IMG/VR virus record: IMGVR_UViG_3300030419_001570
Location: 1-49,690 of that record
Strand: one strand, 5' to 3'
DNA from: a virus
Length of the DNA stretch: 49,690 nt
The notes under the pieces were generated by a model, which was not told the DNA's origin, did not search any database, and was given only the letters and a program-made list of their open reading frames with translations. This document shows positions 1-49,690 of the stretch, piece after piece; position 1 is the first letter of the stretch; each line of letters starts with the position of its first letter. The position numbers and the translations under genes are program-made.

Positions 1-1
1 T

Positions 2-514
2 GAACAAGGTATAGATACTAGTGAATATATTCCATTTTGGGAATTTGCTTATTTCTATGGATATACAGATTCTTTTGAACAACAATTTACTCAATATGGA
101 TATGAATTTTATGATTATCTATGGTGGGATGCTGAAGGAAATCTTGTAGCGACTACTGATGAAGAGTTTTATACTTTAATATATGGTGATATAGTAGATG
201 ATTATAATGAAGAATATGCTCGTGATTTAGGGTACCAGAATGAGTTATCTCTATCTGTAGGAGTAGATTATTATAAATACTTAGACCACAGTTGGATTCA
301 TATGTGGAGTACTGTCTACCCTTATAATAAAGGAATGTCAGATTATTCATTTAATTATGAGGAAGCAGAAAATAGTATAGACTACGATATGGGAATAGTA
401 ATAGGATGGAAACTATCTCCTAAATTCGGAGTATTTGTTCAAGGTCGTTACTTATCTATGTACGATGTACAAAGTTATGAAGCAATGACAGGTATTAATT
501 GGTTAATATATTAA
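2..514 (+). CDS. 3' part of a probable outer-membrane beta-barrel-like protein (5' end outside window)
   Basis: The frame is open from base 2 to the stop at 512-514, with no start inside the window before the barrel-like part, so this is the C-terminal 170 residues of a longer protein. The last 80 residues alternate polar and aromatic residues (GVDYYKYL, GIVIGWKLSPKFGVFVQGRYL) with short turns and end in a hydrophobic aromatic residue, the pattern of outer-membrane beta-strands. The earlier part is very rich in Tyr, Glu and Asp. It lies just upstream of membrane and holin genes. If the genome is circular it could belong with the secreted protein cut by the other window end, but a direct end-to-end join does not keep the frame. 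The barrel call is inference from pattern, not recognised homology. Confidence 0.5.
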   Translation, partial: EQGIDTSEYIPFWEFAYFYGYTDSFEQQFTQYGYEFYDYLWWDAEGNLVATTDEEFYTLIYGDIVDDYNEEYARDLGYQNELSLSVGVDYYKYLDHSWIHMWSTVYPYNKGMSDYSFNYEEAENSIDYDMGIVIGWKLSPKFGVFVQGRYLSMYDVQSYEAMTGINWLIY

Positions 515-524
515 GGAGATGAAT

Positions 525-638
525 ATGTTATATTTTGGATTAGGAATATTAGCTGGACTTTCATTGCACTACCTTATATGTTCTTACGGAGCTTGTCTTC
601 GTAGTTGCGAGTGTAATCAATGGAAAGGCTTAAGATAA
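525..638 (+). CDS. Small Cys-containing single-pass membrane protein (37 aa)
   Basis: ATG at 525 follows a good AAGGAG site at 513-518. The 37-residue product starts with a hydrophobic stretch (LYFGLGILAGLSLHYLIC) able to span a membrane once, followed by a short tail with four Cys (C-x4-C-x3-C-x-C) and a basic end. Its stop overlaps the ATG of the holin gene (TAATG at 636-640), so the two are translationally coupled. Position beside the holin suggests a lysis accessory, such as a small spanin-like or holin-modulating peptide. No family was recognised, and the function is inferred only from context. Confidence 0.55.
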   Translation: MLYFGLGILAGLSLHYLICSYGACLRSCECNQWKGLR

Positions 639-1009
639 TGCCAAAGCTAAACGTAGTAACTAACATTATCGATAAAGTAGCTGGTCACGTAGACAAGTTT
701 ACTTTAGATAAACAAGAGAAAGCTGAGTTAATTGCAGAAATTAACAAAGCACAAATGGAAGTAAATAAAGTAGAAGCTGGACATACATCTATGTTTGTAG
801 CGGGCTGGCGCCCGTTTACGGGCTGGATTTGTGCTTCAGCAATGGCGTATCATTATATATTACAGCCTTTACTTACTTTTATTTTATACAGTTTTGGTAA
901 TGAGGTAGTATTACCAACATTTGATATGGGAACTTTAACAACAGTACTTCTTGGGATGCTTGGTCTTGGAGGAATGCGTAGTTTTGAAAAGGTAAAAAGA
1001 AGTGCCTAA
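638..1009 (+). CDS. Holin, 3TM type
   Basis: 123 residues starting MPKLNVVTNIID. The N-terminal third is a charged helix. It is followed by the GWRPFTGW motif characteristic of 3TM phage holins (Phage_holin_3 type), then hydrophobic segments around residues 55-85 and 95-112. Holins of this class form lesions in the inner membrane that release the lytic enzyme at the end of infection. The chosen start at 638 overlaps the upstream stop as TAATG. An in-frame ATG at 620 lies inside the upstream gene without a better ribosome site. The next gene starts 8 bases before this one ends. The muralytic partner is probably the transglycosylase-like gene at 3875. Confidence 0.8.
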   Translation: MPKLNVVTNIIDKVAGHVDKFTLDKQEKAELIAEINKAQMEVNKVEAGHTSMFVAGWRPFTGWICASAMAYHYILQPLLTFILYSFGNEVVLPTFDMGTLTTVLLGMLGLGGMRSFEKVKRSA

Positions 1010-3377
1010 AACAGCAGTATCATTAACTAAATTTGACAAAGGTCTTAATGATAAATTTTCATCTAAAGATTTAGAAGCTGGATTTTTATCTGAAGCTGTT
1101 AATATTGATGTAAGTGAAAAAGGAAAACTTTCTTCTTTAGGTTCTTTTGTTAATTTAGGCACAAGTAAGACTGTAGCCTCTGTTACAGACTTTGAGCCTG
1201 GATATGGATTATTTAGTTTTAGAACAGATGTAGGTCCAGAGTCTGGAGACAGCGCTGGAGAATATCTTGTTTACACAGATGGAAGTGGAGCTGTAAAAAT
1301 AAGCAATAACAATGCTTTAGCTGCTTTTAATTCTTCTGATTTAGGTTCTAATAATACTAACAATTATCCTGTATATTATTATGCAGACGGTGGACTTAGA
1401 ATTGCAGATGCTAATTTTTCAAATACGGGAAATAAACAAATTGGAGTAATTAGAATAGAAAGAACTGGTTCTCCTTATGATGACGTAGCAGATGCTATGT
1501 ATGATTATACTGGAGGATTTTCAATTCCAGCAGACGCAGAAATAGATGCTTTATCAACTACTGTTGTAGACCCTGATTCTGAAGAAGCTGGTACTTTACC
1601 TACTGCTGACATAAAAGTTGAAATGCAAGCAGCTGGTTCAGACGGATTATTTCCAGCAAGTGATTATAGTATTGGATTAACTTATGTTTATTACGGAGGA
1701 CAAGAATCTTTAATTTCTGACGTTTTAGGTATTCAAACTATAACAGATGCTCAAGCAATTCAATTAAGTGTTTCTATAGGAGATATAGGGCATGATACTA
1801 ACGGAAAATTTAGACAAGGAATGCGTCTTTATTTAAGAGATGTTAATAATCCAGACGCTGACTATACATTATTGCTTGACATTGATTTTGAACAAGGTTC
1901 TAGAATATCTTTATCTGACCCTTTTGATGCTTTAGTAGAAGAAGCTACTGATTCTGGGACAAATGTAAACGAAGGAGCAGAATTTAGCAATAGCGATACA
2001 ACACTAACTGTTCAAGACGGTAGTCAATTTGCAGTTAATAACGTAATTAAAATAGACAATGAAAAAATGCTAGTTACAGCTATATCTAGTAACAATTTAA
2101 CAGTAACAAGGGGCTATGCTGGAACTACTGCAGCGACTCACGATGATGGTGCTGATGTTTACAAAATACATTTAGTTACAAATGATTCAAGACAAACTAA
2201 TGCAACTAGCTCTAATGCTATTGCATATGAAATTAAACAACCTAATTTAGACACTTATAGTTTAATTAACGGATATGACCCTCAAGAAAAAGAAATTAGT
2301 TTTAACGGAGACGCTTCTTATGGATACAAAACAGCTGTAGTAGCAAATCAAAGAACATTTGTAGGAAATGTCTTATATAAAGATTCTGAAGGAAAAACAA
2401 AAGCTATGGGAGATAGAATACAATATACTCCTATTAGAAAGTATGATATATTTCCTCAATCTTATTATTTAGACATAGGAACAAATGATGGAGATGAAAT
2501 AGTTAAAATAATAGAAAACTATGATGAGCTTCTTGTTTTTAAAAAGAAAACATTGTATGTTATAAATATAGAAAGCGGGTCAGATTCTGGTTGGTTTGTA
2601 TCTGGTATATTTAACGACAGAGGAGTTTCAAACCCTGGAGCTGTTTGTAAGTGTGATGATGGTATATATTTTGCAAACAAATTTGGATTATTTAGCTACG
2701 GAGTTAGAAGAGCAGGAACTTCTGCTGCTGATATATCTCTTAGAGTTCCAAGAGTCTCTGAAAATATTAAAGATAGTAATTGGGCTTCAGATATGGGAGA
2801 TGACGCTTTAACTACTTTAGTAGGATATGTTCCTAATAAAAATCAAATTATTGTTGTAGGTGAATCAGATTCTGCAAGTTCTGTAGGATATTTATATGAT
2901 GTAGGAACAAACTCTTTAGTATCTGTAAATACATCTAGTGTATTATTTAACCAAAATTTAAGTAATTTTGTTATGTTTAATCAAGAATTAGTTACTATGA
3001 GTAAAAATAGTAGTGCAGGTTTAGCGAAAAGATATTTAGATACTGCAGTTGCTAATACAATAAATTTAAAAACAAAGCAGTTTGATTTTGATTTACCTTC
3101 TGTTGACAAAAGATTTTATTCTGTTTTTATAACATATTCTCAAGGAGGAAGTGTTGTGTTAAAAGGAGGAATAGACGGAGCTTCTATGACTGATATATTT
3201 ACAGGTTCTGGAAATGAAAACTTATTAGACAGCAGTAGTTATGTTACTGAAGAGTTTATTATAGATTCAAGCAATAGAGCTGGAAAATCTCTTCAATTAG
3301 AACTATCTGGAGCTTGTCACGCAGACTTTGAAGTTCACGATATAACTGTTATAGCAAGAGCGAAAGGACAAAGATAA
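1002..3377 (+). CDS. Large tail structural protein, tail-nozzle/tubular-B-like candidate (791 aa)
   Basis: Starts with GTG at 1002 (V/MPKTAVSLTKFDKG) inside the end of the holin gene, with AAAGG upstream. The protein is rich in Thr, Ser, Asp and Gly and mostly beta in character. Blade-like segments such as YDELLVFKKKTLYVINI and GIYFANKFGLFSYG recall the propeller domain of T7 gp12-type nozzle or P22 gp10-type proteins. A beta domain around residues 322-388 (DTTLTVQDGSQFAV to LTVTRGYAGTTAATH) is shared with the neck-region protein at 41184. The location, between lysis and internal-protein genes, fits a tail tube or plug component. The structural role is well supported; the specific nozzle assignment is inference. 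Confidence 0.6.
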   Translation: MPKTAVSLTKFDKGLNDKFSSKDLEAGFLSEAVNIDVSEKGKLSSLGSFVNLGTSKTVASVTDFEPGYGLFSFRTDVGPESGDSAGEYLVYTDGSGAVKISNNNALAAFNSSDLGSNNTNNYPVYYYADGGLRIADANFSNTGNKQIGVIRIERTGSPYDDVADAMYDYTGGFSIPADAEIDALSTTVVDPDSEEAGTLPTADIKVEMQAAGSDGLFPASDYSIGLTYVYYGGQESLISDVLGIQTITDAQAIQLSVSIGDIGHDTNGKFRQGMRLYLRDVNNPDADYTLLLDIDFEQGSRISLSDPFDALVEEATDSGTNVNEGAEFSNSDTTLTVQDGSQFAVNNVIKIDNEKMLVTAISSNNLTVTRGYAGTTAATHDDGADVYKIHLVTNDSRQTNATSSNAIAYEIKQPNLDTYSLINGYDPQEKEISFNGDASYGYKTAVVANQRTFVGNVLYKDSEGKTKAMGDRIQYTPIRKYDIFPQSYYLDIGTNDGDEIVKIIENYDELLVFKKKTLYVINIESGSDSGWFVSGIFNDRGVSNPGAVCKCDDGIYFANKFGLFSYGVRRAGTSAADISLRVPRVSENIKDSNWASDMGDDALTTLVGYVPNKNQIIVVGESDSASSVGYLYDVGTNSLVSVNTSSVLFNQNLSNFVMFNQELVTMSKNSSAGLAKRYLDTAVANTINLKTKQFDFDLPSVDKRFYSVFITYSQGGSVVLKGGIDGASMTDIFTGSGNENLLDSSSYVTEEFIIDSSNRAGKSLQLELSGACHADFEVHDITVIARAKGQR

Positions 3378-3772
3378 TGTCATTGACAAAAGGAAGAACT
3401 TTATCTGGAACAAATAAACAAGTAGTTAGAAGAGGAGTATCTAATGCTTCAATGAAAAATGGAGAAGAGGTTGTTCAGATGCATAGAGGAAGACTTAAAG
3501 TTATTAGAAAAGAATTTGGAAAATTATTTGAATTAGAATTTGTGCCTATTAAAGGACCAGCAGAACAAAAAGAATTAAAAACATTTGCAAAACATTCTGA
3601 TGTAAAAACACCACAGAAAGATGCAATTAAAATTATTAAAGAAGGTGTTAGAGTAGCTAAAGGTAAAAAAACTTATTTTAGAATAGCAGAGGAAGCTGAT
3701 TCTGCTCTTGAATCTGGAGAAACTCAATTAATAACATCTGGAGCTAATGCAGGAAAGATGTTGATACCGTAA
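3377..3772 (+). CDS. Conserved-looking basic hypothetical protein in the tail module (131 aa)
   Basis: ATG at 3377 overlaps the previous stop (TAATG). The product is Lys/Arg-rich, begins SLTKGRTLSGTNKQVVRRG, and has no membrane segment. A central part (MHRGRLKVIRKEFGKLFELEFVPIKGP) looks beta-rich; the C-terminal half has short helices ending in a Gly-rich tail. No domain was recognised. Tight coupling to the large tail protein argues for a small virion or assembly protein. Confidence 0.6.
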   Translation: MSLTKGRTLSGTNKQVVRRGVSNASMKNGEEVVQMHRGRLKVIRKEFGKLFELEFVPIKGPAEQKELKTFAKHSDVKTPQKDAIKIIKEGVRVAKGKKTYFRIAEEADSALESGETQLITSGANAGKMLIP

Positions 3773-3888
3773 TGAATTTACTTGACATAGACGACAAAAC
3801 TTTAGTATTTTATGGTGGTGAAGTACATACAAATCATATTTGTAATATTTTTACTTTTAATCAGAGGAGAAACGATGAGCGTAAATAA
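3772..3888 (+). CDS. Possible 38-aa peptide overlapping the next gene
   Basis: An ATG at 3772 overlaps the preceding stop in the same TAATG arrangement used by genuine neighbours. It encodes MNLLDIDDKTLVFYGGEVHT and 18 more residues, ending 14 bases inside the following gene. It fills the otherwise empty 100-base gap, but the same bases contain a strong promoter-like sequence, so the ORF could be fortuitous. No homology was recognised. Confidence 0.4.
   Translation: MNLLDIDDKTLVFYGGEVHTNHICNIFTFNQRRNDERK
3782..3811 (+). promoter_or_regulatory. Promoter-like element, TTGACA-N18-TATTTT
   Basis: TTGACA at 3782-3787, an 18-base spacer, then TATTTT at 3806-3811. The hexamers are identical to those of the element in front of the portal gene (32312-32341), and 12 of 18 spacer positions match, including AGACG. 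It would start transcription near 3818, ahead of the transglycosylase-like gene, and argues for that gene's start at 3875. Confidence 0.55.
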
Positions 3889-4363
3889 CAATCAAATGAA
3901 GGCTTTAATTAAAGATGTTTGCGTTCAGCTAGGAGAAAAGTATGCGAAAAAAGAGGCTCTGGATATTGTCTACGCAACTGGACTTGTGGAAAGTAAGTAC
4001 GAATACATTGAACAGATTGGACCAGGTCCAGCAAAAAGCTTTTGGCAAGTTGAGCCAGAAACAGCTGTTGACAACTGCAAAAATTTTATATCAGCTCGTC
4101 CTGAACTTATGCAAAAGTCTGCAGATATTCTTGGTATTGACCCTTATCACTTTATTGACCCTCAGCCTGATAATTGGGACTGGATTCTTCGCACTAATAT
4201 TGCTGCTGGTATCTTGCATTGTAGAATTAAGTACTGGCGCGTACCAGAGCCTATTGAAGATAGCAAAGAAGGTTTAGCAAAATATTGGAAAAAACACTAC
4301 AACACAGAAGAAGGTGCTGGTAGTGTTGAACATTTTTTACATTTAACAGAAGGAAAATTATAA
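3875..4363 (+). CDS. Lytic transglycosylase-like protein (virion-associated or endolysin)
   Basis: 162 residues from ATG 3875, chosen because AGAGGAG lies at the right distance. An in-frame ATG at 3812 would add a hydrophobic leader but has no ribosome site and abuts a promoter-like -10. The core (ATGLVESKYEYIEQIGPGPA, then SFWQVEPETA) has the Glu of a lysozyme/SLT-like fold followed by the G-P-A...F-Q-x-E-P pattern common in marine phage muralytic proteins. The enzyme would cleave peptidoglycan glycan strands, either during DNA entry or at lysis. No other endolysin was recognised in the window, so it may serve lysis with the holin at 638. Catalytic assignment rests on motif resemblance. Confidence 0.6.
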   Translation: MSVNNNQMKALIKDVCVQLGEKYAKKEALDIVYATGLVESKYEYIEQIGPGPAKSFWQVEPETAVDNCKNFISARPELMQKSADILGIDPYHFIDPQPDNWDWILRTNIAAGILHCRIKYWRVPEPIEDSKEGLAKYWKKHYNTEEGAGSVEHFLHLTEGKL

Positions 4364-4971
4364 TGTCAAATTTTTATAGCATGATAAGTAGGCTAGAAAA
4401 CCAAGGTAGATTAGGATATGCTTTAGACAAAGCTATGCTAGGGATGGATATAGAGGAAGAAAAGCAAGAAATAGAAGAAGCTAGAAGCTTGTACGAGCTT
4501 GATGTTGACAGAGCTGAAAGGCTAATGGAAGAAAAATCTAGAGCTAGAAGCGGATGGGGATTAGCTGGTACTATAATTGGAGGAGCCGCATCATTAATTA
4601 ATCCAGCATTAGGTCCAGTTGCATCAGGATTGATAGGAGGAGTTGCTTCTGCATTGGGAAGAGAGTCAGTAACACCTTATACAACTCAAATTCAAAACAG
4701 ATTGCCTGGAGGTAAATTTCATATGCAGGCAAGAACAGATTACAATAGAGATATAATGTCTACTAATGAATTTATTATGGATGCAGCAGAAGGTCAAACT
4801 CTATTAAATTTAACAAGCGCTTTTCAAGATGCATTAAATGTAGGAAGATTTTCAATGGCTTATGGAGATGACAATTTATTATCTGGACGTCCTAATACAT
4901 TGGAAGATTCTGAAGATGTAGCATTGTTAGACGAGCTAGATTATTCAAGTATAGGAGTTAGTAGAGTATAA
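4363..4971 (+). CDS. Virion protein with Gly/Ala-rich hydrophobic hairpin (202 aa)
   Basis: ATG overlaps the preceding stop. The N-terminal 60 residues are a charged helix rich in Glu, Arg and Lys. Residues about 65-97 form a Gly/Ala/Ile-rich hydrophobic stretch (LAGTIIGGAASLINPALGP and onward) that could insert into a membrane. The rest is polar. Such amphipathic-plus-hydrophobic layouts are typical of small internal or ejection proteins delivered with the DNA. Its place at the head of a run of large virion proteins fits. No named family was recognised. Confidence 0.55.
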   Translation: MSNFYSMISRLENQGRLGYALDKAMLGMDIEEEKQEIEEARSLYELDVDRAERLMEEKSRARSGWGLAGTIIGGAASLINPALGPVASGLIGGVASALGRESVTPYTTQIQNRLPGGKFHMQARTDYNRDIMSTNEFIMDAAEGQTLLNLTSAFQDALNVGRFSMAYGDDNLLSGRPNTLEDSEDVALLDELDYSSIGVSRV

Positions 4972-5996
4972 TGGGAATGTATGACGACATATTAAAACAA
5001 ATGCAAGGCAGTTTTATGCAAAATAATCCAAAAATGTTTGGAAAGCCAGCAGGGTTTAGTGACCCTAGATTTAATTTTAATAATCAAAATTTTTCTATGA
5101 ATAGAGGAGACCCTGATGTTAAACCTGGTGGCGGAGGCTCTGGTGAAACAGGTGGCGGAGGTCAAGGAGATGGAAGTCCTGGTGGCGGTGGAAGTGGAAA
5201 TGGAGATAATAACCAAAACACTAATAACAATCTTTTAGGTTCTACTAATTATGGAGGAAGTTTTACTTCTACATTTAGTACAATGTCAGATACTCTATCA
5301 GGAGCAGGTCTGGAAGGCTTTTTATTTAGAGACCCTGGTTCACATTGGGGATTTGGTGCTGGTAGTGGTTATGAAGATTATTTTCAAACGTTTGATACTG
5401 CTGCATATCAAGCAAGTATGGAAGCATTAAAAGAATTAGAAGCAAGAAGATTTACTAATATTGGTCAACAATATGAATATGGAACAGAAGGTTTACAAGC
5501 TGGATTGGAAGAAGCATTGCTTGATTTAGAAGGTAAAGAGTCTATATCAGGTCTTTATTCTGGAAGAGGTGCAGAAAGAAGACGTATGGCAAGAGAAATT
5601 GGAGGACTTAAAATGGATGAACTTGGAAGAAAAACCCAAGCTCAATATTCAGATGTACAAAGAGAAATTGGACAGCATATAGGTACATTAGAAGGAACTC
5701 TAGTTGATTACCTAACAAGACAATCTAATATTGCTCTTTCGTTAGAACAAGCAGATGCAGATAAAATGGAAGCAGGAGGAGAAGCTTCGTCAACTTGGGC
5801 AAATCAACCTAGAGGTAACTCTATGACAGCTGAACAGCTTTCTGGATATAATATATTTGGAGACTTAACAAATGGTCAAGCTGCTTGGTCAGAATTTGTT
5901 GCAACTGCTCATACAAATTTAAATGAAAGTCAATTAAATGAATTAGCTCAATCAATTTATGATAGCTATCAAAGACAAGAAGAGGAGACAGTATAA
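4971..5996 (+). CDS. Internal/tail virion protein with Gly-rich linker (341 aa)
   Basis: ATG overlaps the previous stop. Residues about 44-82 are an almost pure Gly/Ser/Asn linker (PDVKPGGGGSGETGGGGQGD and onward), followed by Ser/Thr-rich and then helical segments. The C-terminal half (FTNIGQQYEYGTEGLQAGLE, EIGGLKMDELGRKTQAQYSD) is alpha-helical with coiled-coil character. It is coupled to the 626-residue gene by a TAATG overlap. A structural role in the ejectosome or tail is inferred; no homolog was identified. Confidence 0.55.
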   Translation: MGMYDDILKQMQGSFMQNNPKMFGKPAGFSDPRFNFNNQNFSMNRGDPDVKPGGGGSGETGGGGQGDGSPGGGGSGNGDNNQNTNNNLLGSTNYGGSFTSTFSTMSDTLSGAGLEGFLFRDPGSHWGFGAGSGYEDYFQTFDTAAYQASMEALKELEARRFTNIGQQYEYGTEGLQAGLEEALLDLEGKESISGLYSGRGAERRRMAREIGGLKMDELGRKTQAQYSDVQREIGQHIGTLEGTLVDYLTRQSNIALSLEQADADKMEAGGEASSTWANQPRGNSMTAEQLSGYNIFGDLTNGQAAWSEFVATAHTNLNESQLNELAQSIYDSYQRQEEETV

Positions 5997-7876
5997 TGGC
6001 TAGACGTCCTATATATCCAAGAACTCCGCAACAAAATGCGATAGATAAGCTTTTAAATCAAACTATACCTCAATTAATATCAGCTAAAGAAGCTAAAAAT
6101 GAAAGAGATGAACAGAGAGCTGAAAGTTTAAGAAGGTACGAAGAAGGAAGAAAAGAGAGATTTGCCGACCAACAAGAACGAAGAATGTTGTATGTTGACA
6201 ATGAAATGAATGAAATTGAAACACTTTTAGCTGACGGAGATTTAGCTGGCTATGATGCCAGAGTTGAAAGGCTTGGAGAATATACAGATAAATATGGTAT
6301 TACTGTTAATTTTAATACTCATGATTTTATAGAAAAAGGGAAACAGTCTGCAGACGACCACAAAAAATTTGGTGATATTAGAAAAAACTTTTACCTTGCA
6401 ACAAACCCTACAGAAGTAGTTGGTTATTTAGATGCCCTTGAAACCCTTGCTTCAACTTCTCCGTATATTACAGAAAGAGAAATTGCTTGGGCTTTTGAAG
6501 ATATCCAAAAACACCCTGATAGAGAACAATACAAAGGTTTATCTGGTGTTAAATTAGACCCTAAAAAATGGTCTGCTGATGCAAGAGTTAGAGCTTCATA
6601 TCATAGTAATACAGCAACAGGAGAAACTAGTGGAGGACTTTGGACTCAAGCTCATGTAGCTCAAGAATTACAAGCAATGGACGCAGAATACTTTGCAAAC
6701 CTTAAGCAGTCAGGTATGGCAATGGACAATTTAATGACTGCTGAAAGTTATTATACATCTTTAGGAATGGACGGAATGATTACAGGAGGACCATTTGAAG
6801 GAATGACTGTTAAACAAGCTATTAACAAAAGGCTTGAGGGTAAAAACAGTTCTACAATTCAAAATATGCAACAACAATATTGGAGTCATTTTCAAGAATC
6901 TTTTAATGGAAATTTTCGTAATTATGCTTTTGATGATAAAGATAATTTAAAAATTACTGAAGCAGAAAGAAATCTTATAGATACCACTACAAAGCATTGG
7001 GCATATGTTGAGCTTTATGGTCCAGCTAGAGCAAATGAAATTAAAAGATTTAGAAATCCAACTCCTTTAGAACAATTAAAAGCAGAAGAATTGAGAAGAG
7101 ATAGATTAGGATTTCCTCAAGAGTATGTTGATTTTGCTCAAGAAGAATTTGATAAATCTAAAACTAAGAAAGAAATTTCTGAAGAAGATAAGAAAAAGGT
7201 AGAAATACAAAAGCTTAGTTTTGACGAATTAGAAGATAGAGAGGACGAACTTATTAGAAAGGGAATAAACCAAGGTATTGACCCGTCAGAAGAAAAAGAA
7301 TTAAAAGAAGTTCAAAGTAAAAAAGCTGAAAAAAAGCAGTTGGAAGTTAAATCTATTGAAGAGGTGGAAAATGAAACCCAAGAAGAAATAGATACTATAC
7401 AGGCTAATTACGACCGATATCAGGATATTCTTAGAAAATCAAGAAAAGGTCAAATAGTTACAAATGATGAGAGGGATTTTGTAGAAAACTACCCAGAAAC
7501 AATGAGAGAATTCGGTATAACCTGGAAAGGAGGAGCGTATCATCATAGAAAAGCAGTGGGTAAACGTCTTAGAGACCTAAGAAAGCAAAAAGATGAATGG
7601 AATCTTAGCGAGACAGGAGATGTTGCTCGAAGAAAAAGATTAGATAAGATAGAGAGAGATATAGCTAATATGAGACTTTACAAGAAACAAAAAGATGGTA
7701 GTTATAAAAAGGAACAATGGGGTTTAGGAAAATACATTATACAAGGTTTAAGTGGTGTGGACCATCTTTATGATGACGTTATAAGTGAAAAAGAATATAA
7801 AGAGAGAATGAAATCCTTACAGAAATCAGCAAATAAGTTGAGAAAAGAATTTAAAAAAGAATCTAAAGAGGCTTAA
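5996..7876 (+). CDS. Highly charged, helical virion protein (626 aa), probable internal protein
   Basis: ATG overlaps the previous stop. The sequence is dominated by Lys, Glu, Arg and Gln with long predicted helices. Residues about 30-75 and 375-500 (for example EEDKKKVEIQKLSFDELEDR, KEVQSKKAEKKQLEVKSIEE) look like coiled coils. No signal peptide, membrane span or enzymatic motif was seen. In phages with a large membrane-active protein encoded just downstream, such soluble helical partners are often internal core or ejection proteins, and the order here fits that scheme. Confidence 0.55.
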   Translation: MARRPIYPRTPQQNAIDKLLNQTIPQLISAKEAKNERDEQRAESLRRYEEGRKERFADQQERRMLYVDNEMNEIETLLADGDLAGYDARVERLGEYTDKYGITVNFNTHDFIEKGKQSADDHKKFGDIRKNFYLATNPTEVVGYLDALETLASTSPYITEREIAWAFEDIQKHPDREQYKGLSGVKLDPKKWSADARVRASYHSNTATGETSGGLWTQAHVAQELQAMDAEYFANLKQSGMAMDNLMTAESYYTSLGMDGMITGGPFEGMTVKQAINKRLEGKNSSTIQNMQQQYWSHFQESFNGNFRNYAFDDKDNLKITEAERNLIDTTTKHWAYVELYGPARANEIKRFRNPTPLEQLKAEELRRDRLGFPQEYVDFAQEEFDKSKTKKEISEEDKKKVEIQKLSFDELEDREDELIRKGINQGIDPSEEKELKEVQSKKAEKKQLEVKSIEEVENETQEEIDTIQANYDRYQDILRKSRKGQIVTNDERDFVENYPETMREFGITWKGGAYHHRKAVGKRLRDLRKQKDEWNLSETGDVARRKRLDKIERDIANMRLYKKQKDGSYKKEQWGLGKYIIQGLSGVDHLYDDVISEKEYKERMKSLQKSANKLRKEFKKESKEA

Positions 7877-7880
7877 ATAA

Positions 7881-10800
7881 ATGCCTATCGAGAAACCAAC
7901 ATCTTTAATTAATTATTCAGATATAGAAGAGAGTAATAGAGGAATAGAAAAATCGAATTATCTATACAATACATTTGGTATTGAAGATGAAGAACCAGAT
8001 ATAGAAGAAAACAAAAGAAATTTCTTTGACAGTATGGGAACAACATACAAACAAGCATACAATCAGTCTCTTGGTGGAATGATGCACGAAATGATGACTG
8101 GTAAAAAATATTATGACCTTACTTTAGCCCCTCCAAGTTTAACAAGAGATATTGCTGCTGGATTTTTATCATTTTTTGCATCAAAAGAAGATATAGCCTT
8201 GTTAGGAGCAAGTATTTTTACTGGAGGAACCGCTTCTGCTGTAACAAGAGCTGGTGTAAAAGCGGCGGTAAGCACTACAGCTAAAAAAAGAGCTGCTTTG
8301 ATGTTGGCTAAAAGAGGCGGTCTTGATGCTAAAGGAGCTAAAAAATTAATTGACAATGTTACTACAGTAGGTATGACACAGGGAGCTATTTTAGCTGGTC
8401 ACGATGGTCTTTATAGTGCAGCAAAAGAAGCAAGAGATAAAATGTTAAATGAAGATTTTGATTTTGACAAATATAAAGATAAATCATATGGAGAAGTTTT
8501 AAAAGAGGTAACAGGAAATATTAAATTTAAAAAATTTATTCCTGGTGCAGCATTAGGTTTAGGGGCTGCAGGAACTAGAACTATAGCTGCCACTCGTTTA
8601 GCTAAAAAAATTCCAGAAGGTAGGGGAGCAGGATTTGCACAAAGTGGATTAACATATGAAATGGCAACATTTGCAACAGTTTCTCCAATAATGTATGAAG
8701 GTAGAGCTCCAGGTTTTCAAGATTATGCGGTAGCAGGAGGAATTCTTATGGGATTAAAACTTCCTGGTGCTGTTTTTGGTAGAGCAAAAAGTTTAGCAAA
8801 ACAAAGACTTGCTGATGAAATTGAAACTACCGAATTAAAAAGAACAGCGGCTATTGCAAATGAAGCAAAAGCAAGAAGAGAAGGTAGAGGTGGAAGATTA
8901 ATCTATACTCAAGCTATACCTACTAGGTTAAAAGGTACAGAAATTATAAGAAAGTCAGTTGACGATAAGGACGGAAAAAAGAAAACAGTTAAAACTCTTG
9001 GAGAAGAAAAAGTTCTTTTTGACAGAAAACTTGGTGGAGAAGTAAAGATTGTAGACGGTTCTATTAAACATACTAAAAAAGGTACCACAATGGAAATTGA
9101 TGTTATTAGTGGTACAAAAGACTTGCCTGTTCAAAGACAATATAAATTAAACGAAAGACAAACTCAACAATTCTTTAGAACTTTTGTTGACGAAGATACA
9201 GGTTTAGATATCTTTACAAAAGAAGGAGGTCTTTCTGCTCGTCTTAAAAAGAAACTTATTAGAGGTGATAGAAACTTATTTGATACATTCTATGAAACTG
9301 AAATTAAAAACACTATTACAAAAGTTAAAAATCAAACAGGTGGATATGTAAAAGAAGATTTAGATAATGCTTATTCTAGAGCTGCAACAGAATTTTCAGT
9401 AGGAAGAGAAAAGGGATATGTTCACCCTTTACAATTAGCAGTAGATTCTGGAAAAGCAATTGAGTTTGATGTTAAGAATTTAACCACTATGGAGAAAAGA
9501 TATCTTGGTCAATATTTAGCAGAAGAAAGAGCTATTAGAAAATTTGTTCTAGATGAATCTACTAACAATAATTTTATGTATCAAACAACAGGGTTTAAAG
9601 ACAAAGGTATATTTTCTAGAATGCTTGGTCCTTTAAAACCTTTTTATTATGAATTAACTCACCCTGTAGCTAGAAAAATAAACAGACTTTTAAATAATAC
9701 AAATAGAAATGTACAACAAAAAACAGCTCAAAGACTTTTAAAGATGGATGGAGTTTTAAAAATAGCTAGAGGACAAAATAAAGAAAATGTGAAATGGTAT
9801 GATAACTATATTGACGGAATTTCTGGTTTTGGTAAACAAGATACAGCTTTTAATGATTATAAAACAATAAGAAGAAAAACTCTTGAACTTAAGGAAGCAG
9901 GAGAATATAGACCAAAGTCTTACACCAGAACAAATAAAGATGGGACAAAAACAAGAGTAGGTGCAAACACAGGATATCATTATTTGACTAGAAAAATTAA
10001 AAAGCAAATAGACCTTACATCAAATCCAATTGAAAAACAAAACTTACAAAACAGACTTGCTTATTTAAGACAAACTAAAAAAATTACAGATGAAGTATAT
10101 CAAGATGCTAGAGGAGTTTTGACAAATATAGCTCCATATGAAGCTGGGTATGCTCCTTTAATGTACAGAAGAGAAGTTTTAGACATACTTTATGACAAGA
10201 TGAGACCTATGCAAGAAAAGGTTGAGCAAATTTTAAAAGAAAATGGTATACATGGACAAAATGCAGATGGAACTTATCCTGAACACGTTAGAGAACAATT
10301 AGTAGAAATGGTTCAAAGAACTGTAAAAAGTTTTAGTGGTAAAAAAGGAAAGGGAGACGTTGAGTTTACTAGAGTTTGGAAAGCTTTAAAAGGAGATACT
10401 TCAAGAGCTGGTGGAGATTTTATGATGGATGACCTTGATTTATTTAGAGCTTTAGATATGCAAATGTATCAAAGAGCTTTAAGACCTTTTAGTCCTCTAG
10501 AAAGACAAAGAGTAAATATAGGAAATTTAAAGCTTAAAAATGTAGACTTGATAGAGTTTGCTTTAAGAACTAAACAAGAAGGTATATTAGAACAAAATAT
10601 GAGAAATCTATTTGGAGAATATATTTCTGGAGCAAGCAAAAGAATAGAACTTGCTAGAACATTTACTTCTTCTGGAGAGTATTATAATCAGCTTTTAAAG
10701 AAAATACCTGAAAATTTAAGAATGAGTGGAAGAAATTTACCTAAAGCCTTTGGTGGACAAAAACTTCCTGTAACCTCTCAAACAGAAAGAGAAGCAGTTG

Positions 10801-12380
10801 ACCTTATAAAACAAGTGTTTACTGGAGAAATAAATTTTAATAAAACTATTCCAGCGGCTGAAACGTTTCAAACTGTTGCTAATTTAGAAATGATAGGTAA
10901 AATTGCTTTAGGTTTTGCTGTAATACCTAACTTAACTCAAACATTTATTTCTACAACAGTAGAAGCTGGATTTTTGAATACTATGAAATCTATAGTTCGT
11001 GTAGCAGTTGGTAAAGATAGAATTAAAGCTAGAAATATGGTTAGAGAAAGTGGTTCTACAATTTTAAATGCTTTTGATGAAATGCTTATGACTAATAGTG
11101 CTTTGCAAATTGGAGCAGCTAGAACTTTAAAATATGGAGATGCAACTACTTCTTGGACAAGAAATTTTATGGATGTAAATAATGCTAGAGATGGTATTGC
11201 TTTGGCTACACAAGTTTTAGCTAAACCCTTTTCAGCTATTAACACTCTTAACCAAACAATTGCTGCTTCTACAGCAGAAACTACAATTATGAAGTTGACC
11301 AAAATATTATCTGGAAAGAAAACAGGATTAGGTGTTTTAGATTCATTAGCTCCTAATAAAAGAAAAGCTTGGGCTAGAGATAAATTAAAAAGAATGGGTC
11401 TTAAAGAAAAAGATGTTATAAAACACGCAGATAAAATTATAAATGGTAATTATAAAATGCCAGGTGATAAAGTTCATTGGATGAAAGATGAAGTTTTAAG
11501 GTCTATGCAAAAATTTTCAACTCAAAGTCAGCTACAAAGAGATTTTATGTTAGACCCTTATTTATTTAATGACCCATATATAAAACCTTTATTGCTATTT
11601 AAAAGATTTGGATATAGGCAAGCAATGTATTCTGCTAGCACGATAGAAAGAGAATTGATGAAGGGAAATATTTTGCCTATTTTAAATTTAGGTATTGGAG
11701 GTATGGCTGGAGGTCAGTTTGTAATGTGGGCTAAAGAAAAAGCTAGTGAACTATTATCTGGAGAGCCTCAATATTATGGTAAAGAAAATAGAATGAAAGA
11801 ACTTAGAAAGCCAGAATGGCAAGATTTTAAGAATGCATTGGCAAACGTTGGTTCTTTTGGTGTTATGTCAGATATAATGACAGATGACGACCCTATATCT
11901 TCTATTAAATTCTTTTTAAAGCCAGTTATGATAGATGACTTTCAAAGAGTTGTAAGGTCTTTTGACACTTTTGTTGGAAGTATGCAAACACAATATCCAG
12001 ATAATTGGGATGTTCCTTTTAGAAAAGCTCTTATTGTTGCAGCTCCAATTGCTGGTGGTATGCCTTCTAGGGTTATAAGAAGAACAGCAGAAACAGAAAA
12101 GATGAGAAAAGATAGGGTTAGAGGAAAGAAAAGACAGGCAGTAAAAGATATAAAAGATTTAATTATTCAAGGGAACTCGGTAGCAGCAGCTCGATTAATG
12201 AATGAATTTAACGAGTATGCTGTGGGCGATGCACAAAAGGGATTGTTTGGAGGAGATTTGAAACAACATGAATATTTCAGTTTGATAATCACTCCAGACG
12301 ATGTTAGCTACAGCGCACTTATTAAAGACTGGGTTGACAGACTTGAAGCATTAGAAGAAGAAAAAACAAAAACATTTTAG
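7881..12380 (+). CDS. Giant internal virion / ejection protein candidate (1499 aa)
   Basis: The largest gene of the left arm, starting four bases after the previous stop. Hydrophobic or amphipathic segments are spread along it: residues about 78-110 (IAAGFLSFFASKEDIALLGA and onward), 220-240 (FIPGAALGLGAAGTRTIAAT), 258-305, 1010-1050 and 1270-1295 (ILPILNLGIGGMAGGQFVMW), separated by long charged helical regions. No transglycosylase or protease motif was recognised. Length and membrane-active segments match large podovirus ejection proteins that build a conduit across the envelope. The C-terminal 200 residues (LLLFKRFGYRQAMYSAS region) resemble the ends of other large phage polyvalent proteins. 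The function is inferred from architecture and position. Confidence 0.6.
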   Translation: MPIEKPTSLINYSDIEESNRGIEKSNYLYNTFGIEDEEPDIEENKRNFFDSMGTTYKQAYNQSLGGMMHEMMTGKKYYDLTLAPPSLTRDIAAGFLSFFASKEDIALLGASIFTGGTASAVTRAGVKAAVSTTAKKRAALMLAKRGGLDAKGAKKLIDNVTTVGMTQGAILAGHDGLYSAAKEARDKMLNEDFDFDKYKDKSYGEVLKEVTGNIKFKKFIPGAALGLGAAGTRTIAATRLAKKIPEGRGAGFAQSGLTYEMATFATVSPIMYEGRAPGFQDYAVAGGILMGLKLPGAVFGRAKSLAKQRLADEIETTELKRTAAIANEAKARREGRGGRLIYTQAIPTRLKGTEIIRKSVDDKDGKKKTVKTLGEEKVLFDRKLGGEVKIVDGSIKHTKKGTTMEIDVISGTKDLPVQRQYKLNERQTQQFFRTFVDEDTGLDIFTKEGGLSARLKKKLIRGDRNLFDTFYETEIKNTITKVKNQTGGYVKEDLDNAYSRAATEFSVGREKGYVHPLQLAVDSGKAIEFDVKNLTTMEKRYLGQYLAEERAIRKFVLDESTNNNFMYQTTGFKDKGIFSRMLGPLKPFYYELTHPVARKINRLLNNTNRNVQQKTAQRLLKMDGVLKIARGQNKENVKWYDNYIDGISGFGKQDTAFNDYKTIRRKTLELKEAGEYRPKSYTRTNKDGTKTRVGANTGYHYLTRKIKKQIDLTSNPIEKQNLQNRLAYLRQTKKITDEVYQDARGVLTNIAPYEAGYAPLMYRREVLDILYDKMRPMQEKVEQILKENGIHGQNADGTYPEHVREQLVEMVQRTVKSFSGKKGKGDVEFTRVWKALKGDTSRAGGDFMMDDLDLFRALDMQMYQRALRPFSPLERQRVNIGNLKLKNVDLIEFALRTKQEGILEQNMRNLFGEYISGASKRIELARTFTSSGEYYNQLLKKIPENLRMSGRNLPKAFGGQKLPVTSQTEREAVDLIKQVFTGEINFNKTIPAAETFQTVANLEMIGKIALGFAVIPNLTQTFISTTVEAGFLNTMKSIVRVAVGKDRIKARNMVRESGSTILNAFDEMLMTNSALQIGAARTLKYGDATTSWTRNFMDVNNARDGIALATQVLAKPFSAINTLNQTIAASTAETTIMKLTKILSGKKTGLGVLDSLAPNKRKAWARDKLKRMGLKEKDVIKHADKIINGNYKMPGDKVHWMKDEVLRSMQKFSTQSQLQRDFMLDPYLFNDPYIKPLLLFKRFGYRQAMYSASTIERELMKGNILPILNLGIGGMAGGQFVMWAKEKASELLSGEPQYYGKENRMKELRKPEWQDFKNALANVGSFGVMSDIMTDDDPISSIKFFLKPVMIDDFQRVVRSFDTFVGSMQTQYPDNWDVPFRKALIVAAPIAGGMPSRVIRRTAETEKMRKDRVRGKKRQAVKDIKDLIIQGNSVAAARLMNEFNEYAVGDAQKGLFGGDLKQHEYFSLIITPDDVSYSALIKDWVDRLEALEEEKTKTF

Positions 12381-12389
12381 GAGAATAAA

Positions 12390-12962
12390 ATGGCAAACGG
12401 ACAAGAAAAAAAGAAATCATTAGGCGATTATTTTGGAATGAAAAGTAAAGACGCAGATGATGCTAAAAGATTGCTTCAAGAAATTCGTCGTAGAGATTTT
12501 GAAGCAGCAGCAAGACAAGACTCTCTCGACCAAGCTGAAAGAAAGAATGCTTGGGAGATAGAAAGAATATTATTGCAAAAAATGCGAGAAGACGCATTTG
12601 ATATGGAAAAAAGACACTACTTTGAACGAGAGGCGGCAGCGTTAAAAGACCCAAGATATGAATCAGGTCCTTTTAAAAGACCTGGTCCATTCACTGAAGC
12701 AAGTCCAGATACTTTGGGAAATAGACAGAGCAGAGAAATGTCAGAGAAAGATTACATACTAATGCAACTTCTTGGAAGAACACAAGAAAGCGACCCAAAT
12801 AGAAATATGTTTAGAGCTGGTACAGCAGAAACTCTTCCATTCCTAGAACACTTAAGAGAAATGGACCAACCTACAAGAAGATTACTTCAAATGATTATAG
12901 ATGACGAAAAGAAAGTTAATAGAAAAGTTCCTAGAGACTTAATGGTTCCAGGTTTAGAATGA
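12390..12962 (+). CDS. Charged helical hypothetical virion protein (190 aa)
   Basis: ATG follows TTTTAGGAG at a good distance, ten bases after the giant gene. Residues 1-90 are strongly helical and charged (KSLGDYFGMKSKDADDAKRL, DFEAAARQDSLDQAERKNAW). The middle is Pro/Gly-rich (FKRPGPFTEASPDTLG), and the C-terminus is helical. No motif was recognised. The stop overlaps the next ATG as ATGA, indicating translational coupling to the putative membrane-interacting protein that follows. Confidence 0.6.
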   Translation: MANGQEKKKSLGDYFGMKSKDADDAKRLLQEIRRRDFEAAARQDSLDQAERKNAWEIERILLQKMREDAFDMEKRHYFEREAAALKDPRYESGPFKRPGPFTEASPDTLGNRQSREMSEKDYILMQLLGRTQESDPNRNMFRAGTAETLPFLEHLREMDQPTRRLLQMIIDDEKKVNRKVPRDLMVPGLE

Positions 12963-13378
12963 TTGATAATACCAACGTAGAAACAAAAAATAAAAAGATA
13001 GACACTTTTCAGTCTATGTTGGACGCAGCAGGATTTGTTCCAGTATATGGAGAACCTGCAGACGCAGCAAATGCAATTATTTCTTTATTAAGAGGAAATC
13101 CTAAAGAAGCAGCATGGAACGCTCTTTCTATGCTGCCTTTTCTAGGTGGTGCAGCAAGTATTAAAAAACTAGAACTAGGGAAAAAAGGTGAAATATTAAA
13201 AAATAAGAAGAACGAAGAAATTCGTCAAGGTTGGTTTGAAGAATCAATGGATACTGCTATGGAAGAAAATCCAGATTTAACTATTGGAGATATGGATACG
13301 ATAGCGACACTAATGTCTAGACTTGGAGCAACTGAATCATTAGAAAAACTTATTACAATGTTGAGGAGATATGATTAG
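12959..13378 (+). CDS. Protein with pretoxin-like hydrophobic motif (139 aa)
   Basis: ATGA overlap with the gene before. Residues about 19-62 read AAGFVPVYGEPADAANAIIS, LLRGNPKEAAWNALSMLPFL, GGAA. This is the pattern of a short hydrophobic hairpin with Pro-Val-Tyr-Gly-Glu-Pro-Ala-Asp and Arg-Gly-Asn motifs seen before toxin domains in polymorphic toxins and in some phage ejection proteins. The C-terminal half is an acidic helical region with no toxin domain recognised. Placed between ejection-type genes, it may help a protein or DNA cross the membrane. The resemblance is by motif only. Confidence 0.55.
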   Translation: MIDNTNVETKNKKIDTFQSMLDAAGFVPVYGEPADAANAIISLLRGNPKEAAWNALSMLPFLGGAASIKKLELGKKGEILKNKKNEEIRQGWFEESMDTAMEENPDLTIGDMDTIATLMSRLGATESLEKLITMLRRYD

Positions 13379-14186
13379 GTCTAAAGCAAGAAGAAGATTG
13401 AAGGATTTTATACCTTCAAATGCTAGATTTTTATTGACAGATATATTTGGTAAGTCTGATAAAGTTTTTACCGAACAGGATTTAACGTCAAATGAAATGC
13501 AATATCTGAAAGATAATATATCAAATATTATTTCAGGAGGTAGATTTGTAAATGACGAGAGAATTGCTATACAACCTGGAGGTGGATACGATGACACGAT
13601 GATGGATGAATCAAATTTATTAAATCTTGTCAAAAAAAGTTACGACCCAAAATTAAGTTTGAGAACTACTTTAGGTAATGCTACTCTAGATTTAAGTGGA
13701 GGTCAGGCTGTTATAAGAGACAAGTATGATTTTACTTACGAGCCTAAACAGTATGGCGATATGTCTTTAAAAGAAATTATTAATGCAGACCTCGGAGCTT
13801 ACGACTTTGTATCTGCTATAGCTGGAAAGTTTGCAAGCAATTCAAAGGCTAATGAAGGTAAACCTGTAGCTATAAATTTAGGAACTCTAGAAGACTTGGG
13901 ACTTACTCCAGACGTTTTAAAAGGTTTACAAGAGGAAGCATCAGAAAGCTTGTTGACAACACGAAAACTGATAGAAGATAGTTTTGATAAAATGATGGAA
14001 TTAGAATTAAGAAAAAGAATAAAAAACAAGCCTAACGTAAGAGGATTTAGTAAACACACACGTCTGCAAAAAGAAATGCAAAGAGCTAAAGAAATGATGG
14101 AAAGAGCTCTAAGAGAGAATCCTGAAGAAAGAGCTAGTCTTGAAGACCTTATTGGTCTAAATTTTAGAACGGAACATCGTCCATAG
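13371..14186 (+). CDS. Last gene of the virion arm, hypothetical protein (271 aa)
   Basis: ATG follows TTGAGGAGAT and overlaps the preceding gene by eight bases. The N-terminus is very basic (IRSKARRRLKDFIPSNARF). The middle has beta-like segments (LRTTLGNATLDLSGGQAVIR), and the C-terminus is a long Lys/Glu/Arg helix. No family was recognised. Its 3' end overlaps by 23 bases the 3' end of the convergent helicase gene on the other strand. This marks the boundary between the rightward virion genes and the leftward replication genes with no room for a standard terminator between them. Confidence 0.6.
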   Translation: MIRSKARRRLKDFIPSNARFLLTDIFGKSDKVFTEQDLTSNEMQYLKDNISNIISGGRFVNDERIAIQPGGGYDDTMMDESNLLNLVKKSYDPKLSLRTTLGNATLDLSGGQAVIRDKYDFTYEPKQYGDMSLKEIINADLGAYDFVSAIAGKFASNSKANEGKPVAINLGTLEDLGLTPDVLKGLQEEASESLLTTRKLIEDSFDKMMELELRKRIKNKPNVRGFSKHTRLQKEMQRAKEMMERALRENPEERASLEDLIGLNFRTEHRP

Positions 14187-15489
14187 CAGGAGCTACACTA
14201 GCCTCTGCTTCTTCAACTGTCTCATAAATAGTACAAGTGTCTGGAGAAAATCCTACAGTCGCTTTTCCTGTTGAACCATATCTATTTTTAGCCACTACAA
14301 TATCTAAACCATATTTTCCATTCTTAGCATTTTCAAAATTAACTGTCCAAGGATAATGTGTAAACGCTACTATCTCTGCATCTTGTTCTAAATTACCAGA
14401 TTCTGCAAGGTCGCTAAGTTTAGGAATTCTTTCTGTTCTATATTCTATGTTACGATTTAATTGAGAAACTAAAATTACAGACATTTCTTCTGATTTACAT
14501 AACCACTTATATCTTCTTGAAGTGTCGCCTATCTTTAGTCTTAAATCTCTTGTGTCACTAGTTGGATATTCTATTAGACCAATATGGTCATCGATAACCA
14601 CATCAGGTTTTATACGTCTTATTTCTCTAAAAGTTCCCTCTAAATTACGAATATTATCAAACATAAATAATTTGTCTGTATAATTTTCTTTAATAACATT
14701 TAAACTATCTTCAATAGCCTGTTTATTTGTAACGGCATTATGTCTTAACATATGATATGTAATTCCTTTAGCTTCCATAGCTATAAACTTTTTCATCATT
14801 TCAGTATTAGGCATTTCTCTGTTAAACATAACTACCTTTTTACCAGACATAACTAAATTTCTTGCAATGTTTGCCACAGTTGTAGTTTTAGCATTACCAG
14901 GTCTTCCAGCAAAAATAGTAATTTCACCTTTAGTCATTCCAGATATAATGTTGTCTATAGCCTGAAATCCTGTGGTTGTTAAATTTCGTTGATTAAATAA
15001 AGAATCTTTTGTTTTTACTAATAAATCATCTATATCAAATTTTTGTCCTGGTTCTAGATTTAATAAAGAACTAGCAGTGTCGTGAACATTTACTAAAAGA
15101 CTATTAATATCCTTATTTGAATCAGAAGCTTCTTGAGCTATCTTTTGAGACTGAATGACCAATTTACGCCTTAACCAATCTCCATTTAGCTGCCTAGCAT
15201 ACGACTCTACGTTTGCAGTAGTGGGAACTGAATCTGATAATCCAGTTATATAATATGTCATTCCACTTAATTTACTTGATACATTTACAATATCTACAGG
15301 TATTCTTTCCTGTTTAAGTTTACATATTGTATCCCATATCTCCTTATGTTTCTCTTGATAGAATACATCTTTTTCTGGTATAAAATCTTTTACAATATCA
15401 AAACATTTTTCATCTTGTAACACAGAACCTAAAACTGCCTTTTCTGACATTTCATCGTGTATTCCTAAACTTTTTAATACTTCATTCAT
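14164..15489 (-). CDS. dnaB-like: DnaB-type replicative helicase (441 aa)
   Basis: Residues about 10-110 match the DnaB N-terminal helical domain (EKAVLGSVLQDEKCFDIVKD). The C-terminal RecA-like motor has Walker A GRPGNAKTTT at 195-204, Walker B VVIDDH at 297-302 and the SQLNR motif at 342-346. The protein would encircle and unwind DNA at the phage fork; no linked primase domain is present. The start follows AAGGAG and overlaps the upstream stop as ATGA. Oddly, the C-terminus ends MDDVPF, copying the acidic Pro-Phe tip of bacterial SSB proteins. It is the last gene of the leftward replication cluster. Confidence in the helicase call is very high. Confidence 0.93.
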   Translation of the reverse strand: MNEVLKSLGIHDEMSEKAVLGSVLQDEKCFDIVKDFIPEKDVFYQEKHKEIWDTICKLKQERIPVDIVNVSSKLSGMTYYITGLSDSVPTTANVESYARQLNGDWLRRKLVIQSQKIAQEASDSNKDINSLLVNVHDTASSLLNLEPGQKFDIDDLLVKTKDSLFNQRNLTTTGFQAIDNIISGMTKGEITIFAGRPGNAKTTTVANIARNLVMSGKKVVMFNREMPNTEMMKKFIAMEAKGITYHMLRHNAVTNKQAIEDSLNVIKENYTDKLFMFDNIRNLEGTFREIRRIKPDVVIDDHIGLIEYPTSDTRDLRLKIGDTSRRYKWLCKSEEMSVILVSQLNRNIEYRTERIPKLSDLAESGNLEQDAEIVAFTHYPWTVNFENAKNGKYGLDIVVAKNRYGSTGKATVGFSPDTCTIYETVEEAEASVAPAMDDVPF

Positions 15490-15842
15490 TTTTTCTCCTT
15501 ACACTCGTGACAGTCTCCTTTTACCAAAGGTATATTATTATATACTTCAGGGTCAAGATAATGCGGTTCAAACTTATTCCCTACGTGACACTCTATAGCC
15601 CAAGCTCTCTTACATTTAGGACATCTAGTAGGAATTCTAACCATAGATACTTTTTCATTACTAGGTTTAACTCTTTGTGCTGAAAAATACGGATTTCTTT
15701 TTCCTCTTACATATAAATCTAATATATCCTTATCAAACCAATCTTCATAGTTATCAGGGTCTACAGATTTAATGTAATAATAAAAAGTTTCAAACTCTGC
15801 TTTTTCTTGCAGCCACTCTTCTTTGCTTTTGTAGCTTCTCAT
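15486..15842 (-). CDS. Small zinc-binding protein next to helicase (118 aa)
   Basis: Start at 15842 follows GGGAG. The C-terminal half has CPKCKRAW and CHECKEKK pairs plus a further Cys/His (ECHVGNKF), the arrangement of a zinc ribbon. The N-terminal 60 residues are helical and acidic-aromatic (EEWLQEKAEFETFYYYIKSV). The stop overlaps the helicase start as ATGA, so both are made together. It might be a helicase-loading or primase-like accessory, but no primase catalytic motif was seen. That role is a guess from position. Confidence 0.6.
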   Translation of the reverse strand: MRSYKSKEEWLQEKAEFETFYYYIKSVDPDNYEDWFDKDILDLYVRGKRNPYFSAQRVKPSNEKVSMVRIPTRCPKCKRAWAIECHVGNKFEPHYLDPEVYNNIPLVKGDCHECKEKK

Positions 15843-15867
15843 AATACTCCCTTATTTAAGTTTTTAA

Positions 15868-16206
15868 TTATCTTAATTGAAAAGTTTGTTGAATAAGTTC
15901 CAACAAATCTTTATATCTGATAGTTGCATATATCTCGCCTCTATCTTCTTTTAATAGAGTAATATCGCAGTCTTCTGGCGGTAGCAAGTATTTAGCTATT
16001 TTATTTCTAACCTTACATTGAACCTTCATCTCTCTAGAAGTTGATTCATCTAAAAGGTAGTTAATAACTATATCTACTTCAGGAGAAAGACCTAAACTTC
16101 TTCCGTCGCTTCCCCAAGCTCTCTTTGAATTAAATCCGTGTTGTTCTGCAATAGAAACACACTCTTTTTCAAATCGATTACCTTTTGCTTTTGATTTACT
16201 TGCCAT
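15868..16206 (-). CDS. Holliday-junction-resolvase-like PD-(D/E)XK nuclease (112 aa)
   Basis: The short length and motif order match archaeal Hjc-like or phage resolvase folds. RFEKE near residue 13 gives the first acidic residue, RAWGSDGRSLG follows, EVDI around 43-46 gives the catalytic Asp, and VQCKVR around 62-67 replaces the E-x-K motif. The enzyme would cut branched recombination or replication intermediates before packaging. ATG at 16206 lies just five bases after a TATATT box and has no convincing ribosome site, consistent with a leaderless transcript. It sits in the recombination block with Rad52-like and exonuclease genes. Confidence 0.75.
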   Translation of the reverse strand: MASKSKAKGNRFEKECVSIAEQHGFNSKRAWGSDGRSLGLSPEVDIVINYLLDESTSREMKVQCKVRNKIAKYLLPPEDCDITLLKEDRGEIYATIRYKDLLELIQQTFQLR

Positions 16207-16211
16207 ACTCT

Positions 16212-16241
16212 AATATAATATTTTTTCTCTATCTTTGTCAA
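16212..16241 (-). promoter_or_regulatory. Promoter-like element for resolvase-zinc-helicase genes
   Basis: On the minus strand TTGACA (16241-16236), an 18-base spacer beginning AAGA, then TATATT (16217-16212). Five bases separate the -10 from the ATG at 16206, so transcription should begin at or next to the start codon. The element overlaps the end of the upstream gene. Confidence 0.6.
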
Positions 16242-16639
16242 TGCAAATTTTTTAATTTATCTATATCTAGCTTATATGCTATATCTTTAACAAAGTCGCT
16301 AAATACGACAAATCTTTTGTGCCACTTTCCTTTGTAATAAATTTTTGTAACAACAGTGTCTGCTAATATGATAGGTTTGTCTGCACTTGTGCTATGAACT
16401 GCTATAACTCCTATTGAATGTCTTTTCAGAAGTCTCCAAGAGTCTACAATTCTTTCTATAACTAATCTTTGTCCTGTAGGAAAAGGTGCGTCATCCTTTT
16501 TACAGTCTCCTATTAACAAAAACTTATTGCCTACTTCAAAACAAAAGTCTATATCTGTAGGAGAAACAAGTCCATCTTGCAATCCGTCAAATATAATAGG
16601 CTGTTTAAACCTTTTTTCAAATTTTATTGGTCTTTTCAA
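16238..16639 (-). CDS. Putative PD-(D/E)XK-like nuclease / phage conserved protein (133 aa)
   Basis: Starts with TTG at 16639 (TTGAAAAGACCA) behind a GAGG ribosome site. The segment SPTDIDFCFEVGNKFLLIGD followed by CKKDDAPFPTGQRLVIERIV has an Asp, a beta-hairpin and a D-x-K step typical of compact restriction-like nuclease folds. A G-Q-R-L...E-R helix follows, as seen in a widespread phage family of unknown function. Location inside the recombination block supports a DNA-processing role. The catalytic reading is tentative because the second acidic motif is G-D-C-K rather than classical E-x-K. Confidence 0.5.
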   Translation of the reverse strand: MKRPIKFEKRFKQPIIFDGLQDGLVSPTDIDFCFEVGNKFLLIGDCKKDDAPFPTGQRLVIERIVDSWRLLKRHSIGVIAVHSTSADKPIILADTVVTKIYYKGKWHKRFVVFSDFVKDIAYKLDIDKLKNLH

Positions 16640-16756
16640 AATTTTTCCTCTCGAGAATGCCCCTATACGCGTGTTTAATTACTTTTTCGATATAACTATC
16701 GACTAATATGTGTTTCGTCCATATAGAGGCTATCTCGTGCGTTATTGTAAAATTAG

Positions 16757-16969
16757 TTAGTTTTTTACTGGAGAATCCAGTAAATCATACTCATTATCAA
16801 TATTATAGTCTGTTTTTGATATCGTAAAGCCGAAACTCCTTAATTCATTGATAGCTTTATTCAATGTGCTAGGTCTAATATAGTATCTAGCGATTGCTTC
16901 TGTTTCAGATATCACTCCGTGTGTTGTCAGATGGTTTAGTATCTTTGTCGTTTGTTTGCTCATTTTCAT
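16757..16969 (-). CDS. Small winged-helix DNA-binding protein (70 aa)
   Basis: Reads KQTTKILNHLTTHGVISETE, AIARYYIRPSTLNKAINELR, SFGFTISKT: a three-helix winged-helix domain with recognition helix around residues 29-43 followed by the wing. Phage proteins of this size and pattern are usually transcription or replication regulators. The start at 16969 (GGGAG upstream; a second ATG six bases later is also possible) lies inside the end of the preceding gene. Downstream is 117 bases without a gene before the TTG-start nuclease. Confidence 0.65.
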   Translation of the reverse strand: MKMSKQTTKILNHLTTHGVISETEAIARYYIRPSTLNKAINELRSFGFTISKTDYNIDNEYDLLDSPVKN

Positions 16970-17156
16970 TTATCTCCCTATATCGTTTACGTAAAATATG
17001 AACCAAATATTTTTCTTCTCTTTCATTTATATCTGGTATTGATTTTTGTCCTATCTTGCTTAGACGTTTCGTAACAAGAACCTCTGTAATACCTTTTTGG
17101 TATCCCAGAAGTTCCTGAAACGAAGACATAATGTTATTCCATTTAGAAATATCCAT
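16905..17156 (-). CDS. Hypothetical charged protein (83 aa)
   Basis: ATG overlaps the preceding stop as TAATG at 17154-17158. The N-terminal 60 residues look helical (DISKWNNIMSSFQELLGYQK, EKYLVHILRKRYREI), and the tail is polar and disordered-looking. It overlaps the winged-helix gene by 65 bases in another frame. No family was recognised. It is co-transcribed with SSB and annealing genes. Confidence 0.55.
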   Translation of the reverse strand: MDISKWNNIMSSFQELLGYQKGITEVLVTKRLSKIGQKSIPDINEREEKYLVHILRKRYREINENEQTNDKDTKPSDNTRSDI

Positions 17157-17395
17157 TAGTCGCAGTTATCACAATAGCCTGGTCCAACTTTAGCTTTGAT
17201 TGACTCAATATATGTATCTTCATCCAAAGATTCATCCTTTTGATTATCAGACTCCATAAACTGTTCTTGGAACTGAGCTTTCATAGATGTTCTGATTTCA
17301 GACACTAACTCGTCTTCTCCTTCACATCTATGTTGCTCGACTATCTCTATTAAAGACATAAATTGCTCTTCGTTTAATGTAATAGTATATTTCAT
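17156..17395 (-). CDS. Acidic hypothetical protein with C-terminal Cys pair (79 aa)
   Basis: Coupled to the SSB-like gene by a TAATG overlap. The beginning (KYTITLNEEQFMSLIEIVEQ) is a beta strand plus helix, the middle is Glu/Gln-rich, and the end reads GPGYCDNCD, a single CxxC pair that could join another Cys pair in a dimer or partner. No enzymatic motif was seen. Function unknown. Confidence 0.5.
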   Translation of the reverse strand: MKYTITLNEEQFMSLIEIVEQHRCEGEDELVSEIRTSMKAQFQEQFMESDNQKDESLDEDTYIESIKAKVGPGYCDNCD

Positions 17396-17955
17396 TAGAA
17401 CGGCAATTCGTCTTCTTCCAAAGGCTTACTAACAACCCTATCAGATTTAAATACGTTAATAGCGATTGGTGTTATTCTCTCTTCTCCAGATTGGTCTGTC
17501 CATTTGTCGTGAACGACCTTGATATTCACTGCATTTCCTGATATGTCAGATTCCATAACCATAGGAAGAAGATATCTTCCTTCTTTATCTTTCTGCATTT
17601 CAAAACCACAGGCTTCTGCAAATATCATATATCCTTTATTATTGCCTTGATTATCTTCAAGGTTAGGATACTTTTCTTTGTCTGGAGCTTTAAATCTAAA
17701 GTAACCTTTAGACTTAACTTCTCTACCCTGTAAATCAGGGTGGTTTTTGTCGTCTAACTTATAACTAGCTTCAAATATGTCGCTAAGATACTTGTTCTTA
17801 ACAACTATATCTTTCTTGATAGTTAGTTTGCTAACGACTGCTTCATATGTTCCTTCTGCAATAGTAGAATATTTCTTTCCACTAGTGTCTTCTGAAGGAT
17901 TATAGTAAGCAACATTATTATCTATGTCGTTTAAGACATCTGTAACATTACTCAT
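17395..17955 (-). CDS. ssb-like: Single-stranded DNA-binding protein, phage type (186 aa)
   Basis: The N-terminus resembles phage DUF669-type SSB proteins (TIAEGTYEAVVSKLTIKKDI, FEASYKLDD). The body is beta-rich, as for an OB fold, and the C-terminus ends EEDELPF, the acidic Pro-Phe tip by which SSBs recruit partner proteins. It should coat single-stranded DNA during phage replication and recombination. The start overlaps the Rad52-like gene by eight bases. The order SSB, annealing protein, exonuclease is a classic phage recombination cassette. Confidence 0.75.
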   Translation of the reverse strand: MSNVTDVLNDIDNNVAYYNPSEDTSGKKYSTIAEGTYEAVVSKLTIKKDIVVKNKYLSDIFEASYKLDDKNHPDLQGREVKSKGYFRFKAPDKEKYPNLEDNQGNNKGYMIFAEACGFEMQKDKEGRYLLPMVMESDISGNAVNIKVVHDKWTDQSGEERITPIAINVFKSDRVVSKPLEEDELPF

Positions 17956-18583
17956 CTTTAGACTCCTCTATCTTGAGTTTAGAAATTACTTTTTCGTAAT
18001 TGTCTTTGTTAATTTTACCAGATACTAAAGCAGCCTCGACTTTCCCTGCTTCATCACTATCTAGTTTGGACATACATAGATATAAATAGTCAGATTGGTC
18101 TTTATCAAGACTGTTATCTATATATTGTTTTCTATATACGTCATCTGCTACATTACATAGCCTATTTACTGCAACTTTAAAAGCATCAGAGTTAGCAGCC
18201 TTTAGGTCGTTACCTAAATCTACATAACCTGCTCCACTTCTAGCCTGGGCTATTCTATGTGCAGCAACAGAGTCAAAACTACGTGGAACACCTTCGTCTA
18301 AAATCTTTAGACGTCCGTGGACAACAATAGCCTTGTCTCCAAGTGTTTCATACTTTAATACTTCCCAAGACCAGATAGGATAATGTTGGTTTAATCTCCA
18401 TCTCATATATCCCTCATCTACATAGTCAAAACCATTTCTACTTTTAACCACATCTTGAGGAGTAGGTATTTCTGAAACATGTTGGTGTTTTGCGGTTAGA
18501 TTTACATCTGCATCTGAAATCATCTGATAATCTAATGCTTCGATTTCTTGCTTCTGTGCGTCTAATTCACTCATTTTACCCAT
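17948..18583 (-). CDS. Rad52/ERF-like single-strand annealing protein (211 aa)
   Basis: The central region has the Rad52-type layout: FDYVDEGYMRWRLNQHYPIW, a Trp-rich strand, VVHGRLKILDEGVPRSFDSV, then the helix NDLKAANSDAFKVAVNRLCN, which matches the conserved K-x-A-x-T/S-D-A-x-K-x-A-x-x-R-x-x motif. The protein would pair complementary single strands made by the adjacent exonuclease. Start at 18583 follows AGGGAG. The C-terminal 60 residues are a charged helical tail. Family identification rests on this motif string. Confidence 0.75.
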   Translation of the reverse strand: MGKMSELDAQKQEIEALDYQMISDADVNLTAKHQHVSEIPTPQDVVKSRNGFDYVDEGYMRWRLNQHYPIWSWEVLKYETLGDKAIVVHGRLKILDEGVPRSFDSVAAHRIAQARSGAGYVDLGNDLKAANSDAFKVAVNRLCNVADDVYRKQYIDNSLDKDQSDYLYLCMSKLDSDEAGKVEAALVSGKINKDNYEKVISKLKIEESKDE

Positions 18584-19457
18584 TTATACTCCCTTGATTA
18601 TATGGACAGACATATCTAGCGTCGCAATAAGACTGACACTTTCGTCCGTTCCACGTTTGTTCATCATTACATTTTTGAGGTAAATTTCCTGTCTCTAAAG
18701 ACTTTACTAACTCATCTCTAGCCGATAGAAACTTATACTCAATGACTTCGTCGTCGTATTTAGGCACTTCAATTAGGTATATATTTTTATCTAAACCTCT
18801 ATCTCTAGCAACTGCTAGACCTCCGTCTCTTAATGTAACCTGTATATACATATTGGCTACCTCATATCCAGACTTGTTTAGTAAATATCTATACCAATTA
18901 ATCTGCCAACCCCAATCTCCAAAGTCTGCTAAACCTTCGTCGCGATACCATTGTTTAATCATTTTAGGGGTCCCTTTTTTTCCCCACTTACCACTTGACT
19001 TGTATTTAGCACCAGATGGGTCTGGTATTAATCTGTATGTCATCCCTAATAGTTGAGCACATTTATAAGAACCTGTATTTTTATAGTCTAATAACGATTT
19101 AGTTTCCTTATCATATAAGTCTGCTATACCTGTTATGTCAAACTCTTCCAACTGTTCTTCTAGTAAATGTCTGTCGTCTTCAAACTGTTCTAATTTTGCG
19201 TGATGCATAGTCCCTGCTAACGAGAATGCTCTATCTTGCGGATTAACATAATACTGTTCAGTCCTTTTTAGATATGCCTCACAGGTTCCGACTAAAAGTT
19301 CAGTAGTAGACGGCTTTCTATTTGGGTCTCTTTCCTTCGACATTTCAATTAAAGTAGGCAACGACATTCCCATTTTTACAATGTCTACATTACCTTTTTT
19401 TACTTCTTCAAAAGAAACTTTGTCACCATTTGGGTATACGAAACCAATTGCTGGCAT
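18576..19457 (-). CDS. RecB/Cas4-like PD-(D/E)XK exonuclease with probable Fe-S cluster (293 aa)
   Basis: Nuclease motifs appear in order: H-H near residues 85-86 (GTMHHAKLE), GIAD at 110-113, LLDYKN at 122-127 and WGWQINWYRYLL later. Cys59 plus three C-terminal Cys (KCQSYCDARYVC) give the four ligands expected of the iron-sulphur cluster in Cas4, AddB and similar nucleases. The enzyme would resect DNA ends for the Rad52-like protein encoded downstream. ATG at 19457 is chosen because AAGGAG precedes it; the reading frame is open further upstream with a weaker start. The first 35 bases overlap the RHH gene. Confidence 0.8.
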   Translation of the reverse strand: MPAIGFVYPNGDKVSFEEVKKGNVDIVKMGMSLPTLIEMSKERDPNRKPSTTELLVGTCEAYLKRTEQYYVNPQDRAFSLAGTMHHAKLEQFEDDRHLLEEQLEEFDITGIADLYDKETKSLLDYKNTGSYKCAQLLGMTYRLIPDPSGAKYKSSGKWGKKGTPKMIKQWYRDEGLADFGDWGWQINWYRYLLNKSGYEVANMYIQVTLRDGGLAVARDRGLDKNIYLIEVPKYDDEVIEYKFLSARDELVKSLETGNLPQKCNDEQTWNGRKCQSYCDARYVCPYNQGSING

Positions 19458-19602
19458 TTTTTGTCTCCTTATTGTTAACATAGTCTAGTATAAGACTATT
19501 TAGCTTTTCTTTAATTGACTTTCCTTCATTAAGTGTTTTCGACTTAAACTTTATCCAAAGTTCCTTGTCGATAACAAATGAAGTTTGATATCTATTATTC
19601 AT
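19423..19602 (-). CDS. Ribbon-helix-helix transcriptional regulator (59 aa)
   Basis: The product MNNRYQTSFVIDKELW then IKFKSKTLNEGKSIKEKLN is a typical Arc/CopG-like fold: one beta strand with alternating residues that pairs in a dimer and reads the DNA major groove, then two helices. ATG 19602 is preferred over an in-frame ATG at 19617 because the latter lies inside a TTGACA-N18-TAAATT promoter-like element, leaving ATG 19602 five bases after the -10 with no ribosome site. The repressor may control itself and the nuclease-annealing-SSB cassette that follows. Confidence 0.75.
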   Translation of the reverse strand: MNNRYQTSFVIDKELWIKFKSKTLNEGKSIKEKLNSLILDYVNNKETKNASNWFRIPKW

Positions 19603-19607
19603 AGTGC

Positions 19608-19637
19608 AATTTAGCATAGAATACCTGCTTGTGTCAA
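19608..19637 (-). promoter_or_regulatory. Promoter-like element for the RHH regulator and recombination genes
   Basis: Minus-strand TTGACA (19637-19632), an 18-base spacer, TAAATT (19613-19608), then GCACT and the ATG at 19602. The geometry, including the five-base -10 to ATG distance, is the same as at 16212-16241 and predicts a leaderless message. Confidence 0.55.
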
Positions 19638-19653
19638 ATAAAACTTTAAAACT

Positions 19654-19899
19654 TTATAAATCTAATTTACTTAGTTTTTTGTCCACTGCTTCTTTCTCGT
19701 AATCAGGTATATACTGAAAATAGTCTGAATATATTTCATATGCTTTTCTATACCTTTCATATTTTGAAAAGAATTTATCTACTTCGCTTGTAAGCCTTGC
19801 ATTTTCTTCTTCAAGTTTTTCTAGATATAACAGTAGTTTATCTAATTCGCTATCTATCTTTTTAATTAATTTATAACTTTCACTTGTCGCTAACTTCAT
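19654..19899 (-). CDS. Coiled-coil hypothetical protein (81 aa)
   Basis: Start at 19899 follows AAGGAG and overlaps the gene before by 20 bases. Residues 10-60 form a strong heptad pattern (IDSELDKLLLYLEKLEEENA), ending in a Tyr-rich segment (YEIYSDYFQYIPDYEKEA). No DNA-binding or catalytic motif was recognised. It is the last of seven overlapping small genes that look like host-takeover or accessory functions. Confidence 0.55.
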   Translation of the reverse strand: MKLATSESYKLIKKIDSELDKLLLYLEKLEEENARLTSEVDKFFSKYERYRKAYEIYSDYFQYIPDYEKEAVDKKLSKLDL

Positions 19900-20137
19900 A
19901 GTCTTCTCCTTCCATTTCTTCTAAAAGTTCTTTTTTGTAGTCTTCTATGTGTGTAAACAGTTCTTTATATAAGTCATCCTTTTCAGTCTCATATTGTAAG
20001 CCTAGTTCTAAACTTATATCTTGCAATATATCCACTCTTAACAAAGCACCTTCTTTTATAAAGTCTTGTGTTTCTTTGATTTCTGACAATTCACCACTTT
20101 CACCGTCATAGTATATTGTCATACATTTTTTAAGCAT
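19880..20137 (-). CDS. Acidic hypothetical protein (85 aa)
   Basis: The preferred ATG at 20137 (MLKKCMTIYYDGESGE) has GAAGGAG at a suitable distance. An ATG six bases earlier abuts the site and is too close. The protein is Glu/Asp-rich with a helical C-terminal half (DDLYKELFTHIEDYKKELLE). No homolog was recognised. It overlaps both neighbours slightly, indicating one polycistronic message. Confidence 0.5.
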   Translation of the reverse strand: MLKKCMTIYYDGESGELSEIKETQDFIKEGALLRVDILQDISLELGLQYETEKDDLYKELFTHIEDYKKELLEEMEGEDYEVSDK

Positions 20138-20315
20138 ATTCATCTCCTTCTTCTGCTTCAAAATCTGACCAGTCACGACACTCGCTACATATAGCGATAC
20201 CAATGTCGCCGTCTTCTATTAATTCTGTAATAGCAGTCCCAGTGCAACAAGTAGAAATCCAAGTTATATCATCTCTGTCTACTATGACTACATTACCTTC
20301 TTCGTGCTCAATCAT
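20130..20315 (-). CDS. Small acidic Cys-rich (zinc-binding?) protein (61 aa)
   Basis: Coupled to the preceding gene by ATGA. The sequence contains STCCTGTAITELIEDGDI followed by AICSECRDWSDF, so Cys-Cys and CxxC could form one zinc site, inside a very acidic protein. Similar tiny zinc proteins are common in phage accessory clusters. No specific function is assigned. Confidence 0.5.
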   Translation of the reverse strand: MIEHEEGNVVIVDRDDITWISTCCTGTAITELIEDGDIGIAICSECRDWSDFEAEEGDEYA

Positions 20316-20473
20316 ACTTGCTCCTTAACTTTTTTTATAAAGTCGTTATATTCTTCCATTTTTTGGTAAAGTTTTTGATACTTATTAGTATGGAAGATTA
20401 TATTATTACGGTTCAAATGTCCTTCGTGTTTAACACTCCAAGTCTTATTGTTTATTTTTGGTCGCTTAATCAT
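20312..20473 (-). CDS. Small basic hypothetical protein (53 aa)
   Basis: Both ends use ATGA overlaps: its ATG (20473-20471) overlaps the stop of the upstream gene, and its TGA overlaps the start of the downstream gene. This strongly supports a real gene in what would otherwise be a gap. Product: MIKRPKINNKTWSVKHEG, then a helical Tyr/Lys/Gln-rich segment ending VKEQV. No family was recognised. Confidence 0.6.
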   Translation of the reverse strand: MIKRPKINNKTWSVKHEGHLNRNNIIFHTNKYQKLYQKMEEYNDFIKKVKEQV

Positions 20474-20877
20474 ATTTCAGCCTCTATATAACAACTGTCG
20501 TTGGTTTTTAGACATTTTTTTATTGCTTTACCTAACCTATATCTATGTCTATATAGCATAAGTATGTCTTCTTTTTCTTTACTGACACCAAGATATTCGT
20601 GTAAATATGGTTGGTCGCAGTCTTCTCCTTTATTTAAAAGTAGCCCTGAATACTTTTTAAAGTATTCGTCTATCTTTCTTTGATAGCCTTTTAGCTTCTT
20701 TCTACAAAGTTTTAGTCCCTCTTCTACTTCTTCAATGTCATAAACTTCATAGTGTATATACCCACTTTCCATTGCCCCAAAAAATTCAGGGTCAGTTGAA
20801 GGTTGCGAAGCAAATCCAAACTTTCCTTCGTAATGGTATGTGTCGTTATTTCCTGTTATGTGGTAATATCTACCCAT
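20470..20877 (-). CDS. Conserved phage protein of the MGRYY type (135 aa)
   Basis: ATG 20877 is chosen because AGGAGG precedes it; the frame extends upstream without a good site. The start MGRYYHITGNNDTYHYEG, KFGFASQPSTDPEFFG resembles a widespread phage protein family whose N-terminus reads MGRYY...EGKFxFxxQ-S-D...FG and whose function is unknown. The rest is helical and charged (EEVEEGLKLCRKKLKGYQRK). It overlaps the upstream gene by eight bases. Confidence 0.6.
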   Translation of the reverse strand: MGRYYHITGNNDTYHYEGKFGFASQPSTDPEFFGAMESGYIHYEVYDIEEVEEGLKLCRKKLKGYQRKIDEYFKKYSGLLLNKGEDCDQPYLHEYLGVSKEKEDILMLYRHRYRLGKAIKKCLKTNDSCYIEAEI

Positions 20878-21178
20878 TTGATGTGTCCTCCTTAATAATG
20901 TTATCAATTAGTTTCTTCAAGTCGTTTTCAAATTTAAGAGTTATTTTTGAATATTCGTCTCTGTCTTTTTCAGGAAGGTTTACATATATTTCGTCTAAAA
21001 CTTCAAATATAGAACCTTCATCGACTGTAATTCTGTCTAAATCTAACATTTGTTTCTTCTTCTTAAACTCCTCTGCTATGCAAACACCGTCGCTATTATA
21101 ATAGTAGTATTGCACACCATCTTTTTTAATTTCTGTTTCAGTTTTAACTATATCTAAATACATATCTTCTGTCTTCAT
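20870..21178 (-). CDS. Hypothetical protein (102 aa)
   Basis: ATGA overlap with the upstream gene. Contains a beta segment with a Tyr run (DGVQYYYYNSDGVCIAEEFK) followed by two helices rich in Asp, Glu and Lys. No motif was recognised. It is part of the co-translated small-gene string from 21423 to 19654. Confidence 0.5.
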   Translation of the reverse strand: MKTEDMYLDIVKTETEIKKDGVQYYYYNSDGVCIAEEFKKKKQMLDLDRITVDEGSIFEVLDEIYVNLPEKDRDEYSKITLKFENDLKKLIDNIIKEDTSNG

Positions 21179-21423
21179 AGTTCTACTCCGTCTTCATAAT
21201 CGCCAGTCATATTGTCCAAAGCATAGTCTTGATTTTTTTCATACTCTGCATCTAGCGACTCTTGTCTTCTTTCTATTTTACTCGCCCAACCTGCACCTTC
21301 AATATATTTAACATTTATATCATATCCAAGTCTTCTTAGTCTTTCCGTCGCAATTACTATTTCTCCTTGCAACTCGACTGCTTCTTTATATCTGTCTTCA
21401 AACTCACTTAACATTTCATTCAT
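21175..21423 (-). CDS. Hypothetical helical protein, first gene of the small-gene string (82 aa)
   Basis: The ATG at 21423 has GGGAG upstream; the frame is open further but without a good start. The protein begins MNEMLSEFEDRYKEAVEL and is mostly helical with a hydrophobic dip in the centre and an acidic end. Upstream lies a 330-base gene-free stretch with inverted repeats, the likely control region for this cluster. No function was recognised. Confidence 0.55.
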   Translation of the reverse strand: MNEMLSEFEDRYKEAVELQGEIVIATERLRRLGYDINVKYIEGAGWASKIERRQESLDAEYEKNQDYALDNMTGDYEDGVEL

Positions 21424-21453
21424 ATTAGTCTCTCCCATAAGGTTTATGAAGGG

Positions 21454-21471
21454 CACGGTTGCCAACCAGTG
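21454..21471. promoter_or_regulatory. Operator-like near-palindrome
   Basis: GGTTG-C-CAACC (21457-21467) is a perfect 5-base palindromic arm pair, extended by CAC on the left and GTG on the right with one bulged A. It lies about 31 bases upstream of the ATG at 21423 on the minus strand. It could be a repressor site or an RNA hairpin in the leader. Confidence 0.4.
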
Positions 21472-21542
21472 TATTTGCAATTCCGTCTAAACATAAAGGG
21501 TAAACAGGGTTGATTACCTGCGACTGCCTTTTTCCAGCCGTT

Positions 21543-21585
21543 AATTGTTTCACTATATGCCCTTCAATTATCATTTGAAACAATT
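21543..21585. repeat. 10-base inverted repeat
   Basis: AATTGTTTCA at 21543-21552 and its exact complement TGAAACAATT at 21576-21585, separated by 23 bases, in the region upstream of the small-gene string. It is too loosely looped for a terminator and has no U-tract; a regulator-binding site is plausible. Confidence 0.45.
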
Positions 21586-21753
21586 TAATATTATAATTTA
21601 TAAAAAGCAACATTTATTTTATTTTATTGAATGCTCTATCTAGCTCTCTATCTAGCATTGCACAGGGCTCTCCATATATTTCTCCGAACAGAAAAATATT
21701 TTTTTTCCGTCTAAACTCTGTGGCGACGAAAATATTATTCCGTCGTTCCTATC

Positions 21754-23517
21754 CTAAATAACCAACAAGTAATCTTCCATATCAGACATATTTATGTCTG
21801 ACGGTATAGTGTAATCGTGGTTATCATCGTATCCGTCGAGTATGTTTACCGTCGGAATTCTACTCTTTAAGAGTAAATCCTTATGAGTAAATTTTCCGTC
21901 TTTAAACTCTATGAAAGACGAAACATCACGAAAGCAACTTTCAATGTGATTTCCGTCTGATTGTGAATTTAGTAATTCCACACTTCGCACACGATAAAAA
22001 TCTTGTGTTTCTGTCGGAATTTCAAAGTATTCAAACATAGAGTTAATAGTCATACAGGGCTTCCTTAAAGTCTGTTGGTCCTGTATTTGTCGTAATAACG
22101 GAAATATAGAATAGAATTTCTTATCGTCTAATTTAAGTTTACTATTCAATATACTTTCGTCTAAAACATAATCTCCGTCTATTAGTATATGTCCGTCGGC
22201 ATTTCTCTCCTTAGACCTATACTTTGAGTAGTATTTAGTTCGCTCTTCTTCTGACAACAGTTTGTCTATACCTGTGTTCATCAGACTTTTCATCATTTCT
22301 GACTGCCAAAAATCAGAGGTATGTTTATCTCTCATTTCTGTCCTAACCTGATTACCCAAGTCGTAGCACTTATCTATTATGCAACCCCATAGACTTGACC
22401 AATGTATCATCTTTTCGGCATTTAATGTGCCTGAATGATACCTCAACTCTATGCCTTGATTTGCTCCGAAATGACTGTGCAAGTTAAGTCCGTGATATCG
22501 TTTTGAATGATATCTGTCAAAATTAAATGCACCATCGTCGTAATAGAAGTCTACGAAACTATCTCTGTCGTAAATATTACGAAAAGCATATAGTGGTTGT
22601 GAGACGGGTCTACACCAACTGCTACTTCTTCTTGACGACGGAACCCAACTAAAAATATGAGGTTCTATAACTTTCGTCATCAAAGTTAAGACGGCAAAGT
22701 GATACCAGTCGTAATCTCGGCTATCAATATGTAAATGATAACCACACTTACGACTAATGTAAGCACCAAAGTCGCTTTTTAAGCATTCAGTCACAGTTTT
22801 TAAGTCCTGTTCTAAGACACCGTTTCGTCGTGGTTCGAGTATTATCTCGCTTCCGTGACTATGGTCTCCACCTGTAATAGAACCGTCGTAAGTAACCCTT
22901 ACTCCTGCTCTATGGTCTCGGTAAGCCAAGCCATCCATTCGTCTATCGCTTGATAGACGAGCCGTAACATATTCCTGTAATCCGACATTATCTACATTGC
23001 TGTTGAAATTTGTCTCAATCTCAACTCCCATTGCTCGTTTTGTCTTAATTACAGGATTTAAGTCGTTGCGAGGATTTTCAAGGTTATCATCGCTTCTATA
23101 TTGAAGCCCGACGAAGCCATGATGGGTTTGGACATATTCATTACTATGCACCTCCCATTCCAAGTCTTCGACACAACCTGAATTATACTCGTGGCAGTTT
23201 TCACACATATTGTCGCCTGTTCTGTCGTCATAATGCATATCATCTTCGTGATATGTCTCTGAACATACATCGCATTCGCGATAGTAGTAAGAACAGTCGT
23301 CGCAGACATCTTCGCCTCTGCTATCGACATAAGTCATACTACTTGCCTCACATTCAGAGGAACAGTCATCACAATATCCGTGAAAGTCTGCATGACAATC
23401 GTCGCATCTATGCTCCTCATCGACAGGCGACAGGTATGTGTCTTGTTCATCGAAACTCGACCCACAGCCGTAACACTCGACTAATACTACATTATCTTCT
23501 GTATTTTCTGTCGGCAT
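21754..23517 (-). CDS. Zinc-finger amidoligase (GS-like COOH-NH2 ligase), 587 aa
   Basis: The N-terminal 110 residues hold three LIM- or treble-clef-like zinc units (C15xxC18...C38xxC41; C49xxC52...C72xxC75; C82xxC85...C105xxC108). The catalytic part carries the Amidoligase_2 (PF12224-type) signature: GVEIET at 164-169, DGSI...GSEIIL around 211-227, CGYHLHID at 258-265 and RYHSGTLN near 390. The family is predicted to form amide bonds between a carboxylate and an amine using ATP, like glutamine synthetase and glutamate-cysteine ligase. ATG 23517 (GAGG upstream) follows the amidotransferase stop by one base; an upstream in-frame ATG would overlap that gene by 47. The substrate is unknown: a peptide, cell-wall or capsule component, or protein tag is possible. 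Confidence 0.8.
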   Translation of the reverse strand: MPTENTEDNVVLVECYGCGSSFDEQDTYLSPVDEEHRCDDCHADFHGYCDDCSSECEASSMTYVDSRGEDVCDDCSYYYRECDVCSETYHEDDMHYDDRTGDNMCENCHEYNSGCVEDLEWEVHSNEYVQTHHGFVGLQYRSDDNLENPRNDLNPVIKTKRAMGVEIETNFNSNVDNVGLQEYVTARLSSDRRMDGLAYRDHRAGVRVTYDGSITGGDHSHGSEIILEPRRNGVLEQDLKTVTECLKSDFGAYISRKCGYHLHIDSRDYDWYHFAVLTLMTKVIEPHIFSWVPSSRRSSSWCRPVSQPLYAFRNIYDRDSFVDFYYDDGAFNFDRYHSKRYHGLNLHSHFGANQGIELRYHSGTLNAEKMIHWSSLWGCIIDKCYDLGNQVRTEMRDKHTSDFWQSEMMKSLMNTGIDKLLSEEERTKYYSKYRSKERNADGHILIDGDYVLDESILNSKLKLDDKKFYSIFPLLRQIQDQQTLRKPCMTINSMFEYFEIPTETQDFYRVRSVELLNSQSDGNHIESCFRDVSSFIEFKDGKFTHKDLLLKSRIPTVNILDGYDDNHDYTIPSDINMSDMEDYLLVI

Positions 23518-23518
23518 A

Positions 23519-24592
23519 TTACTTATCCTCTGTGTTGACAGACTGGAACCATAACTCTTCGTCATCTATATCGTCTTCGACTTGGCTATCATACATAGTG
23601 CCACTACAAATTTGATACTCATTAAGTATCTGATTTGACTGATGGTCTATGTAATACCATTCCTCCGACGAAGCATCAAAAAAGTAGTCAGACGGATGTC
23701 CTCCGTATGCTTCTGCCCATTCTATCTGTTCTTGTTTCTCCCACTCAACATTAATAGTTCCGTCGTCCATATACATATCTTGGTCGTAATTACTATTCGC
23801 CCAATCTATTTGTTTATGGTCGTTGTTATAACTATTTAGTTGCCATTGGTATACTCTACTGTCGTATTTAAACTCGGTCTTTTCTACATTCGTTCTGTCT
23901 GCTCCGAAGCGACGAGTATCAAACTTATAAAGATTATTCTTATTAAGTTCATAGATACTTGCTTCGTCTATTCCTGCTTGTTTTAGACCTGCTTCAATAA
24001 AGCATTTCTCACTTGCATAGAATAGAGTTTTCAGACTGCCGATGTATGAGACGAAAAGAGGTCTATTACTTTCGCGACATAGATATAAAGTCATCGGGTC
24101 ATCTTTGACAAAACTCAAAGCGAAGTCGCTATCAAAGTGCTTGACGGCTTCTCCTATGTCTTGTGTTTGGTCAATAGACTTGAAGATTAATTGACTATCA
24201 ACAGGACATCTTTTGTCCAATCTTGACTGCATTTCTTCTATGTTATAGACACAACCATTGTGTGCTCCTATAACACCTCCGACTTTAAATGGATGAGCAT
24301 TATCTTTTGTAATTGCTCCTTCTGTCGCAAATCTCGTATGACCTAATAAGATACTCGTTCCCGAAACTAAACTATTTACGGCTTCCGAATAACTTTTGTC
24401 GTCTACGAATTTACTCGACGGCAGTAGAGATTTATGTATTTTTGTTTTACTTCCGACTTGTGCGATACCTGACGAATGTGAACCTCTGCTTTCGCTATCA
24501 ATTGCTATTTGTCGTAGTATCTTCTTGACGAGCTTTAACTCTCTGCTCGTATACTTGGTCGGATGTGTCGCTAATCCATAAATTCCACACAT
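23519..24592 (-). CDS. Class II glutamine amidotransferase (Ntn hydrolase), 357 aa
   Basis: The start is fixed by chemistry: MCGIYGLA places Cys2 as the N-terminal nucleophile after Met removal, with GGAG upstream. Class II motifs follow: RGSHSSGIA at 36-44, HTRFATEGA at 85-93, HNG at 111-113 and D132. They match the glutaminase domain of GlmS or PurF, which releases ammonia from glutamine, or a related thiol peptidase. No synthase domain is attached. The last 100 residues are acidic and aromatic. The gene is immediately followed by the amidoligase, and amidoligases of that family are known to neighbour amidotransferase-like proteins, so the two probably act in one pathway. Upstream is a 254-base spacer with a folded element. 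Confidence 0.88.
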   Translation of the reverse strand: MCGIYGLATHPTKYTSRELKLVKKILRQIAIDSESRGSHSSGIAQVGSKTKIHKSLLPSSKFVDDKSYSEAVNSLVSGTSILLGHTRFATEGAITKDNAHPFKVGGVIGAHNGCVYNIEEMQSRLDKRCPVDSQLIFKSIDQTQDIGEAVKHFDSDFALSFVKDDPMTLYLCRESNRPLFVSYIGSLKTLFYASEKCFIEAGLKQAGIDEASIYELNKNNLYKFDTRRFGADRTNVEKTEFKYDSRVYQWQLNSYNNDHKQIDWANSNYDQDMYMDDGTINVEWEKQEQIEWAEAYGGHPSDYFFDASSEEWYYIDHQSNQILNEYQICSGTMYDSQVEDDIDDEELWFQSVNTEDK

Positions 24593-24676
24593 AACTAAAC
24601 TCCATTTGTTTTGGTTAAACTCTGTCTGTCGGTCGACCTGCCGACAAACCCTATTTGTCTTGCGACAAAATATTTT

Positions 24677-24749
24677 GAGGCACAATTCAAGACGAGTCGC
24701 GGGATACCAATTACGACTAATAATTTGTCTTGCTTCAATGTTGTGCCTC
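24677..24749 (-). ncRNA. Candidate structured RNA element in the amidotransferase leader
   Basis: On the minus strand three nested helices can form: GAGGCACAA with TTGTGCCTC (9 pairs, outer), CAAGAC with GTCTTG (6), and AGTCG with CGACT (5) closing a 14-base loop. Unpaired 8-base segments lie on the 5' side between helices. It lies in the spacer between the upstream gene's stop and the amidotransferase start. A second small hairpin TGTCGG...CCGACA follows nearer the gene. It did not match the glnA glutamine-riboswitch consensus I know. It may be a cis-regulator, a small RNA or a protein-binding site. Confidence 0.45.
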
Positions 24750-24846
24750 TACTATAAAATATCTGTCTGATGTATACCACCATCCAGCATTGTGTTTATG
24801 TTTATATTTGTAAGTGTAAGTCTTAAAGGTATTCATTCCGTCTAAA

Positions 24847-25323
24847 CTATTTCTTTCCGTCTAAACTATCGTATCCGACTCGTTCTATTTTATTAGACGA
24901 ACGGACAGCCCCTCGGGCTGCTCTTGCGACTACATCTGAATACCAGTCTAATCTCTTCTTTTTAGACTCGCCTGCACTTTTCGTCCAATCGTTCCACTCT
25001 GCCCTGTTTATGCGACTGTGTGTCTCAAAACGACTACGAGGTGTGCTTACGACGAATCTATATCCACGACGATGCAATGCCATTGCGACATTCTCTATGT
25101 TCCACAGACAAGACTTCATATCAGGCAATTCCATAGTAGTTCCGTCAGAACTCTTCTGATGGTCTATAATAGTTAATTCCCAATTCTTAGTTCCGTCTGT
25201 TTTAGGAACAATTAGACATTCAATACCTAACGGCAGTTCTTCCATCTTTACGACGGTCTCAACTGTATGCGAATGACCACAAGTCGTGCATTTACATTTG
25301 TGTCGCTGTATTAGTTTTGTCAT
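24847..25323 (-). CDS. Unknown first protein of the amidoligase operon (158 aa)
   Basis: Begins MTKLIQRHKCKCTTCGHSH, a compact Cys/His knuckle (C-x-C-x2-C-x-H), followed by a beta-rich middle (GIECLIVPKTDGTKNWELTI) and a basic, helical C-terminal half rich in Arg, Lys, Ser and Trp (RINRAEWNDWTKSAGESKKK). No enzyme signature was recognised. It shares the operon, the CpG-rich composition and the GACGG motif density of the two downstream genes. This suggests a dedicated partner: a substrate, carrier, regulator or specificity factor for the amidoligase. Its ribosome site is weak (GTGAGAG), and the leader hairpin just upstream may control translation. Confidence 0.6.
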   Translation of the reverse strand: MTKLIQRHKCKCTTCGHSHTVETVVKMEELPLGIECLIVPKTDGTKNWELTIIDHQKSSDGTTMELPDMKSCLWNIENVAMALHRRGYRFVVSTPRSRFETHSRINRAEWNDWTKSAGESKKKRLDWYSDVVARAARGAVRSSNKIERVGYDSLDGKK

Positions 25324-25342
25324 ATTCTCTCACTTTCCGACG

Positions 25343-25373
25343 GGAACTTGCCTTTCCGACGGGCAAAAGTTCC
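25343..25373 (-). promoter_or_regulatory. Leader hairpin of the amidoligase operon
   Basis: On the minus strand GGAACTTTTGCC pairs with GGCAAGTTCC (7 + 3 pairs around a TT bulge) and presents CGTCGGAAA as the loop. The same CCCGTCGGAAAG sequence recurs immediately afterwards (25344-25334), just before the weak ribosome site of the gene starting at 25323. A loop motif repeated next to a ribosome site is the layout of translational operators. Confidence 0.5.
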
Positions 25374-25384
25374 TCGTCAGACCG

Positions 25385-25413
25385 AATTTAGCGATTTTAG
25401 ACGAGAAAGTCAA
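25385..25413 (-). promoter_or_regulatory. Promoter-like element for the amidoligase operon
   Basis: Minus-strand TTGACT (25413-25408), a 17-base spacer, then TAAATT (25390-25385), the same -10 as the RHH gene promoter. Predicted transcription start is near 25378, giving a leader of about 55 bases that contains the hairpin. Confidence 0.5.
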
Positions 25414-25459
25414 GAAATACTTTCCGACAAAAAAAATAATTTATGTCGTAATTTAGCAC

Positions 25460-25599
25460 TTTCCGTCGCGCGGGAGAGTCGCAGTCTTCTATCTAGCATT
25501 TCCGTCGCGTGGGACTCACGACCGTAGTCTAGCGTTTCCGTCGGACGGGTTCTAATAAAAAAAAGAACGACGCATAGTCCAGCTTTGCGACGCGCGGGA
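25460..25599. repeat. Array of degenerate TTTCCGTCGCGCGGG repeats
   Basis: Four related units begin at 25460 (TTTCCGTCGCGCGGGA), 25499 (TTTCCGTCGCGTGGGA), 25535 (TTTCCGTCGGACGGG) and 25584 (TTTGCGACGCGCGGGA), spaced 39, 36 and 49 bases. Each is preceded by TAGC or CAGC. Shorter relatives TTTCCGACGGG occur at 25334 and 25353, and TTTCCGAC at 25421. The array lies upstream of the accessory operon and is much more GC-rich than the genome. It could be a binding-site cluster, an origin iteron set, or recombination sequence. Confidence 0.6.
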
Positions 25600-25661
25600 C
25601 CTTATTTAGCAATGCTTTGTCTAGCTTAGTCTAGCTACGCGTTGCTTCATTTTTTAAAAGC

Positions 25662-25704
25662 AAAAAAAAAGACAGAGCCCCGAGGTATCAAGGGCTCCAT
25701 CTTT
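25662..25704 (-). terminator. Rho-independent terminator for the 26699-25756 genes
   Basis: Read on the minus strand, AAAGATGGAGCCC and GGGCTCTGTCTTT form a stem with two mismatches around an 11-base loop, followed by a run of nine U. It lies 52 bases after the stop of the gene at 25756 and separates that transcript from the amidoligase operon. Confidence 0.75.
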
Positions 25705-25755
25705 AATTTGGTGATTTCTGTTGCCAGGCTCACCACACCCCGAATCTCAGTTCAA

Positions 25756-26205
25756 TTAATACCACATTGTCAAGTCATCATTCAATCGATAATCGCCTGT
25801 CCAAGAGTCTTCGAAGATGAAATAATCGTGTTTACGATATCTCTTATTACACGGTATCATTAAAAATACCCTGTCTTCGGTTAACCTTGGAAGTATGACC
25901 CCTGTTTTAATGAAATCAGGAGACCATGCGAATGACTGCATGATGTTATGGGTTGGGATTAATAACGGGTCTTTGTAAATCTTCCGCGTTATTTTATCGC
26001 CGTCAAACCATAACTGGACGTTTTTGTGCCAATAATCATTGGGGAATACATTCCACCTGACACCCGTCCTAAACTTGAACTGATGGTATTCTGTCCCATG
26101 CCTGGTTGTCTCAACAATAGGAGTGAATAGCACCCTGTGCAAATCTTCACTATAACCATTGCCTTTAACCATTTTGGGAGTATCAACCAACATTTCAAAC
26201 TTCAT
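25756..26205 (-). CDS. Hypothetical protein (149 aa)
   Basis: Starts after GGAGG at a good distance. The protein is rich in Trp, Tyr, Phe, Asp and basic residues (FKFRTGVRWNVFPNDYWHKN, NVQLWFDGDK) with alternating strands suggesting a compact beta domain. No membrane span or catalytic motif was seen. It is the distal gene of a two-gene unit ended by a strong terminator. No family was recognised. Confidence 0.6.
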   Translation of the reverse strand: MKFEMLVDTPKMVKGNGYSEDLHRVLFTPIVETTRHGTEYHQFKFRTGVRWNVFPNDYWHKNVQLWFDGDKITRKIYKDPLLIPTHNIMQSFAWSPDFIKTGVILPRLTEDRVFLMIPCNKRYRKHDYFIFEDSWTGDYRLNDDLTMWY

Positions 26206-26277
26206 GATTGTCCTCCATGTTTAAGGTTTACATTTTGTCTTAATGTATTATATTCTTCATTTCTGAAGGAAGCAGGA

Positions 26278-26301
26278 GGGCAGACTGTATCAAATCTGCC
26301 C
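26278..26301. promoter_or_regulatory. Intercistronic hairpin
   Basis: GGGCAGA (26278-26284) and TCTGCCC (26295-26301) form a perfect 7-base stem with a 10-base loop between the two leftward genes. There is no U-tract on either side, so it is more likely an attenuating or mRNA-processing hairpin than a full terminator. Confidence 0.5.
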
Positions 26302-26321
26302 TGCGACTTCTTTTTGAGTTC

Positions 26322-26699
26322 CTAGTCAGTGACTATTTCAAACTTACAAGTTAGGTAAGGTTGACCTTTAACAGGTTTCTTGCCTTCCTTGATAGCTTTT
26401 TGAGTCTGAACTTTGGCAAATTTTACTCCGTCCTTGCGAACTAAAGCATTGAATTTGTCCATACGTTCCTGAATATCGGTTAACATTGAAGCATAACCTT
26501 TATTCATTTCTGATAGTTTCACAAATGATGAAGAAACTCTTGTGCCTTTGACATGGTGGTCAGCAGCATAATTGTCCTTCATAGCTTGGATTTGTTGAGG
26601 AGACAACTTAAGTTGCTTCCCTAACGCGTCCAAGTTAGACATTTGTCTATCATAGACTACTCTTGAAACAGTGCCACCTTTCTTTTTAGCTTCCGCCAT
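26322..26699 (-). CDS. Hypothetical basic helical protein (125 aa)
   Basis: Start at 26699 has AAGGGA about nine bases upstream. The sequence is Lys-rich and mainly helical (SNLDALGKQLKLSPQQIQAM, LTDIQERMDKFNALVRK) with a basic C-terminal section, which may bind nucleic acid. No family was recognised. It is the first leftward gene beyond the 0.8-kb divergent control region and probably expressed early. Confidence 0.6.
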   Translation of the reverse strand: MAEAKKKGGTVSRVVYDRQMSNLDALGKQLKLSPQQIQAMKDNYAADHHVKGTRVSSSFVKLSEMNKGYASMLTDIQERMDKFNALVRKDGVKFAKVQTQKAIKEGKKPVKGQPYLTCKFEIVTD

Positions 26700-26998
26700 A
26701 AGTTAGGTATCCCTTCAAAAGTCCCTCTAAAATGACCTGAATTAGTCAATAACTTGGGTGCTATTTGTGAGTTTATGCCTCAATTAATTCTGAAGCCGTC
26801 CATTTTAGCACCATTTGTTTGCCCCCTACACAAGTATAGTCAGTGGCTTATGTGCCTGTGAACCCAATTGTCAATGTATTTCTGATACCCCAAATTCTAC
26901 TATAACTTTTATGAGAAATGCAAGAAAATAATTCAAAAAAAGTAAAATAAATTGAGTTCTATGAGGACAAAACACATAAAAAAAAATCATTAAAAACC

Positions 26999-27028
26999 TT
27001 GACAATAGGCAAAAACATAAAAAATAAC
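26999..27028 (+). promoter_or_regulatory. Promoter-like element in divergent region
   Basis: TTGACA at 26999-27004, 18-base spacer, AATAAC at 27023-27028 (four of six -10 positions). It shares the N18 spacing of the other elements; the -10 is weak. Confidence 0.35.
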
Positions 27029-27045
27029 CTATTATATAGGAATTT

Positions 27046-27085
27046 CAATTTTCAACTAAAAAAAGCAATTTTCAATCAAAAAAAG
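27046..27085. repeat. Two abutting 20-base direct repeats
   Basis: CAATTTTCAACTAAAAAAAG (27046-27065) is followed directly by CAATTTTCAATCAAAAAAAG (27066-27085), differing at two positions. A partial third copy CAATTTTTCAAC starts at 27130. An operator pair or an origin iteron set is possible. Confidence 0.7.
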
Positions 27086-27240
27086 ACCCATCCCTCTTCG
27101 GGTGAACAAAAGGCACACACAATCTCGGGCAATTTTTCAACATTGGTTAGATTTCGGGGGTAATATTCTTAAATATGGCGTAGAACGGGTTTGAAAAAAT
27201 TTCGGCGGGTAAAATTTAAAAAGGGCTCTCTCTGAGCATC

Positions 27241-27376
27241 GAACATTATTTAAAATTCTTTTTTAACAGATTTAATATTTATTAGAACATAGAACATTAA
27301 CCGTCTAAAGACTGTATAATTTAGTGAATATGCTTGTTTTGGTCAACAATTATTTTTAATTCGAACATAGAACATT
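27241..27376. repeat. GAACAT repeat family
   Basis: GAACAT occurs at 27241, 27285, 27292, 27363 and 27370. Two pairs form the composite GAACATAGAACATT (27285-27298 and 27363-27376), 78 bases apart. The direct rather than inverted order differs from a LexA box. It lies upstream of the early promoter candidate. Confidence 0.6.
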
Positions 27377-27425
27377 GGGTATTTCCAAATGTCGTCGAGT
27401 TTTTTATCTTTTTTTAATCTTTTTG

Positions 27426-27455
27426 TTGACTTGTGTACCATTTTTAGCGTAGATT
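27426..27455 (+). promoter_or_regulatory. Probable early promoter for the rightward operon
   Basis: TTGACT at 27426-27431, an 18-base spacer, TAGATT at 27450-27455. Expected start near 27462, 27 bases before the first ATG at 27489, which has a GGGAG site. Confidence 0.55.
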
Positions 27456-27488
27456 CCATACACAATTAGAAAATAAGGGAGAAAACTA

Positions 27489-27797
27489 ATGAAAAATAAA
27501 AGTATGGGTATGAATATAGGAGGACATAATTACATAATAATCCTTGAAGAACTATGCGCTGGAGAACAAGATAAGGTATTGTACGGAAGACATTTAGTAG
27601 AAGATAATATTATTTTAATAAATAGTAAAATAGAAAAATCAAGACAACAAGAAACGTTAATTCACGAAATATTGCATTCAATTCACTATAACTGCGGTTT
27701 AGAGCACGATGAAAGGACAATAGAAGCAATTAGCAATGGTTTATTTCAACTAGGGATAGGAGACTACTTATGGAAAAAAGCACAAAAAGGATATTAA
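27489..27797 (+). CDS. Small HExxH zinc metallopeptidase-like protein (102 aa)
   Basis: Residues about 55-95 read ETLIHEILHSIHYNCGLEHD then ERTIEAISNGLFQLG. HEILH is a zinc HExxH site, and the downstream Glu-containing helix could give the third ligand, as in ImmA/IrrE-type and other small gluzincins. A phage product of this kind could cleave a host or phage repressor. It is the first gene after the early promoter candidate, with a GGGAG site, so it is likely expressed at once on infection. The substrate is unknown. The metal site is clear; the protease role is inference. Confidence 0.65.
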   Translation: MKNKSMGMNIGGHNYIIILEELCAGEQDKVLYGRHLVEDNIILINSKIEKSRQQETLIHEILHSIHYNCGLEHDERTIEAISNGLFQLGIGDYLWKKAQKGY

Positions 27798-28300
27798 AAG
27801 CAAAAAAAGAAGGCGATAAGGATATGGTACAAAAACTACAACAAATAGAAGGTTCATTAAATGACCCGATATATATCAAGGGTAAGGATGATAATGAAAT
27901 CTTAAGAGAAGTTGCAGAAGGTTCCGAAGTAATAACAGATATGCTTCAAAAAACATCTACAGCTGAAGATACGGTAGCTTATATTAAAGAAAACTACCCA
28001 GAAACAGAAGAAAACCTTCAAAAAGTGTTAAACGATATGTATTTAACATTTTGCAGAAAACAATTTGATTACGGACCAGGCAACATTGCTATGGGAACTT
28101 CGCTTAAAAACGAAGAAGAAATCAATATGGCTTTACTAGGAATTATAGTAAGGTTAAATGATAAGATAAACAGACTAGTTAACCTTTCAACGAAACATAA
28201 CTTCGAAGCACAGAACGAACCAATCGAAGACGCGTTTTTAGACACTGCTATATATGCAGCGATGGCGTTAATAGTCAATAACCAGAAATGGGGTAAATAA
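27770..28300 (+). CDS. Nucleotide modification-associated domain 1 (DUF1599/Nmad1)-like protein (176 aa)
   Basis: The C-terminal 100 residues carry the typical layout: FCRKQFDYGPGNIAMG, GIIVRLNDKINRLVNL, EPIEDAFLDTAIYAAMALIV. This is an all-helical domain with Arg, Asp, Lys and Glu residues arranged like MazG/dUTPase-type nucleotide binders. The family has been linked by gene context to modified-nucleotide metabolism in phages; no base-modifying partner was recognised here. The first 70 residues are a charged extension. ATG 27770 has AGGAG at seven bases and overlaps the metallopeptidase gene by 28 bases. Confidence 0.72.
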   Translation: MEKSTKRILKAKKEGDKDMVQKLQQIEGSLNDPIYIKGKDDNEILREVAEGSEVITDMLQKTSTAEDTVAYIKENYPETEENLQKVLNDMYLTFCRKQFDYGPGNIAMGTSLKNEEEINMALLGIIVRLNDKINRLVNLSTKHNFEAQNEPIEDAFLDTAIYAAMALIVNNQKWGK

Positions 28301-28404
28301 TGGCAAAAAAGAAAACAAGAAAAAAATCCGTTAAAAAGCTAACCTTTTGGGAAAGAGTAGCTAATGGATGGAAAAAACTCTTTTCGTCTGCGTGGAGTAA
28401 GTAA
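28300..28404 (+). CDS. Very basic small protein (34 aa)
   Basis: The start and stop overlap both neighbours as TAATG. Product MAKKKTRKKSVKKLTFWE then an amphipathic helix with four Trp, ending SAWSK. Eleven of the first fourteen residues after Met are basic or small, so DNA, RNA or membrane binding is possible. No family was recognised, but both-ended coupling supports translation. Confidence 0.55.
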   Translation: MAKKKTRKKSVKKLTFWERVANGWKKLFSSAWSK

Positions 28405-29135
28405 TGGCTAAATCAAAATTGTGGACAGATGAAGAAATAGTAATATTACATCAATACGAGAAAACAAACAAGTCTGCGTTTGTATTATATCAGGAATGTA
28501 GAAAAGCTGGATATAATAGAACATATAAGGCAGTTACTCGTAAAATAGAATCTCTAGGTTTTAGAAAACCTAAAAGATATGTAAATGGTCACGAAAAGAC
28601 AATTGGATATCTAGACATAGAATCTACTGGATTTAGTGCAAATATAGATGTAATGTTATCTTGGTGTATAAAAGGCAGAGGAGATAAGAAAGTAGCTGGA
28701 GCTTGTATTACCAGAGAAGAACTTATGTCTGATAAGTCTGATGCACGTATTGTAGAACTGTTAGTTGAAGAAATGAATAAATATGATGTTATTATGACAT
28801 ATTACGGAACTAGGTTTGATATTCCGTTTATTCGAACTAGAGCTCTATATCACGGAACTCACTTCCCTTTATACAAAACAAAGTCGCATAAAGACCTTTA
28901 TTACGTAGTTAAGTCTAAATTAAAACTACATAGGTCTTCATTGCAGGCAGCTACAGAATTTTTTGGTATTGATGGAAAAACAAGAATCAAACCAGAATAC
29001 TGGCAAAAAGCAAGATGGGGCGATAAAAAGTCTTTAAAATATGTATATGAGCATAATGTAGCAGATGTAGAGATATTGGAGTCTTTACATAGAAAGCTAG
29101 AAGACTTTGCACCACCAACAGTAAACCCGCTATAA
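28404..29135 (+). CDS. Myb/SANT-like domain fused to a DEDD 3'-5' exonuclease (243 aa)
   Basis: Residues 1-55 (LWTDEEIVILHQYEKTNKSA, then TYKAVTRKIESLGF) form a Myb-like three-helix DNA-binding unit. The rest is an RNase H-like exonuclease: GYLDIESTG gives the first Asp and Glu, MTYYGTRFDIPF the second Asp motif, and HNVADVEIL the last Asp. It resembles YprB-type RNase H-like proteins. It may process DNA ends, RNA or Holliday structures. No polymerase is attached or nearby, so it is not an obvious proofreading unit. Coupled to the gene before by TAATG. Confidence 0.75.
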   Translation: MAKSKLWTDEEIVILHQYEKTNKSAFVLYQECRKAGYNRTYKAVTRKIESLGFRKPKRYVNGHEKTIGYLDIESTGFSANIDVMLSWCIKGRGDKKVAGACITREELMSDKSDARIVELLVEEMNKYDVIMTYYGTRFDIPFIRTRALYHGTHFPLYKTKSHKDLYYVVKSKLKLHRSSLQAATEFFGIDGKTRIKPEYWQKARWGDKKSLKYVYEHNVADVEILESLHRKLEDFAPPTVNPL

Positions 29136-29148
29136 TATAGGAGAAAAT

Positions 29149-29412
29149 ATGGCTAAAAAAGGAAAAGTAGTAGAAAGTTCTAAAGATAATGAACTTACTA
29201 TGAATTACGATGGAAAAGAATATTCTTTCCAATATGACTCTCTTTCAAGAGATGCTAAAGCAAATTATTCTAGAGCTAATGAAATAGCAGCGTCTATGAT
29301 GAGACTAGAACAGCAAGTATCTGAACAACGCTGGCTTTTGAATAAATACATTGCTTTTGTAGTAGGAGAGCTTGATGTTAAGAAAGAGCTTGACGAGAAA
29401 GAGAAAAAATAG
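29149..29412 (+). CDS. DUF6447-like small protein (87 aa)
   Basis: AGGAG precedes the ATG. The sequence MNYDGKEYSFQYDSLSRDA, then AKANYSRANEIAASMMRLEQ, recalls the short DUF6447-type phage proteins (Tyr-Asn-Gly-Lys-Glu-Tyr strand followed by a long helix). The rest is a coiled helix ending in Lys/Glu. No biochemical role is known to me; the family resemblance is tentative. Encoded just before the terminase small subunit. Confidence 0.5.
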   Translation: MAKKGKVVESSKDNELTMNYDGKEYSFQYDSLSRDAKANYSRANEIAASMMRLEQQVSEQRWLLNKYIAFVVGELDVKKELDEKEKK

Positions 29413-29420
29413 GTAATTTA

Positions 29421-30182
29421 ATGAAGACAAGAAAGGTAAATGGTGTAACTAAATATCTATTTGAAAATGTAGATGAATTTAGAGAATATCATCCTTCAGT
29501 CAGTTTATGTAAAGATTGGAGACACGCTTCAGTAGATGACTGGATTGTGACAGATGATGGACAAGTTTGCCAAGTACTACATCTTGGAGTGTTAAAAAGA
29601 CCTAACAGAAAAACAGAGACCACATTCATTAGGACTATTATAGGTTCTTTTGTATGTGGTCCTAATGTTACTATTGAGGGAGAAATGCGTACTAATATGC
29701 ATACCTTTGCTAAAGATGGGAAATCTCCCTCGGTACGTAAGAAAGAAAGAACAAAAGCAACAGAAAAAGAATTTCTTTTTGCAAAGTATGTAGCAAAAGG
29801 AGATGATGTAGTAGAAGCTTATATGAGTGCTTTTCCTAGTAAGAAAAAATCTTATGCAGCTTCACAAGCAAAATTGTTGCTTAAAACCGATAGGGTGAAA
29901 AATTTGATTAGAGAAGAAATAGATAAAGTATTAAATGAGGCTGAAATTACTCCTTTATACCTTTTAGAAGAAATGAGGGCTATTATTGATAAGCCAGATG
30001 CTAATGATAGAGATAAATTAACAGCAGTTACAACATTAATGAAAATCTCTGGAATGATGGATACTGAAAAGAAATCAGAATCTATTACATTATTCCAAGG
30101 TTTTACACAGGAGCAATTAAATGCAATTCAAGGGTCACAAGTCAAAAAACTTCAAGAAGTTAAAAGAGATAGCGAAAAATAA
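29421..30182 (+). CDS. terS: Terminase small subunit candidate (253 aa)
   Basis: The C-terminal 150 residues have the terminase-small layout: RTKATEKEFLFAKYVAKGDD, a helix-turn-helix region with VVEAYMSAFPSKKKSYAASQ, then AKLLLKTDRVKNLIREEIDK and a helical oligomerisation part. The first 90 residues are a beta-rich extension (VDDWIVTDDGQVCQVLHLGV). The protein would recognise phage DNA and load the large subunit, encoded two genes downstream. The position and motif make the call fairly safe. Confidence 0.75.
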   Translation: MKTRKVNGVTKYLFENVDEFREYHPSVSLCKDWRHASVDDWIVTDDGQVCQVLHLGVLKRPNRKTETTFIRTIIGSFVCGPNVTIEGEMRTNMHTFAKDGKSPSVRKKERTKATEKEFLFAKYVAKGDDVVEAYMSAFPSKKKSYAASQAKLLLKTDRVKNLIREEIDKVLNEAEITPLYLLEEMRAIIDKPDANDRDKLTAVTTLMKISGMMDTEKKSESITLFQGFTQEQLNAIQGSQVKKLQEVKRDSEK

Positions 30183-30348
30183 AGAATGTCTTATTTGTTC
30201 GTCTAAACTCAAAAATACAGGAGTTTTTATTTGGGACATAGATAAAGAGGATTGTACTCAAATTAAATGTATTAACTGTTTAACTATGTATTCAGTTGAT
30301 TTTACTATAACAAATTTGGGCATACCAAGAGAGGTAGGGTATTCATAA
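30121..30348 (+). CDS. Zinc-ribbon protein in the packaging operon (75 aa)
   Basis: ATG at 30121 has AGGAG seven bases upstream although it lies inside the end of the terminase small subunit gene. The product has two Cys pairs (CLICSS, CINCLT) 30 residues apart that form a zinc ribbon, with a basic N-terminus (KGHKSKNFKKLKEIAKNKE). Its stop overlaps the next ATG. It might assist packaging or regulate the terminase, but there is no recognised homolog. Confidence 0.6.
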   Translation: MQFKGHKSKNFKKLKEIAKNKECLICSSKLKNTGVFIWDIDKEDCTQIKCINCLTMYSVDFTITNLGIPREVGYS

Positions 30349-30743
30349 TGAGACTTGCAGTATATGGAACATTAAGAAGAAATTATCCTGATAAGGGAAA
30401 AGTAAAAGGATTTAGTTTGGTTTTTCCAGGACATCAGTCTTTTCCAGCTGTTATTAAAAACGAAAAAGGAAAAGGAGCCGTTGTTGAGTTAATGGATGTT
30501 TCAGATGAAGAACTTAATATGTATGACCAGTATGAAAGTGTAGATACAGGTTTATATATTAGAACAACTGTTGATGTTGATTTAGATAACGGTAATAAAG
30601 AAAAAGCCTGGATATATGTTGCAGGTCCTGTATTATGGCAAAGCTCATCTTCTTTTACAGAAGTTCCAGATGGAGATTGGCATTCAAGAAAAACATTAAC
30701 TATGTTAGACAGGGTTTATGAAAAAGAATTCAAAGAAGCCTGA
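30348..30743 (+). CDS. Gamma-glutamylcyclotransferase (AIG2/GGCT-like), 131 aa
   Basis: YGTLR at residues 6-10 is the substrate-binding signature of the fold. DQYE with Glu63 provides the catalytic acid, and W88-x-Y follows in the expected strand (AWIYV). These enzymes convert gamma-glutamyl amides into 5-oxoproline and a free amine. In this phage the enzyme is an unusual passenger inside the packaging operon, between a zinc ribbon and terminase large subunit. AIG2-type proteins are also reported as genomic neighbours of the amidoligase family encoded at 21754, so it may process or reverse that ligase's product. The catalytic family is clear; the substrate is unknown. Confidence 0.82.
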   Translation: MRLAVYGTLRRNYPDKGKVKGFSLVFPGHQSFPAVIKNEKGKGAVVELMDVSDEELNMYDQYESVDTGLYIRTTVDVDLDNGNKEKAWIYVAGPVLWQSSSSFTEVPDGDWHSRKTLTMLDRVYEKEFKEA

Positions 30744-32304
30744 AAAATTTAATATTATTCCTCCAGACCTATCTCAAAAAGAAAAAGCTTTAGAGTTAGC
30801 AAAAAAAGATATTATTACCTTTGGTCAAATGTTTATGCCAGAGGATTTTATGAAATCTTCTCCAGCACCTTATCAATACGAACTAAGTGATTTGCTTTTA
30901 GGCGATGAAAAGCGTATATGCATTATATTGCCTAGAGGTCATGCAAAATCTACTTTAGCTAAAACAGCTTTGTTATATCAATTATATTTTGCCCCTCCAG
31001 AAAAGAAACAATTTATTGCTTGGGTATCAGAAGAACAATCTCAGGCTATAGACCATATTAAATATATTCAAAACCATATAGATGTAAATCCTGCATTAAA
31101 TTATTACTTTGGAGATTTAAAAGGAAGTAAATGGACAGAAAAAGAATTTACAACAGCAAGAGGAGATAGGGTAATAGCAAAAGGAACATCTCAAAGATTG
31201 CGTGGTCGTTCACAATTAGGTCTTCGTTATACAAATATTATTCTTGATGACTTTGAATCAGAGTTAAATACTAAAACACCTGATAGAAGAAGAGAAATTA
31301 AAGAATGGGTAATGTCTACTGTAGAACCAGCATTAGAAAATTCAAAAGGAAATGAAGGTTCTATTTGGTTAATTGGAACTATTGTTCATTATGATTCATT
31401 TTTACAAGGAGTATATGACGGGCATTTAGATGCAGAAAAAGAAGAGAGAAAATCTCCTTGGACTGTTTTGTATAAAAAAGCTATGGTTGATGGAGTTCCT
31501 TTATGGTCTAGTTATTTTACAAAGAAAAAATTAGATGACATTAAAGCAAGGTTCTCTGATATGGGACTTGTTCATAAGTTTGCTCAAGAATATATGAATG
31601 AGGCAAGAGACCTTGAAACAGCTAAATTTAAAATAAATAGAATTAATAAATATAGAGGTCACGTAGAAGAAAGAGGCGGTTTTAATTATATGATGATTGA
31701 AGATACAGCTATTCCTGTTAATATTTATATGGGAGTTGACTTGGCTTATGAACATAATTCAAGAAGTGACTATCAAGTTATAATGACTATTGCTATAGAT
31801 AGCGATAGAAATATTTATGTTTTAGAATATTATAGAGAACATTCTCCTTTATATGATATGCCAAGAGTTATTATTGATAAAGCTAGACAATATCATCCAG
31901 TTAAAAGAGTTAATGTAGAAAAAGTTGGGGCACAAGGATTAATTAAAGACCACGTTAATAAATTAGCTGGAAGTGATAGAAAGCTAGCTCCAGGTCTTTC
32001 TCAAGGAGTTAGACCTCCTGCAGGTATTAAAAAAGAAGATAGAATAGAAGCTTTACTATGTCCTATTGTAAATGGAAGAAAATTATTTATAAAACAAGAA
32101 CACGAAAACTTGGTAGATGAGATGTTTGAATTTCCAAAAGGAAGAAATGATGACCTTCTTGATGGATTATGGTATGCAGTAACAACAGCAAAACCTCCTA
32201 AAAGTGGAGCAATAGAAATAAGTAAATTAAGCGAAAAACTAGAAAAAAGAGAAAAAAGCCTTACAAATAGGGCAATTAACTGGGTTACTGGACAAAAAAT
32301 ATAA
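30718..32304 (+). CDS. terL: Terminase large subunit (528 aa)
   Basis: Walker A LPRGHAKST at 71-79 and Walker B NIILDDFE at 173-180 define the packaging ATPase. The C-terminal half has the RNase H-like nuclease motifs (MGVDLAYEHNS, VNVEKVGAQG, NDDLLDGLWYA). The enzyme cuts concatemeric DNA and pumps it through the portal. Its start lies 26 bases inside the cyclotransferase gene. Size and motifs resemble terminases of T7-like and marine podoviruses. Downstream is a promoter-like element for the head genes. Confidence 0.93.
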   Translation: MKKNSKKPEKFNIIPPDLSQKEKALELAKKDIITFGQMFMPEDFMKSSPAPYQYELSDLLLGDEKRICIILPRGHAKSTLAKTALLYQLYFAPPEKKQFIAWVSEEQSQAIDHIKYIQNHIDVNPALNYYFGDLKGSKWTEKEFTTARGDRVIAKGTSQRLRGRSQLGLRYTNIILDDFESELNTKTPDRRREIKEWVMSTVEPALENSKGNEGSIWLIGTIVHYDSFLQGVYDGHLDAEKEERKSPWTVLYKKAMVDGVPLWSSYFTKKKLDDIKARFSDMGLVHKFAQEYMNEARDLETAKFKINRINKYRGHVEERGGFNYMMIEDTAIPVNIYMGVDLAYEHNSRSDYQVIMTIAIDSDRNIYVLEYYREHSPLYDMPRVIIDKARQYHPVKRVNVEKVGAQGLIKDHVNKLAGSDRKLAPGLSQGVRPPAGIKKEDRIEALLCPIVNGRKLFIKQEHENLVDEMFEFPKGRNDDLLDGLWYAVTTAKPPKSGAIEISKLSEKLEKREKSLTNRAINWVTGQKI

Positions 32305-32311
32305 ATAATTG

Positions 32312-32341
32312 TTGACAAAGACGTCGTAAATTTATTATTTT
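32312..32341 (+). promoter_or_regulatory. Promoter-like element for head genes, TTGACA-N18-TATTTT
   Basis: TTGACA at 32312-32317, 18-base spacer, TATTTT at 32336-32341. It is nearly a copy of the element at 3782-3811. Predicted start near 32348, about 22 bases before the portal start, in the only real gap of the morphogenesis region. Confidence 0.6.
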
Positions 32342-32369
32342 AGACATAAAATTAAATTGGGAGTCTAAA

Positions 32370-34388
32370 ATCGCATACGACACAAACGACGCAAACAAAT
32401 CAAAGCCGCAGGTAACTAGAGAACTCTACAGAAGATGGAGAGATGCTAGACAAAGTTGGGATATAGAAGCAAGAGATGCTGTAGATTTTGTATTAGGTAA
32501 TCATTATACTACAGAAGAATCAAATGCATTATCATCAGTAGGTCAAGCAGATTTTGTTATTGACAGAGTTTATGCTGCAGTTGATAAACTTAAATCTTTA
32601 CTTACAGCTCAACCTGCAAGATTTTCTGCTATTGGTAGAGAAGATTCAGATAACAAACTTGCAAATGTTTGGAAAACAATATTAGAATACATTTGGGATA
32701 TATCCAGAGGAGATTCTGTATTTAAGCAAGTAGTTCACGATTATGCAGTTCAAGGATTAGGATATATGTATGTATATCTAGACCCAGAAGCAGACTACGG
32801 AAGAGGCGAAATTAAATATACGCACGTTGACCCTTTTAGGGTATATGTAGACCCTGCATCTCGAGACAGGTTTTTTCAAGATGCTTCTGGAATTATTCTT
32901 TCTACGTTTCTCACTAGACAACAAGTAATAGACTTATATCCTCAATTAGAAGAATCTATTGATGATATAGAAGTTTCAAAAGATAGTTTATATGGAGATG
33001 ATTATCCTTCTTCTAGTAGAAAAAACAGTCAAAATGTATTAACTCCCGCAGAAACAAAGAATTTAGATTATCAAGTAAATCAAAAATATCAAATTCTTGA
33101 TAGATTTTATAAAGTTAGAGTTCCTTTTTATAGATTGTTTAATACATCTAGTGGAGCAGAAAAAATTATTAATGCTGAAATATATGCAAATATGATAATG
33201 GAAGAACAAAATGTTCAAGCTATCGCAGACGGGGCAATAGAAGTAGAAGAAGTTATGCAAACAAGAATTATGCAATGTAGCTCTATAGGCGATGTATTAT
33301 TATATGAGCGTGTTTTAGATACTGACATATATCCAATTGTTCCCTTTGCAAACATTTGGACTAACACTCCCTATCCTAAGTCAGATGTGAATAAGGTTAA
33401 AGACTCTCAAAGGCTTTTAAATAAGCTTTTCTCTTTAACCTTATCGCACGCTCAATCAGCTGCTGGACTAAAATTACTTGTTCCAGAAGGAAGTGTTGAC
33501 AATTTAAGTCAATTAGAAAAAGATTGGGCTAACCCAAATGCTGTTATTGAATACAATCCAGAATTTGGCGACCCACATTTTCCACAACCAGCTCCATTAA
33601 CATCTGAATTTTATTATTTAATTGATAGGGTAGAAAAATATATAGATTTAAACTTTGGTATTCCAGAGTTATTACAGGGATTTAAAGACCAAGCTCCTGA
33701 ATCTGTTAGAGGTACAATGCTTTTATCAGAAATGGGAGAGTCTAGAGGAAAATCTAAATTAAGAGATATTGAATCATCTCTTAGTCAAGTAGGTCAAGTG
33801 GTTTATAACTTATCAAAAGACCACTATAAATTCCAAAAAACTTTTAGAATTGTACAACCAAATAATAGTATTACTGAATTTGCAGTAAATATGAAATTGT
33901 ATGATGATAAGTCAAACGAAATAGCAGCTGTTGAGAATGATATTTCAATAGGACAGCATGATATTCGTATAATATCAGGTTCAACTTTACCAAGTAACAA
34001 GGTTGCAGAATATAATATGTACCTTGATGCTTATAAACTTGGCTTGGTAGATGATGTTGAGGTTTTGAAGAAAAGCGAAATCTTTGACAAAGAAGGTGTT
34101 CTTCAGCGAAAAGGACAAATGGCACAAATGCAACAGTATATTAAACAACTTGAAAATCAAGTAAAGAAACTAAGTGGTGACTTACAGACATCTGAACGCG
34201 AAAGCGTTAACGCTAGAAAACGTACAGAAGTTGAGAAGTTTAAATCAGAATTAAATGAGATTACTTCTGCTACTAAAGTTAAAGAAAAAGAAAAGGTAAT
34301 GCAACTGGGCAATCTTGTAGACCAAATGGAACAAGCTGATGAGAACGAAAGAAAACAAAAAAACACTGGTTCCGAGCGTAAAAGCTAA
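32370..34388 (+). CDS. Portal protein (672 aa) with apparent ATC start
   Basis: Coding continues far upstream of the first in-frame ATG (32766): the stretch from 32370 reads AYDTNDANKSKPQVTREL, then RRWRDARQSWDIEARDAVDF, a normal portal N-terminus. The codon placed six bases after GGGAG is ATC. The matching capsid gene leader differs essentially by having ATG there, so the start is a rare ATC or a sequence error for ATG. The middle region and the C-terminal coiled coil (MAQMQQYIKQLENQVKKLSG) fit a head-tail connector ring of podovirus type. It follows terminase and precedes scaffold and capsid, the usual order. Confidence 0.82.
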   Translation: MAYDTNDANKSKPQVTRELYRRWRDARQSWDIEARDAVDFVLGNHYTTEESNALSSVGQADFVIDRVYAAVDKLKSLLTAQPARFSAIGREDSDNKLANVWKTILEYIWDISRGDSVFKQVVHDYAVQGLGYMYVYLDPEADYGRGEIKYTHVDPFRVYVDPASRDRFFQDASGIILSTFLTRQQVIDLYPQLEESIDDIEVSKDSLYGDDYPSSSRKNSQNVLTPAETKNLDYQVNQKYQILDRFYKVRVPFYRLFNTSSGAEKIINAEIYANMIMEEQNVQAIADGAIEVEEVMQTRIMQCSSIGDVLLYERVLDTDIYPIVPFANIWTNTPYPKSDVNKVKDSQRLLNKLFSLTLSHAQSAAGLKLLVPEGSVDNLSQLEKDWANPNAVIEYNPEFGDPHFPQPAPLTSEFYYLIDRVEKYIDLNFGIPELLQGFKDQAPESVRGTMLLSEMGESRGKSKLRDIESSLSQVGQVVYNLSKDHYKFQKTFRIVQPNNSITEFAVNMKLYDDKSNEIAAVENDISIGQHDIRIISGSTLPSNKVAEYNMYLDAYKLGLVDDVEVLKKSEIFDKEGVLQRKGQMAQMQQYIKQLENQVKKLSGDLQTSERESVNARKRTEVEKFKSELNEITSATKVKEKEKVMQLGNLVDQMEQADENERKQKNTGSERKS

Positions 34389-34408
34389 ATCAGGAGGAGA
34401 AAAAACAC

Positions 34409-35173
34409 ATGGCAAAAAAACAAGAAGAACAACAGGTTGAACAGCAAGACCCAATAGTAGAGTCTGTGGTGGAAGAAACAGTTTCATCAGAAGAACCTAC
34501 AATGCAAGAAGGTGAGGAATTATCTGAGGCAGTAGATTGGGAAGCTGAAGCTAAAAAGTTTCAGTCAATGTACGACAAAAAAACAGCAGAACACGCAAAC
34601 CTTCAAAACGAAGCTGAAAATTTGCTTCAATTAAAAGATGCGTTAAATGCTAGACCAGAATTGGTAGACGTAATTGAAAAAAGCCTTGCTGGAGAATCCG
34701 TAGCGGGCGAAAAATCTGGAGAAAGTACAACACCAGAAAATTTCGACCCTTGGGACGCCTATTACAAGCCAGACTCAGAATCTTACAAATTTAGAGTAAG
34801 TAATGAGAAAAAGCTTGTACACGAAACAGTAGATAACGAACTAGCTAGACTAAAAAACGAAATGGCAATCAATAATTTACAAAATGAATTAGTAAGCAAA
34901 CACAATCTAGAGTCAAGTGAGGCTCAAGAGTTTTTAAGGTTTGCAACTACACCAAAAGCCAACTTACCTATAGAAACCTTAATTAAGGTTTGGAAAGAAG
35001 GAAAAGGTGTAAATGCTAAACCTAATGAAAACAAAGAAGCTGTTAAAGCTGCTAAAGAAGTTCCTAAATCAGCAGGAGTTCTTCAGGGTGGCGAACAACC
35101 ACAACAATCTGAAGGAGACCAAATTTGGGATAGAATTATGAGCGCAGGAAATCGTGGTAGACTAGCTAAATAA
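34409..35173 (+). CDS. Scaffolding protein candidate (254 aa)
   Basis: ATG follows AGGAGGAG. The protein is acidic, rich in Glu, Gln, Ala and Asn, with helical segments (EAEAKKFQSMYDKKTAEHAN, LARLKNEMAINNLQNELVSK) and low-complexity ends. These are typical of phage scaffolds that guide capsid assembly and then leave or are cleaved. Position between portal and major capsid gene supports this strongly. No protease gene was recognised. Confidence 0.7.
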   Translation: MAKKQEEQQVEQQDPIVESVVEETVSSEEPTMQEGEELSEAVDWEAEAKKFQSMYDKKTAEHANLQNEAENLLQLKDALNARPELVDVIEKSLAGESVAGEKSGESTTPENFDPWDAYYKPDSESYKFRVSNEKKLVHETVDNELARLKNEMAINNLQNELVSKHNLESSEAQEFLRFATTPKANLPIETLIKVWKEGKGVNAKPNENKEAVKAAKEVPKSAGVLQGGEQPQQSEGDQIWDRIMSAGNRGRLAK

Positions 35174-35195
35174 CATTAATAGTTAGGAGACTAAA

Positions 35196-36572
35196 ATGGC
35201 TATAAATAGCGGAATACTAAAAGCTTCCAACATTACAGCTGCTGCTACAAGTGCTGGTTATGGACAAGCTCCAGACCAAAGAAAATTGTATGATTTCTCT
35301 GATAGAGTTGCAGAACTTACTCCAGAAGAATCACCTTTTTTCACCTACTTGGCTAACGTTTCTAAAGTTGCGACTGATGACAATGTTTTCAGATTTCTTG
35401 AAAACAGAACTCAAATCAATCACACTGATAGAAGCTTCTTATTAGCAGCCGATGTTAATGGCGGCGCTGCAGTTTCTAAAGACGTTGTTTACTCATTTAC
35501 CGTTGATACTTCTGCAGGAGCAGCAGTAAACTTCCTTACAAAAGGAATGGTATTTGCAGTAGGAACTTTAGACGGCAGTGCAGGATACACTCAAGCGCTA
35601 GTTAGAGTGGAATCTGGACCAGAAGCGGGTTCAGCTTCTTCTACTTTCCAAGGTAGAATAATTGGTCTATCTGATGCTAATTCAGGAGCATCTGGTTATA
35701 ATATCCTTTCAGACGATGATACTTGCCAAATTATTGGTACATCATTTGAAGAAGGAACAGCATCACCAGATACTTTCTCAGATAGTCTAGATGACGGATT
35801 TGGTTATACACAAATCTTTAAAACAGCTTGTGAACTAACAAACACAGCAATCGCAACACGTCATCGTGGATATGCGAATGAGTTTGATAGAATATGGGCT
35901 CAGAAATTACGCGAGCATAAAATCGATATCGAAAGAGCAATGCTTTTCGGACAAAAAGCTCGTTACAATGGCGTTCAATATACTGAAGGTCTAGTAGGAA
36001 ACATATTAAAAAATGTTGCTCCAGTTGGTGCTGGAACAGCATTATCATACTCTTCAGGTAAAGCTTATCACAGAACTTTAGCTGAATCAGAGTTAACATA
36101 TGACCAACTACTAAGCGACTTAGAGGTTATATTTGACCCAGCAAGAGGCGGAGCAAGTGAAAAACTTGTTATGGCTTCCTTGCCAATTATCTCATTTTTT
36201 AACAAAATGGGCGACGGTGCTTTTGTTGATGCATCTGTAGGCTACTCAAATGCTCCTTACAGAGTAAACATGGGTAACGTAGACGGTGCTTTCGGACACA
36301 AGTTAATGGAAATTAACACTGTACACGGAAGTATGTTCTTAGTTAAACAGCCTTTATTCAGAGGTATCACAAGTGGAATGATGGTTATGGCTGACATGAG
36401 TCAGTTAGCATACAGACCATTAGTAGGTAACGGATTAAATCGTGACACTCAAATTATGACAAATGTACAAAGTGCAGATGAAGATTTGAGAAAAGATATG
36501 ATTCTTACTGAAGCAGGTCTTGAAATCACACTTCCTGAATCTCACGCTCTTTACAACATTGAAGGAGTATAA
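35196..36572 (+). CDS. Major capsid protein (458 aa)
   Basis: The gene lies directly after the scaffold with an excellent TTAGGAG leader. The product begins MAINSGILKASNITAAATSA, and then LYDFSDRVAELTPEESPFFT, the pattern of large HK97-fold capsid proteins found in marine podoviruses. It has a long helix-rich middle (EFDRIWAQKLREHKIDIERA) and a beta-rich insertion around residues 90-200 rich in Ser, Gly and Asp that may be a surface domain. Size, position and codon quality indicate a highly expressed structural protein. Confidence 0.82.
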   Translation: MAINSGILKASNITAAATSAGYGQAPDQRKLYDFSDRVAELTPEESPFFTYLANVSKVATDDNVFRFLENRTQINHTDRSFLLAADVNGGAAVSKDVVYSFTVDTSAGAAVNFLTKGMVFAVGTLDGSAGYTQALVRVESGPEAGSASSTFQGRIIGLSDANSGASGYNILSDDDTCQIIGTSFEEGTASPDTFSDSLDDGFGYTQIFKTACELTNTAIATRHRGYANEFDRIWAQKLREHKIDIERAMLFGQKARYNGVQYTEGLVGNILKNVAPVGAGTALSYSSGKAYHRTLAESELTYDQLLSDLEVIFDPARGGASEKLVMASLPIISFFNKMGDGAFVDASVGYSNAPYRVNMGNVDGAFGHKLMEINTVHGSMFLVKQPLFRGITSGMMVMADMSQLAYRPLVGNGLNRDTQIMTNVQSADEDLRKDMILTEAGLEITLPESHALYNIEGV

Positions 36573-36574
36573 AG

Positions 36575-37039
36575 ATGAAAACAGATGGCATAAATAAAAA
36601 CAGTGGAGCATACGGTTCATTACCACGAAAAGTGGTTCTTGTACCAGACGCAAGCACTTACACAATTTTAGCAGCAGATTCTGGCATAATTCACGTTATG
36701 CCTGACCTTACTGCAGACTGTGTAATTAGTTTACCAGCAGAAGAACAAGGATTAAGTTACGAGTTCTGGTATGGTGGTACAGCTGCTGACGCTCAAGATT
36801 GGCAATTCGACACAGGTGCAGATGCTAACTACTTTATTGGTGGATTAGTTCATAATGACACTGATGGCGACGTAACAAACGTTGTAGACTCAGATAACAA
36901 TAGTAACTCAAAGGTTAGTGTTTTAACACCAATCGCAGGTACTATGGTTAAATTTGTTTGCAATGGTCAACAATGGTATTTAAACGGACACGTTGTGTCT
37001 GCTACAAATACTGCTGTTGTATTTGCTGACCAATCATAA
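36575..37039 (+). CDS. Capsid decoration/head-associated protein candidate (154 aa)
   Basis: Starts two bases after the capsid stop. The sequence is beta-rich (GIIHVMPDLTADCVISLPAE, GTMVKFVCNGQQWYLNGHVV) without helices or membrane parts, as expected of a small jelly-roll-like surface protein. Genes in this place after the capsid gene are commonly head decoration proteins. Followed by a perfect hairpin at 37058. No family was recognised. Confidence 0.55.
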   Translation: MKTDGINKNSGAYGSLPRKVVLVPDASTYTILAADSGIIHVMPDLTADCVISLPAEEQGLSYEFWYGGTAADAQDWQFDTGADANYFIGGLVHNDTDGDVTNVVDSDNNSNSKVSVLTPIAGTMVKFVCNGQQWYLNGHVVSATNTAVVFADQS

Positions 37040-37057
37040 TAGTTAATTAGGTACTAT

Positions 37058-37079
37058 GGAGTGGGTTAATTCCCACTCC
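37058..37079 (+). terminator. Perfect hairpin after capsid/decoration genes
   Basis: GGAGTGGG (37058-37065), loop TTAATT, CCCACTCC (37072-37079): an 8-base perfect stem 18 bases after the decoration gene. It lacks the U-tract of a full terminator, so it probably stabilises the 3' end or acts as a partial terminator for abundant capsid mRNA. Confidence 0.6.
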
Positions 37080-37099
37080 GAAACCTATAAGGAAAAATT

Positions 37100-37315
37100 A
37101 TGTGGAAAATATTTAAAGACGACAACGATTATAACGAGAAAGCAATCATAGGATTTGTTTCCTTTGCTATTATGGTTATGTTCGGAATAGTTGATTTAGT
37201 GACAGGATTAATGGGACAAAATTTAGTTATCAATGACAATGTATATAATTCATTTGTCTGGGTAACGTTAGGTAGCTTCGGTATAGCTGGAGCAGAAAAA
37301 GTTTATAAAAAATAA
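37100..37315 (+). CDS. Small two-span membrane protein (71 aa)
   Basis: AAGGA precedes the ATG. Two hydrophobic stretches (KAIIGFVSFAIMVMFGIVDL and VYNSFVWVTLGSFGIAGA) are joined by a short polar loop, with a charged N-terminus and Lys-rich C-terminus. The topology is like a small holin, but its place among head genes and the clear 3TM holin at 638 leave its job open. It may be a second lysis factor or a membrane-targeted virion component. Confidence 0.6.
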   Translation: MWKIFKDDNDYNEKAIIGFVSFAIMVMFGIVDLVTGLMGQNLVINDNVYNSFVWVTLGSFGIAGAEKVYKK

Positions 37316-37327
37316 TAGGAGAAAACA

Positions 37328-37522
37328 ATGGCAGTATATAACTCAAATGTAAAAATAGTTATTAACGATATAAGTGATGCAGCAGATTCAGTATCTGGCT
37401 CTTTAGCAGCAGATATTAAAGCAGCAGTAAATGCTTTAGATAGTACTAGTCAAGCAATTATAGATATTTCGGTTGTTAAACTAGACCGTTCAAGAGTGGC
37501 TTATATAATTCTATATACATAA
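37328..37522 (+). CDS. Hypothetical structural protein (64 aa)
   Basis: ATAGGAG precedes the ATG. The product is rich in Asp, Ser, Ala and Ile with a helical middle (DSVSGSLAADIKAAVNALDS) and beta ends. No motif was recognised. It sits between a membrane protein and a zinc ribbon within the head-connector segment. Confidence 0.5.
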   Translation: MAVYNSNVKIVINDISDAADSVSGSLAADIKAAVNALDSTSQAIIDISVVKLDRSRVAYIILYT

Positions 37523-37523
37523 T

Positions 37524-37769
37524 ATGAATTGTCAACATTGTAATGAGCCTAATCCTGAAAGGTTTTTTAATTGCCCTTCTTGTGGTCAAAGAGCGGCAAA
37601 GCCTAAATGGAATACTAATTTTGTTGTACGAGAAAATAATCGTTTTGCAACAGCTATTAGAAAAGACCAAATGGAAATAAGAACACTGTCCGCAGAAGAA
37701 GGAATGAAAAAGCTTAAAGAAGGAGCTTCAAAAGTTTCTAGAAAAGGACCAGCACAAAGGATAATATAA
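37524..37769 (+). CDS. Zinc-ribbon protein (81 aa)
   Basis: Starts MNCQHCNEPNPERFFNCPSC: two Cys pairs separated by about ten residues form a zinc ribbon. The remainder is basic and helical. The stop overlaps the ATG of the next gene as TAATG. In the head region it could aid head completion or be a regulator; there is no recognised family. Confidence 0.6.
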   Translation: MNCQHCNEPNPERFFNCPSCGQRAAKPKWNTNFVVRENNRFATAIRKDQMEIRTLSAEEGMKKLKEGASKVSRKGPAQRII

Positions 37770-37870
37770 TGCCTAAATTAGGTGGAAAGATATATAAGTA
37801 TACAAAACAAGGTATAGCTGCTTATAGAAAAGCTAAAGCTAAAAAAAATAAAAAAGCTAAGCGTTATTAA
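37769..37870 (+). CDS. Tiny very basic protein (33 aa)
   Basis: Coupled at both ends by TAATG. The product MPKLGGKIYKYTKQGIAA, then YRKAKAKKNKKAKRY, has 14 Lys or Arg out of 33. It may bind nucleic acid, for example during DNA packaging or condensation. No homolog was recognised; the overlaps support expression. Confidence 0.55.
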   Translation: MPKLGGKIYKYTKQGIAAYRKAKAKKNKKAKRY

Positions 37871-38043
37871 TGCGTAGAAAAATATTTAGCAATTTTACTG
37901 TTCATAAAAAGACAGAAAAGAAAACAAGGCAAGGACAAAGTAAGCATACAAAAAGCGGAACGAAACCAAATACGGACGCGCTGTTTGTTTGTACAAAAAG
38001 TTTAAGAAAATATAAAAAAGCATATAGAGGACAAGGAAAATAA
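37870..38043 (+). CDS. Small basic protein (57 aa)
   Basis: Coupled at both ends by TAATG: the stop meets the ATG of the 716-residue gene. It is Lys/Arg/Thr-rich (VHKKTEKKTRQGQSKHTKSG) with little hydrophobic content and likely disordered, nucleic acid-binding character. Two such basic genes in tandem in the head module are notable. No family was recognised. Confidence 0.55.
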   Translation: MRRKIFSNFTVHKKTEKKTRQGQSKHTKSGTKPNTDALFVCTKSLRKYKKAYRGQGK

Positions 38044-40193
38044 TGGCAACATTTCAAGTACAAGTAGAAGACTTAACAGGAAGCTTAAGCGACACTACTG
38101 CTATTAGCAGTTGGTTGCAAGATGGTTGTAAAGAAGTTATTAATTTTATACCACAAACAAGGCTTGAGGAAATTGCTAGCAATTCTAATTTTACAGACAG
38201 TAAAGACATAGAAAGTATGAAAATATTGTCAGTTTTAAGAAGAGATGCTAATAATAGTAATTATTATATGCCTTGCAGAAAATTACCTCCATCTAAAATG
38301 GGAATGGTTCATGATTCTTCTAATATGGATTATGCAACAACAAGCGACCCTGCTTATATAATTCACGGAGATGTATTAAATACTTTTCCTCAAAGTGCAG
38401 CTTCTAATGATAGTCGTGTTGTTTATATTAATTTAGATTTTTCAGCAGTTACTTATGATGATAGTTCTATAACAAACTTTCCTGATGAAGCAGAACCAGC
38501 TGTAGTTTTATATGCAGCAAGAAATGGTGTACAAAGATTAATGAATGATTTACATTCTAATTCAGACATTACTACTGCTTTAAGTGCTGTGAATACAGAA
38601 TTAGATGAATTGCCTGCTATAGCAGATTTAATAAATGCTGAAGTTGATTTAGCTAAAGCCGAAGCTGCAGAATTAGCAACACAAACAGATAACAGTAGCG
38701 ATATAGTAACAGCATTAGATGCAATTAATACAGAATTAGATAAAGTTGATGAAATTATTTTATTAGCACACGAAGAGTTTGATGAAGTAGCAGCAGAAGT
38801 AAGTTCTACTGCAACATCTCCAATAACTCAAGCAAGAAGTGCTATGCCTAGTGCTTTGTCTGTTAGTGATTTAAGTATATCTTCAGTAGCTCCAGTAGCA
38901 CCATCTTTATCAACAGTTAGTTATAGCGATGCAAGTGCAACTGCAGTAGGAGCAATTACAGTAGGCAGTGTTAGTAAAGCAGATATAAGTGGAGATGTTC
39001 CATCATATACAAAACCTACATTAAGTTTAAGTAGCGTAGCTATATCAGATTTAAGTATAAGTGCAAGTGCACCTACAGCTCATGATATATCAACAGCTTC
39101 TGTAAGTTTTACTGCAAGTGTTCCTAATTTTGTTCCTCCAACTTTGTCTGTAGATACAACTCAATTTGAAACATTTTTAGAAACAGATGAAGATTCAGAG
39201 TTAGCTCAAATACAATTAGGAAGATTAAACAATGAAGTTCAACAATATCAAGCTAACATACAAAAAGAAGTAGGTAGCTTTAATAGAGATGTTGCTGTTT
39301 ATCAAGCTGAATTGCAAAAAGCAATTAAAGATGCAGAATTAACATCTGCTTCAGAAGCACAGCAAATGCAAGAATATAGTAACGATATTCAATTGTATGC
39401 TCAAAATATTAATAAAGAAGTACAGCAATATCAACAAAACACGCAAAAAGAATTAAGTTTATACCAAGCAAGAACAAGTGTAGAATTGCAAGAATTTTCT
39501 CAAAATATACAAAACGAATTAAATGAGTTCAATAAAGATAATGTAAGATATCAAGCTAACATAGCTGCAGAATCACAAAAACATAATTCTGATTTACAAA
39601 AAGCTATTACTCAAGCACAGTTGGATGCAGCGGATGCACAGCAAGAAGGACAACAAGGAACTCAAGTTGCGTTGCAAAATGCGATTAATAATATGCAAGC
39701 TAAAATTCAAGATAATAATAATATAATTACTAAATATAATTCTGAATTACAAGCATATTCTTCTAACATAAATAAAGAAGTTCAAGAATATACTAACAAT
39801 TTACAGCAAAAGATTTCTGAATATCAATCATCTTTAGCAATAGCTGCTAGTTATTATCAAGAAGCTCAAGCTAGAGTTAACGCTGGTAATGCTTTTATAG
39901 GACAAGCACAAGCAACAATAGGACAAGCTCAAGGATATGCTTCTGAAGTTTCAGCAAGAATTGGTTTTAGTGGAGCAAAATCACAAGCAGTGCAAGCTTT
40001 TTTAAATACTGCACAAGGTTATATGGTAGAGATGCAATCAAAGATTGGAATATCTGGTGGATATTTACAAGAAATGCAAGGAAGATTATCTGTAGATACA
40101 GCTAGATATGGTTGGTATACACAACAATATCAAATTATTGATGCACAATATAAAGAATTTTTACAGTCCTTACAGGGACAAATAGTTAAATAA
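38043..40193 (+). CDS. Large connector/tail structural protein with coiled-coil repeats (716 aa)
   Basis: The first 170 residues (EDLTGSLSDTTAISSWLQDG, DPAYIIHGDVLNTFPQSA) look like a head-completion or adaptor domain common in marine phage virion proteins. Residues about 260-370 are Ser/Thr/Ala-rich linker, and 390-640 are Gln/Asn-rich coiled-coil repeats (NNEVQQYQANIQKEVGSFNR, INKEVQQYQQNTQKELSLYQ). The C-terminus is Gln/Tyr-rich. A fibrous neck or tail-associated role is likely. The adaptor resemblance is by pattern. Confidence 0.6.
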   Translation: MATFQVQVEDLTGSLSDTTAISSWLQDGCKEVINFIPQTRLEEIASNSNFTDSKDIESMKILSVLRRDANNSNYYMPCRKLPPSKMGMVHDSSNMDYATTSDPAYIIHGDVLNTFPQSAASNDSRVVYINLDFSAVTYDDSSITNFPDEAEPAVVLYAARNGVQRLMNDLHSNSDITTALSAVNTELDELPAIADLINAEVDLAKAEAAELATQTDNSSDIVTALDAINTELDKVDEIILLAHEEFDEVAAEVSSTATSPITQARSAMPSALSVSDLSISSVAPVAPSLSTVSYSDASATAVGAITVGSVSKADISGDVPSYTKPTLSLSSVAISDLSISASAPTAHDISTASVSFTASVPNFVPPTLSVDTTQFETFLETDEDSELAQIQLGRLNNEVQQYQANIQKEVGSFNRDVAVYQAELQKAIKDAELTSASEAQQMQEYSNDIQLYAQNINKEVQQYQQNTQKELSLYQARTSVELQEFSQNIQNELNEFNKDNVRYQANIAAESQKHNSDLQKAITQAQLDAADAQQEGQQGTQVALQNAINNMQAKIQDNNNIITKYNSELQAYSSNINKEVQEYTNNLQQKISEYQSSLAIAASYYQEAQARVNAGNAFIGQAQATIGQAQGYASEVSARIGFSGAKSQAVQAFLNTAQGYMVEMQSKIGISGGYLQEMQGRLSVDTARYGWYTQQYQIIDAQYKEFLQSLQGQIVK

Positions 40194-40205
40194 TAAGGAA
40201 AAATA

Positions 40206-40703
40206 ATGGCAAACGAAATTAGAGTACAAACATCAGTTCAGATTGTTAATGATAATAGTGTTGACAACGATGGTGGTGCAGCTGGAGATTACACAAATTA
40301 CAACTTAGATGTTTTTTCAGGAGAAAGAAGTTGGGGCGGAAGCTATACTATGAATCAAGCATACAGCACATCAGATGTTGCTTATTGGAACAATGCAGTT
40401 GTTAGTGCAACAAGTGCAGACAGTTTAGGAGATTCAGGATGGACAGAAGCTTCTGATGTAACAGCGGGTACCATACCTGATAATATTTATGTTGTAGCTG
40501 TAGAATATGTTAGTGCACTTGGTTCTCCTGGAACAGTAACACTTACACTAAGCGGAGAAATTTTTGCAGTGCTAGACCCAGGTCAAGGAGTAGTAATTCC
40601 TATTGAAAGCAATAATGCAAAAGCAGATGTACAGATACACGCAGCTACTTACAACAATGGCACTAATGAAGCAACAGTTAACGTATTAATAGCAGGTACA
40701 TAA
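40206..40703 (+). CDS. Beta-rich virion protein candidate (165 aa)
   Basis: AAGGA precedes the ATG. The product is Ser, Thr, Asn, Gly and Val-rich with alternating strands (PGTVTLTLSGEIFAVLDPGQ, ADVQIHAATYNNGTNEATVN) and a Trp-containing loop region, like a small Ig or jelly-roll head or tail protein. Coupled spacing to neighbours supports a structural role. No family was recognised. Confidence 0.55.
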   Translation: MANEIRVQTSVQIVNDNSVDNDGGAAGDYTNYNLDVFSGERSWGGSYTMNQAYSTSDVAYWNNAVVSATSADSLGDSGWTEASDVTAGTIPDNIYVVAVEYVSALGSPGTVTLTLSGEIFAVLDPGQGVVIPIESNNAKADVQIHAATYNNGTNEATVNVLIAGT

Positions 40704-40704
40704 A

Positions 40705-40875
40705 ATGCCTAACACAAACTGGACAAAACAAAGTATTTCTCCAAGTACATCTTGGTCAGAAGAAGCTTTATCTTCCATAGGTTCAGTATGGGGTAAAGTG
40801 TTATCTACTTTTTCAAAGTGGGCATCATTTACTATGAGCTGGGAAGATGTTAAACAAAATTGGGAGGACTTATAA
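40705..40875 (+). CDS. Small Trp/Ser-rich protein (56 aa)
   Basis: ATG two bases after the upstream stop; its own stop overlaps the next ATG as TAATG. The product MPNTNWTKQSISPSTSWS, then a helix with Trp residues at regular spacing (GSVWGKVLSTFSKWASFTMS), ends in an acidic Trp-rich tail. The Trp pattern suggests a membrane- or capsid-edge-binding peptide. It has no recognised homolog, and the tight packing argues it is translated. Confidence 0.55.
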   Translation: MPNTNWTKQSISPSTSWSEEALSSIGSVWGKVLSTFSKWASFTMSWEDVKQNWEDL

Positions 40876-41180
40876 TGGCTGCAATAGAATTTTCGGTAAG
40901 AGAAATAGTAAGTAGAGTTAGGCAAGCAGTTCCTGACGCTAGTGAAAATTATATAATAAATCTTATTAACCAAGGTTTGGTAGATATGGGTAGATATACT
41001 ACTAAAATGGAATATGGTAAAACAGATTTAATTCACAATCAATTATGGTATGGATTAGATGATGATAGAGATATTACTATAAACAAAATATTTAGAGTTA
41101 GTATCTTAAATGATAGCGATGAATATATAAGAGTACCTAGATTACTTAATCAAGAAATTAAAGTAACAGACACGGAGTAA
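40875..41180 (+). CDS. Head-tail connector candidate (101 aa)
   Basis: ATG at 40875 overlaps the previous stop; an upstream in-frame ATG lies inside that gene. The protein (FSVREIVSRVRQAVPDASEN, YIINLINQGLVDMGRYTTKM) resembles the N-terminal helical domain of phage adaptor proteins that dock beneath the portal. The C-terminal half is beta-like. Followed by the neck protein with the shared beta domain. The function is inferred from position and fold impression. Confidence 0.55.
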   Translation: MAAIEFSVREIVSRVRQAVPDASENYIINLINQGLVDMGRYTTKMEYGKTDLIHNQLWYGLDDDRDITINKIFRVSILNDSDEYIRVPRLLNQEIKVTDTE

Positions 41181-41183
41181 TAA

Positions 41184-41858
41184 ATGGCAAGTAATTGGAA
41201 AGACCCTTCAGACACTTTTGTATGGTGGGTTGAAGGAGATAAATTAGCAATAGTTTCTGCAGATGGAGATGGAGGAACTACAGAGACTGGTACAGGAAAA
41301 TATAAAGCTCCTATTATAGGTGGCACAGCTTCTTATCAAGCTGATGGAACTACTGGAAATTTATTAAATGGAGCTATAAATTCTTCTACTACTTCAGTAA
41401 CCGTAGATTATGGTGCTGCGTTTTCTGTTAACGATATATTATTAATAGATAGTGAAAAGATGTTAATTACAGCTATATCTGGAAATACTTTAACTGTAAC
41501 AAGAGGATATAAATCAACAACTGCTGCTGAACATAGCGACAATGCTGCTTTATCAACAACAGATGTTCTTGCAAATGGATTATTAATTTCTTATTATGCA
41601 GAACCAGATAAAATTACTTCTGTAACAAGCACAATAGATTTAGATAATGTTTTACAACCTTTATTAATAGACTTTGTAAAAGGTCACTTATTATTAGATG
41701 CAGCAGCAAAAGTTTCAGACCCAAATATGTCAGCTGTAAAAGCGCAAATGGCACAACAATTTTTGGGCAATTATAAAGAAGGAATTAGAAGATACGGTAT
41801 GAAAAAGAACGATAAAACAGGTGGAACGAGAGCTATCCTTCCAGCAAATTTGAGGTAA
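41184..41858 (+). CDS. Neck/tail structural protein with a domain shared with the 1002 gene (224 aa)
   Basis: Residues about 60-120 (TTSVTVDYGAAFSVNDILLI, DSEKMLITAISGNTLTVTRG, YKSTTAAEHSDN) match a segment of the 791-residue tail protein (1002-3377) over about 60 residues. It is a copied beta domain. The flanks are helical (LQPLLIDFVKGHLLLDAAAK, QMAQQFLGNYKEGIRRYGM), like head-tail connectors. The duplication suggests the two proteins use the same fold to contact a common partner or carbohydrate. Confidence 0.6.
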   Translation: MASNWKDPSDTFVWWVEGDKLAIVSADGDGGTTETGTGKYKAPIIGGTASYQADGTTGNLLNGAINSSTTSVTVDYGAAFSVNDILLIDSEKMLITAISGNTLTVTRGYKSTTAAEHSDNAALSTTDVLANGLLISYYAEPDKITSVTSTIDLDNVLQPLLIDFVKGHLLLDAAAKVSDPNMSAVKAQMAQQFLGNYKEGIRRYGMKKNDKTGGTRAILPANLR

Positions 41859-41861
41859 TAT

Positions 41862-44800
41862 ATGGCGACATTAACAGGAAATAGAGTAAAAGACACTTAT
41901 AAAGACTTGCTACAAGTTTCTAACGGTAATGCAGGTATAACAGCAGATTTAACTGCCGTATCAGACGGTGAAGGTCATTCTAGTAAGTTAGAACTTAGCA
42001 CAGCTGCTGTTAATATATCATCAGCAGGTACTTTACAATATGCTGGTGTTGCTATTACTTCTACAGCTGCTGAACTTAATATCTTAGATGGCGCAACAGT
42101 TACTGTATCAGAATTAAATATATTAGATGGAGTGACTGCTACGACAGCAGAGATAAATTTATTAGATGGAGTTACGGCAACTACTTCAGAATTAAATATT
42201 CTAGACGGCGTTACTTCAACAGCATCTGAGTTAAATATTTTGGATGGAGTAACATCTACAACAGCAGAACTTAATATTCTTGATGGTGTAACATCAACTA
42301 CCGCAGAATTAAATATCTTAGATGGTGTAACAGCCACAGCCTCTGAATTAAATATTTTAGATGGCGTTACAGCAACTGCTTCTGAATTAAACATAATGGA
42401 CGGAGTAACAGCTACTACAGCAGAATTAAATTATGTAGATGGAGTAACTTCAAATATTCAAACACAATTAGATTCAAAAATAAGTGCTACGCTAACACAA
42501 GAACAGGTAGAAGATTTTGTTGGAGGTATGTTAGACGGTACAGAAACAGGAATTTCTGTTACCTACGATGACACAGATGGTAATATAGATTTTGTTGTAG
42601 CTACACAATCAGATAATAATTTTACAACTACACTTAAAAATAAGTTAGATGCAATAGAAGCAAGTGCTGATGTAACAGATACTTCAAACGTAACAAGCGC
42701 TGGTGCGTTAATGGATTCTGAAGTTACAAACCTTGCATTTGTAAAAGGTTTGACAAAAGGTATTAGCGATGGAAATGTTTTAACAGCTAATGATGCAGTT
42801 GCAGATAATGATTTTCTTAGAATTGATGGAACAGAAGTAGAAGGGTTAACTGTAGCTGAAGTCTTGTCTGCGTTAAGTGTAGAATCAGGTGCAGACGTTA
42901 CTGACGCAACAAATGTAACAGCTGCTGGTGCATTAATGGATAGCGAAGTAACAGATTTAGATGGTATAAAATCATTAACAGTACCCAACAGTACAACAAT
43001 ATCAACCTTTGGAGCAAGTCTTGTAGATGACGCAAATGCAGGTGCTGCAAGAACAACTTTAGGCGTAGACGCTTCAGGAACAGATAATAGCACCAATGTA
43101 ACACTTGTTACAAGTTCTCACGATTATCTTTCATTAAGTGGACAAGCTATTACGCTTGGAACTATTGATATTAGCGATGATACGAATTTATCAGCAGGAA
43201 CAAATATTTCTTTAAGTGGAGATACACTTAACGTAGATGACGCATTTTTAATTAACAGTGGAAATGATTCCACTTCTGGAACAATTACAGCAGCAGGATT
43301 TACCACTACTGGTACATTAGCAGCAGGATTAGCAGATATAGATGACGTTGTTATTAATGGAACAACAATTGGACATACAGACGATACAGATTTAATTACA
43401 TTAGCAGATGGTAATGTAACAATAGCAGGAGAATTAGATTTAACAACATTAGACGTTTCTGGTGACGCGGATATAGATGGAACACTTGAAGCAGATGCTA
43501 TTACCGTTGGAGGAACTGCTTTAAATACAGTTATTGCAGGAGTTACAGTAGCAAACGCTACATTGGCTTCTACAGTAACTATAACTGACAAATCAGATAA
43601 TGTAAATTATGATTTAGTATTTGGTAATAGCACAAGTGCTTTATACGATGATACTGGTGCATTATATTATAATCCAAGTACAGGAACTTTAAGAGTTCCA
43701 AATTTAAATGTAGCAGGAACAACAACTCAAGTAGATACAGTAACAATGAATGCTGAAAATGCAGTTGTTTTTGAAGGAGCTACAGCAGATGGATACGAAA
43801 CTACTCTTACAGTTGTTGACCCTACAGCAGACAGAACAATAAATTTACCAAATGTATCTGGAACTTTACCAGTATTAGCAGCAGCTTCAACTACTCAAAT
43901 TTCAGCAACACCTGCAGAGCTTAATGTTTTAGATGGAGTGACAGCAGGAACAGTTTCAGCAAGTTTAGGTGTCGTTGTTGATAGTAATAAAGATATTGGA
44001 AGTTTTAGAAATATAACGCTTACAGGAGAACTAGACGCAGGAAGTTTAGATGTTTCGGGAGATGTAGACATTGATGGTACCTTAGAGACAGATGCTCTTT
44101 CTATTAATGGAACAACTGTAAGTAGTACAGCAGCAGAGTTAAATATTTTAGACGGAGTTACAAGTACCGCTGCAGAGTTAAATGTCTTAGATGGAATTAC
44201 AGCTGTAGTAGGAGAATTAAATGCTTTAGATTTAGGAAGCACTGCCGTAGGAACAGCTATTGCTTCTAAAGCAGTTATACTTGACTCAAACAAAGATTAT
44301 ACTGGATTAAGAAATTTTACAATTACAGGTGAATTAGATGCAGCTACTTTAGATGTAAGTGGAAATGCTGATATAGATGGAACCTTAGAAGCTGATGCAA
44401 TCACTGTAGATGGCACAGCATTAAACGAATATATAGCAGATACTGTAGGGGCTATGGTTGGCTCTAATACTGAAACAGGAATTACTGTAACTTATGAAGA
44501 TGGTGATAATACATTAGATTTCGTAGTTGGTACACTTAACCAGGATACCACAGGTAATGCTGCTACAGCAACAGCTCTTGAAACAGCTAGAACGATACAC
44601 GGCGTATCTTTTGATGGTACTGCTAATATAGATTTATCTGAGGTAGTACAAGATACAGCTGGAGGAATGTTTACAGGAAATACTGAAACATTTATTACAG
44701 CTACTTATCAAGATTCTGACGGAACAGTAGACTTAGTTGTTCCTGTTTTAGATGAAGATGATTTATCAAGCGATTCAGCTTCACATCTAGCAACTCAACA

Positions 44801-47800
44801 ATCTATTAAAGCTTATATTGATGCTCAAGTTGCTGCTTCAGGTTCAGGAGATATTACAGCAGTAACTTTCCAAACAGATACAGGTTCTGGAAGTAAAGCT
44901 TCTGACACTGGTGGTAGTGCAGACTTTTCATTGCTAGGTGGAGATGGAATAGGAATTACAAATAGTGGAACAACTATTACTGCAGCAGTTTCGGCGGCTC
45001 AAACAACTATTACATCATTATTAGCTACTGATATTAAAATTGGAGAAGACGACCAAACAAAGATTGATTTTGAAACAGCAGATGAAATACATTTTTATGC
45101 TGCTAATACAGAACAAGTTTATTTAGGAGATAATATATTTGGACCACAATCTGACAGTGATGTAGATTTAGGTTCTAGTTCTGTTAGATGGAAAGATGCT
45201 TATGTAGATAGCATAACAGTAACTGGAGAAGTAGATGGTGCTTCTTTAGATATTTCTGGTAATGCTGACATTGACGGTACTCTAGAAGCAGATGCAATTA
45301 CGGTTAATGGAACAGCTTTAAATGAATATATTGCTGATACTATAGGAGATATGGTAGGAAGTAATACTGAAAGTGGTATTACTGTAGCTTATCAAGATTC
45401 AGATAATACTTTAGATTTTACTGTTGGAACTCTTAACCAAGATACAACAGGAACAGCAGCAAACGCTACTCACGTAACTGTTGCAGATAATGAAAGCACA
45501 GACGAAAATAATTTAATTACATTTATTGAAAATGCTTCAGCTACAGGAAATGTAGGACTAGAATCTGATGGAGATTTTCATTATAATCCTAGTTCTGGTA
45601 CTGTAACAGCAACTGTATTTAAAGGTAATATTGATGCAGTAGATGGCGACTTTGATGGAACACTAGAGGCAGACGCTTATACAGTAGCAGGAACTTCGTT
45701 AGCTGAATATATTGCAGATACAGTTGGAGCAATGTTTAGTGGCAATACTGAAACTCGTATTACAGCCACCTACCAAGACGGTGACAACACAATAGATTTA
45801 GTTGTTGACGATTTAGATACAAACACAACATATTCAGCTGGAAATGGTATTTCTTTATCATCAACAACTTTTGCAGTTGCAGCAGGAGATGGATTAACTC
45901 AAGAATCTGGAGGACTAGCTTTATCACACTTAGGAATTGAATCTTTAAGCGACCCTAATGCAGATAGAATATTAATATGGGACGACAGTGCTGGCGCTGT
46001 AGCTTGGGCTACTGCTAATACAAATTTAGCTATTAGCGGAACTAATATTAACGCGACTGACACTGATACTAACACAACTTATAGTGCTGGTACAAATATA
46101 TCTTTAAGTGGAACAACTTTTAATGTTGATGACGCATTCCTAAAAAATGATGCAAATGATACTACCTCTGGAACAATAACAGCTGGTGGCTTTACAACAA
46201 CAGGAAGTTTATCGCTTGCTGGACACGCAGTTAATGACATTGATGTTGGTTCAGAGTTTGTTGATGCTGACGACCATTTAATGACATCAGGTGCAATTAA
46301 AGAAAAAATTGAATCTTATGGATACACTACAAACACTGGTGATATGACTGGTGTTGATTTAACAGGTGCAAATGGTATTGCAATAACATCAGAAAGTAAT
46401 ACTGGAAGCGGTGCTTATTCAGCTACAGTTAATATAAGTCATTTAGGAATAGAAGATTTAAGTGACCCTAATGCTGACAGAATTCTTATTTGGGACGATT
46501 CAGCTGGAGCGGTTGCTTGGGCGACAGCTAATAGCAATTTAGCAATATCTGGTACAAACATTAATGCAACTGATACTAATACCAATACAACTTATTCAGC
46601 TGGTAGTGGTATAGCACTTTCATCTACTACTTTTTCAGTAGCTGGAAATACAGGACTATCTCAAGATTCAGATGGATTAAGTCTTTCTCACTTGGGTATA
46701 GAATCTTTATCTGACCCTGGTGCAGACCGTATTTTAATATGGGACGATTCTGCAGGGGCAGTTGCTTGGGCAACGGCAAACTCAAATTTAGCAATTAGTG
46801 GAACGAACATTAATGCAACAGATACAAACACTAATACTACTTATTCAGCAGGAACAAACATATCTTTATCAGGAACTACCTTCAATGTAGATGATGCCTT
46901 TTTAAAGAATGATGCAAGTGATACTATGAGTGGCTCTTTAACAGTTACTGGAGTTATACACGTTCAAAGTGGAGATGATTTTGCACTGGGAGAAGTAACT
47001 AATACCTTAAGAATGAAAGGTAATAGCACAAATTCATTTAATTTCTTAAATAATGGTAATGGTTGGGCACACTTAAATTGTGGTAATGTAGTGGCAGATG
47101 GTTCAATAGAAATAGGTGGACATTCATTTGACGACATTGACATAGGTTCTGAATTTGTTGACACCGATGACCATATAATGTCTTCTGGTGCTATTAAAGA
47201 AAAGATTGAATCATATGGCTATGTAACTACAGATACAAATACTACCTATAGTGCTGGTACGAACCTTTCTTTGTCAAGCACTACTTTTAATGTAGACGAT
47301 GCTTTCTTAAAAAATGATGCTAACGATACAACTAGCGGAACAATTACTGCTGCTGGATTTAATACAGCTTCTGGTAAAGTAGGAGATGTTGATGATGAAT
47401 ATATTGACTTTGGAACTGCTGGTGAAATACAATTTAAGATAGATAATGTTGAAGACTTTATGATGGCAGATGGTGGAACTTTCCACGCAAATGCAGATAT
47501 TATTGCATACTCTAGTAGTATATCATCAGATAAAAAACTTAAAAAGAATATTAAAGATGTTAAATATGGTTTAGAAGATGTATTAAAGCTTCGTGGTGTA
47601 GAGTTTGACTGGAAAGAAAAACTTAATGGTAAACACGATATTGGATTTATTGCACAAGAGATTGAAGAGGTTGTTCCAGAACTTGTTAAAGAAGTAGATG
47701 GATTAAACGATGAAGAAGCTCACTTAGTTGTAGATTATGCAAAGCTTGTTCCAGTATTAGTAGAATCAATAAAAGAATTAAAAGAAGAAATAGATTTGTT

Positions 47801-47840
47801 AAATGCAAATCTTGACCAATTAAAATATAATAAAAGGTAA
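41862..47840 (+). CDS. Giant tail fibre with C-terminal S74 chaperone (1992 aa)
   Basis: A repeat-built fibre: ten 13-residue units of the type SELNILDGVT-x3 near the start, several later copies, and three longer repeats around residues 1356-1690 (SDPNADRILIWDDSAGAVAW, TTYSAGTNISLSGTTFNVDD). The last 105 residues are the intramolecular chaperone of endosialidase fold (peptidase S74): SSDKKLKKNI at about 1888 provides the self-cleavage Ser-Asp/Lys site, followed by GVEFDWKEKLNGKHDIGFIA and a trimer-forming helix. The domain helps the fibre trimerise and then cuts itself off. This is the probable receptor-binding protein. Downstream is the Hint protein with its own phage tail start motif. Confidence 0.85.
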   Translation: MATLTGNRVKDTYKDLLQVSNGNAGITADLTAVSDGEGHSSKLELSTAAVNISSAGTLQYAGVAITSTAAELNILDGATVTVSELNILDGVTATTAEINLLDGVTATTSELNILDGVTSTASELNILDGVTSTTAELNILDGVTSTTAELNILDGVTATASELNILDGVTATASELNIMDGVTATTAELNYVDGVTSNIQTQLDSKISATLTQEQVEDFVGGMLDGTETGISVTYDDTDGNIDFVVATQSDNNFTTTLKNKLDAIEASADVTDTSNVTSAGALMDSEVTNLAFVKGLTKGISDGNVLTANDAVADNDFLRIDGTEVEGLTVAEVLSALSVESGADVTDATNVTAAGALMDSEVTDLDGIKSLTVPNSTTISTFGASLVDDANAGAARTTLGVDASGTDNSTNVTLVTSSHDYLSLSGQAITLGTIDISDDTNLSAGTNISLSGDTLNVDDAFLINSGNDSTSGTITAAGFTTTGTLAAGLADIDDVVINGTTIGHTDDTDLITLADGNVTIAGELDLTTLDVSGDADIDGTLEADAITVGGTALNTVIAGVTVANATLASTVTITDKSDNVNYDLVFGNSTSALYDDTGALYYNPSTGTLRVPNLNVAGTTTQVDTVTMNAENAVVFEGATADGYETTLTVVDPTADRTINLPNVSGTLPVLAAASTTQISATPAELNVLDGVTAGTVSASLGVVVDSNKDIGSFRNITLTGELDAGSLDVSGDVDIDGTLETDALSINGTTVSSTAAELNILDGVTSTAAELNVLDGITAVVGELNALDLGSTAVGTAIASKAVILDSNKDYTGLRNFTITGELDAATLDVSGNADIDGTLEADAITVDGTALNEYIADTVGAMVGSNTETGITVTYEDGDNTLDFVVGTLNQDTTGNAATATALETARTIHGVSFDGTANIDLSEVVQDTAGGMFTGNTETFITATYQDSDGTVDLVVPVLDEDDLSSDSASHLATQQSIKAYIDAQVAASGSGDITAVTFQTDTGSGSKASDTGGSADFSLLGGDGIGITNSGTTITAAVSAAQTTITSLLATDIKIGEDDQTKIDFETADEIHFYAANTEQVYLGDNIFGPQSDSDVDLGSSSVRWKDAYVDSITVTGEVDGASLDISGNADIDGTLEADAITVNGTALNEYIADTIGDMVGSNTESGITVAYQDSDNTLDFTVGTLNQDTTGTAANATHVTVADNESTDENNLITFIENASATGNVGLESDGDFHYNPSSGTVTATVFKGNIDAVDGDFDGTLEADAYTVAGTSLAEYIADTVGAMFSGNTETRITATYQDGDNTIDLVVDDLDTNTTYSAGNGISLSSTTFAVAAGDGLTQESGGLALSHLGIESLSDPNADRILIWDDSAGAVAWATANTNLAISGTNINATDTDTNTTYSAGTNISLSGTTFNVDDAFLKNDANDTTSGTITAGGFTTTGSLSLAGHAVNDIDVGSEFVDADDHLMTSGAIKEKIESYGYTTNTGDMTGVDLTGANGIAITSESNTGSGAYSATVNISHLGIEDLSDPNADRILIWDDSAGAVAWATANSNLAISGTNINATDTNTNTTYSAGSGIALSSTTFSVAGNTGLSQDSDGLSLSHLGIESLSDPGADRILIWDDSAGAVAWATANSNLAISGTNINATDTNTNTTYSAGTNISLSGTTFNVDDAFLKNDASDTMSGSLTVTGVIHVQSGDDFALGEVTNTLRMKGNSTNSFNFLNNGNGWAHLNCGNVVADGSIEIGGHSFDDIDIGSEFVDTDDHIMSSGAIKEKIESYGYVTTDTNTTYSAGTNLSLSSTTFNVDDAFLKNDANDTTSGTITAAGFNTASGKVGDVDDEYIDFGTAGEIQFKIDNVEDFMMADGGTFHANADIIAYSSSISSDKKLKKNIKDVKYGLEDVLKLRGVEFDWKEKLNGKHDIGFIAQEIEEVVPELVKEVDGLNDEEAHLVVDYAKLVPVLVESIKELKEEIDLLNANLDQLKYNKR
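42069..42458 (+). repeat. Ten tandem 39-base coding repeats in the fibre gene
   Basis: Ten in-frame units encode variations of (A/S)ELNILDGVT plus three residues. The amino-acid core is almost invariant while synonymous third positions differ among most copies (for example gaacttaatattcttgat, gaattaaatatcttagat, gaattaaatattttagat). Further single units occur later in the gene near 43915, 44125 and 44170. Confidence 0.85.
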
Positions 47841-47842
47841 TT

Positions 47843-48985
47843 ATGGCTTTAACTTCATCGGGTGAAATTAATATGAGTGAGATTAGAACTGAGCTTGGAG
47901 CTTCAGGGCAAATTACACTTAAAGAAGCAAGCGATGGAACTGTTGCTACTATTAACACTAATAATGATTCAGATGATAGACCAGACGGAAATGCACCACA
48001 CGCTATGTCTGAGTTTTATAGTTATGACCACGATGCTGCTGGTGCCACATCATTTGGAACTTGGAGTGATGAAACAATTAGATTTATTGGGTTAGAGCCA
48101 GGAGACGGCATTTCAACACACGCAATAAGTACAAACGATATGACAGACCCAACTGGTACTGTAGGAATAGATTCAAATACAACCTCTGGAACAGTAAGAG
48201 GAAGTTGTTTAGTTGCTATATCAAGCACAGGAGACCCTGGAACTGCAAGCAGTGGTTTTGGCGGTGGTACAAGTAATAGTGGTAGTGGTTATGAAACTAT
48301 AGTAAATAATTCTGCTATAGGTAGTGTAAGTATGAGTTCATCAAATGATACTATTAACGCAAGATTTGCTTTCCAGCCACACTCAGTTCACACAGAAACT
48401 GTTAATAGAACAATAACTTGGACAGTTAATAGTGTTACTAATGCTGATATGACTGTATTTACCAATGTTACAAGTTTTGGTGGATTTTGTGTTGCAGAAT
48501 GGGTACCAGTAAATTGTAAAGATTACTATAAACATATAAGTGAATTAAAAGTTGGAGATATGATTATGTCTTACAACTTTGAAACTAATTCTGTTGAAGA
48601 AGTAGAAATACTTAAAATAGAAAAACCAAAACATAATGATTTAGTTATTTATAGATTTGAAGATATGGAAGATATTATTTATACGCATATAGAAGACGGA
48701 AAAAAAATATCTACATATAGCAAAGGATTGGCAATTACTAAAGACCACCCTATATATAAAGCAGATGGAAATATGGTTTGTGTTGACCCAGTAAAAGCAA
48801 AAGAATTATATGATTTAGATGCCGAAGAAATAAAAAAAGGCGATGAAATAAGATTTATGGACAAGACAAGAAAAGTTGAAAAATATCTGTTAAGTCCAGA
48901 TGAAACAGAAACTTATACAATATTAACAAAGAATAATAACTTTTACGCAGGTGGCGTATTAGTTCACAGTGAGATTACAGAATAA
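47843..48985 (+). CDS. Tail protein with C-terminal Hint (hedgehog/intein-like) domain (380 aa)
   Basis: The N-terminus MALTSSGEINMSEIRTELGA is a typical phage tail-associated start, followed by a Ser/Thr/Gly-rich beta region to about residue 200. From about residue 213, CVAEWVPVNCKDYYKHISEL, KVGDMIMSYN, KDHPIYK, and AGGVLVHSEITE give the Hint fold: a Cys1-like residue, the G-D loop, the block B-type His and the C-terminal VLVHS. The usual terminal His-Asn is His-Ser, and almost nothing follows. It therefore is not a full splicing intein; self-cleavage or ester formation is possible. Overlaps the next gene as TAATG. Confidence 0.72.
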   Translation: MALTSSGEINMSEIRTELGASGQITLKEASDGTVATINTNNDSDDRPDGNAPHAMSEFYSYDHDAAGATSFGTWSDETIRFIGLEPGDGISTHAISTNDMTDPTGTVGIDSNTTSGTVRGSCLVAISSTGDPGTASSGFGGGTSNSGSGYETIVNNSAIGSVSMSSSNDTINARFAFQPHSVHTETVNRTITWTVNSVTNADMTVFTNVTSFGGFCVAEWVPVNCKDYYKHISELKVGDMIMSYNFETNSVEEVEILKIEKPKHNDLVIYRFEDMEDIIYTHIEDGKKISTYSKGLAITKDHPIYKADGNMVCVDPVKAKELYDLDAEEIKKGDEIRFMDKTRKVEKYLLSPDETETYTILTKNNNFYAGGVLVHSEITE

Positions 48986-49161
48986 TGTTTAGTGGTCCAA
49001 ATGGAGCGGGAAAAGGTGATAAACCTAGAGGTATGAAAATTTCTAGGAAAGAATTTGAAGAACGCTGGGATAAAATATTTAACCATAAAGGGTTAGAAAA
49101 AAACATATTTAAAAAAGAAAACAACCAAGAAGGAAACAACAATGGCAACAGAAGTAAATAA
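48985..49161 (+). CDS. Small basic hypothetical protein (58 aa)
   Basis: ATG overlaps the Hint gene stop as TAATG. Product MFSGPNGAGKGDKPRGMK, then a helical basic segment (SRKEFEERWDKIFNHKGLEK) and an Asn-rich tail that overlaps the next gene's start. No Walker or zinc motif was seen: the Gly-rich start resembles a P-loop only superficially. Function unknown. Confidence 0.5.
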   Translation: MFSGPNGAGKGDKPRGMKISRKEFEERWDKIFNHKGLEKNIFKKENNQEGNNNGNRSK

Positions 49162-49435
49162 AGATAGCAAATTTACTCTAAGTATAGAAACCTTAGCTGG
49201 AATAGCTACAAGTATTTTTCTTGTAGTTGGTATGTGGTTTACTCTTCAAGCTGATATTGAAGAAGCTAAAGAGCTACCAGTCCCAGAAGTAGGTCGAACA
49301 GAGTATGATTTGAAAGACCAAATGATTAGAAATACAATCATCGAAACACAAAAAGACGTGGGAGAGATGAAAGAAGAACAAAAAGAAATGCGTGAAGATG
49401 TTAAAAACATTGAACGTATGATGATGCAAAAGTGA
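49142..49435 (+). CDS. Single-span membrane protein with coiled coil (97 aa)
   Basis: GAAGGAAA precedes the ATG. A short basic N-terminus, one transmembrane segment (SIETLAGIATSIFLVVGMWF), then an acidic stretch and a C-terminal coiled coil (MKEEQKEMREDVKNIERMMM). The layout is like an inner-membrane spanin (i-spanin) or a holin-like lysis accessory. Nearby genes are secreted or membrane proteins, and the lysis genes would lie close if the genome is circular. The spanin-like role is inference. Confidence 0.55.
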   Translation: MATEVNKDSKFTLSIETLAGIATSIFLVVGMWFTLQADIEEAKELPVPEVGRTEYDLKDQMIRNTIIETQKDVGEMKEEQKEMREDVKNIERMMMQK

Positions 49436-49444
49436 GGAAACATT

Positions 49445-49690
49445 ATGATGAAAAAATATTTACTGCAATGCTTATTATTGGCTGGTTTGTATTTACCATC
49501 CTCTTTATTATATGGGCAGGAAAAGCTTAAAAATTTACAGCAAGTTCAATTTTTAAGTCAAAATCAATGCGTAGTTATACAGATTAATGCAGATTGGAAT
49601 GAAAGAGCATCTATTGATTTAGGAAAAATGAAAGACTGTGTTTGGTTTAATGCTAGTATAGACAATAAAGAATATGGTGCTATAATAGCA
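49445..49690 (+). CDS. 5' part of a secreted protein, thioredoxin-like start (82 aa in window)
   Basis: ATG at 49445 follows GAGGAAAC. The first 25 residues (MMKKYLLQCLLLAGLYLPSS and LLYGQ) are a clear Sec signal peptide. After cleavage at about Gly-Gln the protein reads LQQVQFLSQNQCVVIQINAD, WNERASIDLGKMKDCVWFNA, resembling the beta-alpha start of a periplasmic thioredoxin-like fold, with the WNER place where WCxxC would stand lacking the Cys pair. The gene runs off the window. It could belong with the barrel-like C-terminus at base 2 only if missing sequence restores the frame. Confidence 0.6.
   Translation, partial: MMKKYLLQCLLLAGLYLPSSLLYGQEKLKNLQQVQFLSQNQCVVIQINADWNERASIDLGKMKDCVWFNASIDNKEYGAIIA

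Follow-up and report, generated by a model that had tools for sequence, protein, structure and literature searches.

The locus analysed here raises the question of whether a class II glutamine amidotransferase (GAT) and an Amidoligase_2-family ligase, encoded side by side in an uncultured phage, act as a single amide-forming system and, if so, on what target. The window, meaning the whole stretch of DNA that was analysed, comprises 49,690 nucleotides (IMG/VR record IMGVR_UViG_3300030419_001570).

A conserved gene trio

Three co-directional genes follow one another on the minus strand in the order listed; all three are present in the window's ORF list, as the earlier note had described.

24847–25323, minus strand: 158-residue partner protein with one CxxC
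23519–24592, minus strand: class II GAT, 357 residues, with an Ntn GAT domain (about residues 1–225, GATase_6) and a unique C-terminal tail
21754–23517, minus strand: Amidoligase_2-family (PF12224) carboxylate-amine ligase, 587 residues

The stop codon of the GAT and the ATG of the ligase (at 23517) are separated by one base (TAA-T-ATG), whilst 254 nt lie between the 158-residue gene and the GAT. Among 69 contigs of one uncultured phage group, the ligase is located downstream of the GAT in every testable case (62/62), its start lying between −131 and +21 nt relative to the GAT stop, such that the genes overlap or abut; a homologue of the 158-residue protein is found upstream of the GAT in 64 of 68 contigs of the same group. 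The trio recurs across dozens of divergent contigs and is thus not a chance arrangement, with its co-conservation established for this one phage group. The GAT and ligase genes were both found in 13 of 13 related genomes, whereas the neighbouring small genes at 19880, 20470 and 25756 had no match in any of them, so retention of the pair is not simply a matter of synteny. No membrane-spanning segment was found in any of the three proteins.

Architecture of the amidoligase

The ligase matches the Pfam Amidoligase_2 profile with 60.8 bits (cut-off 22), as do all 16 aligned relatives. It has three regions, the first of which the earlier note had described as three zinc units.

23194–23475, minus strand: N-terminal zinc region (residues 15–108), six CxxC pairs with LIM/zinc-ribbon-like spacing
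22396–23040, minus strand: GS-like catalytic domain (residues 160–374, Pfam envelope)
21757–22362, minus strand: C-terminal extension (residues 386–587), highly variable and mostly α-helical in the AF2 model

The CxxC pairs are regularly spaced (C15/18, 38/41, 49/52, 72/75, 82/85 and 105/108) and probably form three zinc units; in an alignment of 50 relatives, eight of the twelve cysteines (C15, C18, C38, C41, C82, C85, C105 and C108) reach 97% conservation or more. The region gives a weak profile match to LIM chains in the PDB (E 0.0016), and the Pfam LIM profile matches one of 16 relatives. The catalytic domain carries the motifs GVEIET (164), CGYHLHID (258) and IELRYHSGT (356). Residues E166, E168, E224, H261, H263, E357 and R359, which make up the ExE, GxE, HxH and ExR motifs, either never vary or are kept in 97% or more of 50 sequences. 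In the C-terminal extension, mean agreement with the window sequence is 18% at residues 386–485 and 521–587, and 35% at 486–520.

A Foldseek search with the AF2 model of the ligase (moderate pLDDT of 72) gave YbdK (1r8g) as the best PDB match (probability 0.96, weak E value of 3e-3, ~11% identity), and glutamine synthetases ranked third and fifth, likewise as weak matches. On this weak but top-ranked fold match, the ligase appears to fall with the GS-like ligases rather than outside them. A close phage relative of the ligase was found neither by tblastn nor in genome contigs, so these searches offer no clue to a cultured host.

The amidotransferase, its leader and the partner protein

The GAT scores 57.2 bits against GATase_6 (cut-off 27), such that both family assignments of the earlier note hold. 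It begins with MCG, placing the catalytic-type cysteine at position 2 as had been observed, and contains the motifs GHTRFATEG, GAHNG and PVD; the class II site residues C2, R87, N112, G113 and D132 are invariant in 19 relatives. It does not score as a GlmS, PurF or AsnB: its NCBIfam scores (47.5, 36.5 and 43.8 bits for glmS, purF and asn_synth) are far below the respective cut-offs of 418, 350 and 267. The C-terminal tail has no Pfam match in the 19 relatives; a choline-binding-like assignment, considered on account of a LytB match, was rejected as no domain passed on its own. The alternative suggestion of a thiol peptidase activity gains no support.

24593–24846, minus strand: GAT mRNA leader, strongly folded (MFE −61.5 kcal/mol, z −3.5)

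In relatives, the leader of the GAT gene forms either a covarying three-way-junction RNA or, in divergent members, hammerhead ribozymes; the model does not match the window's own copy. A known riboswitch in the leader was considered and rejected, as no Rfam family fits. Separately, a tmRNA gene was considered for the window and rejected: ARAGORN was negative, and the Rfam match is to a hairpin that looks like an end portion of the tmRNA model and is no tmRNA.

Neither Pfam nor NCBIfam matched the 158-residue protein, PHROGs gave no significant hit, and a fold search with its AF2 model (pLDDT 67) found nothing. Its previous description as a zinc knuckle is wrong: a CCHC knuckle (CX2CX4HX4C) needs four ligands, and only C12 and C15, a single CxxC, are invariant in the family.

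Divergence of the ligase

The ligase evolves about as fast as the tail genes, with a median identity of 37% among relatives versus 75–85% for core genes; its active site is invariant and its ends are variable. For close pairs the dN/dS of the ligase is ~0.3, whereas DnaQ, TerS, RecB-like and DnaB genes compared over those pairs give 0–0.13, indicating that the ligase is a working but fast-changing enzyme. Positive selection was considered and rejected for the gene as a whole (dN/dS <1); some C-terminal segments lie near or above 1, on too few substitutions to support a claim. Universal retention combined with rapid evolution suggests that the enzyme is directly involved in a conflict, either with the host or between phages.

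A GGACT-family protein in the same genomes

30348–30743, plus strand: GGACT/AIG2-family protein (PF06094; gamma-glutamylamine cyclotransferase type), between terminase genes

This protein scores 54.8 bits against PF06094 (cut-off 22.8) and has the YGTL loop (VYGTLRR) and a D-x-Y-E motif (DQYES), the glutamate of which we take to be catalytic. GGACT-family proteins cut gamma-glutamyl amides. The earlier note named AIG2 proteins as described neighbours of Amidoligase_2 genes; one is encoded in the window, but 6 kb away rather than adjacent. All 17 genomes searched have a member of the family (the window and 16 of 16 related contigs), but of 15 further phage records with an amidoligase or GAT, only 4 yielded one. 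This, and its location by the terminase genes outside the operon, mean that its link to the pair may be coincidental.

Proposed mechanism and alternatives

Predictions that phage amidoligases modify molecules of the host reportedly go back to 2009; no substrate was found reported for them in the literature searched. Judged by sequence, the GAT possesses the catalytic residues of a class II glutaminase, and the ligase the conserved acidic, histidine and arginine motifs of GS-like amidoligases. A joint glutamine- and ATP-dependent role in amide formation is a sensible reading of this combination. That the two proteins act together is likely, and that they form an ATP-dependent two-enzyme amide-forming module is reasonably probable.

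In the mechanism that we propose, the GAT would hydrolyse glutamine and pass ammonia (or supply glutamate) to the ligase, which would activate a carboxylate with ATP and join it in an amide bond. Target choice probably lies with the zinc region and the variable C-terminus, and the 158-residue protein may be a dedicated accessory. Gamma-glutamyl chemistry for the product is a tentative suggestion, favoured because all of these phages encode a GGACT-family protein, which could reverse or trim gamma-glutamyl amides, and because the nearest solved fold is YbdK, a gamma-glutamyl ligase. The probable target is a macromolecule of the host that is subject to an arms race, either a protein in the cytosol or a precursor of the envelope. 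Taken singly, a host protein is a tentative candidate, an envelope precursor possible but doubtful, a small metabolite unlikely and DNA very unlikely. The fullest version of the model is speculative and improbable as a whole: the GAT and zinc-guided ligase would write a gamma-glutamyl (or amide) tag on a host macromolecule and the GGACT protein erase it, with the recognition ends of the ligase diversifying in an arms race against host or competing elements, and expression under the control of a leader RNA that is structured or cleaves itself.

The alternative that survives best, though we consider it doubtful, is amidation of the envelope, in which glutamine-derived ammonia would be used to amidate or decorate a cytosolic cell-wall or capsule peptide precursor, altering the surface and excluding other phages. 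MurT–GatD and LtsA/AsnB carry out amidotransferase and ligase chemistry on muropeptides, and rapid diversification of the ligase would fit an arms race at the surface. The proposal has been published for the same families (PMC10580990 credits Iyer et al. 2009). However, the zinc region suggests contact with a protein or nucleic acid rather than a small muropeptide, and similarity between ligases does not correlate with similarity between tail fibres when core relatedness is allowed for (partial rho 0.07, p 0.33, 55 pairs). This lack of correlation lends no support to superinfection exclusion.

It is improbable that the two are independent metabolic genes, the GAT freeing glutamate or ammonia for phage growth and the ligase using an amino acid or a polyamine without its help. 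The GAT family does pair with many different partners, and amidoligases occur elsewhere without an adjacent annotated GAT; against this stand the strict adjacency described above, the retention of the GAT tail although none of the known synthase domains comes after it, and the rapid joint divergence of the two proteins (partial rho of their co-variation 0.73, little above the 0.61 of another linked gene pair). Modification of DNA or nucleotides, with the pair building an amide on a modified base against restriction, is more improbable still: the early-gene surroundings include a helicase and an exonuclease, and a protein at 27770–28300, ~2.4 kb past the trio, resembles DUF1599 ('nucleotide modification associated domain 1'), but that protein is below the Pfam cut-off, its nine homologues all match weakly (9/9, best 1e-5), and the window proteins scanned include no hydroxymethylase, kinase, transferase or deazaguanine base-modifying gene.

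Comparison with known systems

The combination of a GAT and an amidoligase is already known from phages, and the idea of a joint module is not new; the earlier note restates an existing hypothesis. For phiEco32, a 2023 paper (PMC10580990) credits Iyer et al. 2009 with proposing cell-wall modification or superinfection exclusion. Modules of the phiEco32/LUZ24/PA11 type combine a class II GAT, a COOH-NH2 ligase (PF14395), an Amidoligase_2 enzyme and an ATP-grasp enzyme, sometimes with a class I GAT and AIG2/GGCT. They share with the window a class II GAT and Amidoligase_2 in one cluster, as do TC6 (PMC6209634) and UFV-P2, which also has an AIG2/GGCT gene (PMC3890496). The window differs in its new 158-residue partner and in its ligase, which at 587 residues has a zinc region and long C-terminus, compared with ~285–385 residues in the phiEco32 type. 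The COOH-NH2_lig profile (PF14395) matched neither the window nor 14 relatives, the contigs of which are possibly incomplete, and recovered three of three known phages as a positive control; the ATP-grasp profile PF14397 had no match in the window, noting that the known phage ATP-grasp enzyme matches R2K families.

A marine two-gene version also exists in the OM43 phage MEP401 (Zobellviridae), where gp05–gp06 encode an amidoligase and a GATase (PMC10580990). The MEP401 ligase likewise has a long N-terminal extension with CxxC pairs, but only two of them; the gene order is opposite, sequence scores are weak and the 158-residue partner was not recognised. YbdK, a carboxylate-amine ligase of the GS fold, is the top fold match to the model of the window enzyme, but is cellular, smaller (~350 residues) and without a zinc region; we know of no GAT partner for it. 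GlmS, PurF and AsnB have the GAT domain and catalytic residues in common with the window GAT, which lacks their isomerase, phosphoribosyltransferase or synthetase domain.

What is new here is the divergence of the ligase around an invariant active site with variable ends, the presence of GGACT in every genome searched, and the structured or hammerhead leaders of the GAT. The family represents a minimal two-enzyme version of the system that probably includes a docking domain and has diversified in nature into dozens of alleles; this makes the search for a substrate practical, as the variable ends of the ligase should mark the recognition surface.

Organisation and predicted chemistry of the three-gene block

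The block, which is of early type, comprises three genes of the window, a 49,690-base IMG/VR virus record:

21754-23517, minus strand: Amidoligase_2 gene (ligase, 587 residues)
23519-24592, minus strand: class II glutamine amidotransferase (GAT) gene
24847-25323, minus strand: gene for a 158-residue protein

A single base separates the GAT stop codon (TAA) from the ligase ATG. The gene trio claimed in the earlier note is real, and its family assignments (amidoligase, class II GAT) are correct. Six CxxC pairs are present at ligase residues 15-108, followed by a glutamine synthetase (GS)-like domain (residues 160-374) and a C-terminal extension of 200 residues; E166/E168, E224, H261/H263 and E357/R359 are conserved. 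A moderate AlphaFold2 model (pLDDT 72; 16 sequences) gave YbdK (1r8g) as the first-ranked Foldseek match (probability 0.96, E 3e-3), with glutamine synthetases at ranks 3 and 5. The fold score is weak by itself; together, the ranking and the conserved catalytic-motif residues support a predicted GS-like carboxylate-amine ligase. The zinc region shows a weak likeness to LIM domains, and since Pfam LIM matched just 1 of 16 ligase relatives we term it LIM- or ribbon-like.

The class II glutaminase residues Cys2, Arg, Asn-Gly and Asp are present in the GAT and do not vary across 19 relatives; a search of the GAT for a GlmS, PurF or AsnB partner domain found none. A joint amide-forming mechanism of the GAT and ligase is predicted, and is likely. 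The 158-residue protein is not the zinc knuckle previously supposed, because it contains only a single conserved CxxC; its structure model was poor and the fold search returned no match.

Co-conservation and rapid divergence

Profile scans located a close GAT in 69 contigs. The ligase directly follows in 62/62 contigs with enough sequence (spacing -131 to +21 nt, with start codons chosen mechanically), and a homologue of the 158-residue protein lies upstream in 64/68, such that the trio is co-conserved within one phage group. As the GAT contigs all belong to that group, shared ancestry accounts for part of this pattern; set against it, the small genes at 19880, 20470 and 25756 of the same block have no match in 13 large related genomes, all of which contain both GAT and ligase.

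Median identity to the 13 related genomes is 37% for the window ligase and 55% for the GAT, versus 81-85% for the helicase, RecB-like nuclease, terminase, portal and capsid proteins; equal divergence is seen only in tail, other virion and small variable genes. A TerL stretch of the divergent contigs L108 and L110 is 94-95% shared with the window; the ligase of L110 is just 28% identical to that of the window. In close pairs, ligase dN/dS is approximately 0.3, compared with 0-0.13 for the DnaQ, TerS, RecB-like and DnaB genes of those pairs. The catalytic core is almost fixed, with variation lying in the zinc region, the 176-205 insert and the C-terminus. For one ligase pair (L018/L023), pS is 0.53-0.55 in the zinc region versus 0.03-0.29 in the remaining parts, as recombination would give. 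With core relatedness removed, ligase and GAT similarities correlate at 0.73; another linked gene pair gives 0.61, and linkage therefore explains much of this value. Ligase and tail-fibre similarities showed no association by the same measure (0.07).

Neighbouring genes and a possible gamma-glutamyl product

One further gene lies outside the GAT-ligase operon:

30348-30743: GGACT/AIG2-family protein (Pfam score above cut-off; family's loop present)

It is found in 16/16 related contigs, and in just 4/15 other amidoligase or GAT phage records. GGACT/AIG2 proteins open gamma-glutamyl amines to 5-oxoproline, and the products of YbdK are gamma-glutamyl amides. Because the genome encodes a GGACT-family protein and the best fold match of the ligase is YbdK, a gamma-glutamyl amide product is suggested, which the GAT and ligase would make and the GGACT-family protein would edit. 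We regard such a product as a tentative lead, somewhat more apt to fail than to hold.

Other neighbours include a small gene upstream of the module (26322-26699), oriented as the GAT in the window, L022 and L036, and with a counterpart inverted relative to the GAT in L016, L017 and L025-L030. Divergent from and beside the module, 27489-27797 (plus strand) encodes a small HEILH-motif metallopeptidase-like protein (DUF6782 score below cut-off), present in 13/13 related genomes. The product of 27770-28300 (plus strand) is DUF1599-like (nucleotide modification associated domain 1), with a weak match in all 9 aligned homologues (best E 1e-5). Many relatives have a GroES-like co-chaperonin gene downstream of the amidoligase (e.g. 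L029:10789-11061, L021:11013-11285), called by eye on IKPLDNRLLV...SGILV.

Structured RNAs ahead of the GAT

Two RNA types occur in the GAT leaders of related contigs:

Most leaders among L045-L067, L069, L070, L072, L080-L083, L086-L088, L098, L104 and L111-L114, ~60-180 nt before the GAT ATG: three-way-junction RNA
L107:5903-5972, plus strand, 5′ leader directly upstream of the GAT: hammerhead core
L108 and L110, near 5910-5974, plus strand, 5′ leader directly upstream of the GAT: hammerhead core

The first has a long closing stem, with double changes at 7 of 14 pairs, and a conserved three-way junction with covarying stems, a GUCG-loop hairpin and a UCCUUUC-loop hairpin. The UCCUUUC loop is found in 42 leaders, where 16 distinct 5-bp stems carry it, a stem count biased by selection of stems of at least 5 bp; the loop could pair with, and mask, the Shine-Dalgarno sequence AAAGGA. 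In genomes having the RNA, the covariance model finds one strong copy, ahead of the GAT; no Rfam family fits. The window's own 254-nt leader (24593-24846, minus strand) is not matched by this model; it folds better than 200/200 shuffles (z -3.5).

The hammerhead cores (CUGAYGA...GAAAC...GUC, all three stems present) are the sole matches in 4.3 million strand-bases, with zero in shuffles; Rfam RAGATH-1 hammerhead and Hammerhead_3 matches at these leaders are sub-threshold. In the leaders of L103 and L105/L106, a looser form of this core seems to be present.

Further elements lie upstream of the window's 158-residue gene, one of them also occurring in relatives:

25710-25734, minus strand: hairpin with invariant loop CCUGGCAACAGAAA
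L048:3724, L063:3847, L081:2969, L082:4163 and L094:3463, plus strand: the same hairpin in relatives
25333-25600, minus strand, between the hairpin and the 158-residue gene: six copies of a CGGAAA motif

The hairpin loop occurs on three distinct stems, each of 5 bp and fully paired. The alphaproteobacterial tmRNA model terminates in the same CCUGGCAACAGAAA string (the window's Rfam match, E 0.0019, falls below the cut-off), and the hairpin is possibly a host hint or a tmRNA mimic. The CGGAAA copies are mostly CGACGGAAA or CGTCGGAAA, some sitting on GC-rich 16-nt repeats.

Comparison with known systems

Many phages encode a class II GAT together with amidoligase, COOH-NH2 ligase and ATP-grasp enzymes (PMC3890496, PMC6209634), and marine OM43 phages have amidoligase and GAT without the other module genes (PMC10580990). 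For proposed roles in cell-wall modification and superinfection exclusion, PMC10580990 refers to Iyer et al. 2009. Both the gene combination and the hypothesis of the earlier note, host modification or superinfection exclusion, are therefore already known. In contrast with the four-gene module, the window's group has no detectable COOH-NH2 ligase, the control search being positive. A cysteine-rich N-terminus is also present on the amidoligases of L117, ctUh1700 and MEP401, and so is not unique to this group; relative to known GAT-amidoligase phages, the group adds a long zinc-rich ligase and the 158-residue partner.
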